From positions 1-64,000 of the forward strand of contig WTGY01000153.1 of the NCBI GenBank assembly GCA_011523365.1: 64,000 nucleotides of DNA, given 5' to 3'. Shown piece after piece: positions 1-64,000 of this stretch. The DNA comes from Caldilineaceae bacterium (GTDB taxonomy: Bacteria > Chloroflexota > Anaerolineae > Caldilineales > Caldilineaceae). Position numbers and translations under genes: made by a program. Under the pieces are notes generated by a model. That model was not told the origin of the DNA. It made no database searches and saw only the letters and a program-made list of their open reading frames with translations. How positions within the stretch are numbered: the stretch's first letter is position 1; every line of letters begins with the position of its first letter.

Positions 1-300
1 CAACGCCCCCTCTCCTACAACATGCCTGGTCGACCGGGTGTCGATATTGGTGACAGGTGCCTGTTCGAAGGTGTCTAGCCTGACTACGTCCCGTCAGTCC
101 CATCAGATCCCTGTATGTGCCGGCCTTGTGCCTGCCCTCGCATCCCCTCCAGTCAACGGACGCCACGGTAAGGTCAGGTCTAGCGCTTGCCCTGCGTTTC
201 TCCCAAAGCCGGCGCACAATTTCAGACGCCGCTGGCATGAATTTCCAGCTAGACTGTTCCCATCCCAAATCTGGGACGCACCCTTTCGCAACTGCCAGTG
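1..300. repeat. Dispersed intergenic repeat, copy 1 (cut by window edge)
   Basis: This stretch resembles 6741-7045. Both begin with CAACGCCCCC, run through CTCCTACAACATGCCT and GGTGTCGATATT, and end with a block around 'GAATT.CC.GC.AGACTGTTCCCA.CCC' (about 231-283 here, 6990-7042 there). The hairpin-bearing left part of the family, seen at 6700-6740 and 57012-57052, would lie just outside the window. No coding frame in it resembles a known protein. It sits upstream of the RodZ-like gene. Confidence 0.6.
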
Positions 301-390
301 GTCAATGCACCAATTCCGGGCACTTTCGCCGTCAACTTCCCGCCTACATCCATCCGTCTCAGAGGGAGAACAATAGCAAAAAGGAAGAAT

Positions 391-419
391 TTGATAGAAC
401 AGAATCGCCTGTGTAAAAT
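391..419 (+). promoter_or_regulatory. Predicted sigma70-type promoter of the RodZ-like gene
   Basis: TTGATA (391-396) and TAAAAT (414-419) are separated by exactly 17 bp. The GTG start at 425 is only 5 nt beyond the -10 box and no Shine-Dalgarno sequence is visible, so the transcript may be leaderless or nearly so. This is a reading of sequence only. Confidence 0.45.
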
Positions 420-424
420 ACATC

Positions 425-1669
425 GTGAATATGAGCGAAAACGCCTCCTTCTTTGACTCCCCAACCCAGTCTCCAGAAGGCGGAACCGGCGGCAATGTCC
501 CCGGTCTTCCGTCGTTGCAGTCTCTTGGCGCTATACTGCGAGACCGCCGTGAAAGCGCTGGCATCCAGCTGTCTGAGGTCGAACACGCAACGCGAATCCG
601 CCAAAAGTATCTGGCCGCCATCGAGGCCGACGAGTGGCATCTCCTGCCCGGGGAGGTTGTTGGCCGCGGTTTCCTCCGAAACTACGCCTACTATCTCAAT
701 CTCGACCCCAACCAGATGATCGACCGCCGGCGCGCCATGGCCGACAATAGCCTTTCCCGCACGCTGGCGAGTACCAGTACCGGTGTCAGGCTGCCACCGG
801 TGCGCCCCGTGGACTACCGGCCCCAGGACGTCGACCTCGAACATACCGCCTTCTCTACCCGCCTGTCCGAGTCCTTCGAATCCATCCGCGACTGGCTCGT
901 GCCCGTGATGGCAGCACTGCTAATCGTTCTGGTTGTGCTGGTAATCTTCTGGAGCCTTAGAGCTATGGGAGGAGAGATCGGGAGTGCGCTGTCTACCTTA
1001 CAGGACAGAATCTCCTCGACGCTTGAAGGCAGTCGTGTTCAGCAAAACGGGACAGCCGGCGGCTCAGACGGCTCCGGCGGCACAGACGAGTCTGCATCCG
1101 GCGCCGCCCCGGCCGCAACAGTTGTCATCCCTACTTCGACCGCCACGCCCACCTTGACCCCGACCGCCACAAACACGCCTCTGCCGCCGCCGACCCAGAC
1201 TCCGGTACCCACAGTTGCCCCCTCGGTTACGCCTACGCCAACGCTGTCGCCAACGCCCACCGAGGAGCCGGAGGAGGAGGTGGCTCCCCCCCCACAGCAG
1301 GAACCGCCGCCGCCGGCCATCGTCCCGGTAACCTGCTCCGACAGCCGCCTGGCCATCTCCTCACCCGGCATCAATCAGACTGTCAGCGGCGTCGTGCCAA
1401 TTACAGGCCGGGCCACCCATGAACAGTTCAACTTCTACAAGCTGGAGATCGCGCCCGGCGCCAATGCCTCCAAGGGCTTTACCTGGTTCGATGGCAGCGA
1501 CAGATCAGGGGAGGGCGGCGCCAAAGGCCCCCCAATCGAGAATGGCACCCTTGGCCACTTGAACAGCACTGGGGTCGCAAACGGCACCTACACCATCCGC
1601 CTCACAGTCGTCGATACAAGCAGTAACTACCCCACCCCCTGCCTGGTCACGATCAACGTCCAAAACTGA
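425..1669 (+). CDS. RodZ-like helix-turn-helix membrane protein
   Basis: An N-terminal HTH_25 (RodZ-type) domain lies at about residues 33-100, with motifs LGAILRDRRE, LSEVEHATRIRQKYLAAIE and GFLRNYAYYLNLDP. One membrane helix follows at about 156-181. A Ser/Gly and then Thr/Pro-rich linker (about 210-300) carries a C-terminal beta-rich extracytoplasmic domain starting at CSDSRLAISSPG. RodZ proteins link the MreB cytoskeleton to the envelope and shape the cell; the family assignment rests on the HTH-TM-linker order, and this C-terminal domain is not the classical DUF4115. The start is GTG at 425 or ATG at 431. It ends 8 bp before the convergent metallophosphoesterase gene. Confidence 0.8.
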   Translation: MNMSENASFFDSPTQSPEGGTGGNVPGLPSLQSLGAILRDRRESAGIQLSEVEHATRIRQKYLAAIEADEWHLLPGEVVGRGFLRNYAYYLNLDPNQMIDRRRAMADNSLSRTLASTSTGVRLPPVRPVDYRPQDVDLEHTAFSTRLSESFESIRDWLVPVMAALLIVLVVLVIFWSLRAMGGEIGSALSTLQDRISSTLEGSRVQQNGTAGGSDGSGGTDESASGAAPAATVVIPTSTATPTLTPTATNTPLPPPTQTPVPTVAPSVTPTPTLSPTPTEEPEEEVAPPPQQEPPPPAIVPVTCSDSRLAISSPGINQTVSGVVPITGRATHEQFNFYKLEIAPGANASKGFTWFDGSDRSGEGGAKGPPIENGTLGHLNSTGVANGTYTIRLTVVDTSSNYPTPCLVTINVQN

Positions 1670-1677
1670 CCGGCCAC

Positions 1678-2847
1678 TCATCCTCTGTTCCCGTCGCACC
1701 CCGCTCCAACGGCGGAATCCCGTCGCGCCGGCAGCAGCCGGATAAAGGTGACGTGCGGCGGCGCACCGAATCGTACCGGGACCCCCTCACCAAGCCCGCG
1801 ATGAACATAGACCTGCGTCTTCCCCCGCCGCGAGTAGCCCGACGCCTCCCCGCGTGACAACTGTTCAGTCTGCGTATAAGTGGGGCCAATCAACGGCAGC
1901 ACGATCTGTCCGCCGTGCGTGTGGCCGGCCAGAATCAGGTCCGCGCGGGCGGCTGCAGCAGCCTCAATGATGTCAGGATTGTGTGACAGCAGCACCGTGG
2001 GCGCGTCCTGGGGCACGCCCGCCAGACTTCCCTGCAGGTCCGGCTCGCCTTCCATCAGATCCTCGATACCCACCAGGTAGACGCCCGTCTCCCCCAACCG
2101 CACAGCCCGGTTATCCAGGAACTGCATGCCCCGCTCCGCCAACGCCCGGCGCAGACGGCAGATGTCGTTCACTCCGGTCGGTTCCGCATCAATTCGGTTC
2201 GAAACCAGGTACCTTCCAAACCGAAAAAGATCGCGTAGACCCGCACTACTGTATTCCGTTGCCTCCGTAGCGCTACGAGCGCCATTGCTTGCGCCGTTCT
2301 CCGCCTCCCGCGCCCGAAAAAGCCGCCAGGTGTATAACGGCGCCCTTCGCATGCTATAAAAGACATGGTCATGATTGCCCGTAACCGCATAGGCGCCCAG
2401 GCGGGGCTTGGGAATACTGTCGATCAACGCCAGGACATTGTCCAGCCCGCTGTCATTGTGCAGAAAATCGCCCGTATGAACCAGCAGATCGATCTCTTCG
2501 CCCGCCGTCGCCCGCCGGACCTGCTCGATCTTCGTACGCTCACGGCGGTCCGCCCCTCGAAAGTGCGTGTCTGAAAGGTGAAGGATGTTCAACCCCTCTC
2601 CCGGCACCCCCGCCTTGTCCCGCAGCGGCCGCACCGCCAGCCTCTCCGTTCGCACGTCAAATGGCTCATACAGAAACGCGTAGCCGCCAAGAGCCGCGCC
2701 CAGCCCGGCTACTGCCCACAGCCCGGCCCACAGTACAGGTGCGCGCCGCCTTCCGCCTGCATCTCTCAGACCAGCTTCGCCAAGCGCAGGACGGCCGCCT
2801 TTCAGGCCTCTTGCGGCTTTCCCGCTTCGCTCTGTAACTGCCATCAT
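1678..2847 (-). CDS. Membrane-anchored metallophosphoesterase (YkuE-like)
   Basis: The calcineurin-like phosphoesterase motifs appear in order: LSDTHF, HTGDF, TGNHDH, LLSHNPD and AGHTHGGQ. Together they supply the Asp, His and Asn ligands of the two-metal centre. A basic N-terminus precedes a single hydrophobic helix (about residues 36-60), so the catalytic domain probably faces outward from the membrane, as in YkuE-type enzymes that act on phosphoester or lipid substrates; the actual substrate is unknown. The start is placed at the ATGATG at 2847, shortly after AGGCAGGA; an in-frame start at 2883 is also possible. It is a single gene convergent with the RodZ-like gene. Confidence 0.85.
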   Translation of the reverse strand: MMAVTERSGKAARGLKGGRPALGEAGLRDAGGRRRAPVLWAGLWAVAGLGAALGGYAFLYEPFDVRTERLAVRPLRDKAGVPGEGLNILHLSDTHFRGADRRERTKIEQVRRATAGEEIDLLVHTGDFLHNDSGLDNVLALIDSIPKPRLGAYAVTGNHDHVFYSMRRAPLYTWRLFRAREAENGASNGARSATEATEYSSAGLRDLFRFGRYLVSNRIDAEPTGVNDICRLRRALAERGMQFLDNRAVRLGETGVYLVGIEDLMEGEPDLQGSLAGVPQDAPTVLLSHNPDIIEAAAAARADLILAGHTHGGQIVLPLIGPTYTQTEQLSRGEASGYSRRGKTQVYVHRGLGEGVPVRFGAPPHVTFIRLLPARRDSAVGAGCDGNRG

Positions 2848-3032
2848 TCCTGCCTCTAACCTCCTGGAGACCGCAGCCGGCAACTACCTGCCCACACCCG
2901 GTACGAAAAACCAATCGTACCGGAGGAGACGCTCTCTGGCAACCTGTCCGCCCACTCCCCATGGGACAGTTGCACTGCCAACCGCCCGACCCATACAGAC
3001 TAATTCCTGGGAACCGACGTTTTCCACAAGCC

Positions 3033-3062
3033 TTGCGGAGCCGTCTTTCTATGTTGTATACT
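3033..3062 (+). promoter_or_regulatory. Predicted promoter of the sugar ABC operon
   Basis: TTGCGG (3033-3038) and TATACT (3057-3062) with an 18-bp spacer lie 77 bp upstream of the binding-protein ATG. No operator palindrome stands out nearby. Confidence 0.4.
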
Positions 3063-3139
3063 CCCGGAGCATCCCCAATCTGACACGCTAAACTCTCATC
3101 ACAGTCGATTCAGAACAGCAGCCATCAAGGAGACCATCT

Positions 3140-4543
3140 ATGAATCAGCAGCTTAGCCGACGACGATTCCTGCACTTCTCCGGCGCCGCCCTCGGCACGG
3201 CAGCCCTGGCCGCCTGTCAACCGGCCGCGCCGGCCGCGACAGGCGAGATGAGTGAAGAACAACCGGCCGCCGAACGCGTCCAGATCGAGTTCCTCGGCAT
3301 GCCTGGCAGCCCCGATCTCATTCCCGAAGAGCAGGAGCTCTTCCACGACGAAAATCCAAACATCGAGTGGGTTCTGGTCCAGCAGGCCCAGGGCACGTCC
3401 CGCCTCGAGCAGCTCATGGCCCTGGTCGTGGCCGGTACACCGCCCGACACCTCCCGCGTCGAGAGCGACGTCTACCGCACCTTCGCCCACCTGGGGCTCC
3501 TCCTCCCAATCACCTCCTACATCGAAGCCGATCCCGAATTCTCCGCCCCCGACTACTGGATCCAACCCCAGGAAGACGACCGTCAGGTCTACCAGGGTGA
3601 AAGCTACGGCATCGGCTCCTGCTGGGTCGCCCCCCACTTCTACTACAACGTCTCCCTCTTTGAGGAGCTCGGCGTAGAACCCCCCAGCAACGACCCCGAA
3701 GAGGCCTGGGGCTGGGACGACTTCCTCGCCATCGCCACCGAACTGACAGTCGACGTCAATGGCAACCACCCCGGCGACACCGACTTCGACGCCAACAACA
3801 TGGAACGCTGGGGCGTCAACTGGCCCACCTGGTGGATCCCTCTTCATGCCGCCGTCCAGTCCAACGGCTCAGACTGGATCGACGCTGAGTCCGAAAGAAT
3901 CGTCCTCGACAGCCCCGAAGCAATTCAGGCCCTGCAGAATATCGCCGACCTCCGCCTCGCCCATGGCGTAATGCCCCGCACCGAGGCCCTCGAAGCGCTC
4001 GGCATGGGCGGCACCCAGCTTCTCGAAACCAAAAAGGTTGCCCTGCAGGTGGACGGCTCCTGGGCCCTCTCCTGGAACTGGGAGATCGAGGGCGGCATCG
4101 GCACCGCCGTCCTGCCCGCAATGCAGCGCCCCGGCACCGACATGCAGGCCCACCTCGTCACCGTCGTCCAGGACGCCGAAAACCCGGACGAAGCCTGGGA
4201 GCTGATCCGCTTCCTCTCTTCACCCTGGTACCAGGAGCGCTACTGCCGCTCCGGCCTCTGGCTTCCCAGCCAGAACGCGCTCATGACCGAAGAGTCGATC
4301 GCCGACTGGTGTGTTGAGCCTGAGCACCCGCCCGGCTACGAACTCATCGTCACCGAATACGCGCCCAACTACGGCCACTACCTCACCATGCCGGTCGGTT
4401 ACGTTAAAGCCGCCGAGACCGCCATCAACCCGGTCTTCAGCCAGATATTCAACGGCGAAGCACGCGCGGAAGACGTATTGCCCGCGGCCGTTGCCGAAGC
4501 CAACCAGATTATGGAAACCGAGCAGGCGCGCCCAACATCCTAG
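3140..4543 (+). CDS. Sugar ABC transporter substrate-binding lipoprotein (CUT1 type)
   Basis: This is an extracellular solute-binding protein of family 1. The N-terminus carries a twin-arginine signal (SRRRFLHFSG) followed by a lipobox-like LAAC, so it is probably exported by Tat and lipid-anchored outside the membrane. The rest is a typical 440-residue bilobal binding protein, including the SWALSWNWE and EAWELIRFLSSPWYQ regions common in this family. The ATG is preceded by AAGGAG (3126-3131). It is the first gene of an operon with two MalF/MalG-type permeases. The sugar cannot be told from sequence. No ATP-binding subunit is encoded here; many CUT1 systems borrow a shared MsmK-type ATPase. 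Confidence 0.9.
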   Translation: MNQQLSRRRFLHFSGAALGTAALAACQPAAPAATGEMSEEQPAAERVQIEFLGMPGSPDLIPEEQELFHDENPNIEWVLVQQAQGTSRLEQLMALVVAGTPPDTSRVESDVYRTFAHLGLLLPITSYIEADPEFSAPDYWIQPQEDDRQVYQGESYGIGSCWVAPHFYYNVSLFEELGVEPPSNDPEEAWGWDDFLAIATELTVDVNGNHPGDTDFDANNMERWGVNWPTWWIPLHAAVQSNGSDWIDAESERIVLDSPEAIQALQNIADLRLAHGVMPRTEALEALGMGGTQLLETKKVALQVDGSWALSWNWEIEGGIGTAVLPAMQRPGTDMQAHLVTVVQDAENPDEAWELIRFLSSPWYQERYCRSGLWLPSQNALMTEESIADWCVEPEHPPGYELIVTEYAPNYGHYLTMPVGYVKAAETAINPVFSQIFNGEARAEDVLPAAVAEANQIMETEQARPTS

Positions 4544-4644
4544 TCGGCGTCCTTCCTCTGCAAGTTCAGGGGAAATCGGGCAGGTCTGCCTGGGCGTCCT
4601 TCACGTCTCCCAGCCGCCTTCCTGACCCGTACCAAATGCAACAG

Positions 4645-4694
4645 AGCTGGCTACAGGCAGAAAGCTACACCCCCAAGGGTGCCTGTAGCCAGCT
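4645..4694 (+). other. Intercistronic stem-loop between binding protein and permease
   Basis: AGCTGGCTACAGGCA (4645-4659) and TGCCTGTAGCCAGCT (4680-4694) are perfect 15-bp arms around a 20-nt loop, which contains a second small CACCC/GGGTG stem. No U-tract follows, so it is more likely an mRNA-stabilising or processing hairpin that lets the binding-protein message outnumber the permease message than a full terminator. Confidence 0.65.
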
Positions 4695-4709
4695 TCGCGG
4701 AGAACCGTC

Positions 4710-5633
4710 ATGGCAGTAGAAGCGCAAAGAACTAGATTGCCCTGGCCCCGCACACGCCGCGCGCGCCGCGCCCTCACAGGCTACTTCTTCATCTCCCCCT
4801 TCATCCTCGGCTTCTTCCTCTTCTTTGTCGGCCCTGCCCTCGTCGCCGCCTGGCTAACCGTGTTCGACTGGAATATGATCCGCCCACCATTCTTCATCGG
4901 CCTCGGCAACTTCAAAAAAATGTTCGCCGACGATCTTTTCTACCAGTCCCTCAAAGTGACCGCCTACTTCTCCCTCGTCTCCGTACCCGTCGGGCTCGTC
5001 CTGAGCTTTTTCCTCGCGCTGCTGATGAACTTCAAGACGCGCAGCATCGCCGTTTTTCGCACCATCTACTATCTGCCCAGTATCGTCCCCGCCGTCGCCA
5101 ACGCCGTGCTCTGGAGCTTCGTTCTCAATACCGAATTCGGCCTCCTCAACGCCCTCCTGGATTCCATCGGCCTCCCCAAAATCGCCTGGCTGCAGGAGCC
5201 CGAATGGGCCATGCCCGCCATAATCCTCATGAGCCTCTGGGCCCTCGGCGCCACCATGGTCATCTACCTCGCCGGCCTCCAGGGCATCCCCCAATCCCTC
5301 TACGAAGCCGCCGAAATCGACGGCGCCGGCCGCTGGGCCAGCCTCATCAATGTGACCATCCCCCTCATGTCACCCGTCATCTTCTTCAACCTCATCATAG
5401 GCATCATCGGCTCCTTCCAGATCTTCACCGCCGGCTTCCTCATCACCGGCGGTGGCCCCCAGCACGCCACTCTGTTCTACGTCCTTTATATCTATCGCAA
5501 CGGCCTCCAGTATTTCGACATGGGCTACGCCTCCCTGCTGGCGTGGGTCCTCTTTTTCCTCATTTTTGCACTCACCCTGCTCGTCTTCAAATACGTTGGC
5601 CGCTATGTCTACTACGAAGATGTCGGCAGCTAA
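4710..5633 (+). CDS. Sugar ABC transporter permease (MalF/UgpA-like)
   Basis: A six-helix binding-protein-dependent permease. It has an N-terminal basic stretch, then helices beginning at [15 protein letters not shown], and the cytoplasmic EAA loop [20 protein letters not shown], which docks the ATPase. At 307 residues it has the normal family length. The start is the ATG at 4710 after GCGGAGAA. It follows the binding-protein gene after a 166-bp gap holding the stem-loop, and is followed 45 bp later by the second permease. It would form the membrane channel with that partner. Confidence 0.92.
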
Positions 5634-5678
5634 CCGCTTGCTTTCGCCGTCTGCCAGCACCAGCCGCGCAAACGGCCA

Positions 5679-6587
5679 ATGAAAATCGGTGCAACCAGCA
5701 ACAAGACTCTGATGAGCGCATCAACACGTACAACCGCAACCCAACTCCTGGACAACGAGCGCTTCTGGCGCATCTTCGTCTGGACCGTCCTGCTCGCCGG
5801 CGCCGTTGTCATGTTCCTCCCCTTTCTCTGGCTGCTCTCCAGTTCCCTCAAGACCGAGCTCGCCATCTTTCGCTACCCACCCGAATGGATTCCGGATCCC
5901 ATCCAGTTCAGCAACTACGTCGACGCCTGGACAACCAGGCCCTTTGCGCTCTATGTCCGCAATACTATCGTTATCCTGCTGCTGAACGAGGTCGCAGTCC
6001 TTGTCTCCGCCTCCTTCTGCGCCTACGGCTTCGCTCGCATCGACTTCCCCGGCCGCAACGTCTGGTTCGCCATCCTGCTCGCCACCGTCATGCTGCCCGG
6101 CATCGTCACCATGATCCCCCAGTTCGTCATCTTCAGCCGCATCGGCTGGGTCAACACCATTCTCCCCCTCACTGTCCCCTTCTTTTTCGGCGGCGGCGCC
6201 TTCAATATCTTCCTCCTGCGCCAGTTTTTCCGCACCCTCCCCGCCGAGCTCGCCGACGCCGCCTACATCGATGGCGCCAGCGAAATCACCATCTACTGGC
6301 GCATCATGCTCCCCCTCGCCAAACCCGCCCTCGCCACCATCGCCATCTTCACATTCATCGGCACCTGGAACGACTTCATGGGCCCCCTCCTCTACCTCGC
6401 CAAGGACCCCAACAAATTCACAGTCGCCCTCGGCCTCGCCATGTTCCGAACCGCCTTCGCCGGCCGCACCCGCTGGGACCTCCTCATGGCCGCCTCCACC
6501 ATGATGATCGTACCCGTCATCTTCGTCTTCTTCGTCGCCCAACGCTACTTCATCCAGGGCATCGCCATCAGCGGCCTCAAAGGCTAG
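5679..6587 (+). CDS. Sugar ABC transporter permease (MalG/UgpE-like)
   Basis: The second CUT1 permease subunit. It has six predicted helices and the EAA loop [20 protein letters not shown], followed by the usual [19 protein letters not shown] helix. The ATG at 5679 gives 302 residues; an in-frame ATG at 5712 is an alternative and neither has a strong ribosome binding site. It is the last gene of the operon; no ATPase or enzyme gene follows. Confidence 0.92.
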
Positions 6588-6695
6588 ATCCTTCCTCCAA
6601 CCACCCTCACCGATCACGCTTCTCTCGTTGACAACCGTCAAGACCACGATCAATGACCGCTGTCATTCACTGACCACTGACTACTGCAGTTGTGC

Positions 6696-7045
6696 GGTCG
6701 GCCGCAAGCGGCCTCCCTTGTGCGGGGGCTCCGCCCCCGCAACGCCCCCCCCTCCTACAACATGCCTCGCCGACCTGGTGTCGATATTCGTAACGGGTGC
6801 CCTGTCGAAAGAGTTTCGCCAAACCACCTCCCGCCAGTCCCCGATCCAAGGTCACTCAGACAAACCTCGGCACTCTCTCCTCGCCCTGGTGCCTGCTCTG
6901 GGCCCTCCAAATCAAAGAGCCTCCCGGTTAGGCCAAGCCTCGCGCCTGCCCTGAGTCTCTCCAGGATCCCGACAGTATTTACAACCACCGCTGGAATGAA
7001 TTCCCCGCCAGACTGTTCCCACCCCGAATCCAAGACGCACCCACG
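6696..7045. repeat. Dispersed intergenic repeat, copy 2, with two perfect hairpins
   Basis: It fills most of the gap after the sugar permease. Hairpin I is GGCCGC-AA-GCGGCC (6700-6713). Hairpin II is TGCGGGGGC-TCC-GCCCCCGCA (6721-6741). The rest matches 1-300 imperfectly. The left 55 bp match 57006-57060 almost exactly, with a compensatory C-G to G-C change in stem I. No convincing gene is visible in 6588-7111. Confidence 0.7.
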
Positions 7046-7111
7046 AACTTGGCCCCAAGAATTGGAACCCAATCTGAGGCGTTTAATCTGGTCTGGTTTG
7101 GGTCAAAGGCG

Positions 7112-7462
7112 CTAACGCCATCGCATTCCGCGTATCTCCGCCTCCAGCTCACGAATCCTTGCGGTATTGGCATGATGCCGTCCTCTGCCGATATAGTTCG
7201 CGACAACATTGGCCAGGATCGCAATCATCAGTGTGCCTAGCATATAGTTTGCTAAGCGCAGGCGCTGGTCCTGCTCGGCGGCAAGACGCACGCTCAGCGT
7301 TTCATCCTCAATACTGCCCTCTGCGGCAAGCTCCTCAAATAGTTCGATGACCTCATTCGTTGCTGTTCTTTGCGACACGGCTACCAGCTGGAAAAGTGAG
7401 AACAGCATTGCCACGACCGTAATCAGGTTGAAAAGTACGGGTTGGAAAAGTTCGCCCTTCAC
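7112..7462 (-). CDS. Small two-helix membrane protein, paralogue B
   Basis: Function unknown. The 116-residue protein has a hydrophobic helix near the N-terminus (LFNLITVVAMLFSLFQLVAV), an acidic middle with DETLSVRLAAEQDQR, a second helix (MLGTLMIAILANVVANYI) and a basic C-terminal tail. I start it at the GTG at 7462 rather than the longer frame to 7522: AAGGAGGTCG (7467-7476) sits just upstream, and the upstream gene's TAA ends one base before it. It aligns end to end with the neighbouring gene, so the pair arose by tandem duplication and is probably co-translated. Confidence 0.7.
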   Translation of the reverse strand: MKGELFQPVLFNLITVVAMLFSLFQLVAVSQRTATNEVIELFEELAAEGSIEDETLSVRLAAEQDQRLRLANYMLGTLMIAILANVVANYIGRGRHHANTARIRELEAEIRGMRWR

Positions 7463-7463
7463 T

Positions 7464-7826
7464 TTACGACCTCCTTGACTGCAATTCATGTAGTTCCGCC
7501 TCCAACCGGCGAATCCTGGCAACGTTCATGCGCTGTCTCCCGCGGCCGAGATGGTTCGCGATGACATTGGCCAGAATCGCGATGGCCATGGTGACGACCA
7601 TGCTGTTGCTGAACCACTGACGTCGCTCCTGGTCGGTCGTTAGACGCACGCTCAAGGTTTCGTCCACGGCGTCACTCTCTTGCGCAAGCTCTCTGAGAAG
7701 CTGAACGGCCTCAGCCGTCGTTGGCGTCGTGCGCCCCGGCGCGACTATCGCCATCTGGACCAGGGCAGATAGCAAGGCGGCAATTGTGATTATGTTGAAA
7801 ACCACAGGTCGGATAAGCTTGTCCAT
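7464..7826 (-). CDS. Small two-helix membrane protein, paralogue A
   Basis: Function unknown. The 120-residue paralogue of the downstream gene shares RPVVFNIITIAALL, DETLSVRLTTDQERR, a second helix MVVTMAIAILANVIANHLGR and a charged C-terminus (VARIRRLEAELHELQ) that could form a short coiled coil. The ATG at 7826 follows GGAGGAG. The stop codon lies one base from the GTG of paralogue B, so the two are a two-gene operon. Confidence 0.7.
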   Translation of the reverse strand: MDKLIRPVVFNIITIAALLSALVQMAIVAPGRTTPTTAEAVQLLRELAQESDAVDETLSVRLTTDQERRQWFSNSMVVTMAIAILANVIANHLGRGRQRMNVARIRRLEAELHELQSRRS

Positions 7827-8178
7827 CGCTTAATCTCCTCCTTCCGGCTATGCGCCCGGCAGGCGAGACGGTCAGCGTTGTCCGCCTCTCTTCTTTCTAC
7901 CGTTCTCCGCTTCACAGATCTCACGCGAGGAACATGCACAATCGCTTGTGACCTGGACGCACGCTTGCGCGCATGGAAAACCGGCCAGGCGATCATTTGA
8001 ATTCTGCACCGTAGAGGCGCAGGAGTTCATCGGGACGATTCCGGGGGCTTTGCAGCAATATGTCGATCCATACAAGACCGCAATCGAGTCGATCCTGACC
8101 CTGGCTTAGCTTCCGCGTCCCATTTTGCTCATACCCATGCCGTACGGTCCCGCGTAGCTGCGAGGACAAAACTGAGAC
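7827..8178. other. Intergenic region without a recognised gene
   Basis: 352 bp. A plus-strand open frame ends with 'EAQEFIGTIPGALQQYVDPY...' at about 8020-8109, with no start codon or recognised family; it could be the tail of a lost gene. Nothing else was found. Confidence 0.4.
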
Positions 8179-8661
8179 TTAACCTGCGCCTGGCGCAAAT
8201 GTCGGTGCAGGAATCAACGTTGGCTCTGGCGCAAATGTTGGCAGGACCTCAATCGTCGGCGTCGGCGGCGCCTCAGCCACCTCAACCCAGCCGGCATTCA
8301 CAGCTTCCTCAAATGGCGCATACAACCACCCATGCGCTTCCTCACCCTCATTGTCGACAAAAACAATCTTCCACCAATCACCGGCCTGATTCCTCCCTAC
8401 AATCCTATACTCGCTCTCCATGGGCGCATTTCCAACAATGTCATATACAGCCCCAGGGCCCGACCTGATGGCAGCGCCATAGTTCTTCACCATCACCTTC
8501 GGTACCAATTCACCAGCATCATTTCGATTAATCAGAGTCGCCGTCACTTCAACCGGCGTCTCACTCAGTTCTCTCTCATCCAACCCCATCACGTAACCCA
8601 CAACGCCCCCCAGCACAGCGCCCAAAATTATCCAGCCCGCAATCCCTGCGATCCTTTCCAC
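8179..8661 (-). CDS. Membrane-anchored bacterial SH3 domain protein
   Basis: A short N-terminal membrane helix (about residues 4-26, IAGWIILGAVLGGVVGYVMG) is followed by an SH3_3-like domain (about 45-120) with the pattern RSGPGAVYDIVGNAP, YRIVGRNQAGDWWKI and HGWLYAPF. The C-terminus is Pro/Thr-rich and ends in two near-repeats of PTFAPEPTLIPA. Such domains bind peptidoglycan or proteins outside the cell; the ligand is unknown. The start is GTG (8661) with a weak ribosome binding site. It is a single gene. Confidence 0.75.
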   Translation of the reverse strand: MERIAGIAGWIILGAVLGGVVGYVMGLDERELSETPVEVTATLINRNDAGELVPKVMVKNYGAAIRSGPGAVYDIVGNAPMESEYRIVGRNQAGDWWKIVFVDNEGEEAHGWLYAPFEEAVNAGWVEVAEAPPTPTIEVLPTFAPEPTLIPAPTFAPGAG

Positions 8662-9206
8662 CCTACTTACATCCCTTGCTTCAATTCAACCTGCTCGCTT
8701 ACTCGAAGCAGTAACCATATTCCAACCTCGAGAGCGGGAGGGCAGGTCCCTTGCGGAAGATTCTCTTTCATCCGCAGGAGTGCGTCATCCACCAGTCAAG
8801 TTTTTCGACAATGTGCCTGGTGTTTCTTGGTCTCACGACTGGATCCAACAAATGAGGCTGCGGCTACTCTGGCCTTGTAGAAACCTGAAATCGGTGTAGA
8901 CTGCTGCAATCAGGAGATTCCGGGCAGATCATGGGTCAGAGTTTGGGGTCTGACTGCACTGCCGTCCCTGCTGGGTACCGCAGGACACGATGGGCGTTGC
9001 ATTGAGTGCGGTGCTCCTACTCGGTCGTAGAAAGCATCAGGGCATAGGAACTGTGGGCGCATAGAGCCAAGGCAGGCATGCGGCCGCCTCACCGCGGTGT
9101 GGCTTACTGCATGGAGGCCTGCACAACGAATCCCGGTCTCGGAAACCTCGTGTGTAGGCCTCCAAAGTTTCATCGATTTCAGGTCTATGAATGAGCTACC
9201 GCAGGG
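8662..9206. other. Intergenic region, no gene seen
   Basis: 545 bp between the SH3 gene start and the catalase stop. No open frame here has a recognisable domain or a good ribosome binding site, and no strong repeat is visible. Confidence 0.4.
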
Positions 9207-10772
9207 TCAGTCGGCGGCTTTGGCCAGCAATTCTTCCGGTGTTGACTGCAGATCCCTATACGCTCCTGCGCTGGTCTGGACGATCAGTTCAGCCAGAGAC
9301 TGATCCGCGAGTGCAGCCACCCGCTCGCAGGCATGGGTAAAGTCCAACTTTCCGGCCACGCCGCATGCATAGTCCGGATCGGCCTTGTAGAAATGGACAA
9401 GCTGGCGGACCTTGATGCGTTCGGGCACTCCATCCATCGCTTCGGCGATATTACTGAACAACTGCTCTTTCTGGTCGTCGTCCATCAGGCGGAATAGGTC
9501 GCCGGGCTGGGTATAGTCGTCGTTACCCACGCGATGGTCGTAGCGGTCAGCGTCGCCCGACACCTTGAGCGGTGGCTCAAGGTAACGCGCGTCTTCGACC
9601 GGTCCTCCCATGCTGTTGGGCTCATAGTTGACCTCGCCGCCAGCGTTGCCGTCGAAACGCAGGTTGCCGTCGCGGTGATAGTGATGGACCGGGCACTGGG
9701 GCTTGTTGGCAGGAAGCGCGGCATAGTTGACGCCGATGCGGTAGCGATGCGCATCGGCGTAGGACATAATCCGCGCCTGGAGCATTTTGTCCGGCGAGAA
9801 GCTGATGCCGGGCACGATGTTGGAAGGTTCAAACGCGGCCTGCTCGATGTCGGCAAAGTAGTTATCCGGGTTGCGATTGAGTTCCATGATGCCGATCTCG
9901 ATCAGCGGGTAGTCGCCATGGGGCCAGACCTTAGTGAGATCGAAGGGGTTGACGTGGTAGGTCTCGGCGTCCTCCTCCGGCATCACTTGGACGCAGACGC
10001 GCCACTTGGGGTAATCGCCCCTCTCGATCGCTTCGAAGAGGTCCCGCTGCGAGCTTTCACGATCCTGCCCGACGATCGCGGCCGCCTCGGTATTTGTCCA
10101 CGTCTTGATTCCCTGCATGGTCTTGAAGTGGAACTTAATCCAGAAACGCTCATCGTCTGCATTGATGAAGCTGTAAGTGTGGCTGCTGTAGCCGTTGACA
10201 AAGCGGTATCCCTGCGGCAGACCGCGAGTACTCATCAGGATGGTGACCTGGTGCAGGCTTTCAGGGGAGAGTGACCAGAAGTCCCACATGGCTGTGCCGG
10301 AGCGCATGTTCGTCTTGGGATCGCGCTTCTGCGTATGGATGAAGTCGCCGAACTTATAGGGATCGCGCACAAAAAAGACCGGCGTGTTGTTGCCGACCAT
10401 ATCCCAGTTTCCGTCTTCAGTGTAGAACTTGACGGCGAAGCCGCGGACATCGCGTTCAGCGTCCGCGGCGCCGCGCTCACCTGCGACGGTCGAGAAACGG
10501 AGCAGGCAGTCGGTTTGCTTACCTACTTGCGAGAATATGCTGGCATTGGTGTAACGGGTGACATCATTGGTTACGGTGAAGGTGCCGTAGGCCCCCGAAC
10601 CTTTGGCATGCACAACACGCTCCGGGACGCGTTCGCGATTGAAGGTTGCCATCTTCTCGAGGAGTTGATAGTCCTGCATCAGAAGCGGCCCGCGCGGGCC
10701 GGCAGTGAGTGAATTCTGGTTGTCGCCGACTGGTGCGCCGTGAGCGGTGGTAAGTTGCTTCCGTTCAGTCAC
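9207..10772 (-). CDS. katA: Haem catalase (KatA/KatE clade)
   Basis: Decomposes hydrogen peroxide to water and oxygen in the cytoplasm. The catalytic His lies in [10 protein letters not shown], the catalytic Asn in VGNNTPVFF, and the proximal haem Tyr in [14 protein letters not shown]. The [17 protein letters not shown] and [12 protein letters not shown] stretches are family hallmarks. I start it at the GTG at 10772, preceded by AGGAGA, which gives 521 residues, close to the small-subunit catalase length. The longer open frame to 11165 has no homology to catalase and crosses the remnant upstream. The upstream WS/DGAT relic frame overlaps the start by 4 bp. Confidence 0.93.
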
Positions 10773-11161
10773 TCTTTCTCTCCTGTATTCATGATATGAC
10801 GGCGTTGAACAGACGCCGACGTGAGTAAATCCGAATTGGATGCGGAGCCTGCGTGTGGGGCAAACTCCGCGCTTCGACGCGCCCGCAGTTCCTGCACGTG
10901 CGCCAGATAGAACAAACTGTCGAACTCCTCCTCCAGAATGGCTGTGACGATGGTGTCCGGGTCCGGCGCCAACCCGCGGTCGGTGAAGAGCGGACTCATC
11001 ACCTGCCCGGCGTAGCTGAAGATGCTGATACCCACGCCCGTAGAGCCGGACTGCGGCACCCAGAAGACGATCGTCTTGAGAAGCTTGCCGGCAAAGTAGA
11101 GTTTCTGCGACGGGCCGGGCACATTGGTCAGCACAACACTTACTCTGCTGGCACAATACCC
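10769..11161 (-). pseudogene. C-terminal remnant of a WS/DGAT-type acyltransferase
   Basis: The frame reads [20 protein letters not shown], then [20 protein letters not shown] and [20 protein letters not shown]. These are the conserved C-terminal motifs of wax ester synthase/diacylglycerol acyltransferases (DUF1298 part). The N-terminal acyltransferase domain with HHxxxDG is missing: an in-frame TGA lies just upstream at 11162-11164 and no further homology is seen. It is therefore a truncated relic, not an active enzyme. Its last codons run into the catalase ribosome binding site. Confidence 0.7.
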
Positions 11162-11164
11162 TCA

Positions 11165-12084
11165 AATGCTCCTGGCGATTCTGTCCGACACGACGCCAAC
11201 CCTTGCGATTGCCTGAAGGGTCACCAGCGCTTCACGCAATCGGGCACAGATGGAAAGGACTTGGTGAACTGCCTTGACGATAGACCGACACCTTTCCTCT
11301 TTCCTTGCACAGGCAGGAGGGGGGCTATGTAAGTGAGCCCACGCTTCCGTCACTGACGGCCGGCCATTCTGCGCGTAGTCAAACCGGTGTCGATGTCGAT
11401 CTGAGCGAAGGCGGCAAGGGTCAATGGCACCTTGGCGTCACACTCGGGTCACGGGACTGCGAAAACTTTAGTATACACTTGCCGCACGTAACTTTTGTGG
11501 CAAATTTCCTAGCCATCATGCCAGTTTCGTGTCAGTTTTCGAATTGTGCGCGTTCTTGTTCCGGCCTGGTAGGAGATCAAGTAGGCAATAGGCCAGGTTA
11601 TAGTTATTGTCGCCCCCCGATGTAAGGAAGGTCAAATCGGTCACTCTACAGAATCTCATGCACTGAGTCAATCTGCTTCCTTAAGTATGGACGACCGAGG
11701 TCGATGAGGACGAGCCATACAGATGTGCTGAGTATGCCGCACATGAAGCAAATATGGCAGCATCCTCTTTGTTGGTTTCTCCTGGGTTGTCGGGAGGCTG
11801 ACCCGTCGAGGAATATGTAGGCTTCAGTTATTGTGGGTTGGAGTATCTGCGGGTCGGGTTTCCCTGTGATTTGGGATGGTCTGGTCTAGGCAGCAAGTCT
11901 GACGGTCTGGAGTCTGAGACCGGGTTTTGCCAAATCGAAGATGCCATGGGCCCCATGGTGGTTCAACGTCAGCTGCCACCCGAGGGCTTTCAACGGATTG
12001 AAGGCTATAGCAATTTATCCGGGGAGCGTTAAGGGGAAAGAGGAGAGAGAAAATCTTCATTCCCTCTCCCGATTCTGTCGACCT
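11165..12084. other. Intergenic region without a recognised gene
   Basis: About 920 bp between the WS/DGAT relic and the stop of the branched-chain-type binding protein. Open frames are short and lack ribosome binding sites and known motifs. The base composition is lower in GC than the core flanks, in keeping with decayed DNA. Confidence 0.4.
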
Positions 12085-13341
12085 CTACTCCATCCCGAAA
12101 CCGGAGACCTGAACGAAAGCGCCGTCGGTGACCTGGTAAATCTGGACACCCCCTGCGCCGCATTCACCTATGCTGTCGCACCTGATTGTGCCTGTGAGAC
12201 CGTCGAAGGCATCGACGGTGCGAACGGCCGAGACTAGTGCCTCGCGGTCAATGATAAGACTGCCGTTGTCGTCCACAGAAGCTACCTCGGCAATTGCGGC
12301 CGCGATCAGCATCACCGAATCGTAGCTCTGGCTGTGGAAAGCGCCGAGTTCGTCGGGGCTGACACCGAATTTCTCGATGTACTTGGCGTCGAATTCTGCG
12401 TTCAATGCCTCGGAGTCGTCTCCGGCAAGTAAGGAGATGAACGTGCCTTCCGCCCCGTCGCCGGCGGCCTGGAGATACTGCTGCGTGAAGGCGCCGTCAA
12501 CGCTCATGAATACCGTGTCCTCGAGGCCGGGTGTTTCCGTCATCTGCTGGGCGATGAGACCGGCCTCGGTAGCGTATCCGCCGAAGAAAATGGCCTCAGG
12601 CCCACCTGCGCCCACCCTGGCCAGCATGGCGCGGAAGTCTGTATCGCCTACCTGGACGCCTTCGAAGCTGGTTACATCGCCTCCCAAGCTGGCAATGCTA
12701 TTCCGAAAAATCTCGGCAACACCTTTGCCATAGTCGGAGTTATCGTGGACGACCGCTACCTTGGTAAGGCCCAGATCACTGAACACATACCTGGCATCGG
12801 TGGCGCCCTGGAGCGCGTCGCTGAGGGCGACGCGGTTGCAGACATCGCAGTTCGAGGACGTGATATCGGGATTGGTCGCGCTGGGGCTCACAAAGGGGAT
12901 GCGCGCCTCCTGCAGGATAGGCATGAGACCGAAGGTCTCGCCCGAACAGGTACCGCCGGTGACGGAGACGATTGTCTCGTCGGAAGCAAATTTGTTGCCG
13001 ACGTTCGTTCCTTGCGTGCCGTCGCAGGCGCCGTCTTCAGCCACCAGCTCGAACATGAAGCCATCCAGTCCGCCGGCCGCATTGAGGTCATCGATGGCCA
13101 GTTCCGCGCCTTGGCGGATGTCCAGGCCGAGTGTAGGGATCGGACCGGTCAGAGCAAAGGAACCACCGATTCGGATCACACCGCCCGGTTCGACGACGAC
13201 CTTGCCGCTGGTGTCGGCAGGTGCCTCTTCCAGAGAAGCCTGACCGTCGGGGGCCTCTTCGGCCGGCGCCGCCGCGGCGCAAGCAACCAGCACGAGCGCT
13301 GCGATGAGGAATAGACAGAGAAGAGTAAATCGATTTGACAT
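12085..13341 (-). CDS. Branched-chain amino acid-type ABC substrate-binding lipoprotein (LivK-like)
   Basis: The lipoprotein signal ends in LVLVACAAAA, followed by a Peripla_BP_6 fold: IRIGGSFALTGPIPTLG, ELAIDDLNAAGG, the GTCSGETFGLMPILQEA and PFVSPSATNPDIT region, and FHSQSYDSVMLIAAAI. This fold binds branched-chain amino acids, amides or related ligands outside the membrane. The ATG at 13341 follows AAGGAGGTCAAG and gives 418 residues; an in-frame start at 13359 precedes the ribosome binding site and is unlikely. No LivH, LivM, LivG or LivF gene is nearby, so it is orphaned or serves a transporter elsewhere. Confidence 0.88.
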   Translation of the reverse strand: MSNRFTLLCLFLIAALVLVACAAAAPAEEAPDGQASLEEAPADTSGKVVVEPGGVIRIGGSFALTGPIPTLGLDIRQGAELAIDDLNAAGGLDGFMFELVAEDGACDGTQGTNVGNKFASDETIVSVTGGTCSGETFGLMPILQEARIPFVSPSATNPDITSSNCDVCNRVALSDALQGATDARYVFSDLGLTKVAVVHDNSDYGKGVAEIFRNSIASLGGDVTSFEGVQVGDTDFRAMLARVGAGGPEAIFFGGYATEAGLIAQQMTETPGLEDTVFMSVDGAFTQQYLQAAGDGAEGTFISLLAGDDSEALNAEFDAKYIEKFGVSPDELGAFHSQSYDSVMLIAAAIAEVASVDDNGSLIIDREALVSAVRTVDAFDGLTGTIRCDSIGECGAGGVQIYQVTDGAFVQVSGFGME

Positions 13342-13581
13342 CTTGACCTCCTTGGTCAATTAGCATGCTGCATAAATGTCTTAAGCTATCCCTTTAGGGC
13401 CTACTGGTCCTGCTGCCTGCCAGAAAAAGATTCTGAAATAGAGATATTCTCAGGGCCTTATGCTCTTTGGAGAAAGCCGGTTTCTTGAACACTGTTCTGC
13501 CTCTCCACCGGCTAGGTGGCCTGTTTCATTATACACGCTAACTTGCGGTCCAGCTTTTTAGGGCCAATCTCAACCACCCGT

Positions 13582-13827
13582 GCTGACCTGAAGATTGTCA
13601 GCGAGCAGGTAGGCAGAGAAGGCATCGGCCGTGAATTGTGCGCCTTGGTCGGCGTTGGAGATCTTGGGTCGACCTGTTCAGAGCGCTTGGCGCGGAGCAT
13701 CGAGACAGGAGATGCCGTCTAAGGTGTTGAAGAGTTGCCGGGCGAGCACATGACGACTGTGCCAGTCGATTACAGCGACCATGTACACGGACCCGCGCAG
13801 CAGCGGCACTTAGGCGATGAGAACAAC
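13582..13827 (-). pseudogene. IS3-family transposase (OrfB) fragment with stop codons
   Basis: An 82-codon frame carries the DDE-transposase motifs VAVIDWHSRHVLAR and NADQGAQFTADAF, the first and second catalytic Asp regions of the IS3/IS911 integrase core. It has two in-frame stops (codons 6 and 50) and lacks both the N-terminal part and the catalytic Glu region. No terminal inverted repeats were found. It is a dead relic. Confidence 0.75.
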
Positions 13828-13859
13828 CGTTTAGTTGCAAAAAGGGAAGGCAACGACTA

Positions 13860-14451
13860 AGTGCAGGCTTGAAGCTTACAAAAAAATCTCGCTGACTTTT
13901 CCAGGTGGGCCGGCAGGCTTCCTTCCATTCGACCTCCAAGGCCTTTACGGTCAGTTCTGGCACGTGATGAACAGGATCAACACCGTCCATGACCGCCACA
14001 AAGGAGATTATGTCCCCCACATTGACTCCTGCGGGGAAGTCGCGGAAGGCAACACCACCTGGCCCTCACCCCAGCCTTCGGTTCGACCGTCGAGCGCGAC
14101 ATGCACCCACATCTCAATATAAGTCTCGGTCTCCGAGGCTATGTGCCCTACCTGTCCACGAAAGTAGACGGTCTTGCCTTCGTTCTGATCGGCATTGCCC
14201 AAAAGCGTGCCGCAGGAGATCGTCTCGGCCTCACTCCTCCATTCCGTGAACGTAAGCGTTGGCACAGGTGTTGTGGTAGGCTCGTCCCCTGACGAGCCTT
14301 CGGCAGCTGAGGAGTCGCCGAGTTTTCCCTGGGCATAGTTGACTTAGGTTCCAAATATCAGGAGTGCAATCAGCCCCAACGAGAGCAATATGGCTTTCCC
14401 CCAATTTGCCTTCTGTCCTACGCTTAACTCTGGCTGCTGTTGTGGATCCAT
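13860..14451 (-). pseudogene. Decayed membrane-anchored OB-fold-like protein gene
   Basis: The ATG at 14451 (upstream GGGGGAA) opens a frame with a short N-tail and a membrane helix (AILLSLGLIALLIFGT). It is broken by a TAA at 14344-14346 and resumes in the same frame with VNYAQGKLGDSS. It continues through ISCGTLLGNADQNEGKTVYF and MWVHVALDGRTEGWGEGQVV. A frameshift near 14050 then moves the rest (FPAGVNVGDIISFVAVMDGV, then LTVKALEVEW) to another frame. The pattern 'N.GK.V.F.GQV ... GD.I.F..V.DGV ... VKA.EVE' resembles small secreted OB-fold proteins seen in Chloroflexota and Firmicutes. Function unknown. Confidence 0.6.
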
Positions 14452-15356
14452 GAGGTTCCCCCTGATGGCACGGACGAAATCGTTTGCTTCCACGACAACC
14501 CCAGCGCAGGCGGCCAACAGGGGGACGCAACGCGCCCCATTTGCCTGCTGCCATTCGGCCAACCCATCAAGTTGCTGTGGTGCTGACGATTCGCCACTTG
14601 TGCAACTCGAATACCAAAAAGGCGGAGATGACAATTTTTGTCGAGTGGGTCAAAACGATGTGGCTGCTTTGAAGCAAACCTGACTTCATCATTCACCCTA
14701 TCCAAGCTCCCGACCGCTCTGACGCTAACAGTCACAACCGCCTCTCACGATTTGATTGCCATCCTGTTCGGATGAGGCTACAATTGTCCCAGTCGCCCTT
14801 TACTTAGACTGGTAGGATACCAATGGCAGAACATTGGGTTACATCCTGATTTTCAAGTGTAACAAATGCGTATGCGACTTCGTGTCGCACCGCCACCTGA
14901 ATCCCTTAACTCGCTATGCGGCACTTTTTCCAAAAATCGATTGTGCACACCCATTAGCAAATGGAAACTTGATTGCACATTACTTGCTACAGTCCTCGGT
15001 TTTCTGGTCATAAGAACTATTGTAGCTACAGCTAGGTGCTACGCCAGTTCTGTCGGGTAAACTTCCACGCGGTCCCGGACCAAACCACGTCATGGAAGTG
15101 GCGTAACAGATCCAGCCGAGCTTGACTGAACACAAAATTATATTATAATACGTAGTCGCTGCAGCAGACACCTTCATAGGTGGGTTTTACAGTCACTTCC
15201 CAGGTAAATCGGGCTATTATTGAAAAGACGCCCCATGTCATGATGCAAATGCCTCATGCTCTGTTCTTCACCTGCTTGACTACTCGCAAGTTTATGCTCT
15301 AGTAGTATTTGGATTTGAAAGCGCAGCGGCTGCGCGCCGGGGGATCGGGAGGTACC
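14452..15356. other. Intergenic region without a recognised gene
   Basis: About 900 bp upstream of the 2-oxoacid dehydrogenase operon. It has an AT-rich stretch near 15130-15150, possibly promoter-related, and only short open frames with no known motif. Confidence 0.4.
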
Positions 15357-16553
15357 GTGGCTACTCAAGTCATTCTACCCAAGCTTACATACGAAATGGA
15401 GGAGGGCCGCATCGTAGAGTGGCTTTGCGAAGAAGGGAATGCGGTTGCCGCCGGTCAAGCGGTCTTCGTTGTGGAAACCGACAAGGCCTCTATCGAGGTG
15501 CTGGCGGAGGAGGCCGGGATACTCCTGAGAGTGCTGGTACCTATCGACGCGACTGTCCCTGTTGGCGCCGCCGTCGCGTGGATCGGCGCCCCCGGCGACG
15601 CCATCCCCGAGGCCGAGGCGGTGCACCCGCCCAAGGAGCAAGAAGCCGTCGGCTCTCCCCAGGGTATTACTGTCACCACTAGAGATCCGGAGACAGTGGC
15701 TGCGTCCCCCGTGGCCAGGCGCCTGGCACGCGAACTCGGAATTGACTTGGAGGATGTGCAAAAGCAAGTCGGGCAAAAGCGAATACGCGAGGCGGACGTA
15801 AGGGCGTACGCTGATGCCCGCAGCACGGCAATGGGCACAGACGGGCCAGAAGCCGCTGGTGACGCTGAATTCGAGCTGATTAAGCCTACGCCATTACAGC
15901 GTGCTATGGCCTCACACCTGAGTCAGGCCGCGGCTATACCACAGGCTTCCGCCGCCTGTGAGGTGAATCTAACTAGCCTGGAACTTTTGAGAAGCGAGCT
16001 TTCGACCGACTGGGAAGCATCCCACCGGTTCCGCCTGTCTTTTACCCACCTGCTGGCACCATTGGTCGCCCTTACGCTGGAAAGCTGCCCCACGTTGAAC
16101 GCGACCTGGACCGATGAAGGTATTCGTCTTTACCGCACGATCAACTTGGGTGTGGCGATGGCTTCTGACCGGGGACTGGTCGTACCTGTCGTGCGGGGCG
16201 CTAACCAGCTCTCGCTGGCAGAGATAGCCAGTGAGATCGTCCGCTTGCAGAAATCCACAACGGGTAACCGACTGCACCCTCAAGACCTGGAGGGCGGGAC
16301 GTTCACGTTAACCAATGTGGGCATGCTTGGCATCACGTTGTCGATCCCGCTGCTTAACCCACCCCAGAGTGGTATTTTGGCCATTGGTGCAAAGCGAGCC
16401 CAGTTGGTGCTGAAAAATGGTCAACCGGTGACCATTCCTGTGACTCTGATCACCGTAACCTTTGACCACCGTGTGGTGGACGGGGTGGCTGCGGCGGCGT
16501 TCCTGCAGCGGCTCAAAGAGCTGATGGAGAATCCTCGGTCCGTTCTTGGCTAA
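15357..16553 (+). CDS. 2-oxoacid dehydrogenase E2 (dihydrolipoyl acyltransferase)
   Basis: The acyltransferase core of a pyruvate/acetoin/branched-chain 2-oxoacid dehydrogenase complex. The single lipoyl domain (about 1-78) has its lipoylated Lys43 in ETDKAS. The subunit-binding domain (about 113-150) reads ASPVARRLARELGIDLEDV. The catalytic domain (about 175-398) has the DHRVVDG motif with His371 and Asp375. The start is GTG at 15357, 4 nt after GGGAGG (15347-15352); the frame remains open upstream to 15309 but without homology. It is the first gene of an E2-E1alpha-E1beta operon, an unusual order, and no E3 gene follows. Confidence 0.9.
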   Translation: MATQVILPKLTYEMEEGRIVEWLCEEGNAVAAGQAVFVVETDKASIEVLAEEAGILLRVLVPIDATVPVGAAVAWIGAPGDAIPEAEAVHPPKEQEAVGSPQGITVTTRDPETVAASPVARRLARELGIDLEDVQKQVGQKRIREADVRAYADARSTAMGTDGPEAAGDAEFELIKPTPLQRAMASHLSQAAAIPQASAACEVNLTSLELLRSELSTDWEASHRFRLSFTHLLAPLVALTLESCPTLNATWTDEGIRLYRTINLGVAMASDRGLVVPVVRGANQLSLAEIASEIVRLQKSTTGNRLHPQDLEGGTFTLTNVGMLGITLSIPLLNPPQSGILAIGAKRAQLVLKNGQPVTIPVTLITVTFDHRVVDGVAAAAFLQRLKELMENPRSVLG

Positions 16554-16598
16554 CGACGAAGGCTGACCGCAGCATCGCGACCATAAGGAGCTGTGACT

Positions 16599-17573
16599 AT
16601 GACAATAAGCGAGGAATTGATGTTGCAGATGTACCGATATATGGTATTGGGCCGCTCGTTCGAGCAATGTGCCGAGCAGCTTACTCACAGGGGGCTCATA
16701 CCGGGTGCCTTTCACACGGGAATAGGCGAGGAAGCTACCCATGTCGGTGCCTGCTTGGCATTGACCCACAAGGACTATATCATCCCCACCCACCGCGGGC
16801 ACGTGGCCGACATCATTAAGGGCGCCGATCCCGGGCGGTTGATGGCCGAGATCCTGGGCCGGGCAACGGGTTATTGTGGTGGTCGTGGTGGCAGCGTTCA
16901 CATAGCAGATGCCGCTTCCAACAACCTCGGCGTGCAGGCGGTCCTTTCGGCCGTCTATCCGGTTGCGGTCGGTGCAGCCCTCACGCAGAAGCGTGCCAAT
17001 ACCGGGCGTATCGTCCTGGCCATGTTCGGTGATGGTGCTTCTCTGATGGGCACGTTTCATGAGGCCCTGAACTTATCTGCAATCTGGCATCTCCCTGTCG
17101 TGTGGGTATGTGTCAACAACCAGTATGCAATGTCGACGAGCTTTGCCGAGGCATCGGCCATTGCGAACGTGGCAGACCGGGCCTGCGCCTATAACATGCC
17201 TGGCCACGTTGTTGATGGCAATGATGTCATGGTTGTGTACGAAACCGTGCGCGCGGCGCGTGAGCGTGCATTGGCCGGTGAGGGGCCCACCCTCATCGAA
17301 TGCAAGACTTATAGGCAGGGAGGACACTCGACTTTCGATACAAATCCCTACAGGCCTCAGGAGGAGATCGACGCATGGTCAAAACGCGATCCGATCACCC
17401 AGTTCGAGCAAAGGTTACGCGAGCGAGGTGTCTTGGATGAAGAGCGCATAACTCAAATCGCAGACGGGGTCCGGCAGCAGGTAGATCAAGCACAGGAATT
17501 TGCGTTGAATAGTCCTGAGCCTCCGCCTGAAGCGGGCGTGGAGTTCGTCTTCCGCTCAAGTGAGGTGGAATAG
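16599..17573 (+). CDS. 2-oxoacid dehydrogenase E1 alpha subunit (PdhA/AcoA-like)
   Basis: The thiamine-diphosphate-dependent decarboxylase alpha chain. The ThDP motif runs from GDGASLMGTFHEALNLSAIW to VNNQYAMS, and the HRGH and GGRGGSVHIAD regions match acetoin and pyruvate dehydrogenase E1 alpha. The ATG at 16599 lies 8 nt after AAGGAG (16585-16590); a GTG at 16593 is too close to the ribosome binding site. The length, 324 residues, is normal. It lies 45 bp after the E2 gene and 2 bp before E1 beta. The AcoA versus PdhA choice cannot be made from sequence alone. Confidence 0.9.
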   Translation: MTISEELMLQMYRYMVLGRSFEQCAEQLTHRGLIPGAFHTGIGEEATHVGACLALTHKDYIIPTHRGHVADIIKGADPGRLMAEILGRATGYCGGRGGSVHIADAASNNLGVQAVLSAVYPVAVGAALTQKRANTGRIVLAMFGDGASLMGTFHEALNLSAIWHLPVVWVCVNNQYAMSTSFAEASAIANVADRACAYNMPGHVVDGNDVMVVYETVRAARERALAGEGPTLIECKTYRQGGHSTFDTNPYRPQEEIDAWSKRDPITQFEQRLRERGVLDEERITQIADGVRQQVDQAQEFALNSPEPPPEAGVEFVFRSSEVE

Positions 17574-17575
17574 CT

Positions 17576-18565
17576 ATGACCACTCGTGAGATTACCTTCA
17601 GAGAGGCCATTAACGAGGCGCTGCGAGAGGAGATGGTACGCGAAGAGGGCGTTTTCATCATCGGTGAAGACATTTACGGCGGTCCGGGTGGATACCAGGG
17701 CGCCTTCAAAGTCACCAAGGGCCTGGAGAAGGATTTTAGAGATCGCCTCCTGGACACGCCCATGATTGAGCAGACCATTGTCGGTGCCGCAGTAGGGGCG
17801 GCGATGACCGGCTCACGCCCCGTGGCTGAAATCATGTTCGAAGACTTTATCACCTTGGCCATGGATCTGTTGGTCAATACAGCCGCCAAGACTCATTACA
17901 TGACCGCGGGCCAGTACTGCGTGCCTATTGTCGTGCGCGCTGCTTGCGGCGCGGTGGGTGTCGGTCCGCAGCATTCACAGACTTGGACCAGCTGGTTCAT
18001 GCACATTCCAGGGCTTTACGTTGTCCTTCCTTCGACACCGTACGATGCAAAAGGTCTTCTCAAAACCGCGATCCGGGATGACAACCCCGTCCTGTTCCTT
18101 GAGCACAAGAAGCTCTACAACGACAGGGGCAGGGTACCAGAGGAAGAGTACGAGATTCCGTTCGGCGAGGCGAGGATCCTGTGCCCTGGCGACGACGTGA
18201 CCGTCGTGGCAATTGGGTACATGGCTGGCCTGGCTACCCAGGTGGCGGGAACACTGCGCGACCAAGGACTTTCGGTCGAGGTGATTGACCCGCGTACACT
18301 GGCCCCATTGGATTTGGAGACGATATTCCAATCGGTTCGCAAAACTCACAAGGTCGTCGTCGTGGCTGAAGATTGTAAGACCGCGGGCCCGACGGCGGAG
18401 ATAGCGGCTCTCGTCAGTGAAGCCTGTTTCGAGTACCTGGACGCGCCGGTCGGCCGCGTTGGAGCCAGGGATGCGCCCATCGCACACAACGTAGGCATGT
18501 CCGAATACATCTTGCCTGGTGCCACCGATATCCACGAGGCCGTCCAAAGTGTAATTGCTTGGTAG
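17576..18565 (+). CDS. 2-oxoacid dehydrogenase E1 beta subunit (PdhB/AcoB-like)
   Basis: The transketolase-like beta chain that completes the E1 heterotetramer. Motifs include REAINEALREEM, FIIGEDIYGGPGGYQGAFKV, the AEIMFEDFITLAMD and HSQTWTSWFMHIPGL regions, and a C-terminal domain ending VGMSEYILPGATDI. The start is ATG at 17576, 2 bp after the E1 alpha stop, implying coupled translation. The downstream gene is convergent, so the operon ends here without lipoamide dehydrogenase. Confidence 0.92.
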   Translation: MTTREITFREAINEALREEMVREEGVFIIGEDIYGGPGGYQGAFKVTKGLEKDFRDRLLDTPMIEQTIVGAAVGAAMTGSRPVAEIMFEDFITLAMDLLVNTAAKTHYMTAGQYCVPIVVRAACGAVGVGPQHSQTWTSWFMHIPGLYVVLPSTPYDAKGLLKTAIRDDNPVLFLEHKKLYNDRGRVPEEEYEIPFGEARILCPGDDVTVVAIGYMAGLATQVAGTLRDQGLSVEVIDPRTLAPLDLETIFQSVRKTHKVVVVAEDCKTAGPTAEIAALVSEACFEYLDAPVGRVGARDAPIAHNVGMSEYILPGATDIHEAVQSVIAW

Positions 18566-18647
18566 GTGTAGCCGTCAGGCAGGCGAACACCATATCTCAT
18601 ACCTCCCGAGGATCTACGCGTACCCGGCCTGACCCAGCCGGCGGCCT

Positions 18648-19712
18648 CTAGACCATCGCCCTGGGATAAGCCGGACCCTCCGTCCTGGCCGCCTCGTAGG
18701 TGGCCATCGCCACTTGGATCGTCTTCTTGGCGAACTCGGCGTCGAGGTCGGGCTGTCTATCCTCGATGATGCTGTCGATGAAGTCGCTGGCAGCTCCGTT
18801 GAACCCCTCGATAAAGTCCGAGGGAACCTCGATGCCTTCCGTCTCGGTCCCTTTTATCAGCAGGACCGGGGCAAAATCCAGCAGCTCACCAGCAGACCGC
18901 GTCACGTGGATGGAGCCCTTGGAGCCGTGTATCTCCATGTAGCCGTCGCCCCCGAAGTACTTGGTGCGGACCGTCATGTGCGGCGCGTAGACGTAGTCGC
19001 ACATCCCCAAACAGTCCATTCCTTCGAACTTCCAGATGAGCGCCGTCGGCATCTCCATGAAGTGCTCCTGGGTCTTGCCGACAATCCCGAAGACCTTCTC
19101 GATATCTCCGACCCACTTCATGGCGGTCGCGAATTTGTGCACACCGTCTTCATACACGATGCCCAAGGGGCTCAGCGTGGGATCGTTGCGCCAGACGAAC
19201 GCCTCAGGGTCTGTGTCGACCACGCTCCCCTCGGCCTGTCCACCGATTACGGCGTGAAACCGGACCAGGGACGGCTCGCCTATGGCTCCGGCGTCGAGTA
19301 GCTCCTTGGCCTTGAGGATGGGTGGGTAATAGATGCAGTTCTCGGTCATCCGGAACTTCGTCTTGGCCCTCCTGGCCGCCGCCACCATAACGTCCGCCTC
19401 CGCGACCGACGTGCACATCGGCTTCTGGCAGGACACGTGCTTGCCGGCGTCCAGACCGTCGACCGTCATGGTCGCGTGGTGTTGTGGTGGCGTCAGAAGC
19501 TCGACGGCATCGACATTGGGGTCGTTGAGGACTTGCTCGTAGTCCGTGTAGATCCTTGGCGAGATGCCCCACTGCTTCGCCCGAGCTTCGGCCCGGCCGG
19601 GGGTAATATCGCACAGCGCGATGACCTCGCAGTTAGGGTGCTGGAGGTAACCGGGGACGTTGAGCTGCGAGATGTTTCCGCACCCGACGATCGCGATTCT
19701 CACCTTGTCCAT
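18648..19712 (-). CDS. Gfo/Idh/MocA family oxidoreductase, tandem copy 1
   Basis: An NAD(P)-dependent dehydrogenase of the sugar/cyclitol type. The N-terminal Rossmann motif is VRIAIVGCGNISQLN, and the MocA-family signature AGKHVSCQKPMCTSVAEAD carries the usual EKP-like Lys, here QKP. The C-terminal alpha/beta domain contains YGGDGY-like FGGDGYMEIHGSKGSIHV. At 354 residues it has family length. The start is ATG at 19712 after AAAGGTAGG. It is identical to the next copy and lies 3' of an M81 and a TPP enzyme gene on the same strand. Substrate unknown; inositol- or sugar-like substrates are usual for the family. Confidence 0.88.
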   Translation of the reverse strand: MDKVRIAIVGCGNISQLNVPGYLQHPNCEVIALCDITPGRAEARAKQWGISPRIYTDYEQVLNDPNVDAVELLTPPQHHATMTVDGLDAGKHVSCQKPMCTSVAEADVMVAAARRAKTKFRMTENCIYYPPILKAKELLDAGAIGEPSLVRFHAVIGGQAEGSVVDTDPEAFVWRNDPTLSPLGIVYEDGVHKFATAMKWVGDIEKVFGIVGKTQEHFMEMPTALIWKFEGMDCLGMCDYVYAPHMTVRTKYFGGDGYMEIHGSKGSIHVTRSAGELLDFAPVLLIKGTETEGIEVPSDFIEGFNGAASDFIDSIIEDRQPDLDAEFAKKTIQVAMATYEAARTEGPAYPRAMV

Positions 19713-19757
19713 GGCGCCTACCTTTCTATCTAGCCGGTACTTCCCAGCCGGCGACCT

Positions 19758-20822
19758 CTAGACCATCGCCCTGGGATAAGCCGGACCCTCCGTCCTGGCC
19801 GCCTCGTAGGTGGCCATCGCCACTTGGATCGTCTTCTTGGCGAACTCGGCGTCGAGGTCGGGCTGTCTATCCTCGATGATGCTGTCGATGAAGTCGCTGG
19901 CAGCTCCGTTGAACCCCTCGATAAAGTCCGAGGGAACCTCGATGCCTTCCGTCTCGGTCCCTTTTATCAGCAGGACCGGGGCAAAATCCAGCAGCTCACC
20001 AGCAGACCGCGTCACGTGGATGGAGCCCTTGGAGCCGTGTATCTCCATGTAGCCGTCGCCCCCGAAGTACTTGGTGCGGACCGTCATGTGCGGCGCGTAG
20101 ACGTAGTCGCACATCCCCAAACAGTCCATTCCTTCGAACTTCCAGATGAGCGCCGTCGGCATCTCCATGAAGTGCTCCTGGGTCTTGCCGACAATCCCGA
20201 AGACCTTCTCGATATCTCCGACCCACTTCATGGCGGTCGCGAATTTGTGCACACCGTCTTCATACACGATGCCCAAGGGGCTCAGCGTGGGATCGTTGCG
20301 CCAGACGAACGCCTCAGGGTCTGTGTCGACCACGCTCCCCTCGGCCTGTCCACCGATTACGGCGTGAAACCGGACCAGGGACGGCTCGCCTATGGCTCCG
20401 GCGTCGAGTAGCTCCTTGGCCTTGAGGATGGGTGGGTAATAGATGCAGTTCTCGGTCATCCGGAACTTCGTCTTGGCCCTCCTGGCCGCCGCCACCATAA
20501 CGTCCGCCTCCGCGACCGACGTGCACATCGGCTTCTGGCAGGACACGTGCTTGCCGGCGTCCAGACCGTCGACCGTCATGGTCGCGTGGTGTTGTGGTGG
20601 CGTCAGAAGCTCGACGGCATCGACATTGGGGTCGTTGAGGACTTGCTCGTAGTCCGTGTAGATCCTTGGCGAGATGCCCCACTGCTTCGCCCGAGCTTCG
20701 GCCCGGCCGGGGGTAATATCGCACAGCGCGATGACCTCGCAGTTAGGGTGCTGGAGGTAACCGGGGACGTTGAGCTGCGAGATGTTTCCGCACCCGACGA
20801 TCGCGATTCTCACCTTGTCCAT
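19758..20822 (-). CDS. Gfo/Idh/MocA family oxidoreductase, tandem copy 2
   Basis: The protein is identical to the copy at 18648-19712 over all 354 residues, with the same start and upstream AAAGGTAGG. By orientation this copy is nearer the promoter, and 45 bp separate the two genes. With identical sequence there is no sign that the copies have diverged in function; a gene-dosage effect or an assembly duplicate are the simple explanations. Confidence 0.85.
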   Translation of the reverse strand: MDKVRIAIVGCGNISQLNVPGYLQHPNCEVIALCDITPGRAEARAKQWGISPRIYTDYEQVLNDPNVDAVELLTPPQHHATMTVDGLDAGKHVSCQKPMCTSVAEADVMVAAARRAKTKFRMTENCIYYPPILKAKELLDAGAIGEPSLVRFHAVIGGQAEGSVVDTDPEAFVWRNDPTLSPLGIVYEDGVHKFATAMKWVGDIEKVFGIVGKTQEHFMEMPTALIWKFEGMDCLGMCDYVYAPHMTVRTKYFGGDGYMEIHGSKGSIHVTRSAGELLDFAPVLLIKGTETEGIEVPSDFIEGFNGAASDFIDSIIEDRQPDLDAEFAKKTIQVAMATYEAARTEGPAYPRAMV

Positions 20823-20888
20823 GGCGCCTACCTTTCTGTCTAGCCGGTACTTCCCAGGTTTAGTTGACTTTCCTGAATATGCGCCCTC

Positions 20889-20915
20889 AACGGGTCGGAA
20901 CGTCCGCAGATCATC
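20889..20915 (+). repeat. 27-bp direct repeat, left copy
   Basis: It begins AACGGGTCGGAACGTCCGCA and matches 25207-25233 with two mismatches in the same orientation. The two copies bracket the LLM, TPP enzyme and M81 genes. Confidence 0.6.
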
Positions 20916-20955
20916 GGGCTAAAATGTCCCCGACGAACGGATAAGGCAATGGGCA

Positions 20956-22428
20956 CTACGGCTGAGAGAATGGGTCCTCGACCAGGGGCCATATGTTGCG
21001 ATCAATATGCTTAAAGGGGAACTTGGTCAGGTCGGGGTTTATCGCTCCGGGCGTTGCCAGGTAGAGCACCTCAGCGGCTAGCGGGGCAAAGGCTGCATAG
21101 AAGTGCTGGCTCCCCTTGACCACCAGGATGTGCTTCTGCCGCGGGTCGATCCCCACCGTGCTGAAGCATTCCGGGCTAAAGACCTGCTCGCGGATCGAGT
21201 TGAGAACGATGTCGATGCCCTTGACGTGTACGGCTACCGTATCGCCCAACCGCACTGTCGCTCTGCCATCCTCAGGACCGAAAGACTGGGTGGCGTTGGG
21301 CTTCACCCCAGTCACCTTGACGCTTAGGTCTAGCGGGTCACCGGACATCGGCCCCGTCTTCCCGCCGATCCGCAGATCGAGTTGCGCGCCCACCCCGGCC
21401 TCCATGGCTAGCGACACCGCAACCGGGTCCCATATGCAGGCCAGCGCTGCCTCCCCGATGCCGCGCTCCAACAGGGCCTTCAAGACGAAGGTGGAGTCAC
21501 TGGGTGCGCCGCCACCGGCATTGTCCGCAGTATCGGCCATCACGACTGGAGAACGATCGATCTCCAACGCTCGATTCAACCCCTCGTCGATGCTCAGAAA
21601 GTTGGGACGCAGTGCTTCGCGCATCTCAAAAAGCTCACGTCCCAGTTCTTGGGCCAGGCGCTCCCCGTACTCGGGACGGCCGTCGGTAACGACCAGGATC
21701 TTGGTACCCATGTCCGGCACGTCGCCCCAGGGGAAACCGTGCGCCACTGAGATCGACAGCACCCCATCCCTCCCCTCCAACCCCTTGATCCGGTCCACGT
21801 AGCTCCGCATGGGCTCCCTGGTCGTGTGGTAGATGCCAATCATGCGGCAGTCAAACTCAGATATCGCAGGCCTGATCTTGCCCTCGGCGGCGCTGGCGAT
21901 AATATCGAACAACTCCTCGGCACACTCGGCAGCGTCGATGTGCGGGTATTCTTTGAAAGTGATTAGCGCCGTGGCGTTGTTCACCATCTCTTGCGACAGG
22001 TGGCAATGCGGGTCCAACGCCACGCCAATCGGCACGCCCGGTCCGACAATCTCCCGGACCTGTGCTATCACGTCCCCTTCGCAGTCGTCGTAACCATCAG
22101 CGACCATGGCGCCATGCAGGTTGAGCAGTACCATATCCACCGGCAGCGCGGCGCGCAGATCATCCAGGATCTCGTCCCGGAACGATTCATACACCGCACG
22201 TACGGTCAGGCCCGCGGGCTGGGCGAAAGTGGCGAGACTCTCTGCGACTGACCAGCCACGTTGTTGGGCCCGCTCTCGAGCAATCGCCAATGGTCGGGAA
22301 TATACGGACGGCTCATCTCCGTGATCCCCGCCTCGCACCAGAAACGTCTCGGCGAAATTGGCATGGCCGGTGGGAATAGGCGAGAAAGTGTTGGTTTCGG
22401 TTCCTAGAAAGGTGGTAAACAGTTTCAC
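20956..22428 (-). CDS. M81 family metallopeptidase (MlrC-like), paralogue 1
   Basis: The N-terminal DUF1485 part (KLFTTFLGTETNTFSP..., LNLHGAMVADGYDDCEGDV, LDPHCHLSQEMVNN) and the C-terminal MlrC part (DTADNAGGGAPSDST..., LDLRIGGKTGPMSGDP) are both present. MlrC (microcystinase C) finishes microcystin breakdown in sphingomonads, but most homologues have unknown substrates, so only an amide or peptide hydrolase role is inferred. The GTG at 22428 is chosen because AAAGGAGG lies 9 nt upstream; the frame to 22455 starts before that site. It follows the TPP enzyme gene by 30 bp. Two further paralogues lie in this window. Confidence 0.85.
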   Translation of the reverse strand: MKLFTTFLGTETNTFSPIPTGHANFAETFLVRGGDHGDEPSVYSRPLAIARERAQQRGWSVAESLATFAQPAGLTVRAVYESFRDEILDDLRAALPVDMVLLNLHGAMVADGYDDCEGDVIAQVREIVGPGVPIGVALDPHCHLSQEMVNNATALITFKEYPHIDAAECAEELFDIIASAAEGKIRPAISEFDCRMIGIYHTTREPMRSYVDRIKGLEGRDGVLSISVAHGFPWGDVPDMGTKILVVTDGRPEYGERLAQELGRELFEMREALRPNFLSIDEGLNRALEIDRSPVVMADTADNAGGGAPSDSTFVLKALLERGIGEAALACIWDPVAVSLAMEAGVGAQLDLRIGGKTGPMSGDPLDLSVKVTGVKPNATQSFGPEDGRATVRLGDTVAVHVKGIDIVLNSIREQVFSPECFSTVGIDPRQKHILVVKGSQHFYAAFAPLAAEVLYLATPGAINPDLTKFPFKHIDRNIWPLVEDPFSQP

Positions 22429-22458
22429 GACCCGTCGCCTCCTTTCAACATTCAATCT

Positions 22459-24132
22459 TCACCCCGGCACCCACGCTCGCGGCGCAATGCCGTCGATATG
22501 CGTTTTGACATCGACCACCGCCGGTTTGCACGCTGCAAATGCCTGATCGAGCGCACCCGAAAGTTCGCTCGGCTTGTTTACCGTAATGCCGAAACAGCCC
22601 ATTGATTCGGCCACGTCGGCAAAATGGGTGTCTGGGAAGAGCCACAGTTTATCCGAGCCGGGGGATCGACCGCCGTAGACCCGCTCCATGCCGTGCTTTT
22701 CCTGGTTCAGCGAGTGGTTGTTGTTGACCACGGTAACCGTGTTGATCCCATTGTTCAGGGCGGTATCCAATTCCGAAAGATGATACCAGATGCCGCCATC
22801 GCCGGTGAAACAGAGCACAGGTCGGTCGGGTTGGGCACATTTGGCGCCCATCGCCGCCGGCAGAGCCCAACCTAGCGAACCCGCGCAGCGAATGTAGCTC
22901 TGGTCGGGATGTTCCAGATCGATCATGGTGCCGGTCCAGATGCCTGCATGGCCCGTGTCGGAAACGAGAATGACGTCGGAGGGCAGATAGTCGGTCAGTT
23001 CCTTGCAGAGGCGTTCTGGCCGCATCGGCTCGACCTCCGAGTTTGCCAGGTCGCGAACGCTCTCTTTCCAGCTCTGGACCAGCTCTCGTACCCTACTGGT
23101 CCACTCTGTACGCGCCGGGACGGTTTCGGCCTGCACAAGCATCTTACGCAGAGTGTTTCTGACGTCGCCGTGCAGGCCCACCTGGATTGGGTAGTTGCGA
23201 CCCAGTTCCTCCGGGTTGATATCGAGCTGGATGATGGGCGTGCCTCGAGGCGGAATCTGGTATTCGTAGGTCACCTGACCGCCGGTGTGGCTGCCGACAA
23301 AAAAGACCAGATCGGCCTCGCACAGGACTTGGTTAGCGCAAGCGCGGGAGTACAAACCAGGGACGCCCACCGCCAGCGGGTGGTCAGCGGGAAACATAGC
23401 TTTGGCATTCAGCGAGGTGGCTACCGGAATAGAAAGCTTCTCGGCCAAGGCAAGTAGCTCTGCCTTGGCGCCCGACGCGGTCACACCACCGCCGGCCACG
23501 ATGACAGGCCGTTTGGCCCGGTTGAGCAGTTGCAGCGCGGCAGTCACTTTTTCCAGTTCGGCTTCAGGTCGGAACGGGGGTACCTGGGTAAAGGTTTCTT
23601 CAATGATGACCTCTACGTCGACTTCCTGATCGACGACCGCTTGCCCGGCATGCCCCTCCAGATCCAGGTGAACCGGTCCAGGTGTGCCCGAAGTGGATGA
23701 GCGGAAGGCCTGACGCAAATAGATGGGCAGTTGATCGGGACTAGTGACCAAGGCACTGTATTTAGTGACGGCCGAAAACGGATTCACGTGATCGACTTCC
23801 TGATAGGCGTGACGCTGTTGGTTGCTCTGGAACACCCTTCCGGTCAGGGCAATGACGGGCGAACAAGCCAGGTAGGCATCCTGCAGCCCTGCCGCCAGAT
23901 TAACCGCACCCACCGACTGGGCCATACAGAGGCTGGGTCCGCGCTTCACGCGGGCGTAGGCATCGGCCATATACGCGGCCGCCTTCTCGCCATGGGTCTG
24001 GATCCGCTTAATTCCCAGCTTTTCCATTTCCATCAAGGCTCTGGCAGCGATATTGGTCACAAAAAAGACGTGCTTAATCCCGTATCCGTCGATTGTTTCA
24101 GCAATGTATCGAGCTCCGGTCATTCTAGTCAT
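22459..24132 (-). CDS. Thiamine-diphosphate-dependent enzyme (acetolactate synthase superfamily)
   Basis: The three-domain ThDP fold is complete at 557 residues. The N-terminal pyrimidine domain holds the catalytic Glu in THGEKAAAYMADAYAR. The central domain contains RPVIVAGGGVTASGAK. The C-terminal PP domain has GDGGIWYHLSELDTALNNGI followed by VVNNNHSLNQEK. It could be a decarboxylase, carboligase or acyltransferase; the subfamily cannot be settled here. The ATG at 24132 follows AAAGAGGAAAA. It is upstream of and probably co-transcribed with the M81 gene and the two Gfo/Idh genes, and may act on a 2-oxo or diketo intermediate from the dehydrogenases. Confidence 0.85.
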   Translation of the reverse strand: MTRMTGARYIAETIDGYGIKHVFFVTNIAARALMEMEKLGIKRIQTHGEKAAAYMADAYARVKRGPSLCMAQSVGAVNLAAGLQDAYLACSPVIALTGRVFQSNQQRHAYQEVDHVNPFSAVTKYSALVTSPDQLPIYLRQAFRSSTSGTPGPVHLDLEGHAGQAVVDQEVDVEVIIEETFTQVPPFRPEAELEKVTAALQLLNRAKRPVIVAGGGVTASGAKAELLALAEKLSIPVATSLNAKAMFPADHPLAVGVPGLYSRACANQVLCEADLVFFVGSHTGGQVTYEYQIPPRGTPIIQLDINPEELGRNYPIQVGLHGDVRNTLRKMLVQAETVPARTEWTSRVRELVQSWKESVRDLANSEVEPMRPERLCKELTDYLPSDVILVSDTGHAGIWTGTMIDLEHPDQSYIRCAGSLGWALPAAMGAKCAQPDRPVLCFTGDGGIWYHLSELDTALNNGINTVTVVNNNHSLNQEKHGMERVYGGRSPGSDKLWLFPDTHFADVAESMGCFGITVNKPSELSGALDQAFAACKPAVVDVKTHIDGIAPRAWVPG

Positions 24133-24224
24133 TTTTCCTCTTTGTCAAAGAGAGCTGGGGACGGATCCTGTTGCACAACTATATCCCTGTTGCGGCAAAA
24201 CGCGCCCTGGACTGATCAACTGGG

Positions 24225-25187
24225 TTAGCTGAACCTCGGTATGACCTCCTCGGCAAATAGCATGGCGCTGTCTGTCCTGGGGAAATCCGCAAATTGTAGG
24301 ATAATGTGCTGGACGCCAAGATCCGCGAAGTCTTTCAGTTGCGCACTCACCTCATCCGGGGTACCCACAACCGAACCCCAGCCTATCGGGTAACCGAAAC
24401 CGGGATCGTAGTGCAAGCTTGCTTCCGCGATTTGCTGAGCCTCCTCGCTTGTCGGAGCCACCGCAACGCAGGCCGACGCCCACGTCTTGACTATGGAGTC
24501 ATAGTCGCGTCCCACGGCCTCACAGTGCCCGCGCAGTAGGTCCAGCCGTTCACTGTAGCCTTCCAGCGGGCTGTGCCAGTTCCACCAATCGGCGTATTGC
24601 GCCGCATAGCGTAGCGTCAGTTTTGGGCCGCCCCCGCCGATGCACAGGGGGATAGGCGGGTCCGGTTTGGGTTCGCAGATCGCGTCTTGCACGTGGTAAA
24701 AGCGCCCTTGAAAAGTGGTACTTGGCTGGGTCCACATCATACGGAGGATCTGGGCTGCCTCCCCCATCCGATGAATACGCGTTGCATCGGATGGAAAGTC
24801 ATAGCCGTAGGCGAGGTGTTCGTCTTCTACCCCCCCTGCGCCAAGACCTAGGATGAATCGCCCACCCGCAAGCGTTTGCAACGTAGCCGCCATCTTGGCC
24901 AGCAAAGCGGGCTGGCGAAACGACTGGTTCACTACCATACTGCCAAAGAGCAACTCAGGGTATTTGCCCGCCAGGTGGGCTAGCATTGTCCAACACTCCA
25001 GGAGATCCCTCATTGGATCCAGCGCCTCATGCCATGCCACAAAAAAATGGTCGCCCACCCAGGCTGATGCAAATCGCCCATGGATGGCGTCCAGATATGT
25101 GTATATCTGATCTCTGAAAATGCCCCCACGGCTTCCATCGAGTGGAAAAGTCGGGACCCTCCAGCCAAATTTGACGCTACCCTTCAT
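24225..25187 (-). CDS. LLM class flavin-dependent oxidoreductase
   Basis: A luciferase-like monooxygenase (F420- or FMN-dependent TIM barrel). Diagnostic stretches are GRFASAWVGDHFFVAWHE, GRFILGLGAGGVEDEHLAYG and PIPLCIGGGGPKLTLRYAAQYAD. The ATG at 25187 is chosen because AGGAGG lies 7 nt upstream; the frame upstream to 25232 runs into the 27-bp repeat. It yields 320 residues, the normal size. It lies 5' of the TPP enzyme gene with a 92-bp gap. Substrate unknown; Chloroflexota often carry many such genes. Confidence 0.87.
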   Translation of the reverse strand: MKGSVKFGWRVPTFPLDGSRGGIFRDQIYTYLDAIHGRFASAWVGDHFFVAWHEALDPMRDLLECWTMLAHLAGKYPELLFGSMVVNQSFRQPALLAKMAATLQTLAGGRFILGLGAGGVEDEHLAYGYDFPSDATRIHRMGEAAQILRMMWTQPSTTFQGRFYHVQDAICEPKPDPPIPLCIGGGGPKLTLRYAAQYADWWNWHSPLEGYSERLDLLRGHCEAVGRDYDSIVKTWASACVAVAPTSEEAQQIAEASLHYDPGFGYPIGWGSVVGTPDEVSAQLKDFADLGVQHIILQFADFPRTDSAMLFAEEVIPRFS

Positions 25188-25206
25188 CTCTGCACCTCCT
25201 GTCAAG

Positions 25207-25233
25207 AACGGGTCAGAATGTCCGCAGATCATC
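25207..25233 (+). repeat. 27-bp direct repeat, right copy
   Basis: It begins AACGGGTCAGAATGTCCGCA; see the left copy at 20889. It sits just upstream of the LLM ribosome binding site. Confidence 0.6.
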
Positions 25234-25559
25234 TCCCTTGGATTAGGACTTCATCCCCTGGCCAATTGTGATTAGGTAATGGTCAGCCGGAGGGCGCGAG
25301 GCTTAAGCCGCCGCGCTTCTGAAGCCGTCGCGCTGCAAGGGCGACGGACGCGCCGGTGGTAAGACAACGGACAAGCGCCCTGAAAACGGCCCGAAACTGT
25401 TGATCTTCCAGCCCGAACGGGCTTTGTTCTCTCAGCACGGCGGCTTCAGCCCCGTGCTGCCCGCTGGGACTCTATTACCGAAAAAATTGTTTAAAGGAAA
25501 CTACTAAGGCATTGAATATCTAGTGCCCAAGCGCTCTTGGATGTAGTAGAGTAAGAGAT
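25234..25559. other. Intergenic region with two hairpins
   Basis: No gene seen. AGCCCG-AA-CGGGCT (25409-25422) and CAGCACGG...CCGTGCTG (25435-25461) are inverted repeats. Neither is followed by a U-tract on either strand, so they look like repeat debris or structured RNA rather than clear terminators. Confidence 0.45.
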
Positions 25560-25740
25560 AAGAGCGAGCACATACAGTTTGACCGAGAGCAACTAAAGCG
25601 ACTAGACCAAGAAAGCCTGGTTGAGCTGATTCTGGTTATACAGCAGCAGATGGCGACACAACCGGCGTTGATCCTGCATCTGCTGGATCAACTGGCGAAA
25701 GACAGTCACAACAGCGGCAAGCCTCCTAAAGTTCATAAGC
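25560..25740 (+). pseudogene. N-terminal remnant of an IS66-family transposase (TnpC)
   Basis: The frame reads QFDREQLKRLDQESLVELIL, then LLDQLAKDSHNSGKPPK. This is the leader/coiled-coil and 'NS.KPPS' hinge typical of IS66 TnpC proteins. After KPPK the homology stops abruptly and the sequence passes into a GCTTCTCCC-containing repeat end and the antisense of the aldo/keto reductase tail. The zinc finger and DDE domain are missing. Confidence 0.65.
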
Positions 25741-25838
25741 CAAGAGGCCTTCCCAGCTTCTCCCGTAATCCTGATTGCGGTGAACGTCTGGTCGCTGGTG
25801 TACACCCGGCGGCGGCAAGTGCGCTGACCTGCGCTTTT

Positions 25839-26822
25839 CTATACCGCCTGGGGCGCATCGACGTAGGTCGGCACGCCCTCCTCAGCAAAGATGCGGTCGA
25901 TCTCGGCCCGCTCTTCGTCCGTAAGCTTCCAATCGACAGCAGCCGCGTTCTCCTCGAGTTCCGACCGGTTGCGTATGCCGACCAGCGCCACCGACAGCGC
26001 AGGGTGGCCCAGCACCCACGCGATAGCCAGTTGCGCCACGGACCTCCCGGCACGCCCGGCGAGCGTTTTCAATCGCTCGGTACAGCGCAGCTCCTTGAGA
26101 AAGTGCTCCCGCTCAAAAAGCGGCAGATTGAACGCGTCGCCTGCTGAGCGCCAGTCCCCTTCCTCAAACGTCGTATCCGGCGTAAACGCGCCGGTGAGCA
26201 AGCCAAATCCCAGCGTGCCGTAGGCCATAAACCCGATCCCCTGCTCCAGACAGTAGGGCAGCACCTGCGCCTCCATGCGCCGGTCGAACAGGTGATATCC
26301 GACCTGGTTGGTCGCCAGGTGGCCGTGTCGCTCGCACTCTTCCATCATCTCCACTGTAAAGTTGGAGACCCCATAGTGACGGATCTTGCCCGCCGTTTTC
26401 AGCTCTTCCAGCGCGCCCATCGTCTCGGAGAACGGGGTGTCGTGGTCTGGCCAGTGGATCAGCAGCAGGTCTATCCAATCGGTTTTCAGGCGCTGGAGAC
26501 AGCCATCGGTTCTGGCCAGCACCCATTCACGCGTCGAGTCCCGCGCGTGGGTGCCGTCGACTTTGAAGCCCACCTTGGTCACCAGGACGACCTCCTTGCG
26601 CCGCGCGCCCAGCGCGCGGCCCAGGATCTCTTCCGAGTGGTAGGGGCCGTAGACTTCTGCAGTGTCGAACAGCGTGATACCGTTGTCGATCGCGGCGCCG
26701 ACGGCCGCGCTGGCCTCATCTACATCGATGTGGCCGTATTCGGTCGTGCTCATCTCCCACGTGCCGAACCCCAGCGCCGAACTGACCAGATCGGTGTCGC
26801 CAAATCGCCGTTGCTCCATCAT
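25839..26822 (-). CDS. Aldo/keto reductase
   Basis: An NADPH-dependent oxidoreductase with an (alpha/beta)8 barrel. The catalytic tetrad is visible: Asp and Tyr in LFDTAEVYG, Lys in VLVTKVGF, His in LLLIHWPDHD. The cofactor-binding end AQLAIAWVLGHPALSVALVG is intact. The start is the ATGATG at 26822, which gives about 327 residues; the frame to 26906 adds a non-homologous leader. Upstream is a repeat with a 15-bp stem, downstream an IS66 relic. Substrate unknown; such enzymes often reduce sugar or ketone intermediates. Confidence 0.9.
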   Translation of the reverse strand: MMEQRRFGDTDLVSSALGFGTWEMSTTEYGHIDVDEASAAVGAAIDNGITLFDTAEVYGPYHSEEILGRALGARRKEVVLVTKVGFKVDGTHARDSTREWVLARTDGCLQRLKTDWIDLLLIHWPDHDTPFSETMGALEELKTAGKIRHYGVSNFTVEMMEECERHGHLATNQVGYHLFDRRMEAQVLPYCLEQGIGFMAYGTLGFGLLTGAFTPDTTFEEGDWRSAGDAFNLPLFEREHFLKELRCTERLKTLAGRAGRSVAQLAIAWVLGHPALSVALVGIRNRSELEENAAAVDWKLTDEERAEIDRIFAEEGVPTYVDAPQAV

Positions 26823-26873
26823 GTACGTCCTGTTCTTGTGCGTGACAGCGGCGCGTACGCCTCGCGCGCCTTT

Positions 26874-26985
26874 TTGGGAGAAGCCGGCTTGAGCACTGGA
26901 TTGCAAAGTATTCGCCCCTCAGCCCAGGCTGAGGGGCGAATATCCTGGCTAAAGCCCAAGGGGCCTTCCCGGCTTCTTCCCTAAG
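26874..26985. repeat. GAGAAGCCGG-family intergenic repeat with a 15-bp perfect stem
   Basis: The ends read GGGAGAAGCCGGCTTGAG and CCTTCCCGGCTTCTTCCC, roughly inverted. In the middle ATTCGCCCCTCAGCC (26910-26924) pairs perfectly with 26927-26941. It lies downstream of the peptide-type binding protein and may end or protect that transcript. Related copies lie at 32233, 47941 and 52672. Confidence 0.6.
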
Positions 26986-27000
26986 TCGTATCCTTTTGGC

Positions 27001-28629
27001 CTACTCCTCCTCAATATACCATAAATGGATCTCGCGCCAGAGCCTATTGGTGTCAACCGCGTCGAGCGACTGGCCCTTGACCTTGGCGTTGAAGATAGCG
27101 GGCCAATGGGTGAAAAACAACTCTATCACCGGCGCCTCGTCCATTATCATCGCCTGGATCTCGTTGTAGATGGGCTGGCGCTGCTCCACAGAGGCGTAGG
27201 AGAGTCCCTCCTCGATCAGCGCGTCCAGTTTCGGGTTTGAGATGCACGGAAAGTTGTTGGCGCCTTCCGAGTGCATCATCCAGTGGGGATCCGGGTCTAT
27301 AGCGCCGTGTTCAAAGGCGATCATAGCGGCATCCATCTCGCACTTGCGCATACCATCCAGGATAGCCGCCACGGGCGTCTCCACGAGGAAGATCTCGACG
27401 CCTATGTCGGCCCACAACTGCTGCGCTAACTCAATGACCGGGATAAACTGCTGGTTACCGGCGCCCACATGGACATCGAAGGAGAGCCTCTCACCCTCCT
27501 TCTCGCGTACCCCGTCGCCGTCCTCGTCCACCCAACCTGCCTCGTCCAGCAGCGCCATAGCCTTTTCCGGGTCGTACTCGTACCGTGGGATGTTCGGGTT
27601 GTAGTAGTCCGGGTATATGGGGGACAGGTTAGAATGGGCTACCTGGGCCTGGCCGAACCAGAGGTCGTCGATGATCCTTTGGCGGTCCAGACCCCAGTAC
27701 AATGCCTGGCGCACCCGCTTGTCCGACAGCTGCGGTATGGTGTTGTTGAGCGGAATCAGAAAGGGTCCCGCCCCAGCTTGAGAAATGCTCGTAAACCTCG
27801 GGTCGTTGGCCAGACGCACGTTGTCCTCCATCAGCAACGGCCAGGCGGTCCCGTCGGCGTCGCCTGACTCAAGAGCGATGGTGCGCACCGAAGCCTCGGG
27901 CACGACGTCGACCCGCAAAAAGTCGAGATTGGGTCGTCCCCGAAAGTGGTCGTCGAACGCCTCCAGCAGCGTGAACTGCGACGGGTGCCATTCCACGAGC
28001 TTAAAGGAGCCGGTACCGATGGGGGCCGTCGCGTACACTTCCTCACCCACCTCCGCGTGATAGTCCGACTGTACAATTCGCAGAATCGCCCCTAATACGA
28101 GAAAGGCGGCATCTACCTGCACCATGTTGATGACGGCGGTATAGTCATCCACACACTCGACGGAATCGATTTTTGACAAGACGCCGACCACTGGCGCCGC
28201 GTTTTCCGGATCACGGTAAAAGTCGAACGTATACTTGACGTCCCTGCACGTGAAATCGGCGCCATTGTGAAACTTGACGCCCTCACGCAGCGGGAAGGTG
28301 TAGGTCAGGCCGTCTTCGGAGATGTCGTAGGACTCGGCCAGCACCGGTACGACCGTATTTGAAGCGTCTATCTCCACCAGCCCGTTGTGGATTTGCATGA
28401 GCGCCGGCCGGATGGCGCTTGGGATGGCGCCGAGTCCAGGGCTGAGGCTGAAGGCGTCGTGGTGGCCCATCAGACGGAGAGTTCCACCCTGAGGTGGCCC
28501 CGTGGATGCCGCCTCCTCTTCGACCATCTCTTCCTCAACGGCCGTCGGCTGCTGAACGACGCAGCCCGCCAACATCAGAACGCCAATTAACAGCAACACC
28601 AACGACTTTTGCCAAAGCGTGTTAGACAT
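27001..28629 (-). CDS. Peptide/nickel-type ABC substrate-binding lipoprotein (family 5)
   Basis: The lipoprotein signal ends in LMLAGC. The mature part is SBP_bac_5: ALMQIHNGLVEID, the signature region AESYDISEDGLTYTFPLREG and VKFHNGADFTCRDVKYTFDF, then PIGTGSFKLVEWHPS and DKRVRQALYWGLDRQRI. Ligands of this family include peptides, opines, cyclitol- and sugar-like compounds. The ATG at 28629 follows AGGAGG (28638-28643). Two tiny open frames precede it. No permease or ATPase is adjacent; the nearest DppBC-type permeases start at 35.2 kb. Confidence 0.9.
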   Translation of the reverse strand: MSNTLWQKSLVLLLIGVLMLAGCVVQQPTAVEEEMVEEEAASTGPPQGGTLRLMGHHDAFSLSPGLGAIPSAIRPALMQIHNGLVEIDASNTVVPVLAESYDISEDGLTYTFPLREGVKFHNGADFTCRDVKYTFDFYRDPENAAPVVGVLSKIDSVECVDDYTAVINMVQVDAAFLVLGAILRIVQSDYHAEVGEEVYATAPIGTGSFKLVEWHPSQFTLLEAFDDHFRGRPNLDFLRVDVVPEASVRTIALESGDADGTAWPLLMEDNVRLANDPRFTSISQAGAGPFLIPLNNTIPQLSDKRVRQALYWGLDRQRIIDDLWFGQAQVAHSNLSPIYPDYYNPNIPRYEYDPEKAMALLDEAGWVDEDGDGVREKEGERLSFDVHVGAGNQQFIPVIELAQQLWADIGVEIFLVETPVAAILDGMRKCEMDAAMIAFEHGAIDPDPHWMMHSEGANNFPCISNPKLDALIEEGLSYASVEQRQPIYNEIQAMIMDEAPVIELFFTHWPAIFNAKVKGQSLDAVDTNRLWREIHLWYIEEE

Positions 28630-28641
28630 CTGTCTTTCCTC

Positions 28642-28740
28642 CTATGGATGAATGTCTTTACCCCCTAATGAGGCAATTGTCCAAAACTTTGTGAGCACGC
28701 TTCTTGAACAATCTCTCAACCGGTCACCTCCTTGGCTCAT
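28642..28740 (-). CDS. Possible small leader ORF (32 aa) coupled to the binding protein
   Basis: ATG at 28740, directly after the stop of another tiny ORF. An internal TTG at 28719 has an excellent AAGGAGG ribosome binding site 7 nt before it. The TAG stop (28642-28644) overlaps the AGGAGG of the binding-protein gene, so ribosomes ending here could start the next gene. No homology is recognised. It may be a leader peptide or chance. Confidence 0.3.
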   Translation of the reverse strand: MSQGGDRLRDCSRSVLTKFWTIASLGGKDIHP

Positions 28741-28800
28741 TCAATGACTTCCCGCTGCCGAATAGCTTGAGGCTTGGAGTTTCAACTCTTTTTCGTCCAT
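28741..28800 (-). CDS. Possible small leader ORF (19 aa)
   Basis: ATG at 28800 with AAGGAGG 5 nt upstream encodes MDEKELKLQASSYSAAGSH and stops immediately before the ATG of the next small ORF. The good ribosome binding site is the only support. Confidence 0.3.
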   Translation of the reverse strand: MDEKELKLQASSYSAAGSH

Positions 28801-28879
28801 CTTCACCTCCTTCTGCGGCTGGGCACGTGACAACTGGTGACGCAACAGTTTTCTGATTTAGCGCCGTCTTTACATCTGA

Positions 28880-30421
28880 TTACCCTTTTGCCTGGATGAA
28901 TACCTGATCGCCGCGCAGCTCAACAGCGTACGTTTTTAAGTCTTTAGTGACGGGTGCAGACAGTGCTTTGCCTGTTTCGATATCGAAGCGCCCTAGATGC
29001 AGTGGGCATTCGATACAACCATCGAAGACAAAACCCGCGGCTAATTCGGTTTCTTCATGGGTGCATAATCCATCGCTGGCAAAGAAGGCGTGAGGACCCA
29101 AACGATAAATGGCGTACGTGTGGCCATTGTAGTCAAAGCCAAGCACGTCTTCCACTTCGATATCTGAAACGTTACAGACCTCGATCCAACTGCTTTCTTC
29201 GGCATCTGTGTTTACAGCCGTTGCTGTGCGGATCTCTTCAATCGATGTGTCCACAGACTCAACGGGTACACGAGTGCCGTCTCTCACGTTTCCTACCGGT
29301 TCGTCGCTTAACGCGCTGCTTGACGTGACAACGCCGCCTATGGGGATGTCGAACGCTTCAACCGTTGTGCCGGCGTCAGGAATAGGGCGCTTTATATAAT
29401 GATCCGGGTCTTTGGTCGCTTGCTTGTACAAGGCCGGGATCATCTCCTTGTAGGCTTGCCACAGGCTCCGATACGGCGGAGGTGTTTGTGATTTCATCAG
29501 CTCGTGCAAGTCAGCCAAAGCATGGTAGGGAACCATGGGTATGACGTGGTGTTCGATATGATAATTCATATTCATGTACAGATAGCGGAACACCGGATTC
29601 AGATAGATCGTGCGCGTATTTTCGCGGTGGTCATACGTATCTTCACCCAAACCGGCGTGTTGCGTTACGGCTAGCATTTGCTCCACAAATGCACCGTAAA
29701 AGCGGGGAAGCCACACGAACATCATCGGCAGAAAGCTGCCGACCGCCACCGCCCACACCGCAAAGGCCGCCACAATAGCTAGATAAATCCGGCTCGTCCA
29801 GATCACTTTGGGTAGCTCAGAGGCGGGTACAAAGCTACGGACATCGTCGCCGATTTGCCCGGCTGCATGTCTGATCACACGCTGTACTTCTAGAACGCCC
29901 CGCAGAAAGAAAAAGTCCATCGCAAAGATGAGCAGATCGGCTGGCCGTTGAACCTGGATTTCGGGGTCATAACCCACGAGATAGGTGTTGGTATGATGGC
30001 GGGCATGGCTCCAACGCCAGAGGTTAGCTTCACGTATGGTCATGAAGGAGCTGATATGGTAAAAGAGCTCGTTTAGCCAGCGGGTGCGAAACACCGTGCC
30101 ATGGCCACACTCGTGCCATCGCGCGTCGGATGAGGAGTAGAGCGTCCCATAGACGAAAAAGGCGAGAATCGCCCACCAGGTGCCCCAGGAGATCCAGGCC
30201 AGGTAGCCGCTCACCCCAAGCAGGATGATCCACAGGCCAAAATCGAGGAGACCGTAGCGGTTGGTGCGCTGCATCAGTGCTTTGAGTTGGTCGCGGGGGA
30301 TATCGGGGGACCACCACGCTTGTTCGACCTTTTCCTCGATGGCGCCATCGTCGAGGGGGATATCCGTTTTGTATGTGCTGATCAGACGATAGTCCCGTGA
30401 GGGGAAGTTGCGTATTGCCAA
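28880..30421 (-). CDS. Fatty-acid-desaturase-type oxygenase fused to a Rieske [2Fe-2S] domain (MocD-MocE-like)
   Basis: The N-terminal two-thirds is a membrane di-iron desaturase/hydroxylase. It has several membrane helices and three His boxes: HECGHGT, HARHHTN and HIEHH. The C-terminal ~100 residues form a Rieske ferredoxin domain with CTHEE and CPLHLG, giving the Cys-X-His and Cys-X2-His cluster ligands. In rhizobial rhizopine catabolism MocD (desaturase-like) and MocE (Rieske ferredoxin) are separate proteins needed for O-demethylation. Here they are one 513-residue protein, so the Rieske centre probably feeds electrons directly to the di-iron site. The start is TTG at 30421 with AAGGAG 6 nt upstream. 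A promoter with a 19-bp palindrome lies 41-91 bp upstream. The substrate is inferred only. Confidence 0.85.
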   Translation of the reverse strand: MAIRNFPSRDYRLISTYKTDIPLDDGAIEEKVEQAWWSPDIPRDQLKALMQRTNRYGLLDFGLWIILLGVSGYLAWISWGTWWAILAFFVYGTLYSSSDARWHECGHGTVFRTRWLNELFYHISSFMTIREANLWRWSHARHHTNTYLVGYDPEIQVQRPADLLIFAMDFFFLRGVLEVQRVIRHAAGQIGDDVRSFVPASELPKVIWTSRIYLAIVAAFAVWAVAVGSFLPMMFVWLPRFYGAFVEQMLAVTQHAGLGEDTYDHRENTRTIYLNPVFRYLYMNMNYHIEHHVIPMVPYHALADLHELMKSQTPPPYRSLWQAYKEMIPALYKQATKDPDHYIKRPIPDAGTTVEAFDIPIGGVVTSSSALSDEPVGNVRDGTRVPVESVDTSIEEIRTATAVNTDAEESSWIEVCNVSDIEVEDVLGFDYNGHTYAIYRLGPHAFFASDGLCTHEETELAAGFVFDGCIECPLHLGRFDIETGKALSAPVTKDLKTYAVELRGDQVFIQAKG

Positions 30422-30461
30422 TTATTCTCCTTCGCACGATCAAAATCGGATCTGTACATCA

Positions 30462-30512
30462 TGCGGAATCTGATTCCGCATCCATCATACAATATATAAA
30501 CCTACCTGTCAA
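30462..30512 (-). promoter_or_regulatory. Promoter with IclR-type palindromic operator, site 1
   Basis: On the minus strand TTGACA (30507-30512), a 17-bp spacer and TATGAT (30484-30489) form a near-consensus promoter. Three bases downstream lies the perfect palindrome TGCGGAATC-N-GATTCCGCA (30462-30480), covering the expected transcription start. The same palindrome and layout recur upstream of the iclR gene at 56798-56849. It drives the desaturase-Rieske gene. Confidence 0.85.
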
Positions 30513-30818
30513 AACGCAATTCGTCGCCCACGATACGTCTGCAAAGATAGAGAAACCCCGTACAAGAAGGAACGACGACCATCCGTGCCTGGCTCTTTCC
30601 GGGCAGAATATGGGTGATGGTCAAGACTGTGAAGAATCGGTTGTGCCCACGTTTAAGCTCCCGGATTTCGGCGAGTTCGAGGATGCGTCCATAGCGAGGG
30701 CACTGAAGAGGGGCGTAGCCAAAACTCTGTTTGGGCTGGAGGGTGGTGGGTAGTGATGCCAGGTCGAAAAGAGGGGTTGAAGGCGAAGGGCTTCGAGGGC
30801 GGTGCGGGCGATTGAATT
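30513..30818. other. Intergenic region with an unexplained open frame
   Basis: 306 bp. On the minus strand one frame stays open from about 30800 to 30530 (containing LQPKQSFGYAPLQCPRYGRI and RELKRGHNRFFTVLTITHIL), but I recognise no family and see no start signal. It may be a relic. Confidence 0.3.
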
Positions 30819-32207
30819 CTACATCGGGGGGCGCTGCCAGCCGCCAAACAGCTCTTCCAGATGCTTGACGGCTGCCAGCGCCACATCCTCACGCCACGGA
30901 CGCGCCACCACCTGGGCGCCGATGGGCAACCCCTCGGGAGACGTGCTAACGCGGACGACGGCTGCCGGCCAGCCGGTCAAGTTGTAGGTGGCGGTGTACG
31001 CAAACACGGGCAACTGGATACTCGACGCTCCGTGAGGTGGAGCCGGAAAGGGGAGTACCGGGCAGACCACGACATCGTACGCTTCCATAAAGGAGAGCAT
31101 TTCACTTCGAAACTGGTCAGTCTGGAAAACCAAGCCACTCAATGCGTCGGACGTCATTTTCGATTCTTGGCCCATAGCTATCAGGTTCGCGATCCCCGGA
31201 TGTGGCTCCGTAGTGCCGTACAGGTCGAGGAGTCGCTTGAAACCTGCACCACCATCTCCCAACTGGCAGCCAAGCAGGAGGTCCATCGCTTTCTCCATGC
31301 CGGGTGGCCGCGCTTCTTCTACGGTTGCCCCGACTTTTTCCAAAGCGGAAGCGGCCGCTTCCACGGCGCCCATGATTTCCGGCGTGGGCGTTACGATGCC
31401 ATTGTCCGTGTAAAAAGCAGCGCGCAGATCGGGGAGGTTTACTTGGTTCGGGTCAGCCAATGGCATGGGAACAATCGCCGGGTCGCGCCAGTCAACGCCA
31501 GCGATGATGGGCAGGATCGTGATCAAGTCTTCGACGTAACGCGCCATAGGACCGATCTGCGTCAAAGACTGATCAAGGCCTGCAGGGGGAAGAATGTGGC
31601 CGGTCCGCGGAACCCGTCCGGACGTGGGTCGAATGCCGGCTGTGCCGCAAACGTGCGATGGCAAACGAATGCTCCCGCCGGTGTCGCTTCCGATATCAAA
31701 GGGAATCCCACCCGCGGCGATGATCGCCGCCGCTCCTCCGCTGCTGCCGCCACAGGTACGCGACACGTCGTAAGGGTTGTTGGTGCGGCCGTAGACCAGG
31801 TTAACCGTCTCGAAATCGAGCGTCAGTTCCGGTGTGTTGGTCTTGCCCAACAGAATCGCGCCTGCGGCGCGCAGGCGGGCCACCACCGTGGCGTCTTGCT
31901 CTGGTACAAAGGAGCTTCTCCCCTGCGTGCCCCCGCTGCTGATCACCCCGGCTGTGTCCAAGGCGTCCTTGATCGTCATTGGAACGCCGTGCAGGGGGCC
32001 TCGCAGACCGCCCTTTGCCAATTCTTCATCTGACCGGCGGGCTTCTACCAAGGCCCCTTCAGCATCCAGTCGGACAACGGCGTTCAATTGCGGATTGACG
32101 TCTCTTATGCGCTGCACGTATGCTCTCACGACCTCTTCTGATGAAACCTCTTTCGCGCGTATGGCTTTGGCCACGGCTGTAGCTGATGCGTAAATCAATT
32201 CAGACAT
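30819..32207 (-). CDS. Amidase (amidase signature family)
   Basis: Hydrolyses amide bonds with a Ser-cisSer-Lys triad. The Lys is in VPMTIKDALD, the glycine/serine core GGSSGGAAAIIAAGG holds the cis-Ser, and GSDTGGSIRLPS holds the nucleophilic Ser. At 462 residues it has family length. The ATG at 32207 follows GAGGAG by 9 nt. It is divergent from the PhyH gene and lies downstream of no obvious operon partner. The substrate may be a small amide, an N-acyl compound or a peptide end; the neighbourhood of M81, M24 and LLM genes suggests breakdown of amide-bearing compounds. Confidence 0.92.
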   Translation of the reverse strand: MSELIYASATAVAKAIRAKEVSSEEVVRAYVQRIRDVNPQLNAVVRLDAEGALVEARRSDEELAKGGLRGPLHGVPMTIKDALDTAGVISSGGTQGRSSFVPEQDATVVARLRAAGAILLGKTNTPELTLDFETVNLVYGRTNNPYDVSRTCGGSSGGAAAIIAAGGIPFDIGSDTGGSIRLPSHVCGTAGIRPTSGRVPRTGHILPPAGLDQSLTQIGPMARYVEDLITILPIIAGVDWRDPAIVPMPLADPNQVNLPDLRAAFYTDNGIVTPTPEIMGAVEAAASALEKVGATVEEARPPGMEKAMDLLLGCQLGDGGAGFKRLLDLYGTTEPHPGIANLIAMGQESKMTSDALSGLVFQTDQFRSEMLSFMEAYDVVVCPVLPFPAPPHGASSIQLPVFAYTATYNLTGWPAAVVRVSTSPEGLPIGAQVVARPWREDVALAAVKHLEELFGGWQRPPM

Positions 32208-32232
32208 CTGACAAATCTCCTCACTATGTGGT

Positions 32233-32376
32233 TATGGGAGAAGCCGGGGAAACCCCTTCGGCCTTAGCCAGGGGATGAATGGCAGAGTCTTTTACCTATA
32301 TGCGCGACAATAGGCGTGTCCGTAGAGAAACCCATTGAGCTAACTGAAGCCCAGGACGTTTACGCTTGGGTTTCTC
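32233..32376. repeat. GAGAAGCCGG-family intergenic repeat
   Basis: It contains GGGAGAAGCCGGGGAAACCC near its left end and a GAGAAACCC (32325-32333) / GGGTTTCTC (32368-32376) inverted pair. The right arm TTTACGCTTGGGTTTCTC is the complement-like partner of GAGAAACACAAGCGTAAA at 52677. It lies between the divergent amidase and PhyH genes. Confidence 0.5.
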
Positions 32377-32589
32377 ATGATCCAGGTCGGCTCGCCAGGG
32401 AGTTGCACCAATAGCATTTAGGACTACAATACCTGAGTGTGATTGAGGAATTTTAGCAGGAATACAGCGCGGCGCAAGCCTGCCGGGGCCGACTTGCCCA
32501 AAGGTGGTGCACCAACGCGGTGACACACGACCTTGCAGGAGAGAAGAATCAAAAACACCTCAGGATCGCGCTCAAGGAGTCCGAGCAAA

Positions 32590-33474
32590 ATGACATCAAC
32601 AAATCTACCAGGGGCCAGCATCTCAGACATTGAGGTCTTTGCAGCCGACCTTGATCTTCAACAGGCAGCCGCTATCTACCGCGAATACGGTTGTCTCGTG
32701 GTGCGTAGTCTCATGAACGCGTACGTTGACGCAATGTATAACGACATCATGCGGTCCGTCGATATCGCCATCAATCAGCTTGACCAGGCGGAAAAAGCCC
32801 CTGATGGCTGGCGTACACCCAACGGATCGTTGTTCATCCCTGCACCGGAGGGCTATGAGCGCGACAAACAGGTGTATGTTGTGGGTATCGATTACTATAC
32901 CAGCGGTGCATTTCTCCAGGCAGCGCTTGATGCCACCGCCTTGGACATTGTTGAGGCCATCCTGGGTCCGAACATTGAGCTGTTCGGTCAAGGCCAGAGC
33001 CTGGTGAAAGAGCCCGTGGGCGGATTTCCCAAAATCCTGCACCAGGACTCGGCCTATTTTGAGCACAAATACGAAGGTCCGGTTGCAATCCTCAACTATG
33101 TCGTCGATACGGATGTGCAAAGAGGCGCGCTGCACGTGGTGCCTGGTTCTCACCGCATAGGTCAGCTCCAACACATCGATACCTTCACACACCTGGGCTT
33201 GGACGAGGATGAATGGCCCTGGGAAGCGGCGATACCTGTAGAGGGCCAGGCCGGCGATGCGATTTTCTTCCATGTGAGGACCGTGCACGGCTCCAAGCCC
33301 AACTTTTCAGACAAACCACGGCAGGTGTTCATCAACCGCTATCGCCGTCCCGATGATTATGTGACGATCAGGGGGTTCACAGTAGCGAACCGGGCGGAGG
33401 CTGAAAAACGAGCACAAGAGGCCCGAAAAACCAACGAACAGCGCGGACTAATGGTAAGAGGGTTCCGAACCTAA
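32590..33474 (+). CDS. Phytanoyl-CoA dioxygenase (PhyH) family protein
   Basis: A Fe(II)/2-oxoglutarate-dependent oxygenase. The facial triad is visible: HQD in KILHQDSAYFEH, and the distal His in VRTVHGSKPN. The 2-oxoglutarate-binding Arg is probably in RQVFINRYR. The ATG at 32590 follows AAGGAG (32574-32579) by 10 nt; the open frame to 32533 has no homology. At 294 residues it has family length. It is followed 200 bp later by an M81 gene in the same direction, with a binding-protein relic between them. Substrate unknown; PhyH homologues hydroxylate a wide range of natural products. Confidence 0.88.
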   Translation: MTSTNLPGASISDIEVFAADLDLQQAAAIYREYGCLVVRSLMNAYVDAMYNDIMRSVDIAINQLDQAEKAPDGWRTPNGSLFIPAPEGYERDKQVYVVGIDYYTSGAFLQAALDATALDIVEAILGPNIELFGQGQSLVKEPVGGFPKILHQDSAYFEHKYEGPVAILNYVVDTDVQRGALHVVPGSHRIGQLQHIDTFTHLGLDEDEWPWEAAIPVEGQAGDAIFFHVRTVHGSKPNFSDKPRQVFINRYRRPDDYVTIRGFTVANRAEAEKRAQEARKTNEQRGLMVRGFRT

Positions 33475-33489
33475 AAGGGGAGATTAGTC

Positions 33490-33639
33490 GTGTGTGCCGA
33501 TATCCTTTCCGAACGGCAAATCCTCGGTTCGCTTGTTCTGACCGCCTGCGAGAAAGAGGTAGAAGTGACGTGAGTCGTCGAGGAGAAAGAGACGGTTGTC
33601 CAAGAGAAGGTCGTCCCCGTGACGCCACTGCGATCTTGA
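33490..33639 (+). pseudogene. Relic of an ABC binding-protein lipoprotein N-terminus
   Basis: In the frame from the GTG at 33490 the sequence reads ILGSLVLTACEKEVEVT, then TGA (33571-33573), then VVEEKETVVQEKVVPVTP and another TGA at 33637-33639. The lipobox-like LTAC followed by charged VEKE/VTP repeats is the hallmark of binding-protein lipoprotein leaders in this phylum (compare VVEVEKEVIVEVTPVP at 47.8 kb). The mature domain is gone. Confidence 0.5.
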
Positions 33640-33681
33640 AAGTAGGGGACGTACGTCAGAATATGGGTTGGGAGAAAGCCT

Positions 33682-35214
33682 ATGTCTGTCCAGAAACGCA
33701 TTTTCATGTGCGGAATCGCAACCGAAACCCATGACTTTAACAAGTATCCCACCACACTTGAAGCCTTTACCGACAAAGGTCTTTACTTCGTGCAGGAGGG
33801 CGAAAGCCTCGAGCGCTTCCGCGAAGGCGACCTCTGGTTCGGCGGCTATCTTGAGGTAGCCGATTCCGAAGGCTGGCAGCTGGTCACCGGCGTCTGCGCT
33901 TTTGCCTGGCCGTGGGGCAGTGTGACCGAGCACGCCTTCGAAACGCTGTGGGCGCGCATCGAACGCCAGCTGCGCGATGAAGCTCCGTTCGACGGAATCC
34001 TGCTGCCACTGCATGGCGGCATGGCCTGTGAGCATCTGGACGACCCGGTAGGCGAGTTCGTCGCGCGGATCAGGCGGATCGTCGGCCGCCACGTGCCGAT
34101 TGCGGCGTCGCTGGACCTGCACAGCAACCTCTCGCCGCAGTTCGTACGCGACTGCGACATCATCTGCGGCTTCCACACGACGCCCCACATCGACGTGCGC
34201 CAGACGGCGGTCCGCACCGCCAGCCTGCTCGCGCGCACGTTGCGCGGGGAAATCCGACCGCAATGCCACTCGATCCATCCGCCCGTGGTGTTCGGCATCG
34301 ATCACGGACGCACGACGGTTCCGCATGCGCCCATGTTATCCTTGCTCAAGCGCGTAGAAGTGATTCAGGCTGAAGACCCGCAGCTGCTCGACGCGAGCTT
34401 TATGCCTGCCTATCCCTTTTGCGATCAGCCCTGGACCGGGACGAGTGCCGTGCTCGTGATGGACGGCCCGTCTGAGTGGGTGAATGACTATCTTGACGAG
34501 TTCGGCGCAGAAATCTGGCGTACCCGTGACGTGCTGACCATCGATATTGTGAGCATTGATGAGGCGCTGGACGCGGTGGAACAAACCGCCGATGATCCGC
34601 GCCCCTTTCTGCTGGGTGATTTCACTGACGGCCCGTACTCAGGTGCTTATGGCGACGCGACAGCGCTGCTTTCGGCGCTTATCGAGCGAGGCACTTCGGG
34701 CGCGGTGTTCGGGCCGTTGTTCGATGCCGAGGCCGTGGAGCAGGCCCATGCGGGGGGCGTCGGCGCGCAGATCGAGGTCGAACTCGGCGGCAAAAGCGAT
34801 CCGCGCTATGGCGGTGGACCGGTTAGCGGCACGGCCATTGTCAGGGCGCTGTCCGATGGCAAGTTCATACACAAGGGGCCTTTTATGCAGGGGCAGCCAG
34901 GAGACCTGGGAGAAAGCGCATTGCTGGAAATCGGTGGTGTCGGTGTCGTTGTCAATCCGTTCCCCAGCCAGCTCCATGACCGCGAGCAGCTCAAACTTTT
35001 CGGCATCCGCTTTGAGGAGCTGAATGTGCTGGTCAGCAAGGCCTTCAACCACATGCGCGCTGACTTTGAGCCACTGTCCCGCGGCCTGCTGTACCCCGAT
35101 GCCGGCGGTGTCTTCAGCTTCAACTTCAGCAAGTTTCCGTTCAAGAAGATTCGGCGACCCATCTGGCCGCTGGATGACTTTGAAATAAGCCCGGGCGATA
35201 TGGACCGGTGCTAA
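33682..35214 (+). CDS. M81 family metallopeptidase (MlrC-like), paralogue 2
   Basis: A full-length DUF1485-MlrC architecture: MCGIATETHDFNKYPTTL, LLPLHGGMACEHLDDP, LDLHSNLSPQF with the metal-ligand Asp/His, and FHTTPHIDVRQT, followed by DFTDGPYSGAYGDAT and EVELGGKSDPRYGGGP. At 510 residues it is the longest of the three M81 copies here and is clearly diverged from the other two, so they are not recent duplicates. The ATG at 33682 follows GGGAGAAAGCCT. It may form a unit with the PhyH gene. Substrate unknown; cleavage of an amide or peptide bond is the family expectation. Confidence 0.86.
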   Translation: MSVQKRIFMCGIATETHDFNKYPTTLEAFTDKGLYFVQEGESLERFREGDLWFGGYLEVADSEGWQLVTGVCAFAWPWGSVTEHAFETLWARIERQLRDEAPFDGILLPLHGGMACEHLDDPVGEFVARIRRIVGRHVPIAASLDLHSNLSPQFVRDCDIICGFHTTPHIDVRQTAVRTASLLARTLRGEIRPQCHSIHPPVVFGIDHGRTTVPHAPMLSLLKRVEVIQAEDPQLLDASFMPAYPFCDQPWTGTSAVLVMDGPSEWVNDYLDEFGAEIWRTRDVLTIDIVSIDEALDAVEQTADDPRPFLLGDFTDGPYSGAYGDATALLSALIERGTSGAVFGPLFDAEAVEQAHAGGVGAQIEVELGGKSDPRYGGGPVSGTAIVRALSDGKFIHKGPFMQGQPGDLGESALLEIGGVGVVVNPFPSQLHDREQLKLFGIRFEELNVLVSKAFNHMRADFEPLSRGLLYPDAGGVFSFNFSKFPFKKIRRPIWPLDDFEISPGDMDRC

Positions 35215-35229
35215 CAGTCGGATCGACGC

Positions 35230-36144
35230 TTAGGTGATGTCCTTCTGACGTGGATCGAGGGCATCGCGCAGTCCATCGCCGAGCAGGTTGAAGGCCAGCA
35301 CGGTCAGCACGATCATAATTCCCGGAGCCATGGCGATGTGCGGAAATAGAAGAATAAAAGCCCGGCCGTCGGACAAGGTGCCGCCCCAGGAGGGGGTAGG
35401 GGGCTGAATCCCCAGGCCGAGGAAGGACAGGGCGGCCTCAAGGATGATGATGGTGCCCACACCCAAGGTCACGAGTACGATCACCGGCGCCAACACATTG
35501 GGCAGGATGTGGCGGAAGATGATGCGCCGGTCGCTGGCACCGATTGCTAGCGCTGCCACAACGAACTCCCGTCTCTTCAGACTCAGCACCTGCGCGCGCA
35601 CCACCCGCGCGTATATTGCCCAGCTCGTGACGCCGATGACGACGACGGTCGTGACCAGGCTGGGCCCCACTATCGACGCCAGCAGGATCAGCAGCGCGAT
35701 GATAGGGAAGGCCATCAGGGTGTCCGTCAGGCGGGACAGCAGCGAGTCGGGCCAGCCGCTGAAATAGCCCGCGGTTACCCCGACCATCACGCCGATGATG
35801 ACAGCGATGCTCGACGCCCCCAGGCCGACGATCAGCGCCACGCGAGAACCATAGATCACGCGGCTGAATAGATCACGCCCCACGTGGTCGAAGCCCATCA
35901 GATGCTCACTGGACGGACCGACACCCCGTTTCCCCGAATAGATTTCTAGTGGGTCGTGCGGGACGATCGTGTCCGCAAAGATGGCCATCAAACACAGCAG
36001 GATAATGAAGGCCCCGGCGATCACCGCCATACCGTTGGCCTTGAAGCGACGCCAGACGCGCGACCTCTCGGAGCGGCGCGGCAGCTCCTCCGCCACGGGT
36101 ACGATCTGTTCCTTTGAAGTTGCGACTTCCATGGACTTTTCCAT
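35230..36144 (-). CDS. Peptide-type ABC permease (DppC-like), pair 1
   Basis: N-terminal OppC_N and a BPD_transp_1 domain: AIFADTIVPHDPLEIYSG, LMGFDHVGRDLFSRVIYGSR and the EAA loop ALAIGASDRRIIFRHILPN. The C-terminal QPPTPSWGGTLSDGRAF and GDGLRDALDPRQ are family signatures. It lies 18 bp after its DppB-like partner and is the last gene of the minus-strand cluster. No DppD or DppF ATPase follows. Confidence 0.92.
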   Translation of the reverse strand: MEKSMEVATSKEQIVPVAEELPRRSERSRVWRRFKANGMAVIAGAFIILLCLMAIFADTIVPHDPLEIYSGKRGVGPSSEHLMGFDHVGRDLFSRVIYGSRVALIVGLGASSIAVIIGVMVGVTAGYFSGWPDSLLSRLTDTLMAFPIIALLILLASIVGPSLVTTVVVIGVTSWAIYARVVRAQVLSLKRREFVVAALAIGASDRRIIFRHILPNVLAPVIVLVTLGVGTIIILEAALSFLGLGIQPPTPSWGGTLSDGRAFILLFPHIAMAPGIMIVLTVLAFNLLGDGLRDALDPRQKDIT

Positions 36145-36162
36145 GGCTGCTAAGAGGCTGCG

Positions 36163-37101
36163 TTACTCGATGCGTATCCGTGGGTCAATCAGGGCATAGG
36201 TCAGATCGGTCAGCAGGTTCACCACGACAACGATAACGGCCAGCAGAAATACGATGGATTGCACGACCTGGTAGTCCAGGTGCAACACCGAGTCGGTGAA
36301 GAGGCGGCCGATGCCTGGCAGGGCGAACACCGTCTCCACGATGATGGTGCCGCTGAGGATATAGGCGAATTGGACACCGATCACCGTGACCACTGGCAGC
36401 AGCGCGTTGCGTATGGCGTGGGTCCCGATCACGCGCCGCTCAGCCAGCCCTTTGGCTCGCGCCGTGCGCACGTAATCCTCCCCCAACTCCTCGATCAGGC
36501 TGCCGCGCGTGACACGCATGATGACTGCCATCTGCAGTGTGGCTATCACCATGACGGGCATGATGTAGCCCTGCCAGGAGTGAAGACCAAAAGGGGGCAG
36601 CCATTTGAGTACCAGGGAAAAGAGCACGATCAACATCAGCGCCAACCAAAAGTTGGGCAAGGCGACGCCCAGTGTTGAAAAAATGGTGGCAGCGTAGTCA
36701 AAGACGGAGTTGCGCTTTGTCGCGGCCATAATGCCCATCGGGATGGCCATGGCAAGCGCGATGATCAACCCGGCCGCGCTGATATTGAACGTCACCGGAA
36801 TGGCTTCAAAGATCATCTCGCGTACAGGCACCCCGGGCCGGAAGATGGACTGGCCAAAGTTGCCGGTAAACATATTCTTGACCCAGAGCAGATACTGGAC
36901 GTGCCAGGGATCATCCAAGCCCCACTTGCGGTGAATGGCTTCGATCTGCTCCTCGGTCATCCGTATCCCTCCCCCTCCCTCCCCCAGCAAGATCATTACC
37001 GGGTCGCCAGGCAGCAGGCGCATAATGAGAAACGTCGCCACGCTGATCAATAACAGGACGACCAGTCCCTCGGCCAAACGTACAACGGTATATCGTGCCA
37101 T
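36163..37101 (-). CDS. Peptide-type ABC permease (DppB-like), pair 1
   Basis: A six-helix permease with N-terminal TVVRLAEGLVVLLLISVATF and MRLLPGDPVM, the EAA loop DYVRTARAKGLAERRVIGTH and C-terminal LTDLTYALIDPRIR, all DppB/OppB hallmarks. At 312 residues it has family length. It would form the heterodimeric channel with the DppC-like gene downstream. A 191-bp gap separates it from the second permease pair upstream, so it may be read from the same transcript. Confidence 0.92.
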   Translation of the reverse strand: MARYTVVRLAEGLVVLLLISVATFLIMRLLPGDPVMILLGEGGGGIRMTEEQIEAIHRKWGLDDPWHVQYLLWVKNMFTGNFGQSIFRPGVPVREMIFEAIPVTFNISAAGLIIALAMAIPMGIMAATKRNSVFDYAATIFSTLGVALPNFWLALMLIVLFSLVLKWLPPFGLHSWQGYIMPVMVIATLQMAVIMRVTRGSLIEELGEDYVRTARAKGLAERRVIGTHAIRNALLPVVTVIGVQFAYILSGTIIVETVFALPGIGRLFTDSVLHLDYQVVQSIVFLLAVIVVVVNLLTDLTYALIDPRIRIE

Positions 37102-37292
37102 AGTACTATCCCGCCGCTGAACTGTCTCGATAACTTCAAGTCTGGGGACGGCCCGGCCATCCCCAAACTCTTTCTGACTTAGACCTGCTTCACGCCTCGT
37201 GATAGACTATTTCGCCGTCCAGCGCTTCCTCTGATTTATCAACTGTTTGTGCAGGGAGTACCACCCGATGAATTGACTTGATCCTATTGCCT

Positions 37293-38180
37293 TCAAACCC
37301 GCTTTAGCCTGGGATCAAGAGCATCTCTTAGCCTGTCTCCAAAGAAATTCAGAAGAAGAATGACGACGAAGATCAATACACCAGGGGCCATGGTGTACCA
37401 GGGCGCTAGGTATAGATACCTTTGGGCATCTCGCAACATAGTTCCCCAGGTGGCCGTGGGTGGCTGAATGCCCAGTCCTAGATAGCTTAGGCCCGCCTCG
37501 ATCGAAATGGCCAGAGCCATCCCCAAGGTAATTTGAACTAAAATCGGTGCCATAGTATTGGGCAGAATGGTCCTGAACATGATTCTGGAGCTGCCAGCCC
37601 CGCAAGCACGACTGGCAACGACGAACTCTACGTCCTTAAGGACAAGGACACTGCCACGAACCAATCGAGCGAAGCGAGGAGTGAAGAGGAAGCCAATCGA
37701 GACGATGATTGAGAAGGGAGAAGCACCCAGGGCGGCCACGATCAGTATGGTGAAGATCAACGATGGAAACGCTAACACCGCGTCCATAACTCTCATAATG
37801 AGCCCGTCGGCCAACCCCCCATACAGCCCGGATATTAAGCCCAAAGGGATGCCAATAACAAACGCCAATCCTACCGATGCCGAACTAATGACGATAGCCA
37901 CCCGAGTACCAAAAATGATTCTGCTGAAAATGTCCCGGCCAAATTCGTCTGTTCCCAGAATGAAGTCCAGCGAGGGTGGGGATAATGCCAGTTCTGGATG
38001 GATCTCGTTCGGATCGTGCGGGCTCAAGACCCCAGGAAATAAAGTGCTCAAAAGGACTAGAAGTAATATCGTTCCAGCCAGAAGCACCGGCTTGCTCGTC
38101 TTACTTAACTGCCGTATCTTGGCCAAAGGCCCTCGTTTTGTCGTCTCGGGTGGTTGCTCGAGAGCAGCTATTTGACCCAC
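37293..38180 (-). CDS. Peptide-type ABC permease (DppC-like), pair 2
   Basis: Motifs LSPHDPNEIHPELALSPPS, LGTDEFGRDIFSRIIFGTR, the EAA-type loop ACGAGSSRIMFRTILPN and QPPTATWGTMLRDAQRY are DppC/OppC-like. I prefer the GTG at 38180, 8 nt after AAAGGA, giving 295 residues; the track-length frame to a TTG at 38201 lacks a ribosome binding site. It follows the DppB-like partner by about 40 bp. It is diverged from pair 1, so two distinct transport channels are encoded. Confidence 0.9.
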   Translation of the reverse strand: MGQIAALEQPPETTKRGPLAKIRQLSKTSKPVLLAGTILLLVLLSTLFPGVLSPHDPNEIHPELALSPPSLDFILGTDEFGRDIFSRIIFGTRVAIVISSASVGLAFVIGIPLGLISGLYGGLADGLIMRVMDAVLAFPSLIFTILIVAALGASPFSIIVSIGFLFTPRFARLVRGSVLVLKDVEFVVASRACGAGSSRIMFRTILPNTMAPILVQITLGMALAISIEAGLSYLGLGIQPPTATWGTMLRDAQRYLYLAPWYTMAPGVLIFVVILLLNFFGDRLRDALDPRLKRV

Positions 38181-38220
38181 TGAGTCTGTCCTTTCTTCCA
38201 ACTAGACTTATCGACTTGCC

Positions 38221-39225
38221 TTACTTTGAAAACTGAGCCCGAATGCGGGGATTCAACAGCCCATAACTAATATCAACTAGCAGGTTGACCATGGTGAATC
38301 CGAATGCGGCCAAAAGGACTATCCCCTGCACCATCGGATAGTCCCTTTGAAAGATCGACTGTACCAGCAGCCAGCCCAACCCGGACCAGCCGAAGACCTG
38401 TTCAATGATCACCGCACCACTGAGCAGTCCCCCGACGACAATTCCTATGATGGTTAGCAACGTTATGAGGGAGTTCTTCAGCGCATGCCTGAGGATTGTC
38501 TGGCTTTGTGTAAGCCCCTTGGCAGAGGCAGTCCGGATGTAATCCTGCTGGAGTACCTCCAACATGTCAGCCCGCAAAAACCTCACGAAGTAAGCCGTCA
38601 GGTACAACCCCAAAGTCAAGCTGGGTAAAAAAGCCCGTTTCAGGTTCTCCACAGGACTTTCCCATAATGGAATGTAGCCAGAGACTGGAAACCAGCCCAG
38701 CCTAACCCCAAAAATTAGAATGAGCAACAATCCTAGCCAAAAGACCGGTATGGCGAATCCGGCGGCGGAGAAGGCACCTACCGCGTAATCAAACATTGAA
38801 CGATGCTTAACAGCGGCCAAAATGCCGGCAGGTATGGCCACGATCATGGCCATAATCACGGCGAGTACGAGTAATTCTAAGGTAGCAGGAAGCCGGCCCA
38901 AGATGATGGGCAACACGGGCAGCTCGTTTCGAACCGAAAAGCCCAGATTACCCCCAAGGATACCCCTGAACCAGTAGAGGTATTGAATGTAAATTGGTCT
39001 GTCCAGTCCCATCTCACGCCGCAGTTCCTCCAGCTTCTCCTCGTAAAGCGATTTTTGGTAGGCCGATTCTCCGGCACCTCCTATAACGTAGCCAGCCGCA
39101 TCCGCCCCGAGCATAAGCATGGCCGGGTCTCCAGGTGCCAAGCGCATGGCCACAAAGACGACGATGGAAACGAAAATCAGGACAACTACAGAAGCTAATA
39201 GTCTACGTACGATGAACAAGCCCAT
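38221..39225 (-). CDS. Peptide-type ABC permease (DppB-like), pair 2
   Basis: A DppB-like permease of 334 residues with VRRLLASVVVLIFVSIVVF and MRLAPGDPAMLMLGADAAG at the N-terminus. A ~30-residue longer periplasmic loop (ESAYQKSLYEEKLEELRREM) follows. The EAA loop DYIRTASAKGLTQSQTILRH and C-terminal LVDISYGLLNPRIRAQ are present. The ATG at 39225 follows AAGGGA. It is the first gene of pair 2 and lies 49 bp from the phosphotriesterase-family gene upstream. Confidence 0.92.
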   Translation of the reverse strand: MGLFIVRRLLASVVVLIFVSIVVFVAMRLAPGDPAMLMLGADAAGYVIGGAGESAYQKSLYEEKLEELRREMGLDRPIYIQYLYWFRGILGGNLGFSVRNELPVLPIILGRLPATLELLVLAVIMAMIVAIPAGILAAVKHRSMFDYAVGAFSAAGFAIPVFWLGLLLILIFGVRLGWFPVSGYIPLWESPVENLKRAFLPSLTLGLYLTAYFVRFLRADMLEVLQQDYIRTASAKGLTQSQTILRHALKNSLITLLTIIGIVVGGLLSGAVIIEQVFGWSGLGWLLVQSIFQRDYPMVQGIVLLAAFGFTMVNLLVDISYGLLNPRIRAQFSK

Positions 39226-39274
39226 GTTTGTCCCTTCGAGAAGACCACTTTAATCCCTTTCCCCTGCAGTTGGG

Positions 39275-40192
39275 TCAATCTCCTCTTGATAAAGCCCTAC
39301 GAGGATTCTCCACAAGGAGGATTTGAATCTGTTCCTGGCTCAGTCCCGCCTCTTGGAGCATTGGCACAAACTCTGTGAGAAGAAAATCGTAGCCGGTGCC
39401 GCCGTAGGCTTTTAGGTGTGACTTCCAACAAATATCGTGGGACAGGAGGAGATGCTCCAGGTAACCTCTCTGAATGAATTCCGTGACGAGTCCCAATCTC
39501 CTGTGGACATCCCAGCTATATCGTCCTCGAAACGTATCAAATTCCACATAAGCCCCGCGCTTGGCCAGAAGCTGGTGATAATCTGGGTGAGGATAGCCAT
39601 CACAGTGCCCTACGATCACCCGTCGCAAATCTACCCCTTCCTCCTCTAGAAGGTCCAGTTGAGCCAGCCCCACCGGGCTGAGCACGGCATGAGTGGTGAT
39701 CGTCAGGCCGGTCTGGCGATGCGCTCGGGCTGCCGCTCTTAAAGATCTTTCCTCTGCCGGAGAAATGAAATGCTTATCCGACCCAACCTCCCCAATGATT
39801 CCAGCCCGCACGCCGGTATCGCCCACCCCGTCGTTGATCTCAGCCACAATCTCGGCTGCAATCTCATCTGCGGTGCTCTCGTACAGCGAACGGTCAAAGA
39901 AGGATTCCCGATACCAGCCACAGCCCATCACGATATTCAGTCCCGTCTCTTGTGAAATGTGCTGGAGTGTACGCGGATCCCGCCCCAGTCCCCAGCTCGT
40001 CACGTCAACTACGGAGGTACCGCCTGCGTCCTTGAATTGCTTTACCTCTTTGATAGCCAGCATTGCGTCGTCCACCAAATGATCGAAGTTACCGGTCACC
40101 CGGCGCATATCGCACAGCAGATGCTCATGCGGAAGTACAATGCCCAGCGTGTCAGCCGCGACTGGACCCAACACTGTCATTATGTGTGACAT
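39275..40192 (-). CDS. Phosphotriesterase-family hydrolase, paralogue 1
   Basis: An amidohydrolase-fold protein of the PTE/Php family. The metal-binding HxH is in LPHEHLLCD. The bridging position carries Glu in GIIGEVGSDKHF rather than carboxylated Lys, as in E. coli Php-like proteins. Later ligands are in TITTHAVL, VIVGHCDGY and LLLSHDIC. Members act as lactonases, esterases or phosphotriesterases; this sequence alone cannot choose. The ATG at 40192 follows AGGAGGAACA. It lies between the MDR alcohol dehydrogenase and permease pair 2, and shares about half its residues by eye with paralogue 2. Confidence 0.88.
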   Translation of the reverse strand: MSHIMTVLGPVAADTLGIVLPHEHLLCDMRRVTGNFDHLVDDAMLAIKEVKQFKDAGGTSVVDVTSWGLGRDPRTLQHISQETGLNIVMGCGWYRESFFDRSLYESTADEIAAEIVAEINDGVGDTGVRAGIIGEVGSDKHFISPAEERSLRAAARAHRQTGLTITTHAVLSPVGLAQLDLLEEEGVDLRRVIVGHCDGYPHPDYHQLLAKRGAYVEFDTFRGRYSWDVHRRLGLVTEFIQRGYLEHLLLSHDICWKSHLKAYGGTGYDFLLTEFVPMLQEAGLSQEQIQILLVENPRRALSRGD

Positions 40193-40282
40193 TGTTCCTC
40201 CTAACCCGGATAAACCGGAATGGTTAAGGGCTTAATTGCAAGACCTTCTTGCCCAGTGTGCAACTAAATCAGGGGTTAGACC

Positions 40283-41377
40283 CTAACGTGAGATCACAAC
40301 CTGAGCCGGATTGATCGCCTGATAACTTGCCTTGTTACTGGTAATCTCAAAAGCTTCCGGAATCTTCTCCAACCCTTCAAGCAGGTGGGTGATCGTTGGC
40401 TTCACGCTCACCCGTTTAGAAGCGAGCAGATCGACGGTGTACGCCAACCGCCCTGGTGCTTCGGGAAAGAGGTAAGCCAGACTCTTTTGTCGAAAGACAT
40501 CGGTATCTAATTCCACGGGTTGACCGAAAAGTGCTACCTGAACGATTTTTCCAAAATCTCTCATCACTTCAATGGTCTGAATTAAGGTGGAGCTACCGGC
40601 CAAGCCTTGTTCGGGGCCGCCTCCCGCACACTCAAATGCCACCTCAACTCCCGAACCATTCGTAATATCCAGTATGCTGCTTACCGGATCATCATTCTTG
40701 GCATTGATGGTGACATCAACGCCCAACTTTTTAGCTATACTCAATGTCTCTTCACGGACGTCGACCCCGATGACGCGCCTTGCTCCCGACACTTTAGCCA
40801 CTTGAGCACAGTACAGTCCCATAACTCCCTGACCGAATATGGCCACTGTGTCCCCCATCTCGATCTTGGCGGTGGCCACCGCGGTAACGGCACTGCTAAG
40901 CGGCTGGATGATTGCTCCTTCATGATCATCAACACCCTGCGGGACTTTGACCAGAATCTCTGCCGGCAGGGCCAGGTATTCGGCAAAAGCACCCGGCAAA
41001 TGCCGGCCAATCACGGGTCCCCGGCGGCAGCGGTGTGGTTGCCCGGTCAGGCATAGGGGGCATTCGTGGCATGGCACGTAGGAACCGGCTGCGACCCGGT
41101 CACCTGCCTTCAACCCTTTGACTCCATCGCCAACTTCTACAACCTCGGCACAAAACTCGTGCCCGAAAAGTTGAATAGGCGCTCTCTCCGCGATTAACTT
41201 GCGGATGGTTTTTACGCCTAGTGTAGGCAGACCCAAAGCTCTGATTGCCTCCGTAACGCTGGGCTGAACCACCTTCGTTTTGGCAATAACCCAACCGGGT
41301 TTCAGTTCTGGAACGGGTATCTCGTCAAGCCGCATGTCACCAAAATCGTACCACCGCCAGGCTTTCATCGTCTTCAT
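40283..41377 (-). CDS. Zinc-type MDR dehydrogenase with substituted catalytic Cys
   Basis: A medium-chain alcohol/polyol dehydrogenase-like protein. GHEFCAEVVEVGDGVKGLKA and a full four-Cys structural zinc lobe (CHECPLCLTGQPHRC) are intact, and the NAD-binding domain has VAIFGQGVMGLYCAQVAKV. At the usual GICGSD site the sequence is QPSVTE, so the catalytic zinc Cys appears replaced by Ser. The enzyme may bind zinc differently or have altered chemistry. The ATG at 41377 lies after AAGGAGAAG. It is flanked by two PTE-family paralogues on the same strand, suggesting oxidation of an alcohol to a lactone followed by hydrolysis. Confidence 0.87.
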   Translation of the reverse strand: MKTMKAWRWYDFGDMRLDEIPVPELKPGWVIAKTKVVQPSVTEAIRALGLPTLGVKTIRKLIAERAPIQLFGHEFCAEVVEVGDGVKGLKAGDRVAAGSYVPCHECPLCLTGQPHRCRRGPVIGRHLPGAFAEYLALPAEILVKVPQGVDDHEGAIIQPLSSAVTAVATAKIEMGDTVAIFGQGVMGLYCAQVAKVSGARRVIGVDVREETLSIAKKLGVDVTINAKNDDPVSSILDITNGSGVEVAFECAGGGPEQGLAGSSTLIQTIEVMRDFGKIVQVALFGQPVELDTDVFRQKSLAYLFPEAPGRLAYTVDLLASKRVSVKPTITHLLEGLEKIPEAFEITSNKASYQAINPAQVVISR

Positions 41378-41400
41378 AGGGCTTTTTCTTCTCCTTTCAC

Positions 41401-42336
41401 TTAGAAAGCCAGAACCCGTTTAGGATTTTCCACCGTCATCATTTCGATCTGCTCCTCACTGACCCCCGCTTCCCTCAGGGCCGGTAGGAATTTTGCCAGG
41501 ACGTGGTCATAGCCAATACCCCCGTTCACGTGTAAGTGCGAGCGTAAACAGACATCGGAGGAGAGAAGGATCTGAGATACATAGCCACGCCTGAGGAGCT
41601 CTATCAAAGCGGCGATGCGACGCTCATCGGGACAATGATAACGCTTACCGATGTCATCATACTGTACATAAGCTCCCCGCTTGACAATCGCCTCATGATA
41701 GTCGAGGCTAAGATAGGTGTCGCAGTGCCCCACAATGACTCGCCGCAAATCTGCCCCTTCTTCCTGTAGAATATCCAGTTGATCGAGGCCCACCGGGTAG
41801 AGGAAAGCATGGGTGGTGATAGCTGCGCCCGTCTGATTATGGGCTCTGGCGGCAGCCCGAAATACCCGTTCCTCAGCCGGGGAAATATAATCTTTGTCAG
41901 CACCGATCTCACCAATGATCCCCGCCCGAATCCCGGTGTCATCCGCACCTTCAGTAAGGTCTCGCACGATTTCGGCCGCCAGCTCATTGGCATTGGCGCG
42001 CTCGATTCGTTCGGGCAGGAATGGCCCCCGATACCAGCCACAGCCCATAATGACATTTAGACCAGTGGCTTCCGCGATACGCTTGAGACCTTGGGGATTA
42101 CGTCGCAAATCAGGTGTGGTGACCTCCACCACGGATCGACCGCCCGCTTTCTGAAAATAAGCGAGTTCGTCGATAATCAACGCCTCGTCGATGAGAAGCC
42201 CATCAGCCATACAACCGGTCCAGGCCAGAAATGCATCCCCGCTGACATAGTAGCTGTCCAAGATGAGATGCTCGTGAGCCGCAGTAACACCCAGTTCATC
42301 TGGCGAGATAGGACCCAAAACCGTCATGATTTGCAC
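41401..42336 (-). CDS. Phosphotriesterase-family hydrolase, paralogue 2
   Basis: The same architecture as the gene at 39275: AAHEHLILD carries HxH, GIIGEIGADKDY has Glu at the bridging position, and AITTHAFL, VIVGHCDTY and ILLSSDVC carry the remaining sites. The last is SD where paralogue 1 has HD. The GTG at 42336 follows AAAGGAGG by 8 nt. It probably arose by duplication and the two differ enough to have separate substrates, or one may handle an alternate anomer or lactone. It is upstream of the alcohol dehydrogenase, 23 bp away. Confidence 0.88.
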   Translation of the reverse strand: MQIMTVLGPISPDELGVTAAHEHLILDSYYVSGDAFLAWTGCMADGLLIDEALIIDELAYFQKAGGRSVVEVTTPDLRRNPQGLKRIAEATGLNVIMGCGWYRGPFLPERIERANANELAAEIVRDLTEGADDTGIRAGIIGEIGADKDYISPAEERVFRAAARAHNQTGAAITTHAFLYPVGLDQLDILQEEGADLRRVIVGHCDTYLSLDYHEAIVKRGAYVQYDDIGKRYHCPDERRIAALIELLRRGYVSQILLSSDVCLRSHLHVNGGIGYDHVLAKFLPALREAGVSEEQIEMMTVENPKRVLAF

Positions 42337-42661
42337 TCTTGATTCCTCCTTTGCTGACCCACACCCCTTATAGTTGACAAGATTTTGGCTGCAAATCTAG
42401 TTGTTCAACGCCCAGACCGATGACGGATGACCGCTGACCGCTGTATAACGGAAGCTGATCGACGGTCACCGGTCGGGAGTCGGTAAGTCCTGTCGAATGG
42501 GCAGGGTGTCCGTTAGCAAAATACCTCCAACGAAAGATATTTTAAGCACTTACTGTGAAGTTCCACAGACCCTGCGGGCCAGCAACGAAAATAAAAAAGG
42601 TTTTTCGGGGGACCTACCCCGCCTATGCCGGCATAGTATCCCCCCCGGTCTGCAACGCTAT
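42337..42661. other. Intergenic region with a dispersed 17-bp motif and a palindrome
   Basis: 325 bp without a gene. GTGTCCGTTAGCAAAAT (42506-42522) is repeated exactly at 46300-46316. TATGCCGGCATA near 42627 is a perfect 12-bp palindrome inside a larger imperfect GGGGG...CCCCC hairpin that may be the terminator-like end of the upstream M81 transcript. Confidence 0.45.
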
Positions 42662-44146
42662 TTACAAGGGAGTCCAGGAAAAGTCGCGGTCTAGCGGATA
42701 CAGGGGGCGAGGGACCCGCCTGAAGGGCAGCAAATTAAGATTGGAGGTGCTGAAGCCCGGCGTGTCTAAGGGTAGGGCTTCCGTCATGATCTCGGTATAC
42801 GCGGCCCGAAAAGCCCCGTTCTCACGAACCACGACGATCTTGGCCTCGCTGGGTTCAAGGCCGACGCTGCGGTAAAGCTCCGGGTCAAAGGTGGATATGG
42901 CGCGTTCGCTCAGCACTAGGAAGATACATCCTGACTGAAGCACCACCGTTCGCCCCATGTTGGCCTTTAGCCCGGTATATAGAGGGCCTTTATAGGTAAA
43001 TTGGCCGTCGGAAATAAGCCGCACAGTACCGGTCACCGGCACGGGCTGACTGTAGACCTGATCGATTTTAGCCCCGACTTCTAGGGTCACTTTCTGACCG
43101 ACTCCTGCCTCAATAGCCTCAGCCACCGCCTGAGAATCCACCAGAGTTAGTAAAGTTCGCCCCTCTATCTTTCGCTCTACCAAAGCTTGAAGCGCGAGGG
43201 TACTATCTCCCGGCGAGCCTCCACTGATGTTATCACTGGCGTAGGAAAGTATCACCGGGCCCTCTGTCTGCAGAGCCCGCTCAATCGCATCGGCCAATGA
43301 AAATAGTGGCACTTTAAACTGCTGTCGCCGCTCCCATAGCATCTGGCCCAATTCGTCCGCCAACCCTTGGGCCAATGCAGGATCATTGTTTGTGACCACC
43401 ACCATCGTTGACCCCATCTCCTCCACATCCAACCAGGGCTGCACAGGGAAAACGGAAATGGAAACCACCCCTGGTTGCTTCTCCAGTTCCTTGGCGCGAG
43501 CCACCAACTCGGTCATTGGCCCCTCGATGCTGGTCGGCATCCGCTCCGGGTACGTGATTACGGGCACCTTTCGAAAGGCTACTGTAGGCCGAAGCTGGCC
43601 CTTTGACATTGAAAAGAGAATATTAGCCGCTCGCTGGCCGGTGTCGTGCTGGTCCGTGTGGGGGTGGGTACGGTAGCCCACCAGGGCGTCAGCAGAACTT
43701 ACCATAAGCCGGGTGATGTTGGCATGCATGTCCAAGCTGGCCACCAGCGGCAGATCCTCTCCTACCAGGTCACGGACGGCAGCCAGCAAATCACCCTCAG
43801 GATCATCAAGTTCATCCACCGCCATAGAACCATGCAGAGCCAGCAAGATCCCGTCCAACTGACCGGCCTCTTGCAGACCGGCCAGGAGGTTGGTCTTGAT
43901 AAAATTGTAAGCCTCATGGGTAAGCCGTCCAGAAGAGATAGCCCGGGCCCCAATAATCGGTAAAAGTTCGACCCTCTCCGCTTGAGCAGCATCGATGAAG
44001 CCGGCCATTTCCGTGTTTGTACCACGAAACCGTTGCAAAACCTCGTCCCCCAAGCAGAGGTGGTCCGCTCGGAAATCATCGAGTGTGGTCTCAAGCGGTG
44101 AAAAGGTGTTTGCTTCTTGCAAGATATAACCGGCAGCCAGTCGCAT
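42662..44146 (-). CDS. M81 family metallopeptidase (MlrC-like), paralogue 3
   Basis: DUF1485-MlrC architecture: AAGYILQEANTFSPLETTL, LLALHGSMAVDELDDPEGD, LDMHANITRLMVSSADALVG and RTHPHTDQHDTG (metal-ligand His/Asp), then SDNISGGSPGDSTLALQALV and a closing FRRVPRPLYPLDRDF. At 494 residues it has family length. The ATG at 44146 follows AAGGGAG by 6 nt; the frame extends 2 codons to a TTG. It lies 24 bp after the class III aminotransferase gene and is probably co-transcribed with it. Substrate unknown. Confidence 0.87.
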   Translation of the reverse strand: MRLAAGYILQEANTFSPLETTLDDFRADHLCLGDEVLQRFRGTNTEMAGFIDAAQAERVELLPIIGARAISSGRLTHEAYNFIKTNLLAGLQEAGQLDGILLALHGSMAVDELDDPEGDLLAAVRDLVGEDLPLVASLDMHANITRLMVSSADALVGYRTHPHTDQHDTGQRAANILFSMSKGQLRPTVAFRKVPVITYPERMPTSIEGPMTELVARAKELEKQPGVVSISVFPVQPWLDVEEMGSTMVVVTNNDPALAQGLADELGQMLWERRQQFKVPLFSLADAIERALQTEGPVILSYASDNISGGSPGDSTLALQALVERKIEGRTLLTLVDSQAVAEAIEAGVGQKVTLEVGAKIDQVYSQPVPVTGTVRLISDGQFTYKGPLYTGLKANMGRTVVLQSGCIFLVLSERAISTFDPELYRSVGLEPSEAKIVVVRENGAFRAAYTEIMTEALPLDTPGFSTSNLNLLPFRRVPRPLYPLDRDFSWTPL

Positions 44147-44169
44147 GGTCAACTCCCTTAAATAATTTC

Positions 44170-45453
44170 TTAAACAATCTCCCGTATGGCTGCCTCTATG
44201 CCCTCGAGCGCTCGATCTACATCTTCTTTGGTGTGGGCCGAGGACATGCTCAGATGCAGACCACTGTGAAAGTGAATGCCATGACGCAGGGCGGCGGCAC
44301 AGAACTGATGGAGTAGCCTCGTGTCGCTCTGGGCCACCGTGGCATAGTCGGTGGGCTCCTCATCCAGGCCGAAAAGTAAGCAAAATTCGGCCCCAATCGC
44401 CTGGAGCCAACACCTCACCCCTGTCCGGGCAATAATCTCGCGGATACCCTCGTATAGCTCGTCACATCGCCCCAGCAACTTCTCGTAGAAGTCGAACTGG
44501 GTAATCTCATCCAGTACTGCATTTGCAGCCATGACGGCCGTGAGGTGACCAGGATAAGTACCACTGTGCTGGGCTTGCCCCAGAGGAGAAATGTCCGCCA
44601 TGATCTCCCGTTTGCCGGCAAAAACGCTGATAGGCATCCCCCCGCCCAGGGCCTTACCCACAGCACAAAGATCAGGCGTCACCCCCAGATAAGCCTGAGC
44701 ACAGCCCGGTCCGGTGCGGAATGCGGACAGAATCTCGTCAAAGATGAGGACAACATCGTTGGCTGTTGTCAAATCACGCATGGCCTCTAAATAGCCCGGT
44801 CTGGGCCGGATCCCACCACCGTTGTAGTTTATGGGTTCGAGTATGACGGCAGCGATCTCATCACTCCGGCTGACGAGGGTTTCCTCAAGCCTCTCGAGAT
44901 CATTGAATGGCAGGACGATCACCAGCTCATCAAGACCTTTGGGGACGCCGCCGCTCTCGCGGCGGATATTTGGTAAGCCTTGGCCTGGCGCGGGAGTATG
45001 ATTATACTGCGAGTAGTCGTGGTAGCCGTGGAAATGGCCTTCGAACTTTACAATCTTGTCCTTGCCTGTGTACTCCCGCGCCAAGCGAAGGAGATAATAG
45101 GTCGTCTCTGTCCCAGACATGGTGAAGCGTACGAGATCGGCGCAGGGCAGAATATCCACCAGTTTCTTCGCTAGCCGGCTATGGTACGGCGTTTCATGAG
45201 AACAGATGATGCCCAAATCCAGGGCCTTGGCAATGGCTGCCCGCACCCTGGGGTGGCCATGGCCCAGGAACGAGGCGCCGAAAGACATATGTAAGTCCAC
45301 ATACTCCCGTCCCTCCAAGTCATAGACCTTGCTACCCTCCCCTTGGGTTACGTAGAAGGGCCGGCCCAGAGCGTGGTTCAGGCGGCCAGATCCACACAGC
45401 CCACCAACCAGATAACCCGAAGCAAATTCATAGAGATCGTCGGCTTTGCTCAC
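44170..45453 (-). CDS. Class III aminotransferase (glutamate-1-semialdehyde aminomutase-like)
   Basis: A PLP enzyme with MSFGASFLGHGHPRVRAAIA, FTMSGTETTYYLLRLAREYT, the PLP-holding FDEILSAFRTGPG and the Schiff-base Lys in AVGKALGGGMPIS. This is the HemL-like subfamily, but its place in a catabolic cluster, away from other haem genes, argues for a role in amino-group transfer or isomerisation of a cluster substrate rather than tetrapyrrole synthesis. At 427 residues it has family length. The GTG at 45453 is preceded by GAGGAAAAGCA. A terminator-like hairpin lies 40 bp upstream, so a separate promoter or read-through is required. Confidence 0.88.
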   Translation of the reverse strand: MSKADDLYEFASGYLVGGLCGSGRLNHALGRPFYVTQGEGSKVYDLEGREYVDLHMSFGASFLGHGHPRVRAAIAKALDLGIICSHETPYHSRLAKKLVDILPCADLVRFTMSGTETTYYLLRLAREYTGKDKIVKFEGHFHGYHDYSQYNHTPAPGQGLPNIRRESGGVPKGLDELVIVLPFNDLERLEETLVSRSDEIAAVILEPINYNGGGIRPRPGYLEAMRDLTTANDVVLIFDEILSAFRTGPGCAQAYLGVTPDLCAVGKALGGGMPISVFAGKREIMADISPLGQAQHSGTYPGHLTAVMAANAVLDEITQFDFYEKLLGRCDELYEGIREIIARTGVRCWLQAIGAEFCLLFGLDEEPTDYATVAQSDTRLLHQFCAAALRHGIHFHSGLHLSMSSAHTKEDVDRALEGIEAAIREIV

Positions 45454-45491
45454 TGCTTTTCCTCAATAGGGCCCAATGCTAGTTAGTGTAT

Positions 45492-45557
45492 AAAAAAAGT
45501 CCTCTGGTGAGTTACCTTTGGAAGTCTCGACCAACCAAGGTATCTCACCAGGAGGAC
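45492..45557 (-). terminator. Intrinsic terminator-like hairpin on the minus strand
   Basis: Arms 45499-45521 and 45535-45557 (GTCCTC.TGGTGAG.TACCTT.GG and its complement) form a long, slightly imperfect stem. On the minus strand the stem is followed by seven U residues (45492-45498). It would end transcripts from the binding-protein gene at 46.3-47.9 kb and so split the cluster into two units. It could also belong to the IS982 relic next to it. Confidence 0.6.
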
Positions 45558-45577
45558 CAACCGAATGATAGCCCACT

Positions 45578-46071
45578 TTGACGACATTCTGTTTATGGGT
45601 GTATGTAGTGGTTGACGACATGTGCAAGGAATTGGAAGGACATTTGAGAGGACCGGGGCCGGAGCCTGCGTGTAGAGTCAGTGAATTGAGCGCGAATTGT
45701 CTCATCGGTGAATGTCTGGGATGGGATGTGGAAACAGTGTTACTCAGTCATATGCAGGCGCATCGGGAATCGCATCCGCCTGCCCACCAAGCCCGCGCAA
45801 AAACCAGAAAAAACAGATCCCCGCATTCATCTCTCGCCTCTACGACGCCGTCCGCCAAATCATCGAAACACTCACCAGCCAACTCAACGCACAATTCTCG
45901 ATAGAAACCAACCACGCTCACACTCTCAGAGGCCTTTGTGCACGCCTATACACGAAATTGACTGCACATACCCTCTGCATTCATATCAACCGCCTCTTGG
46001 GCGTACCTGACTATCTGCAAATCAAGCAATTGGCCTTTCCCAACGAGCATAAGGCCCCAATAGATAGTTAA
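45578..46071 (+). pseudogene. IS982-family transposase with internal deletion
   Basis: The N-terminal part (VVVDDMCKELEGHL in the frame from 45578) passes into a different frame carrying the C-terminal IS982 signature: IIETLTSQLNAQFSIETNHA, LRGLCARLYTKLTAHTLCIH and LLGVPDYLQIKQLAFPN. The middle with the catalytic DDE residues is missing and the frame changes. It is a non-functional relic inserted between the binding-protein and aminotransferase genes. Confidence 0.7.
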
Positions 46072-46153
46072 GCCGAAAGTAAGGAGCAGGGCGTAAGAAA
46101 AGGGCCTACCCCCTACTCCCGGACAAATCGTCATTCCTTTGCCAAAAAACTTT

Positions 46154-46316
46154 CTAACGGACACACTTTCAATTTGACAGAGCTGGCTTGCCCCTGACCG
46201 CCGACCGCCGAAACAGCTTACATGTGTCGGCGGTCGGCCATCCTCGGCCTTGGCGTTGCCCCACCAAATTTAGGGCCAAAACGTTGTCAAGTATTGGCTG
46301 TGTCCGTTAGCAAAAT
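46154..46316. repeat. Possible MITE-like segment with inverted CTAACGGACAC ends
   Basis: CTAACGGACAC (46154-46164) and GTGTCCGTTAGCAAAAT (46300-46316) are inverted. They bracket about 140 bp rich in GACCGCC-type repeats. The right end recurs at 42506-42522. No coding potential. Confidence 0.4.
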
Positions 46317-46337
46317 CGTAAACAATCAATGGCAAAG

Positions 46338-47897
46338 TTACTGATCCAGCCAGACCTCGCGGTACAGACGCAATTGGCTAGGGCTCACATGCCAGCTCTT
46401 GACATTAGAACGGACTAAGGAAACCGACGGGGCCGCACCGATCATGATGACCGGTAACTCCTCGACATTGATCTCCTGCAAGCGTGCGAAATTCTCTGCA
46501 GCCTTCTGCGGATCGATCTCGGACTTGCCTGCCTCCCACAACTCTATGGCCTCTTCATTAACCCACGTCCCCGCTCTAATCCAGCGTGAGGCACCGCGGT
46601 CCATCCAATCATTGGGGTTGGCACTTAGCCCGGCAGCATTCCAGGAAACTTCATACTCCTGCCCGATATACTTGTCCAACCAGACCGCGATCTCGGACTC
46701 CACGATGTTCATGGTTACACCACACTCGGCCAGCCCGGCCTGCCAGATTACAGCCGCCTGCTTCCCATCAGAGAAGCCGGCGATCGTCTCGACGGTGACC
46801 TCCAGGTCAGGGTATCCTTCCTCGGCCAGAATCTCCCTGCACTTCTCTGGATCGTAGGGATAACCCTCAAACTCCGCGTAGTATGGTACGCTAGGCGGGA
46901 TGGGACTCACCAACGGCGTGCCTTGCCCCATCCAGGCTGTCCTATTGACGGCATCTCTGTCCAGGGCGTGGGCCAGGGCCTGCCTCACCCGAAAGCTGTT
47001 CATGATAGCCTCATTCTGCCCGCCAACCATCACAAAATACTGGGTGGCTGTGGAGCTGTCTGGCTTTATTACCCTGATATCTTCCGAGGTCAGGAAACGC
47101 AGGGCATCCACGACCGAAACATCTCGTACGACATCAACCTCGCCGGCCTCCAGGCTGGCGATGCGCGCCTGTACGTCTGGCATCACCCGCAGCACAACCT
47201 TGTCAACGTAAGGTTTCCCTTCGTCCCAGTAGTCCTCGAATCGCTCGAGTACGATCCGGTCGTTGGGTATCCATTCGACAAACTTAAAGGGACCGGTCCC
47301 GATGGGTTCCGACTGCAAAGTCTCTGCCGCTTCCTGCGGGATAATGGAAACCCAGGTCGTATCGTCCATAAAGTAGGCGTTAGCCGTCGCCAAGTTGAAC
47401 TGGATCGTATAGTCGTCTAGGATTTCCATAGAGTCGATCCCTTCTCCGTACCTGGCTAGAGTAGGGGCCATATCCTTGACTCTTTCGAAGCTGAACTTCA
47501 CGTCCTCCGCAGTCATCTCCCGGCCGTTGTGAAACTTCACCCCCTCCCTTAGCTTCACGATGTAGGTGCTGGCATCTACGATCTCCCACGATTCGGCCAG
47601 ATCAGGCACCAGTTCGAGATTCTCGTTGATCGTGGCCAGGCTACCGTAGACCTGAAACCTGAACATGTCACTAAATATGATGAGGGTCATAGCCTGGGGG
47701 TCGAAATTGTCCATATCCCCACCGATGGCGATTGTCAGCGTGCCACCCTCCTTGATCTGCCCCGGAACGGGCGTGACCTCGACAATGACCTCTTTTTCTA
47801 CTTCAACAACGGTAACGGCTCCGGGTGCAGCCGTACACGCTGCTACCAAGCTCAAGAGCGTCATTGCGGCCAACAGGATCAAAATTCGCTTTGTCAT
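46338..47897 (-). CDS. Peptide-type ABC substrate-binding lipoprotein (family 5)
   Basis: The lipoprotein signal ends LVAAC, followed by a VVEVEKEVIVEVTPVPG linker, then the SBP_bac_5 domain: AESWEIVDASTYIVKLREGV, KFHNGREMTAEDVKFSFERV, EPIGTGPFKFVEWIPNDRI and RVRQALAHALDRDAVNR. At 519 residues it has family length. The ATG at 47897 follows GGAGGAGAAAA. It is the likely partner of one of the two DppBC permease pairs at 35.2-39.2 kb; the binding protein at 27.0 kb may serve the other. Ligand unknown. Confidence 0.92.
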   Translation of the reverse strand: MTKRILILLAAMTLLSLVAACTAAPGAVTVVEVEKEVIVEVTPVPGQIKEGGTLTIAIGGDMDNFDPQAMTLIIFSDMFRFQVYGSLATINENLELVPDLAESWEIVDASTYIVKLREGVKFHNGREMTAEDVKFSFERVKDMAPTLARYGEGIDSMEILDDYTIQFNLATANAYFMDDTTWVSIIPQEAAETLQSEPIGTGPFKFVEWIPNDRIVLERFEDYWDEGKPYVDKVVLRVMPDVQARIASLEAGEVDVVRDVSVVDALRFLTSEDIRVIKPDSSTATQYFVMVGGQNEAIMNSFRVRQALAHALDRDAVNRTAWMGQGTPLVSPIPPSVPYYAEFEGYPYDPEKCREILAEEGYPDLEVTVETIAGFSDGKQAAVIWQAGLAECGVTMNIVESEIAVWLDKYIGQEYEVSWNAAGLSANPNDWMDRGASRWIRAGTWVNEEAIELWEAGKSEIDPQKAAENFARLQEINVEELPVIMIGAAPSVSLVRSNVKSWHVSPSQLRLYREVWLDQ

Positions 47898-47940
47898 TTT
47901 TCTCCTCCATTGAAAATACTGAAGTCACATTTTCATTTGT

Positions 47941-48110
47941 GAGAAACCCCGATATAAATTTCCGGGGCTTCCCCAATGCTCTGACCGGGGTTTCTCCAAG
48001 GAGAAGCGGGGCAAGGCCTTAACATCCAAAAAACAGAAGCCTATCACTGTAAGTGAGGCGTCATCACCCCCGATAAAACAAAGGGGCTTTCCCGGCTTCT
48101 CCCCTAAGCA
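47941..48110. repeat. GAGAAGCCGG-family intergenic repeat
   Basis: GAGAAACCCCG (47941-47951) pairs with CGGGGTTTCTC (47986-47996). Further right AAGGAGAAGCGGGG and CCCGGCTTCTCCCCTAAG mark the other ends. It fills most of the gap between the isomerase and binding-protein genes. On its 3' side an orphan AAAGGAGGTCAC (48148-48159, minus strand) has no start codon nearby, perhaps left when the repeat inserted. Confidence 0.5.
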
Positions 48111-48194
48111 ACGAAATGTTGCGCCTACAGAAAACCAGTTTATTCCTTCCTTTATGTGACCTCCTTTCAGCACCCATTCTCCGTGGCGAATTCG

Positions 48195-49007
48195 TCAACT
48201 CTGCCAGCCCAGCTCTTCCAACCTGAGTTTTGATTGGCCGAAGGCTTCGTCCACCTTGTCTCGAGTCATGACCTCAAGAAGCGAAACGCCATCGTATTCA
48301 ATCTCCTGCAACTTGCTGGCCACCGCGGCAAAGTCGACATTGCCTTCGCCTATGGGTGCATGGATATGCTCGCCATAGTTGTCGGAGAGATGCACCAGGG
48401 CAAGCCTTTCCTTGGCCTCCTCTAAAGCCGCTATCGGAGATTGGACTGCATTGACATTGGCTATATCAACACACACGCCTATGGCGGGACTGCCGATCTC
48501 CTCTGCCATCTGGGCCGCCTGCGCCCCCGTCTCGATAAAGCCGCGCGGTACTGTCTCGATAGCAAGTGTGACCCCATAGCGTTCCGCATCTTCTACGCAA
48601 GCTGAGATGATCTCCTTGGCCAGAGCCCAGGCCGTCTCCATACTCGGGGCAACCAGACCCTCCCGCCTTCCGGGAAAGATATCAAGGACTTTACCGCCAA
48701 GGTCATGAAGCAGTTCGATATTTTCTTTCATCTGCTTCACGACTTCCTCTCTAATACCCGGATTGAAGGCGACCAGGTTTAATTCCAGCCACGCCGGCTG
48801 GCTGGAAATCACGTGCATCCCATAGGATTCAATCTGCCGGCGCAGCGTTTCTCTGGCTTTAGGATCTAGATCCCTGGGCCAGATGTGGGGTGGGGCGGTC
48901 ATAACTTCCAGCCACTTGAATCCCAGAGCGGCAAGACGCTCCAAAGTAGCTTCCCAGGAGTGGTCAAACACGTAAGTGTAAGTGCAAGCTCCCAGACCAA
49001 GCGTCAT
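48195..49007 (-). CDS. Sugar phosphate isomerase/epimerase-like TIM-barrel protein
   Basis: An AP-endonuclease-2 (xylose isomerase-like) TIM barrel of 270 residues: LAALGFKWLEVMTAPPHIWP, VTLAIETVPRGFIE, GVCVDIANVN, LVHLSDNYGEHIHAPIGEGN and a final SLLEVMTRD. The Glu, Asp, His and Glu metal ligands of the family can be placed in these motifs. Members isomerise or dehydrate sugars and inositol derivatives (IolE/IolI-like). The ATG at 49007 follows GAAGGAGG. It lies 25 bp after the M24 gene. Its C-terminus resembles the fragment at 54634-54858. Confidence 0.88.
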   Translation of the reverse strand: MTLGLGACTYTYVFDHSWEATLERLAALGFKWLEVMTAPPHIWPRDLDPKARETLRRQIESYGMHVISSQPAWLELNLVAFNPGIREEVVKQMKENIELLHDLGGKVLDIFPGRREGLVAPSMETAWALAKEIISACVEDAERYGVTLAIETVPRGFIETGAQAAQMAEEIGSPAIGVCVDIANVNAVQSPIAALEEAKERLALVHLSDNYGEHIHAPIGEGNVDFAAVASKLQEIEYDGVSLLEVMTRDKVDEAFGQSKLRLEELGWQS

Positions 49008-49032
49008 CTGTCAACCTCCTTCATTCAACTGT

Positions 49033-50280
49033 TCAAGACAAAACCACCATTTGCGGTAGACCATCGATATGACCCCAGGTGGTTAGAAACTCGCAACCTT
49101 CCTCGGTCACCAACACCATGTCCTCCAGGTTCATACTCCACAGCTGATCGGTATAGACGACCACCTCGATAGTCAAAACCATGCCGGCCTCCAAGGGTGT
49201 ATGATCTGTCGGCAACAACCAGGGCGGCTCATGGGTATCCACCCCCAGCCCATGGCCCAACAGGACAACCGTGGGCTGCAACCCTGCATCGGCCAACGGT
49301 CTATAGCCAATATGGAAAAGCTGTGCGGCTTCGACGCCGGGTTTGATTGCTGCCGCAATCCTACGATAGGACTCCACCATAGCCGCATAAACCCGCTTCA
49401 TTTCATCGGTCGCTTCGCCAACCACGGCCACCCGGGCTAAGTCGCAGTGGTAGGGCTTTTCCACGAAACATCCCAGATCGATCCGCCCTACGTCGCCGCG
49501 CCACAACAGCTTGTCCCTGGCAATTCCTGTCTCTTTCGGCAGGTAACAACCTGACTGAACATACTCGTATTCCCACTCCGCACCGTCTTGCCTGGCCTTA
49601 GGGCCAAACCCAAGGTGAATAAAGACATGCTCGGCGCCTTCTTGCTCATAGGTCTGCTCAATGGCATCCCACAGTACTCCCCAACGTACCCCTTCCTGGG
49701 CTACGTCGAATGCCGCTTGCATGGCCAGCTCTCCTACCCGGGCCGCCTTCCTGATCCGCTTGATCTCTTCCTCTGACTTCACCATGCGCAGACGCCAGAA
49801 CAGGCTGGAAGCATCGACGAAGGTAGTCTGTGGCAAGGCGTCTCTCAGTTCCTGAAACAAATTGACTGGCGTGTGGTCCAGATCCAGGCCAATCGTCGCG
49901 GCCGGCAGCCCGAGTTCGGCTAAAGCTGTCGCCAGACATTCCGCCAGGGTCGTGTCCTTCTCCAGGTCTGACAGAAAATGGTAGATCCCAGGGGCGAGAG
50001 AATCCAGATGAGGACTGCGTCCGTAGTATCGTTGCTCCTCCATCCAGTTCGCCACTTTGGCCGCCACATGGGCGATGAAGAGCGAGGCCTGATCAGGATC
50101 TTTGGGAAGCGCAGCCAAGACAAAGTTAGGCTCTCCATCGACCAGGAATTCAGCGTATTGAGACCGCCCCCAATATCCACTCAGGTAACCCATATTGTGG
50201 CTGCCGATACCCAGGAGTAGGTCCATACCTTGCTGCTCCATGAGCAATGTGGCCCGTTGCCGTTCAAAAACAGGTTCCAA
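49033..50280 (-). CDS. M24 family metallopeptidase (Xaa-Pro peptidase/creatinase-like)
   Basis: An N-terminal creatinase-type domain (about 1-160) and a C-terminal pita-bread domain. All five metal ligands are visible: Asp in GRIDLGCF, Asp in YHCDLARV, His in LGHGLGVDTHE, Glu in LTIEVVVY and Glu in NLEDMVLV. It is therefore more likely a metal-dependent peptidase (prolidase type) than a metal-free creatinase. At 415 residues it has family length. The start is TTG at 50280 with AGGAG upstream. It is part of the tightly spaced run from DegT to the isomerase. Confidence 0.88.
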   Translation of the reverse strand: MEPVFERQRATLLMEQQGMDLLLGIGSHNMGYLSGYWGRSQYAEFLVDGEPNFVLAALPKDPDQASLFIAHVAAKVANWMEEQRYYGRSPHLDSLAPGIYHFLSDLEKDTTLAECLATALAELGLPAATIGLDLDHTPVNLFQELRDALPQTTFVDASSLFWRLRMVKSEEEIKRIRKAARVGELAMQAAFDVAQEGVRWGVLWDAIEQTYEQEGAEHVFIHLGFGPKARQDGAEWEYEYVQSGCYLPKETGIARDKLLWRGDVGRIDLGCFVEKPYHCDLARVAVVGEATDEMKRVYAAMVESYRRIAAAIKPGVEAAQLFHIGYRPLADAGLQPTVVLLGHGLGVDTHEPPWLLPTDHTPLEAGMVLTIEVVVYTDQLWSMNLEDMVLVTEEGCEFLTTWGHIDGLPQMVVLS

Positions 50281-50309
50281 ATTCCTCTCCTGATCGGGTT
50301 CTATAGAGC

Positions 50310-51572
50310 CTATGTTAAAGGCTTTGCTGGCATCGTATAGAAATCTGGCCCTCTGTCCACGACATTTCTATACTCTTCCAACTCCAGGTCCTCCAGCTCG
50401 TCCGCATGCTGCCAAATCTTTCGTATTGCCTCGATAATGTCGTCTATATCCGCTTGCGTCCCCAGTAAGACAGCCTGAGGCAAGACAACGGCCTCACTGT
50501 AGCTGGCCTGCTCCGTCACTGGCAGACTCAACTGCCGGTATGCCGCGCCCGAAAACAGGACGGATAAGGGAACCGGCTCATAAACAGGGCTGATAGGGAT
50601 ACCCTCTTCACAAAGGGCGGCTATGAACTGTCCGCGCGACGCTCCCTGAAAACCCTCGCCATTGTACTTGAATACATAGGCATAGAACCCCTGCCTGGTT
50701 ACCCGCGGATCCTGTCTTAAAGGGCTGATACCAGGGATCTTGCCTAACTCCTTATCCAGATAAAGAGCATTCTTTTGCCTCTGTTCCGTTTGTCCGTCCA
50801 GCCGGTTCAATTGAGCCAGCAGGATAGCTGCCTGAAATTCAGTCAGACGATAGTTCCGGCCCAGCACCTGCTGGCTTGAGCGATCACCCTTCCGCAACCG
50901 ACCGGAATTAATGTAGGCATGACAAAGCTCGCTCATTTCCCTGTCGTTGGTGAGGATCATTCCTCCCTCACCCGAAGTCATGGTCTTAGAGGCCTCGAAA
51001 CTGAAACAACCCAGATCGCCAAGAGAGCCAACCCCCTGGCCCCGCCAGCGGGAACCATGCGCGTGGGCACAGTCTTCTATCACCACCAGGTCATGCCTTT
51101 GGGCGATATCCAGAATGCGATCCATATCTGCCAGGCAGCCGTACAGATGAACAGGAATGACCGCCTTGGTGCGCTCGCTAATCGCCGCTTCGATTTGTTC
51201 GGGGGCAATACAGTAGGTATCAGGCTCAATGTCAATAAAGACCGGAGTTGCATTGACGAATAGAGCCGAACTGGCCGTGGTCAGCCAAGTTAAGGCCGGC
51301 ACAATAACCTCGTCCCCTGCTCCAACCCCGGCCACTCGTAAAGCCACCTCCAGGGCGGCCGTACCATTTACGCACGCCTCTCCATACTTAGCCCCTTGGT
51401 ACGCGGCGAATTGTGTCTCCAAGGCCCTAACCTTGGTTCCCCGAAAGATACTCCACCCACCGCTGCGTACGACCTCGGAGAGTGCCTCTAGCTCCGTATC
51501 ATCCCAGACCGGCCAGGCAGGGAAAGGTTTGTCCCGAACCGGGCTTCCACCTGTGATCGCCAACTGTGTCAT
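50310..51572 (-). CDS. DegT/DnrJ/EryC1 family aminotransferase
   Basis: A PLP-dependent sugar or cyclitol aminotransferase. The substrate/PLP pocket shows VNGTAALEVALRVAGVGAGD and VPALTWLTTASSALF. The Asp pairing with PLP is in VIEDCAHAHGSRW and the Schiff-base Lys in FSFEASKTMTSGEGG. The N-terminus ITGGSPVRDKPFPAWPVWDD resembles the scyllo-inosose/2-deoxy-scyllo-inosose aminotransferase group (StsC/BtrR-like). The ATG at 51572 follows AAGGAAAG. It sits 12 bp after a Gfo/Idh gene, the usual partner that makes or uses the keto form. This supports an aminocyclitol or amino-sugar substrate for the cluster. Confidence 0.9.
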   Translation of the reverse strand: MTQLAITGGSPVRDKPFPAWPVWDDTELEALSEVVRSGGWSIFRGTKVRALETQFAAYQGAKYGEACVNGTAALEVALRVAGVGAGDEVIVPALTWLTTASSALFVNATPVFIDIEPDTYCIAPEQIEAAISERTKAVIPVHLYGCLADMDRILDIAQRHDLVVIEDCAHAHGSRWRGQGVGSLGDLGCFSFEASKTMTSGEGGMILTNDREMSELCHAYINSGRLRKGDRSSQQVLGRNYRLTEFQAAILLAQLNRLDGQTEQRQKNALYLDKELGKIPGISPLRQDPRVTRQGFYAYVFKYNGEGFQGASRGQFIAALCEEGIPISPVYEPVPLSVLFSGAAYRQLSLPVTEQASYSEAVVLPQAVLLGTQADIDDIIEAIRKIWQHADELEDLELEEYRNVVDRGPDFYTMPAKPLT

Positions 51573-51583
51573 CTTTCCTTGCT

Positions 51584-52624
51584 CTATACCTCGACCTCTC
51601 GCCTGTCTGCTGCTGCTTCGTATACGGCCCGCATTACCTGCAGATCTTTAGCAGCATCGCTGCCTGAGCTTCGAGGCTCCCGATCCTCAAGGATGCACTG
51701 GACAAAATGCTCCAACTCTGCTTCGTACATATTGACCCGAGGAAAAACTGGTTCTCGTAACTCTCGGTATCGTGTAGAAAAGAAGGAGGTCTTGCCAAAA
51801 TCCAGGGGAATGTGGGGATAACCTAGCCGGGTCCGGATGTAGCCTTCCGTACCGGTGATCAGGTGCTCGCGCGTGCCTTCCCCAACACCGCTGATCTGGT
51901 GCGTAGCCAGCAGGCCGCTCTCGAATCGCATCACAATGAAAGGTCTATTCTCATCAATATCGGCCCAAACGCTCTTGACCTCTCCGAACCAATAGCGCAA
52001 CAGATTGATGTAGTGGGAGCAGGTATCTCGGATCAGGCCAGGAGGGATTTCGTCGTCAGGAACATTTGGGCGTTCCTCTTCCGCCTCTGCTAACTCATTA
52101 TCGCTGTCCGCCTTGAAGATCAATCCATAATAATCGGCCACATCAATTGGCCATATGTAGATCGAATTGCAGGTTAAGGGCTGGCCGATGAGTCCTTGGC
52201 TCAAGAGTTCCCTCGTCTTATTGCAGTCTGAGTCGAAGCGCATCATGTAGCCCACCATCAGCTTAACGCTCTGGTCGGCGCATCGTTGCACCACTTCTTC
52301 ACCCGCAGAAGGGGACGTAGCAATGGGCTTCTCCATGAAAACATGTCGTCCGGCCATGGCGGCTTGGATAGCGAGGGAAGCGTGAAATGTCTCGGGCGTG
52401 AGGATCATAACCGCATCGATGGCCGGATCGTCCAGCATCGCGCCGACCGTGGGATAGGCGCGTGTGCCGGTTGCCTGGCCCACCATCTCAGCCTGCTCCT
52501 TAATCACATCCACCACACCTCGCAACTCGACAATAGGGCGCTGTTGGTACTGTAATTTCATAAGACTGGGGATGTGTACGCTCTGTGCCACCCCCCCACA
52601 GCCGATCAAGCCGATCCCAATCAC
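51584..52624 (-). CDS. Gfo/Idh/MocA family oxidoreductase
   Basis: Rossmann motif IGIGLIGCGGVAQSVHIPSL, EKP-type signature AGRHVFMEKPIATSPSAGEE, and a C-terminal domain with DTCSHYINLLRYWFGEV. At 346 residues it has family length, and it is only distantly related to the tandem pair at 18.6-20.8 kb. The start is GTG at 52624 with a distant AGGAG. Directly followed by the DegT aminotransferase, it probably interconverts a hydroxyl and keto group on the same ring or sugar. Confidence 0.9.
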   Translation of the reverse strand: MIGIGLIGCGGVAQSVHIPSLMKLQYQQRPIVELRGVVDVIKEQAEMVGQATGTRAYPTVGAMLDDPAIDAVMILTPETFHASLAIQAAMAGRHVFMEKPIATSPSAGEEVVQRCADQSVKLMVGYMMRFDSDCNKTRELLSQGLIGQPLTCNSIYIWPIDVADYYGLIFKADSDNELAEAEEERPNVPDDEIPPGLIRDTCSHYINLLRYWFGEVKSVWADIDENRPFIVMRFESGLLATHQISGVGEGTREHLITGTEGYIRTRLGYPHIPLDFGKTSFFSTRYRELREPVFPRVNMYEAELEHFVQCILEDREPRSSGSDAAKDLQVMRAVYEAAADRREVEV

Positions 52625-52671
52625 TGTGTTGATCCTACTCCTCTACAAAAAACAGCCTGCTCCTAGCTTCA

Positions 52672-52866
52672 CTGGTGAGAAACACAAGCGTAAATGTCGG
52701 CCTTCCGGTGGCAAGGCAGCTTCAGCTGGTTCAATGCGTCTCTGTCGCTTACGCTTGCTGGAGAAGCCGGCTTGAGTTTAGACAAGCGAGAGATGCTAGC
52801 CTTTCATCCCATGGCTCAAGCGTGCTTACTTGCAAGCCTGGGGCAGTTCCCGACTTCTCCCATAAT
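52672..52866. repeat. GAGAAGCCGG-family intergenic repeat
   Basis: It starts with GAGAAACACAAGCGTAAA, which pairs with CTTACGCTTGCTGGAG further right. It contains CTGGAGAAGCCGGCTTGAG and ends TTCCCGACTTCTCCCATAA. It fills the gap between the second TPP enzyme and the Gfo/Idh gene. Confidence 0.5.
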
Positions 52867-52868
52867 CT

Positions 52869-54614
52869 CTAATCCAGGTACAATCCCTGTGCATCCCAGG
52901 CTCCGTACCTTGGGAGTGGTGCTTCGGGGTCTACAACCACGTCCAAGACATAAGGCTGCTGCGCGGCCAGCGCCTCTTTAAGAGCCGATTCTAAGGCGTC
53001 GGCTTTTTCTACCCTTTTGGCCCGGACACCATAAGCCTGGGCCAACTGCACAAAGTCGGGATTATACGGCTCGTTTGCTTTCTCTACTTTGAACTCGGTG
53101 CCGTAGGTGCTGCCGGTGTAGGCCTTTTGAATACCTCTGATCGATATGTAACCGTAGTTATTCAAGATGATCCAGATAACCGGAATATCATACTCAACAG
53201 CCGCAGCCAGCGTTTGCGGAAAAACGGTGAATCCACCATCGCCCGTTATCGCCACAACCGGCTTGTCGGGATAGGCCAGCTTAGCGCCCAGAGCAGCCGG
53301 TGGACCAAAGCCCATGGTCGCCCAGCCGCCGCCAGAGGTAATAAGGGTCCTGGGCGTATAGCACACCATTTGCGAAGTGGCGATGCTCTTGGACGTACTG
53401 GTATCGGTCACCACAATGCCATCCCGGGGCAACAGGGTCCGAATCTCATGCATAACGCGCAGCGGATGGATGGGCGTCGTATTGGATGTCAGGCTTTTGG
53501 TCGCTTCCTGCCGCCAGTCTGTCATCTCGGCCTGCCGCTCCTTGGCCCAGGGCGAAACATCCCGCTGAGGTTCGGTCTCCTTTACTGCTGCCAGTACGTC
53601 GCTCAGGACCGCCGCGGCATCCCCAACGATCCCTATCTCAACCGGATAGTGATTGCCAATTTCGCCGGGCTCGATATCAACCTGAATGAGCTTGGTGGGG
53701 GGAATGGCAAATGTGTATTGGGAGTCCCACGAACAGGTATCATGTTCGTTAAATCGGGTGCCCAGGGCTAAGATGACATCGGCGTTCAGGGTTGTTCTAT
53801 TAGCCACCGAGGTTCCGCCAATTCCGGTTACCCCCATCGCCAGAGGGTCCTGCTCATCAAAAATCCCTTTGCCCATGACGCTGGTCGTCACCGGTATGCT
53901 CAGATAATGGGCGAGCTCTGTTAGGGCTTGGCTGGCCTCGGATAACAGCGTGCCTCCCCCGGCGAAAATGACCGGTCTCTCGGCCTGTACCAACAATTCG
54001 GCGGCTTTGGCAATTTGGGCCGCATCGCCTCTTGCCCCAGAGCCGGTTGCCATATGCTCCCACAAGTCTGGTATCTCCACGTCGGCCTTTGTGCTCAGGA
54101 GATCCATAGGGATGCTGATCAATACCGGCCCAGATCGGCCCGATACAGCCGTGTTAAAAGCACGCGTCATGACATAGGGCAGCAGGTCGATCCGATCCAC
54201 CCGCCAGACCCGCTTGACGAAAGGACGGTAAATTTCGTGCTGAGAGGCGTCGGCATGCATGCTTAACTCTTGAAAAGACTCCTGGCCATGGCGATACGTC
54301 GGCACTTCGCCAGCAATGACGAGCATTGGCGTGCAATCGAGGGCAGCATGGGCCACACCGGTGATTGCATTGGTCAGGCCAGGACCAATGTGTGTCAAAA
54401 CCAGGGCCGGTTTATGGCTGGCCTTGAAGTAGCAGTCCGCAGCATGAGAAGCGATAGACTCGTGGCGCGTGCTGATGAATTTTATTTTCGAATCCTCAAG
54501 CGCACTAAGGATGGCTGCACCGGTGTGACCACACATTCCAAAGATATAGTCCCCGCCCATTTGTTCCAGGCACCTGACCACAATTTCCCCACCTGTCAAT
54601 GATTCTTTAGTCAT
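52869..54614 (-). CDS. Thiamine-diphosphate-dependent enzyme (acetolactate synthase-like)
   Basis: The pyrimidine domain has the catalytic Glu in ISTRHESIASHAADCYFK, the middle domain RPVIFAGGGTLLSEASQAL, and the PP domain GDGGFTVFPQTLAAAVEYDI with LNNYGYISIRGIQ. The ATG at 54614 follows GGGGGAGA, giving 581 residues; the frame to 54710 adds a spurious leader that overlaps the gene fragment upstream. It is not closely related to the TPP gene at 22.5 kb. In the cluster it may cleave or join a keto or diketo product from the dehydrogenases. Confidence 0.87.
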   Translation of the reverse strand: MTKESLTGGEIVVRCLEQMGGDYIFGMCGHTGAAILSALEDSKIKFISTRHESIASHAADCYFKASHKPALVLTHIGPGLTNAITGVAHAALDCTPMLVIAGEVPTYRHGQESFQELSMHADASQHEIYRPFVKRVWRVDRIDLLPYVMTRAFNTAVSGRSGPVLISIPMDLLSTKADVEIPDLWEHMATGSGARGDAAQIAKAAELLVQAERPVIFAGGGTLLSEASQALTELAHYLSIPVTTSVMGKGIFDEQDPLAMGVTGIGGTSVANRTTLNADVILALGTRFNEHDTCSWDSQYTFAIPPTKLIQVDIEPGEIGNHYPVEIGIVGDAAAVLSDVLAAVKETEPQRDVSPWAKERQAEMTDWRQEATKSLTSNTTPIHPLRVMHEIRTLLPRDGIVVTDTSTSKSIATSQMVCYTPRTLITSGGGWATMGFGPPAALGAKLAYPDKPVVAITGDGGFTVFPQTLAAAVEYDIPVIWIILNNYGYISIRGIQKAYTGSTYGTEFKVEKANEPYNPDFVQLAQAYGVRAKRVEKADALESALKEALAAQQPYVLDVVVDPEAPLPRYGAWDAQGLYLD

Positions 54615-54633
54615 GTTGTCTCCCCCTTGAAAC

Positions 54634-54858
54634 TCAGGTTGGCCAGCCCAACTCTTCAAGTGCAGTCTTAGATTCTCGAAGATTTTCATCAGTGCCGCCG
54701 GGAATGACAATCTCCAATATATAAGGGCGCGTGTGTCCCATTTCGAGCAGTTTGTTGCTTATCGCTCCAAAGTCAATCGTCCCCTGACCCACTGGTAGTT
54801 TTTCAAATCGCCCGTCATTGTCATTCAAATGGATCATGGAGTTAGCCAACCGTTTCAT
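54634..54858 (-). pseudogene. C-terminal fragment of a sugar isomerase/epimerase TIM-barrel protein
   Basis: The 74-residue frame reads MIHLNDNDGRFEKLPVGQGT, then IDFGAISNKLLEMG, ILEIVIPGG and TALEELGWPT. It matches the last quarter of the gene at 48195 (VHLSDNYGEHIHAPIGEGN ... LEELGW). The first three quarters of the barrel are absent. The ATG overlaps the upstream epimerase stop as ATGA, so it could still be translated, but it cannot fold as a barrel. It is most likely a relic of a deletion. Confidence 0.65.
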
Positions 54859-55805
54859 ACCATTTGTTGAAAAATCGCTCTGGTCTGGGCGATACCATCA
54901 GCCAGGGGAGTGATTGGAACCTGTCCGATGAGCCCGCGTAGCCCCTTGTCATCTACGTCTGATGGTGCGGGGATATGCTCCTGGCCATGGGTGATAAGTC
55001 CGCGGGCAGATGGAATCTGTCGCTCGATCTCGGCCACGAACTCGGGGATTGAGGCCACTGTCCCGCGCAGATTAAACGTTGACGCGCCTTTGTGTTCGGC
55101 CTTAGCGCAGGCGATGAAGGCTTTAGCAACGTCGTTTACAAACTGGGCGTTTATGCGTCCGCCAAAGTCGATGTGGAACTGCTGTCCCGCTAGCCCCGCC
55201 TTAATGGCTACTGTCAGGTCCGCGCTGCGTCCTTGGTCTCGTCCCGGTCCATAGAGTACCCCAGGACGTAGGCCGATACTGGATAGCCTCTCATTCAACC
55301 AATAGATCCGGGCACTCTCCTCGTTGCACGCCTTGAAGACTCCATAGTAGCTGGCCGGAAACAGGGGGGCATCATCAGGAACAGGCACGACTTCATAGGC
55401 TTCTTCAGGGCCCATGGCCGCCGATGAACTGGCATAGACCAAATGCTGCACTTGATCTGGAAAGCGTTTTGCTGCTTCAAAGACGTTCAAGGTGCCGATA
55501 ATATTTATTTGAGCGCCCCTTATCGGGTTAGCGTGACAGTCAGGGTGTTGCAGCGCAGCCAGATGAATAATGCTGGTAATGCCGTTTTCCCCAATGACTT
55601 GAGTTAGCTGTTCGCCATCGGTTATATCGCCCCGGATAAACGTTATGCTGGCAATCTCCTCTGGTTTCATCAGTAGCGCCATCCGCCTGGGCTCGAGATC
55701 CAGATCATATACCAGCGTTGGGTCTCCGGCCTGCACCAGGTTTTTGGCCACCCAGGCCCCAACACAACCATGACCACCGGTTATCAAAAAACGACGTTGG
55801 TTCAT
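54855..55805 (-). CDS. NAD-dependent epimerase/dehydratase (extended SDR)
   Basis: An extended short-chain dehydrogenase with the NAD motif RFLITGGHGCVGAWVAKNL, DITDGEQLTQVIGENGITSI, the catalytic Ser/Tyr region VYASSSAAMGPEE and SYYGVFKACNEE (Tyr-X3-Lys), and the later LRPGVLYGPGRDQG. At 316 residues it has family length. The ATG at 55805 overlaps the iclR stop (TAATG), so the two are coupled. It may act on a nucleotide sugar, a free sugar acid or a cyclitol derivative. Confidence 0.88.
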   Translation of the reverse strand: MNQRRFLITGGHGCVGAWVAKNLVQAGDPTLVYDLDLEPRRMALLMKPEEIASITFIRGDITDGEQLTQVIGENGITSIIHLAALQHPDCHANPIRGAQINIIGTLNVFEAAKRFPDQVQHLVYASSSAAMGPEEAYEVVPVPDDAPLFPASYYGVFKACNEESARIYWLNERLSSIGLRPGVLYGPGRDQGRSADLTVAIKAGLAGQQFHIDFGGRINAQFVNDVAKAFIACAKAEHKGASTFNLRGTVASIPEFVAEIERQIPSARGLITHGQEHIPAPSDVDDKGLRGLIGQVPITPLADGIAQTRAIFQQMV

Positions 55806-56593
55806 TATTCTTCTCGATTCGCGATTAGATGTCCCAACTCCTTCGAAATTTCCTGGGCGGCCTCTTTAACCATGCTTCCGAACTCGGCCATTCTTTCCGG
55901 GGTGAACCGCAAAGATAAACCGCTGATCCCGACAGTTCCAACTACCTCCCCAGTATAATCTTTGATAACAGCGGAGACCCCGCTAAGGCCGGACAGAGTC
56001 TCGCCGATGCTGGTTGCATAACCCTGTGTTCGTATCTGACTCAGTTCCTTTAGTAGCGCCTCTCGGTCCACCGGAGCATCCGTGGCGGGCAGTCGCAGAT
56101 CTGGATCTTGGAGGATTGTCTTTATCTCGTGCTCCGACAGATTGGCCAAAATGACCTTGCCAGGTGATCCATAATGTAAATCGTACGGCTTCCCGATCTC
56201 GGCTTTATAGCGCAGCGGATTGGTACCCTCGATCTGATCAACGTATATGCGGCGGTCCTGGTAGCGGACGGCTAAAGAAACTGTCTCGCCGGACAACTGA
56301 TGGAGGTCATTCATATAGGGCAGGGCCCGAGATCTGAAGCTCAATTGGTGGAGAAAAGCTTGAGACAAAATGAGCACAGATGGCCCTAAAGAATATTTGT
56401 CAGTTTCCTGATGCTGGATTGCTAAGCCCTTTTCAACGAGAGAGGTCAAATAGCGATGAGCCGCACCTCTACTCAAGTTGAGGTCTTTAGCAAGGTCGGT
56501 CACACCAGCGGGAATAGATCGCTTAGCCAAATATAGAAGAACATCAACTGCTCTTTCTACGGCAACGACTGTGCGATGCCTCTTGTCCGTCAT
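55805..56593 (-). CDS. IclR-family transcriptional regulator
   Basis: An N-terminal winged helix-turn-helix (about 10-70) with VAVERAVDVLLYLAKRS and LNLSRGAAHRYLTSLVEKGL, and a C-terminal GAF-like ligand domain with LHYGSPGKVILA and the closing SGVSAVIKDYTGEVVGTVGI. The start is set at the ATG at 56593 (262 residues, usual length); an upstream ATG at 56632 is possible and neither has a strong ribosome binding site. It is the first gene of the 21-kb minus-strand cluster. A perfect 19-bp palindrome lies at 56798-56816 in its promoter and again at the desaturase-Rieske promoter, so it probably controls both and itself. The inducer is unknown. Confidence 0.9.
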   Translation of the reverse strand: MTDKRHRTVVAVERAVDVLLYLAKRSIPAGVTDLAKDLNLSRGAAHRYLTSLVEKGLAIQHQETDKYSLGPSVLILSQAFLHQLSFRSRALPYMNDLHQLSGETVSLAVRYQDRRIYVDQIEGTNPLRYKAEIGKPYDLHYGSPGKVILANLSEHEIKTILQDPDLRLPATDAPVDREALLKELSQIRTQGYATSIGETLSGLSGVSAVIKDYTGEVVGTVGISGLSLRFTPERMAEFGSMVKEAAQEISKELGHLIANREE

Positions 56594-56797
56594 AATGTTA
56601 TGTGATTCCTGAAAAGATATGATGACTATCATCAGCGGCGTCTTAAAGTAACAACAATCCTTACGAAATCTTGTTACTTTGCCAGGCCGCTGAGTATAAC
56701 GCTCAGTCTAAACAACAAGCTAAGCAAAGGCTGCGTCGCCCATTTGCCGGAAGGACGATGGAATACTGGGCCGCAACCACAGGAATAAGGGGGTAGT

Positions 56798-56849
56798 TGC
56801 GGAATCTGATTCCGCACGCCATAATACTAGAGATAGTCTGCCTCGTCAA
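56798..56849 (-). promoter_or_regulatory. Promoter with IclR-type palindromic operator, site 2
   Basis: On the minus strand TTGACG (56844-56849), a 17-bp spacer and TATTAT (56821-56826) are followed 4 bp later by the perfect palindrome TGCGGAATC-N-GATTCCGCA (56798-56816). It lies about 205 bp upstream of the chosen iclR ATG. The layout is the same as at 30462-30512. Confidence 0.85.
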
Positions 56850-57005
56850 ACGGGGTTAATTTGGGGGGAGCATCCCAAAAAGGGGGCGAACTTTCCCATG
56901 CCTCCGGTCGCAGCGGAGCCGCACCTATCTCGCGATCAACTCTGAGTCAGAGGAAAAGGCAGTTCTCTCTCCTCACTCCTCTTCCCTCTCTCCTCGCTTT
57001 TTTGG

Positions 57006-57060
57006 GCGGTCGGGCGCAAGCGCCCTCCCTTGTGCGGGGGCTCCGCCCCCGCAACGCCCC
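57006..57060. repeat. Dispersed intergenic repeat, copy 3, with two perfect hairpins
   Basis: Hairpin I is GGGCGC-AA-GCGCCC (57012-57025). Hairpin II is GCGGGGGC-TCC-GCCCCCGC (57034-57052). The flanking bases match copy 2 at 6696-6748; stem I differs by one base pair that is changed on both sides. It lies in the gap before the ABC exporter gene, where no other gene is seen between 56850 and 57332. Confidence 0.7.
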
Positions 57061-57332
57061 CGGTCCTGCTCGCGCCGCAGTGAGATTGAGGGCATTGTGA
57101 CGGTGCCCACCCGCGGCGGCCGTGCTTCGTCCCGTCCTCCGTCCCGCTCCCATAGGGGCCGGCCTTGTGCCCCCCCATCAACATGTCTGGCCAGCAGTAC
57201 CTACTCCCACAAGAAGTCCCGAGCCACCGACCGCTGACCACTGACCTCTATAGTTTCCCTTGACACGCATGTTAGAATCTATTTCTGCCGTGACCGCCCG
57301 TCTTCCATAGTAGCCGACGCTAGGCGAACCCA

Positions 57333-59144
57333 ATGTCCCCGTCCGCTAATTCCGAAGAACCGAGAACCTCCTTTCCTCTCATCAAGGAGGAGCTGAAGAA
57401 GCAGATCCCCAGGATTACGCTCCTCGTCGCCCTCGCCCTCATCGGCACGGCAGTCGGCCTGATCCAGCCCTTCCTATTCAAGCTGCTCATCGACACGGCC
57501 ATTCCAACCGCCGACCTGCGCCTGATCGGCCTCCTCCTCGTCGGCATGGTAGTCGTGCCCGTCCTCAGTGCCGGCCTCAATGCCGCCAACCACTACCTGC
57601 GCGCCTACATCGGCGAAAGCGTCTCCCAACGCCTGCGACGCGACCTGTTCGACCACCTCCTGCACGTCCGCCTCGCCGACCTCGATCAGTTCAAGACCGG
57701 AGAGCATCTTCATCGCCTCACTCGCAGCTGCGGCAGAATCGGCGATGTCTTCGTCGGGAACCACCTTCTGCCGCTGGCAATGAGCACAATCCTCCTTCTG
57801 GGCACGCTCGCCGCCATGACGGCGCTCCACTGGCGCCTCACCCTTCTGGCGCTGCTCGCCTTCCCGCTCTCCTACCTCCTCACGCGCAAAACGCGCAAAC
57901 ATGCCCAGATCCTTGAACGCAACTTCTCCAATACGTTGGAGGCAGGCCAGAGCTACCTCAACGAATTCTTCCCCGGCATGCGCACAATCCGGGCCTTCAA
58001 CGCCGAGCCCTATGAAAAATCGCGCTGGCAGGAATGGCTTGTGAAGCATCGCAGCATCAAAGCGAGGATCACGGCATTCCACGAGCTGATCCGCATAGTC
58101 CTGCCCGAAACCGTCAACTACGTCGCCGCCGGCCTCGTCTTCGGTTACGGCGCATTCGAGATCATTCAGGGCCGGCTGACCATAGGCAGTCTCGTTGCCT
58201 TTGCCGCATACCTGCCCCGAGCCTACGCCGTCTTGCAGTCACTCCTGGGCACCCACGTCAATCTGCAGGAGGCCCGCGTCAACGCCGAAAAGGTGGATGC
58301 CCTCTTTGCCCTCCCCCGCGAACCATTCGGCGTCAAGGTCCTGTCGCCCGGAGATGCATCACAGAAGGCAGGCGTCGAAAGCGCGCCGCCTACTGTCGGC
58401 GCCGAACTGACCTTCAAGAACGTCTCCTTCGACTACGGCCGCGGCGACTTCGGCGCACACGACCTCACCTTCCGCATCGAGTGCGGCGAGTTCGTCGGCA
58501 TCGTCGGTCCTAGTGGCGGCGGCAAGTCAACCATCATCGACCTGATCATGGGCTTCTACACGCCACAGTCCGGCACCATCAACCTGGACGGGATCGATCT
58601 CCAGGAACTTTCCCTGACCTCGCTGCGCAGTCAGATCGGCCTCGTGTCCCAGGACCTGTTCTTCTGGAACGACAGCATAAGCCGCAACGTAAACTATCCC
58701 CGCACTGACGAGGATGCCGGCGCCGTCACCGAAGCCGCCCGCACAGCACAAATCGATGAATTCATCACCAGCCTGCCCCGCGACTACTGCACCGTCATCG
58801 GCGAACGCGGACTGACGCTCTCCGGCGGTGAACGCCAGCGCCTCGCCATCGCCCGCGCCCTCCTCAAGCGCCCCCGGCTCCTCCTCCTCGACGAGGCCAC
58901 CTCCGCACTCGACGCCCTCACAGAACAAAAGGTCCGCACCGCCTTCGAAAACGCACGCGAGGGACGGACCGCCGTCGTCGTTGCCCATCGGCTGACCACG
59001 ATCCTCAACGCAGACCGCATTATTGTGATTCACAAGGGCCGAATCGTGGAGATGGGCAGCCGCACAGAACTGCTGAAGCGTGGCGGCCTCTTCTCGGACC
59101 TGTACAAGGCACAATCTTTCGATCTTCCTGCGATCGCGCTATAA
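57333..59144 (+). CDS. ABC transporter, fused permease and ATPase (MsbA/MDR type)
   Basis: An N-terminal six-helix exporter domain (about 25-320) starts with TLLVALALIGTAVGLIQPFL. The C-terminal ATPase (about 350-590) has Walker A GPSGGGKST, Q-loop VSQDLFFWN, signature LSGGERQRL, Walker B LLLLDEATSALD and H-loop VAHRLTT. At 603 residues it would act as a homodimer exporting lipids or drugs; cargo unknown. The start is ATG at 57333 with a weak ribosome binding site. GC-rich codon use matches the core flank, unlike the cluster upstream. Confidence 0.92.
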   Translation: MSPSANSEEPRTSFPLIKEELKKQIPRITLLVALALIGTAVGLIQPFLFKLLIDTAIPTADLRLIGLLLVGMVVVPVLSAGLNAANHYLRAYIGESVSQRLRRDLFDHLLHVRLADLDQFKTGEHLHRLTRSCGRIGDVFVGNHLLPLAMSTILLLGTLAAMTALHWRLTLLALLAFPLSYLLTRKTRKHAQILERNFSNTLEAGQSYLNEFFPGMRTIRAFNAEPYEKSRWQEWLVKHRSIKARITAFHELIRIVLPETVNYVAAGLVFGYGAFEIIQGRLTIGSLVAFAAYLPRAYAVLQSLLGTHVNLQEARVNAEKVDALFALPREPFGVKVLSPGDASQKAGVESAPPTVGAELTFKNVSFDYGRGDFGAHDLTFRIECGEFVGIVGPSGGGKSTIIDLIMGFYTPQSGTINLDGIDLQELSLTSLRSQIGLVSQDLFFWNDSISRNVNYPRTDEDAGAVTEAARTAQIDEFITSLPRDYCTVIGERGLTLSGGERQRLAIARALLKRPRLLLLDEATSALDALTEQKVRTAFENAREGRTAVVVAHRLTTILNADRIIVIHKGRIVEMGSRTELLKRGGLFSDLYKAQSFDLPAIAL

Positions 59145-59226
59145 TCCGTAGTAACCTTTGCGGCCGATGCGTTCCCGACGCTCCGCTGGCTGAAAGCTAC
59201 CATTCACCCTAAGGATTCTGCCACCG

Positions 59227-61299
59227 ATGTCACCTAATACTAACGGTCAGGGCGCCGCGTCCCTGCCTTTCGAAAGCCCAACCCTCGACCCGGAACTGGA
59301 AGAAAACGTTGTCAACACCATTCGCATGCTCGCACTGGACGCCGTCCAGGCCGCCAATTCGGGACACGCCGGCCTGCCCATGGGCATGGCCACCGCCGCC
59401 CTGACCCTCTGGCGCCGGCATCTCCGCTACAACCCGGCCAACCCCGACTGGCACAACAGGGACCGCTTCATTCTCAGTGCTGGCCACGGCTCCATGCTCC
59501 TCTATTCCCTGCTCCACTTGACCGGCTTCGATCTCCCAATCCAGGAGCTCAAAAACTTCCGCCAGTACGGCAGCATGACCCCAGGCCACCCCGAGTACGG
59601 CCACGCACCCGGTGTCGAGACCACCACCGGCCCGCTCGGCCAAGGCTTCGCCAACGGCGTCGGCATGGCCATCGCCGAACAGTGGCTCGCCGCCACCTTC
59701 AACCGGCCCGGCCACGACGTAGTTTCACACCACATCTACGCCATCGTCAGCGACGGCGACCTCATGGAGGGCGTTGCCCAGGAAGCGGCCAGCCTCGCCG
59801 GCCATCTCCGCCTCGGCAAACTGATCTATCTCTACGACGACAACCGCGTCACCATCGACGGTTACACCGACCTGACCTTCACCGAGGACCAGTACCAGCG
59901 CTTCGAAGCCTACGGCTGGCACGTCCTCAAGGTGGAGGGCATGGACGGCGCCGCCGTCGACGCCGCCATCGCCGCCGCCAAACAGGACCCCCGCCCCAGC
60001 CTCATCGGCTGCACCACCATCATCGGCTTCGGCGCCCCCAAGCAGGGCGAGCCCGACATGCACAGCGACGCGCTCCCCGACGAAGAGGTCGCCCAGACCA
60101 AGGCCAACCTCGAATGGCCGCAGGAACCAACCTTCTATCTGCCCGACGACGTGCGTGACTTCTGCCTCCAGGCCGTCCAACGCGGCAAAAGGCTCGAATC
60201 CGACGACAGCAAACTGTGGGATGCCTACGCCGCCGCCCACCCGGACCTTGCCGCCCAGCTCAGCGCGATGCTGCAGGGCCAGCTTCCCGACGCCTGGGAG
60301 GACGCCCTGCCCGCCTTCGACGGCGGCGGCAGCGCGGCTACCCGTAACGCCAGCGGCGATACCCTCAACGCCCTCGCGCCCGTCATCACCAACCTCATCG
60401 GCGGCAGCGCCGACCTTGCACCCAGCAACAAGACGATCATCAGCGGCAGCCCCGACTTTCAGCCCGATTCCTACAGCGGCCGCAACTTCCGTTTCGGCGT
60501 GCGCGAACATGGCATGGGCGCCGTACTCAACGGCATGGCTCTACACGGCGGCGTCATCCCCTACGGCGGCACCTTCCTCGTCTTCAGCGACTACATGCGC
60601 GCCAGCATCCGCCTCGCCGCCCTCATGGGCGCGCCCGTCATCTTCATCTTCACCCACGACAGCATCGGCGTCGGCGAAGACGGCCCCACCCATCAGCCCG
60701 TCGAACAGGTGGCCGCCCTGCGCGCCATTCCCAACCTCACCGTCATCCGCCCTGCCGACGCCAACGAGGTGGCGCAAGCCTGGAAAGCTGCCCTGCAAAA
60801 CAAGAGCGGCCCCACCGCGCTCATCTTCTCACGCCAGAATCTCCCCGTCTACGATCGCTCCGCCGCCGGTGTCGCCGCGGCCGCCGGTACAGCCCAGGGC
60901 GGATATGTCTTTTACCAGAGCAACGGAGCATCAGGCGCCCAATCCGAGTTGGCCCTCATCTCCTCCGGCAGCGAGCTTGAGCTCGCCTACAGTGCGGCCC
61001 AGCAACTTGCCGAGCACGGCGCTGCCGTCCGCGTCGTCAGCCTGCCCAGCTGGGAGCTCTTTTCGGCCCAAACGCCCGCCTACAAGCAGGACGTCCTGCC
61101 GTCGAACGCCCTCAAGCTTTCCGTCGAAGCCGGCGTCACTCAGGGCTGGGAGCGCTGGGTCGGCAACGACCCCGCCCGCGGCGCCGCCATCGGCCTCAAC
61201 CGCTTCGGCGCCAGCGCGCCCCAGCAGGATGTCTACGCCAATCTCGGTCTGACCGTCGACGCCGTGGTCAGCGCTGCCCAAGAACTCCTGGAGGCGTAG
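59227..61299 (+). CDS. tkt: Transketolase
   Basis: Transfers two-carbon units between sugar phosphates in the pentose phosphate pathway, using thiamine diphosphate. Motifs: [18 protein letters not shown] (the usual GHPG is GHAG), [19 protein letters not shown], the ThDP-binding [57 protein letters not shown] and a C-terminal domain with [11 protein letters not shown]. At 690 residues it is slightly longer than most. The ATG at 59227 follows AAGGATTC. It is followed 6 bp later by the DUF6391 gene. Confidence 0.95.
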
Positions 61300-61305
61300 C
61301 CGCGT

Positions 61306-61899
61306 ATGCCTGGGGCCCTGGCCGCCATCCTCCAACAGACCCGGCAGCATCACGCCATCGAACACGCCACCATCCAGCTGCTGGCAGCCCGCTTCCCCCG
61401 CCGCGTCTTCGCCGGCATGAGCGACCCCTGGGGCTTCACGCTCTACGGGCAGCTGTCCGGCAAAGACATCGAAGAGGCCGTCCGCGAAGCGATTCAGCGC
61501 CTTCAGGATGGCGAAGAAGAGTTGGCCTTCCATCCCAACTGCGGCACCAACCTGACCGCCACGATTCTCCTGGTGACCGCGGCCGCATTTCTCGGCAGCA
61601 TCGATTGGCGGCGTTCCCCTCTTCAACCGCCCAATGGGACATTCCACTTGGAAAAGGAAGGAAATCAAGCCGCTCCCGAACTGTCTCCAAGCCGGCTCCG
61701 GCCGGGCAGCGGCAGGACACTCCTCGATAGATTGACAGTGACGGTTGGATTCATGACGCTTGCTCTTCTGGTCTCAACGCCGCTGGGGATGCGGTTACAG
61801 CGGCTGACTACCTTAACCAGTATTGGCAACCGCGTGCTGGCCCAGGTCGTCCCAGTCAAGCGCGGTCAGGCCTATCGTGTCACCTTTGCACACAAATGA
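61306..61899 (+). CDS. DUF6391-type membrane protein
   Basis: Function unknown. The N-terminal part has the conserved HHAIEHATIQLLAARFP, MSDPWGFTLYG and LAFHPNCGTNLTATILL pattern of DUF6391 proteins from Chloroflexota and cyanobacteria. Two hydrophobic segments (about 80-97 and 145-165) are separated by a 45-residue polar loop. The C-terminus ends in a small beta segment (AQVVPVKRGQAYRVTF). The ATG at 61306 is 6 bp after the transketolase stop, so the two are co-transcribed, with holA following. Confidence 0.75.
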   Translation: MPGALAAILQQTRQHHAIEHATIQLLAARFPRRVFAGMSDPWGFTLYGQLSGKDIEEAVREAIQRLQDGEEELAFHPNCGTNLTATILLVTAAAFLGSIDWRRSPLQPPNGTFHLEKEGNQAAPELSPSRLRPGSGRTLLDRLTVTVGFMTLALLVSTPLGMRLQRLTTLTSIGNRVLAQVVPVKRGQAYRVTFAHK

Positions 61900-61935
61900 T
61901 GACCGGGGGCCGCAGCCTCCGAGACTGGTAACGTA

Positions 61936-62958
61936 TTGACAAACTTTCTGTTCCTCGCGCCCGATGAGTTTCTGCTGGGGCAGCGTCTCGGCCAGTTGAA
62001 GCAAGCCCTCGGCGATGCCGAAATGGCCTCGCTGAACATCGCCGAACTTGAAGGCGCCCGCTCCAACGCAAGCGACATACTCTACCATGCCGGCGCACTG
62101 CCCTTCCTCGCCGACCGGCGCCTGATCATCGTGCGCGGCTACCTCGCCAATCTCGAGTCCCGACTCGGTTCGGCCAAGTCGCCCAACAGGACTGCACAGG
62201 CCGAAGCGCGCCAGGTTTTGGAAGCGCTCGCTGATCCGAACCTCTCAAATGATCTCGTCTTCATCGACGACAAACTGGACAAACGGCGCGCGATCTGGCG
62301 AGGCCTGGACAGCCTCGCCGGACTCGACCAACTCGGCAAGGACGGGCTACTGGCGATCGAAGAGTTGAACACGCCCGACGCCCGCGCCCTGCCCGCCTGG
62401 ATCGCAAATACCGCCCGCCGCGATGGTATCCAAATCGATGGCAGAGCCGTGCAAATGCTGGCAACCTTCGTGGGCGCCGACCTGCGCCGCCTGACCCTCG
62501 AACTCGACAAACTGCGCTCCTACGCCGCCGGCCGCGCCATCACCGCAGACGACGTGCAGCGCCTCGTAAGCGATACCAGCGAAGCCCTGATCTGGGATCT
62601 GACCGACGCTATCGGTCAGCGCGACGGCCGTAAGGCGATGCGCGCCCTCTACGCGCTGCGCCGCAACGACGCCAACCCGTTCTACCTTCTGACCATGATC
62701 ACCCGCCAGTACCGCATCATGATCAAGGTCAAGGACGAGACCGCCCGCGTCCCTGGAAACGAATACGACGTCGCCGGCCGTGTCGGCGAGAGTCCCTTTC
62801 CCGTCAAGAAAGCGATGGCCCAGAGCCGCAACTACGCCCTCCCCCAGTTGGAAGGGATCCTTGACCGGCTCCTCTCGTCCGACTTCGCCATGAAGACCGG
62901 CGCCGACCCCAACACGGAAATCGACATTCTTGTAGCAGAACTGACCCAAGCCCGATAG
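61936..62958 (+). CDS. holA: DNA polymerase III subunit delta
   Basis: The clamp-loader delta subunit that opens the sliding clamp. The N-terminal FLFLAPDEFLLGQRLGQLKQ matches the 'Y.L.G.D.FL' start of HolA. Later parts include LPFLADRRLIIVRG, LLAIEELN, FVGADLRRLTLELDKLRSYA, the SDTSEALIWDLTDAIGQRD and RRNDANPFYLLTMITRQYR regions. At 340 residues it has family length. The start is TTG at 61936; no better start exists in frame. It sits among core genes, 37 bp after the DUF6391 gene. Confidence 0.88.
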   Translation: MTNFLFLAPDEFLLGQRLGQLKQALGDAEMASLNIAELEGARSNASDILYHAGALPFLADRRLIIVRGYLANLESRLGSAKSPNRTAQAEARQVLEALADPNLSNDLVFIDDKLDKRRAIWRGLDSLAGLDQLGKDGLLAIEELNTPDARALPAWIANTARRDGIQIDGRAVQMLATFVGADLRRLTLELDKLRSYAAGRAITADDVQRLVSDTSEALIWDLTDAIGQRDGRKAMRALYALRRNDANPFYLLTMITRQYRIMIKVKDETARVPGNEYDVAGRVGESPFPVKKAMAQSRNYALPQLEGILDRLLSSDFAMKTGADPNTEIDILVAELTQAR

Positions 62959-62974
62959 AGGAACGCTATACCTG

Positions 62975-64000
62975 ATGAATAGAAACTGCTCCCTTTCTCT
63001 CCCAAGTCACGCCCAGTTGGCCCTGGCTGCTGAGGGCGGACGAACAACGATTGGCCCTGAAACAATCCATCGCGTCCAGACCGCAAACGGCATCACCATT
63101 TTGGTCCGACCCAATCCATCCGCCCCGGTCGTCATGCTGGAAGGAGCCCTGCGCGCCGGCAGCGTCGATGAGCCGGGCAATTTGACCGGCCTCGCCTCCT
63201 TCACCGCTTCCCTCGTAAGCCGCGGCAGCGCCAGCTACGACTTCGATCGCTTCAACGAGGCCGTGGAATCCGTCGGCGCCAGCGTCAGCGCCGGCGGCGG
63301 CACCCACGTCACCAACTTTGGCAGCGAGAGCCTCGTCGAAGATTTCCCGCTCATGGTGGAGATCCTGGCAGATATTCTGCAGCGGCCCACCTTTCCCACC
63401 GAACACATCGAACGCGTGCGCAACCAGCGGCTCGTCCGCCTGCAGGAGCGCGAACAGAGCACGCGCAGCGTCTCCTACCGCCGCTTCAACGAAATGATCT
63501 ACGGAGACCATCCCTACGGCCTGCCCACGTCCGGCTACATCGAGACCGTCCAGGAAATCAACCGCGACCAGGTGGCCCGCTTCCACCAGGATCACTATCG
63601 TCCCAACCAGGCCATTGTAGTCGTCAGCGGCGATGTCGAGCCCGAGGCAGTGGTGGCGCTGCTCGAATCCCACTTCGGCGACTGGCCCGCTGCCGTCGAA
63701 CCGCCTCCCCCCGCCCATACCATCCCCCCCGTGACCGGCGCCAACGGCGTCCAGCGCAAGACCTTTCCCATGCCCGGCAAGGTCCAGTCAGATGTCGTCA
63801 TCGGCTGCCTCGCCATCCCCCGCAATCATCCCGACTACCATGCCGTCCAGGTCGCCAACAACATCCTCGGCCAGTTCGGCATGATGGGACGCCTGGGAGA
63901 AAATGTGCGCGAGCGCCAGGGTCTCGCCTACTACAGCTACAGCGCGCTCGACGCCGATATCGGCATCGGGCCCTGGGTCGCCTTCGCCGGCGTCAACCCC
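62975..64000 (+). CDS. M16 peptidase-like protein lacking the zinc motif (partial)
   Basis: 342 codons before the window edge cuts it. The N-terminal M16 fold is clear: VQTANGITILVRPNPSAP, GALRAGSVDEPGNLTGLASF and the later YGDHPYGLPTSGYIETVQEI and NILGQFGMMGRLGENVRERQ. Where active members have HxxEH after the first block, this has FTASLVSRG, so the zinc ligands are absent. It is therefore probably the inactive partner of a heterodimeric M16 pair, as in bacterial PqqF-like or mitochondrial processing peptidase subunits. The active partner may lie beyond the window. The ATG at 62975 has no strong ribosome binding site. Confidence 0.85.
   Translation, partial: MNRNCSLSLPSHAQLALAAEGGRTTIGPETIHRVQTANGITILVRPNPSAPVVMLEGALRAGSVDEPGNLTGLASFTASLVSRGSASYDFDRFNEAVESVGASVSAGGGTHVTNFGSESLVEDFPLMVEILADILQRPTFPTEHIERVRNQRLVRLQEREQSTRSVSYRRFNEMIYGDHPYGLPTSGYIETVQEINRDQVARFHQDHYRPNQAIVVVSGDVEPEAVVALLESHFGDWPAAVEPPPPAHTIPPVTGANGVQRKTFPMPGKVQSDVVIGCLAIPRNHPDYHAVQVANNILGQFGMMGRLGENVRERQGLAYYSYSALDADIGIGPWVAFAGVNP

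Follow-up and report, generated by a model that had tools for sequence, protein, structure and literature searches.

The repeat near 6.7 kb and 57.0 kb of the window, by which we mean the whole 64,000-nucleotide stretch of Caldilineaceae DNA analysed here, makes up the core of non-autonomous, MITE-like TIR transposons that form one genus-wide family. The orientation of its copies follows strand composition and not the direction of neighbouring genes. We assign a probability of about 75% to the whole reading, namely a MITE family spread through the genus, with amplified stem alleles and an orientation set at insertion. The locked orientation is the unexpected feature of this family, and a literature survey by titles and abstracts, in incomplete coverage, found no such strand-locked MITE family described.

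The window belongs to contig C178 of a genome (G000) of 5.67 Mb in 214 contigs. The original prediction of a ~55-bp repeat in which one stem-I pair is swapped on both sides while hairpin II stays the same was confirmed, with positions 6690-6749 and 57002-57061 being 95% identical (57/60). In the 6.7-kb copy, the conserved two-hairpin core lies at 6692..6749 (+ strand, as for all parts described here), with hairpin I at 6700..6713 (GGCCGCAAGCGGCC, allele GGCCG/CGGCC) and hairpin II at 6722..6740 (GCGGGGGCTCCGCCCCCGC, composed of GCGGGGGC TCC GCCCCCGC). The core of the 57.0-kb copy lies at 57004..57061, with hairpin I at 57012-57025 (GGGCGCAAGCGCCC, allele GGGCG/CGCCC) and at 57034-57052 the same hairpin II as at 6722-6740. 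The full unit is longer than the 55 bp first noted, reaching 5' to a TIR at 56866 in the 57.0-kb copy and 3' to ~7042 in the 6.7-kb copy. The 5' module of the 57.0-kb copy (56866..57003) begins with the 5' TIR GGGAGCATCCCA (56866-56877), and its 3' module (57062..57179) is of a second type, 89% identical to L073 up to 57179, which marks the limit of that match and not a mapped element end. The 6.7-kb copy has a type A 5' module (TGACCACTGACTACTGCAGTT) at 6668..6691 in which no 5' TIR was found, meaning that the 5' end of the copy has been truncated or rearranged; its 3' module (6750..7042) finishes with a decayed TIR, CAAGACGCACCC (7031-7042), where the orthologue in G005 (L204) has TGGGATGCACCC as its end. 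A third copy had been predicted at the window start, and the contig does begin within its core: the 3' part of an element occupies 1..283, comprising the final 10 nt of the core (1-10), the 3' module and the 3' TIR TGGGACGCACCC (272-283), and matches 6740-7042 at ~70%.

Two unrelated features of the window were also recorded. A 354-aa gene occurs twice in tandem with a period of 1110 bp; its 300-nt repeat copies (18633-18932 and 19743-20042) are 100% identical, and the pair reflects either recent duplication or an artefact of assembly. A group II intron D1-D4-7 match (RF02012, 75 bits) lies at 14706-14838 on the - strand.

The family extends well beyond the window. A 30-base core pattern, allowing at most one mismatch, matched the window's own genome 200 times and the reversed control 0 times, placing the repeat far beyond chance, and a similar pattern gave 432 matches in the single-contig relative G015. 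The core was present in 16/17 genomes of the Caldilineaceae genus versus 0/24 genomes outside it, and exact matches outside the window's own genome fell nearly all in Caldilineaceae (Chloroflexota) MAGs. The core pattern search gave 0 matches in the complete genome G004, a member of the genus, and copies per genome range from this 0 to >400. Aligned copies share a 58-nt core in the order GGGCGGTC, hairpin I, TCCCTTGT, hairpin II, AACGCCCCC, between variable flanks. A low-complexity leader (TGACCACTGACTACTGCAGTT) or a pyrimidine tract (CTCTCCTCACTCCTCTTC) often lies 5' of the core (L001-L030, L031-L096). Between 213394 and 214268 of G015, five cores stand head-to-tail at spacings of about 208-215 bp, with further close pairs elsewhere; these arrays are tandem amplifications of the core plus its 3' module.

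The boundaries of the elements identified them as transposable units, as had been suggested at the outset. Among aligned copies, elements of the G000 form start with GGGTGCATCCCA, finish with TGGGATGCACCC and are mostly 400-470 bp long, while most elements of the G015 form run about 284-300 bp from GTAACTACTCAGCC to GGCTTAGTAGTTAC; representative lengths of the two forms are about 460 bp and 286 bp, respectively. Both forms have a TSD of 8 bp. At least 7/8 flank bases were identical in 44/58 full elements of G015, 30 of them exactly, with 0.3 in permuted flanks; the corresponding figures were 11/23 in G000 and 6/13 in the named relatives, where the permuted-flank control gave an expectation of at most 0.3 throughout. 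Other TSD lengths tested on the same flanks showed no excess comparable to that at 8 bp. Filled and empty sites could also be compared: an element at 482.45-482.8 kb of G015 is absent at about 5666-5703 of the window, and the window copy at 6690 is shared by G005 and G014, whereas at this site no copy was seen in G001 and an IS66-type copy stands instead in G009. Of about 116 element clusters in G015, only 2 lack the core; the others contain it with or without either side module, and one 58-nt core occurs inside elements with two different TIRs. TIRs, a fixed 8-bp TSD, short length, many copies and the lack of a transposase gene are properties that the elements share with MITEs.

A candidate mobiliser resides in the same genomes. 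G015 contains six near-identical IS66-family elements of 1569 bp, encoding a 501-aa transposase and bounded by GTAACTACTAAGCC ends and 8-bp TSDs, and relatives of this element are present in G000 and G011. IS66 elements are described as having GTAAGCG ends and 8-bp repeats (PMC11946415). The TIR of the G015 MITE, GTAACTACTCAGCC, equals that of the resident IS66-family element, and the IS66 subterminal sequence CAGGGATAAAGGGTTGGCCAAGAAAGGC closely matches CAGGGATAAAGGGCTGGTCAAGACAGGC in the MITE 3' module by eye. The G015 form thus shares with IS66 a GTAA-start TIR, 8-bp TSDs and subterminal sequence; unlike IS66, the MITE lacks a transposase gene, and the main G000 form starts with GGGTGCATCCCA instead. 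An autonomous element with GGGTGCATCCCA ends was looked for at 30 TIR loci, which yielded just the MITE or contig ends. An IS66-type transposase may move the GTAA form in trans, and another transposase, none with such ends having appeared at the 30 loci, would move the GGGTGCATCCCA form.

Orientation was followed in samples covering about one third of the G015 chromosome and about 7% of G011. In G015, 80/82 copies lay on the C-rich strand where the masked absolute skew was at least 0.05 (p 1.4e-21), as did 104/116 at a masked window skew of at least 0.02. All 14/14 copies in G011 follow the sign of the GC skew, in two blocks, and neighbouring copies on one contig of G000 were on the same strand in 40/42 cases (a hand count among the 100 places listed). 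The skew itself is a property of the strand, since its sign did not differ between + and - genes within one skew window. Copies in G015 track it even within apparent inverted blocks at about 0.55-0.85 and 1.2-1.65 Mb, and their orientation is mixed in low-skew zones by block ends, mainly at 4.95-5.14 Mb. All copies were intergenic, with 0/145 inside genes. The downstream gene was co-oriented with the copy in 58/124 cases and the upstream gene in 41/124, a mild bias (p 0.0002).

When in the life of a copy this bias arises can be judged from the age of the copies. Polarity held for 15/17 copies with exact TSDs, the two exceptions being located in mixed zones, and for 57/60 partial, decayed copies; because the young copies show no less polarity than the decayed ones, a bias at insertion is favoured. 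We propose that orientation is fixed when an element inserts at the replication fork or close to it, and that the asymmetric core, and not just the transposase, would govern it. In strongly skewed regions, autonomous IS66 copies are oriented 3:2 (n=5), against 80:2 among MITE copies (Fisher p 0.015). A more specific form of this proposal, that the 58-nt core is a portable module giving DDE-type mini-transposons a fork-relative insertion orientation with any transposase, is tentative, and we rate it somewhat below even odds.

The main rival to a bias arising at insertion is that MITEs insert both ways and that selection or instability soon removes copies whose core faces the wrong way relative to the fork. 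Such removal would fit a near-perfect polarity and the lack of polarity of the autonomous IS66 copies, and inverted repeats are known replication obstacles (PMC7202029). A slow purge, however, is not visible in the comparison of exact-TSD and decayed copies, so that removal would have to be very fast; we consider this explanation unlikely, though a serious one.

An alternative that makes the core a functional, polar motif of the chromosome, akin to KOPS or AIMS and serving segregation or repair, which the MITE spread and which is kept one way, is improbable. It would account for polarity along each replichore, the intergenic position of copies and the conservation of the core across two TIR types. 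However, copy number varies from 0 (G004) to >400 within one genus, private copies decay, and octamers of the core found outside elements were no more polar than composition predicts. A KOPS-like octamer within the core was ruled out, its polarity being that of composition only and G004 having no core. Outside elements, the octamer GGACAAAA, which is not itself C-rich, stood 71:4 on the C-rich strand in the sampled stretches of G015, making it a candidate KOPS-like motif.

The usual skew rule places the origin of G015 near 1.98 Mb, at a sharp negative-to-positive switch at about 1.984 Mb. In both G015 (L223-L261) and G011, dnaA and one 16S gene lie by the positive-to-negative GC-skew switch; this would mean that dnaA is located far from the origin or else that the genus has a C-rich leading strand. 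An assignment of the leading strand was dropped, as dnaA, rRNA, parS-like sites and skew conflict.

The swapped stem pair had been taken as a sign that pairing is under selection, pointing to a structured RNA. Three stem-I alleles, each fully paired, make up 242/258 cores (GGGCC/GGCCC 176, GGCCG/CGGCC 49 and GGGCG/CGCCC 17). The remaining 16 cores, counted after two spurious matches were excluded, carry private stem changes, of which 13 are unpaired, 2 form G·T pairs and 1 is two-sided and compensatory; the change is one-sided in 15/16. Unpaired changes in other copies are what the original prediction named as evidence against it, and the claim of selection on pairing did not survive them. Hairpin II argues the same way, with an A·C mismatch that is fixed in 127 copies of the sample, almost all of them G015 copies. 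The paired change is best read as a set of amplified alleles and not as pairing selection on every copy: the stem-I alleles may have spread through amplification of a few perfectly paired masters, possibly created by template switching, which can make compensatory pairs in one step (PMC8794818). In one copy (L024) the hairpin-II loop is inverted from TCC to GGA, an outcome that can arise when the template switches between arms. As master-allele amplification, possibly via template switching, accounts for the paired change, no RNA selection is needed. Where two repeat copies differ by coordinated base-pair changes, caution is accordingly needed, as such changes may reflect amplified alleles and not selection on RNA structure.

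A structured RNA (sRNA, riboswitch or terminator) selected for pairing is very improbable on these grounds, even though all three common alleles in 242 cores pair perfectly and the core folds as RNA with z-scores of -1.6 to -2.7. The private changes and the fixed mismatch oppose it, no Rfam match was found, and orientation follows strand composition and not the flanking genes, which are more often divergent than convergent. A terminator was ruled out, convergent flanks being the rarest class. The other suggestion made at the outset, REP/BIME-like elements moved by a RAYT (Y1) transposase, is scarcely credible: REP/BIME repeats are also short, intergenic, hairpin-rich and present in hundreds of copies, and ssDNA transposition would account for replication polarity, but PF01797 (Y1) was absent from G000, G015 and G011 while control genomes gave matches, and the elements instead have TIRs and 8-bp target duplications.

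Bacterial IS-derived MITEs such as MITEAba12 (PMC6382973) and the Tn3-derived TIMEs (PMC13367494) are likewise short, non-coding and present in many intergenic copies, with TIRs matching an IS and fixed-length TSDs. Unlike these, the family described here is locked in a single orientation with respect to strand asymmetry, in as many as hundreds of copies, and a single two-hairpin core sits inside elements with different TIRs. Orientation follows the replication fork in IS200/IS605, in Tn7 with TnsE and in group II introns, which rely on ssDNA, TnsE or reverse-splicing chemistry. The ends of the MITE, by contrast, resemble those of a DDE transposon, and DDE transposons with two near-equal ends have no expected preference for landing orientation.

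It is therefore a surprising contrast that hundreds of MITE copies are oriented although the autonomous element with the same ends, judged from five copies, apparently is not. If the core is indeed a portable module, replication-coupled, oriented transposition would be encoded in the cargo DNA and not in the enzyme. As a natural experiment, the family can show how a replication fork distinguishes orientation. The way its copies point adds to GC skew as a marker of replichore structure and past inversions.
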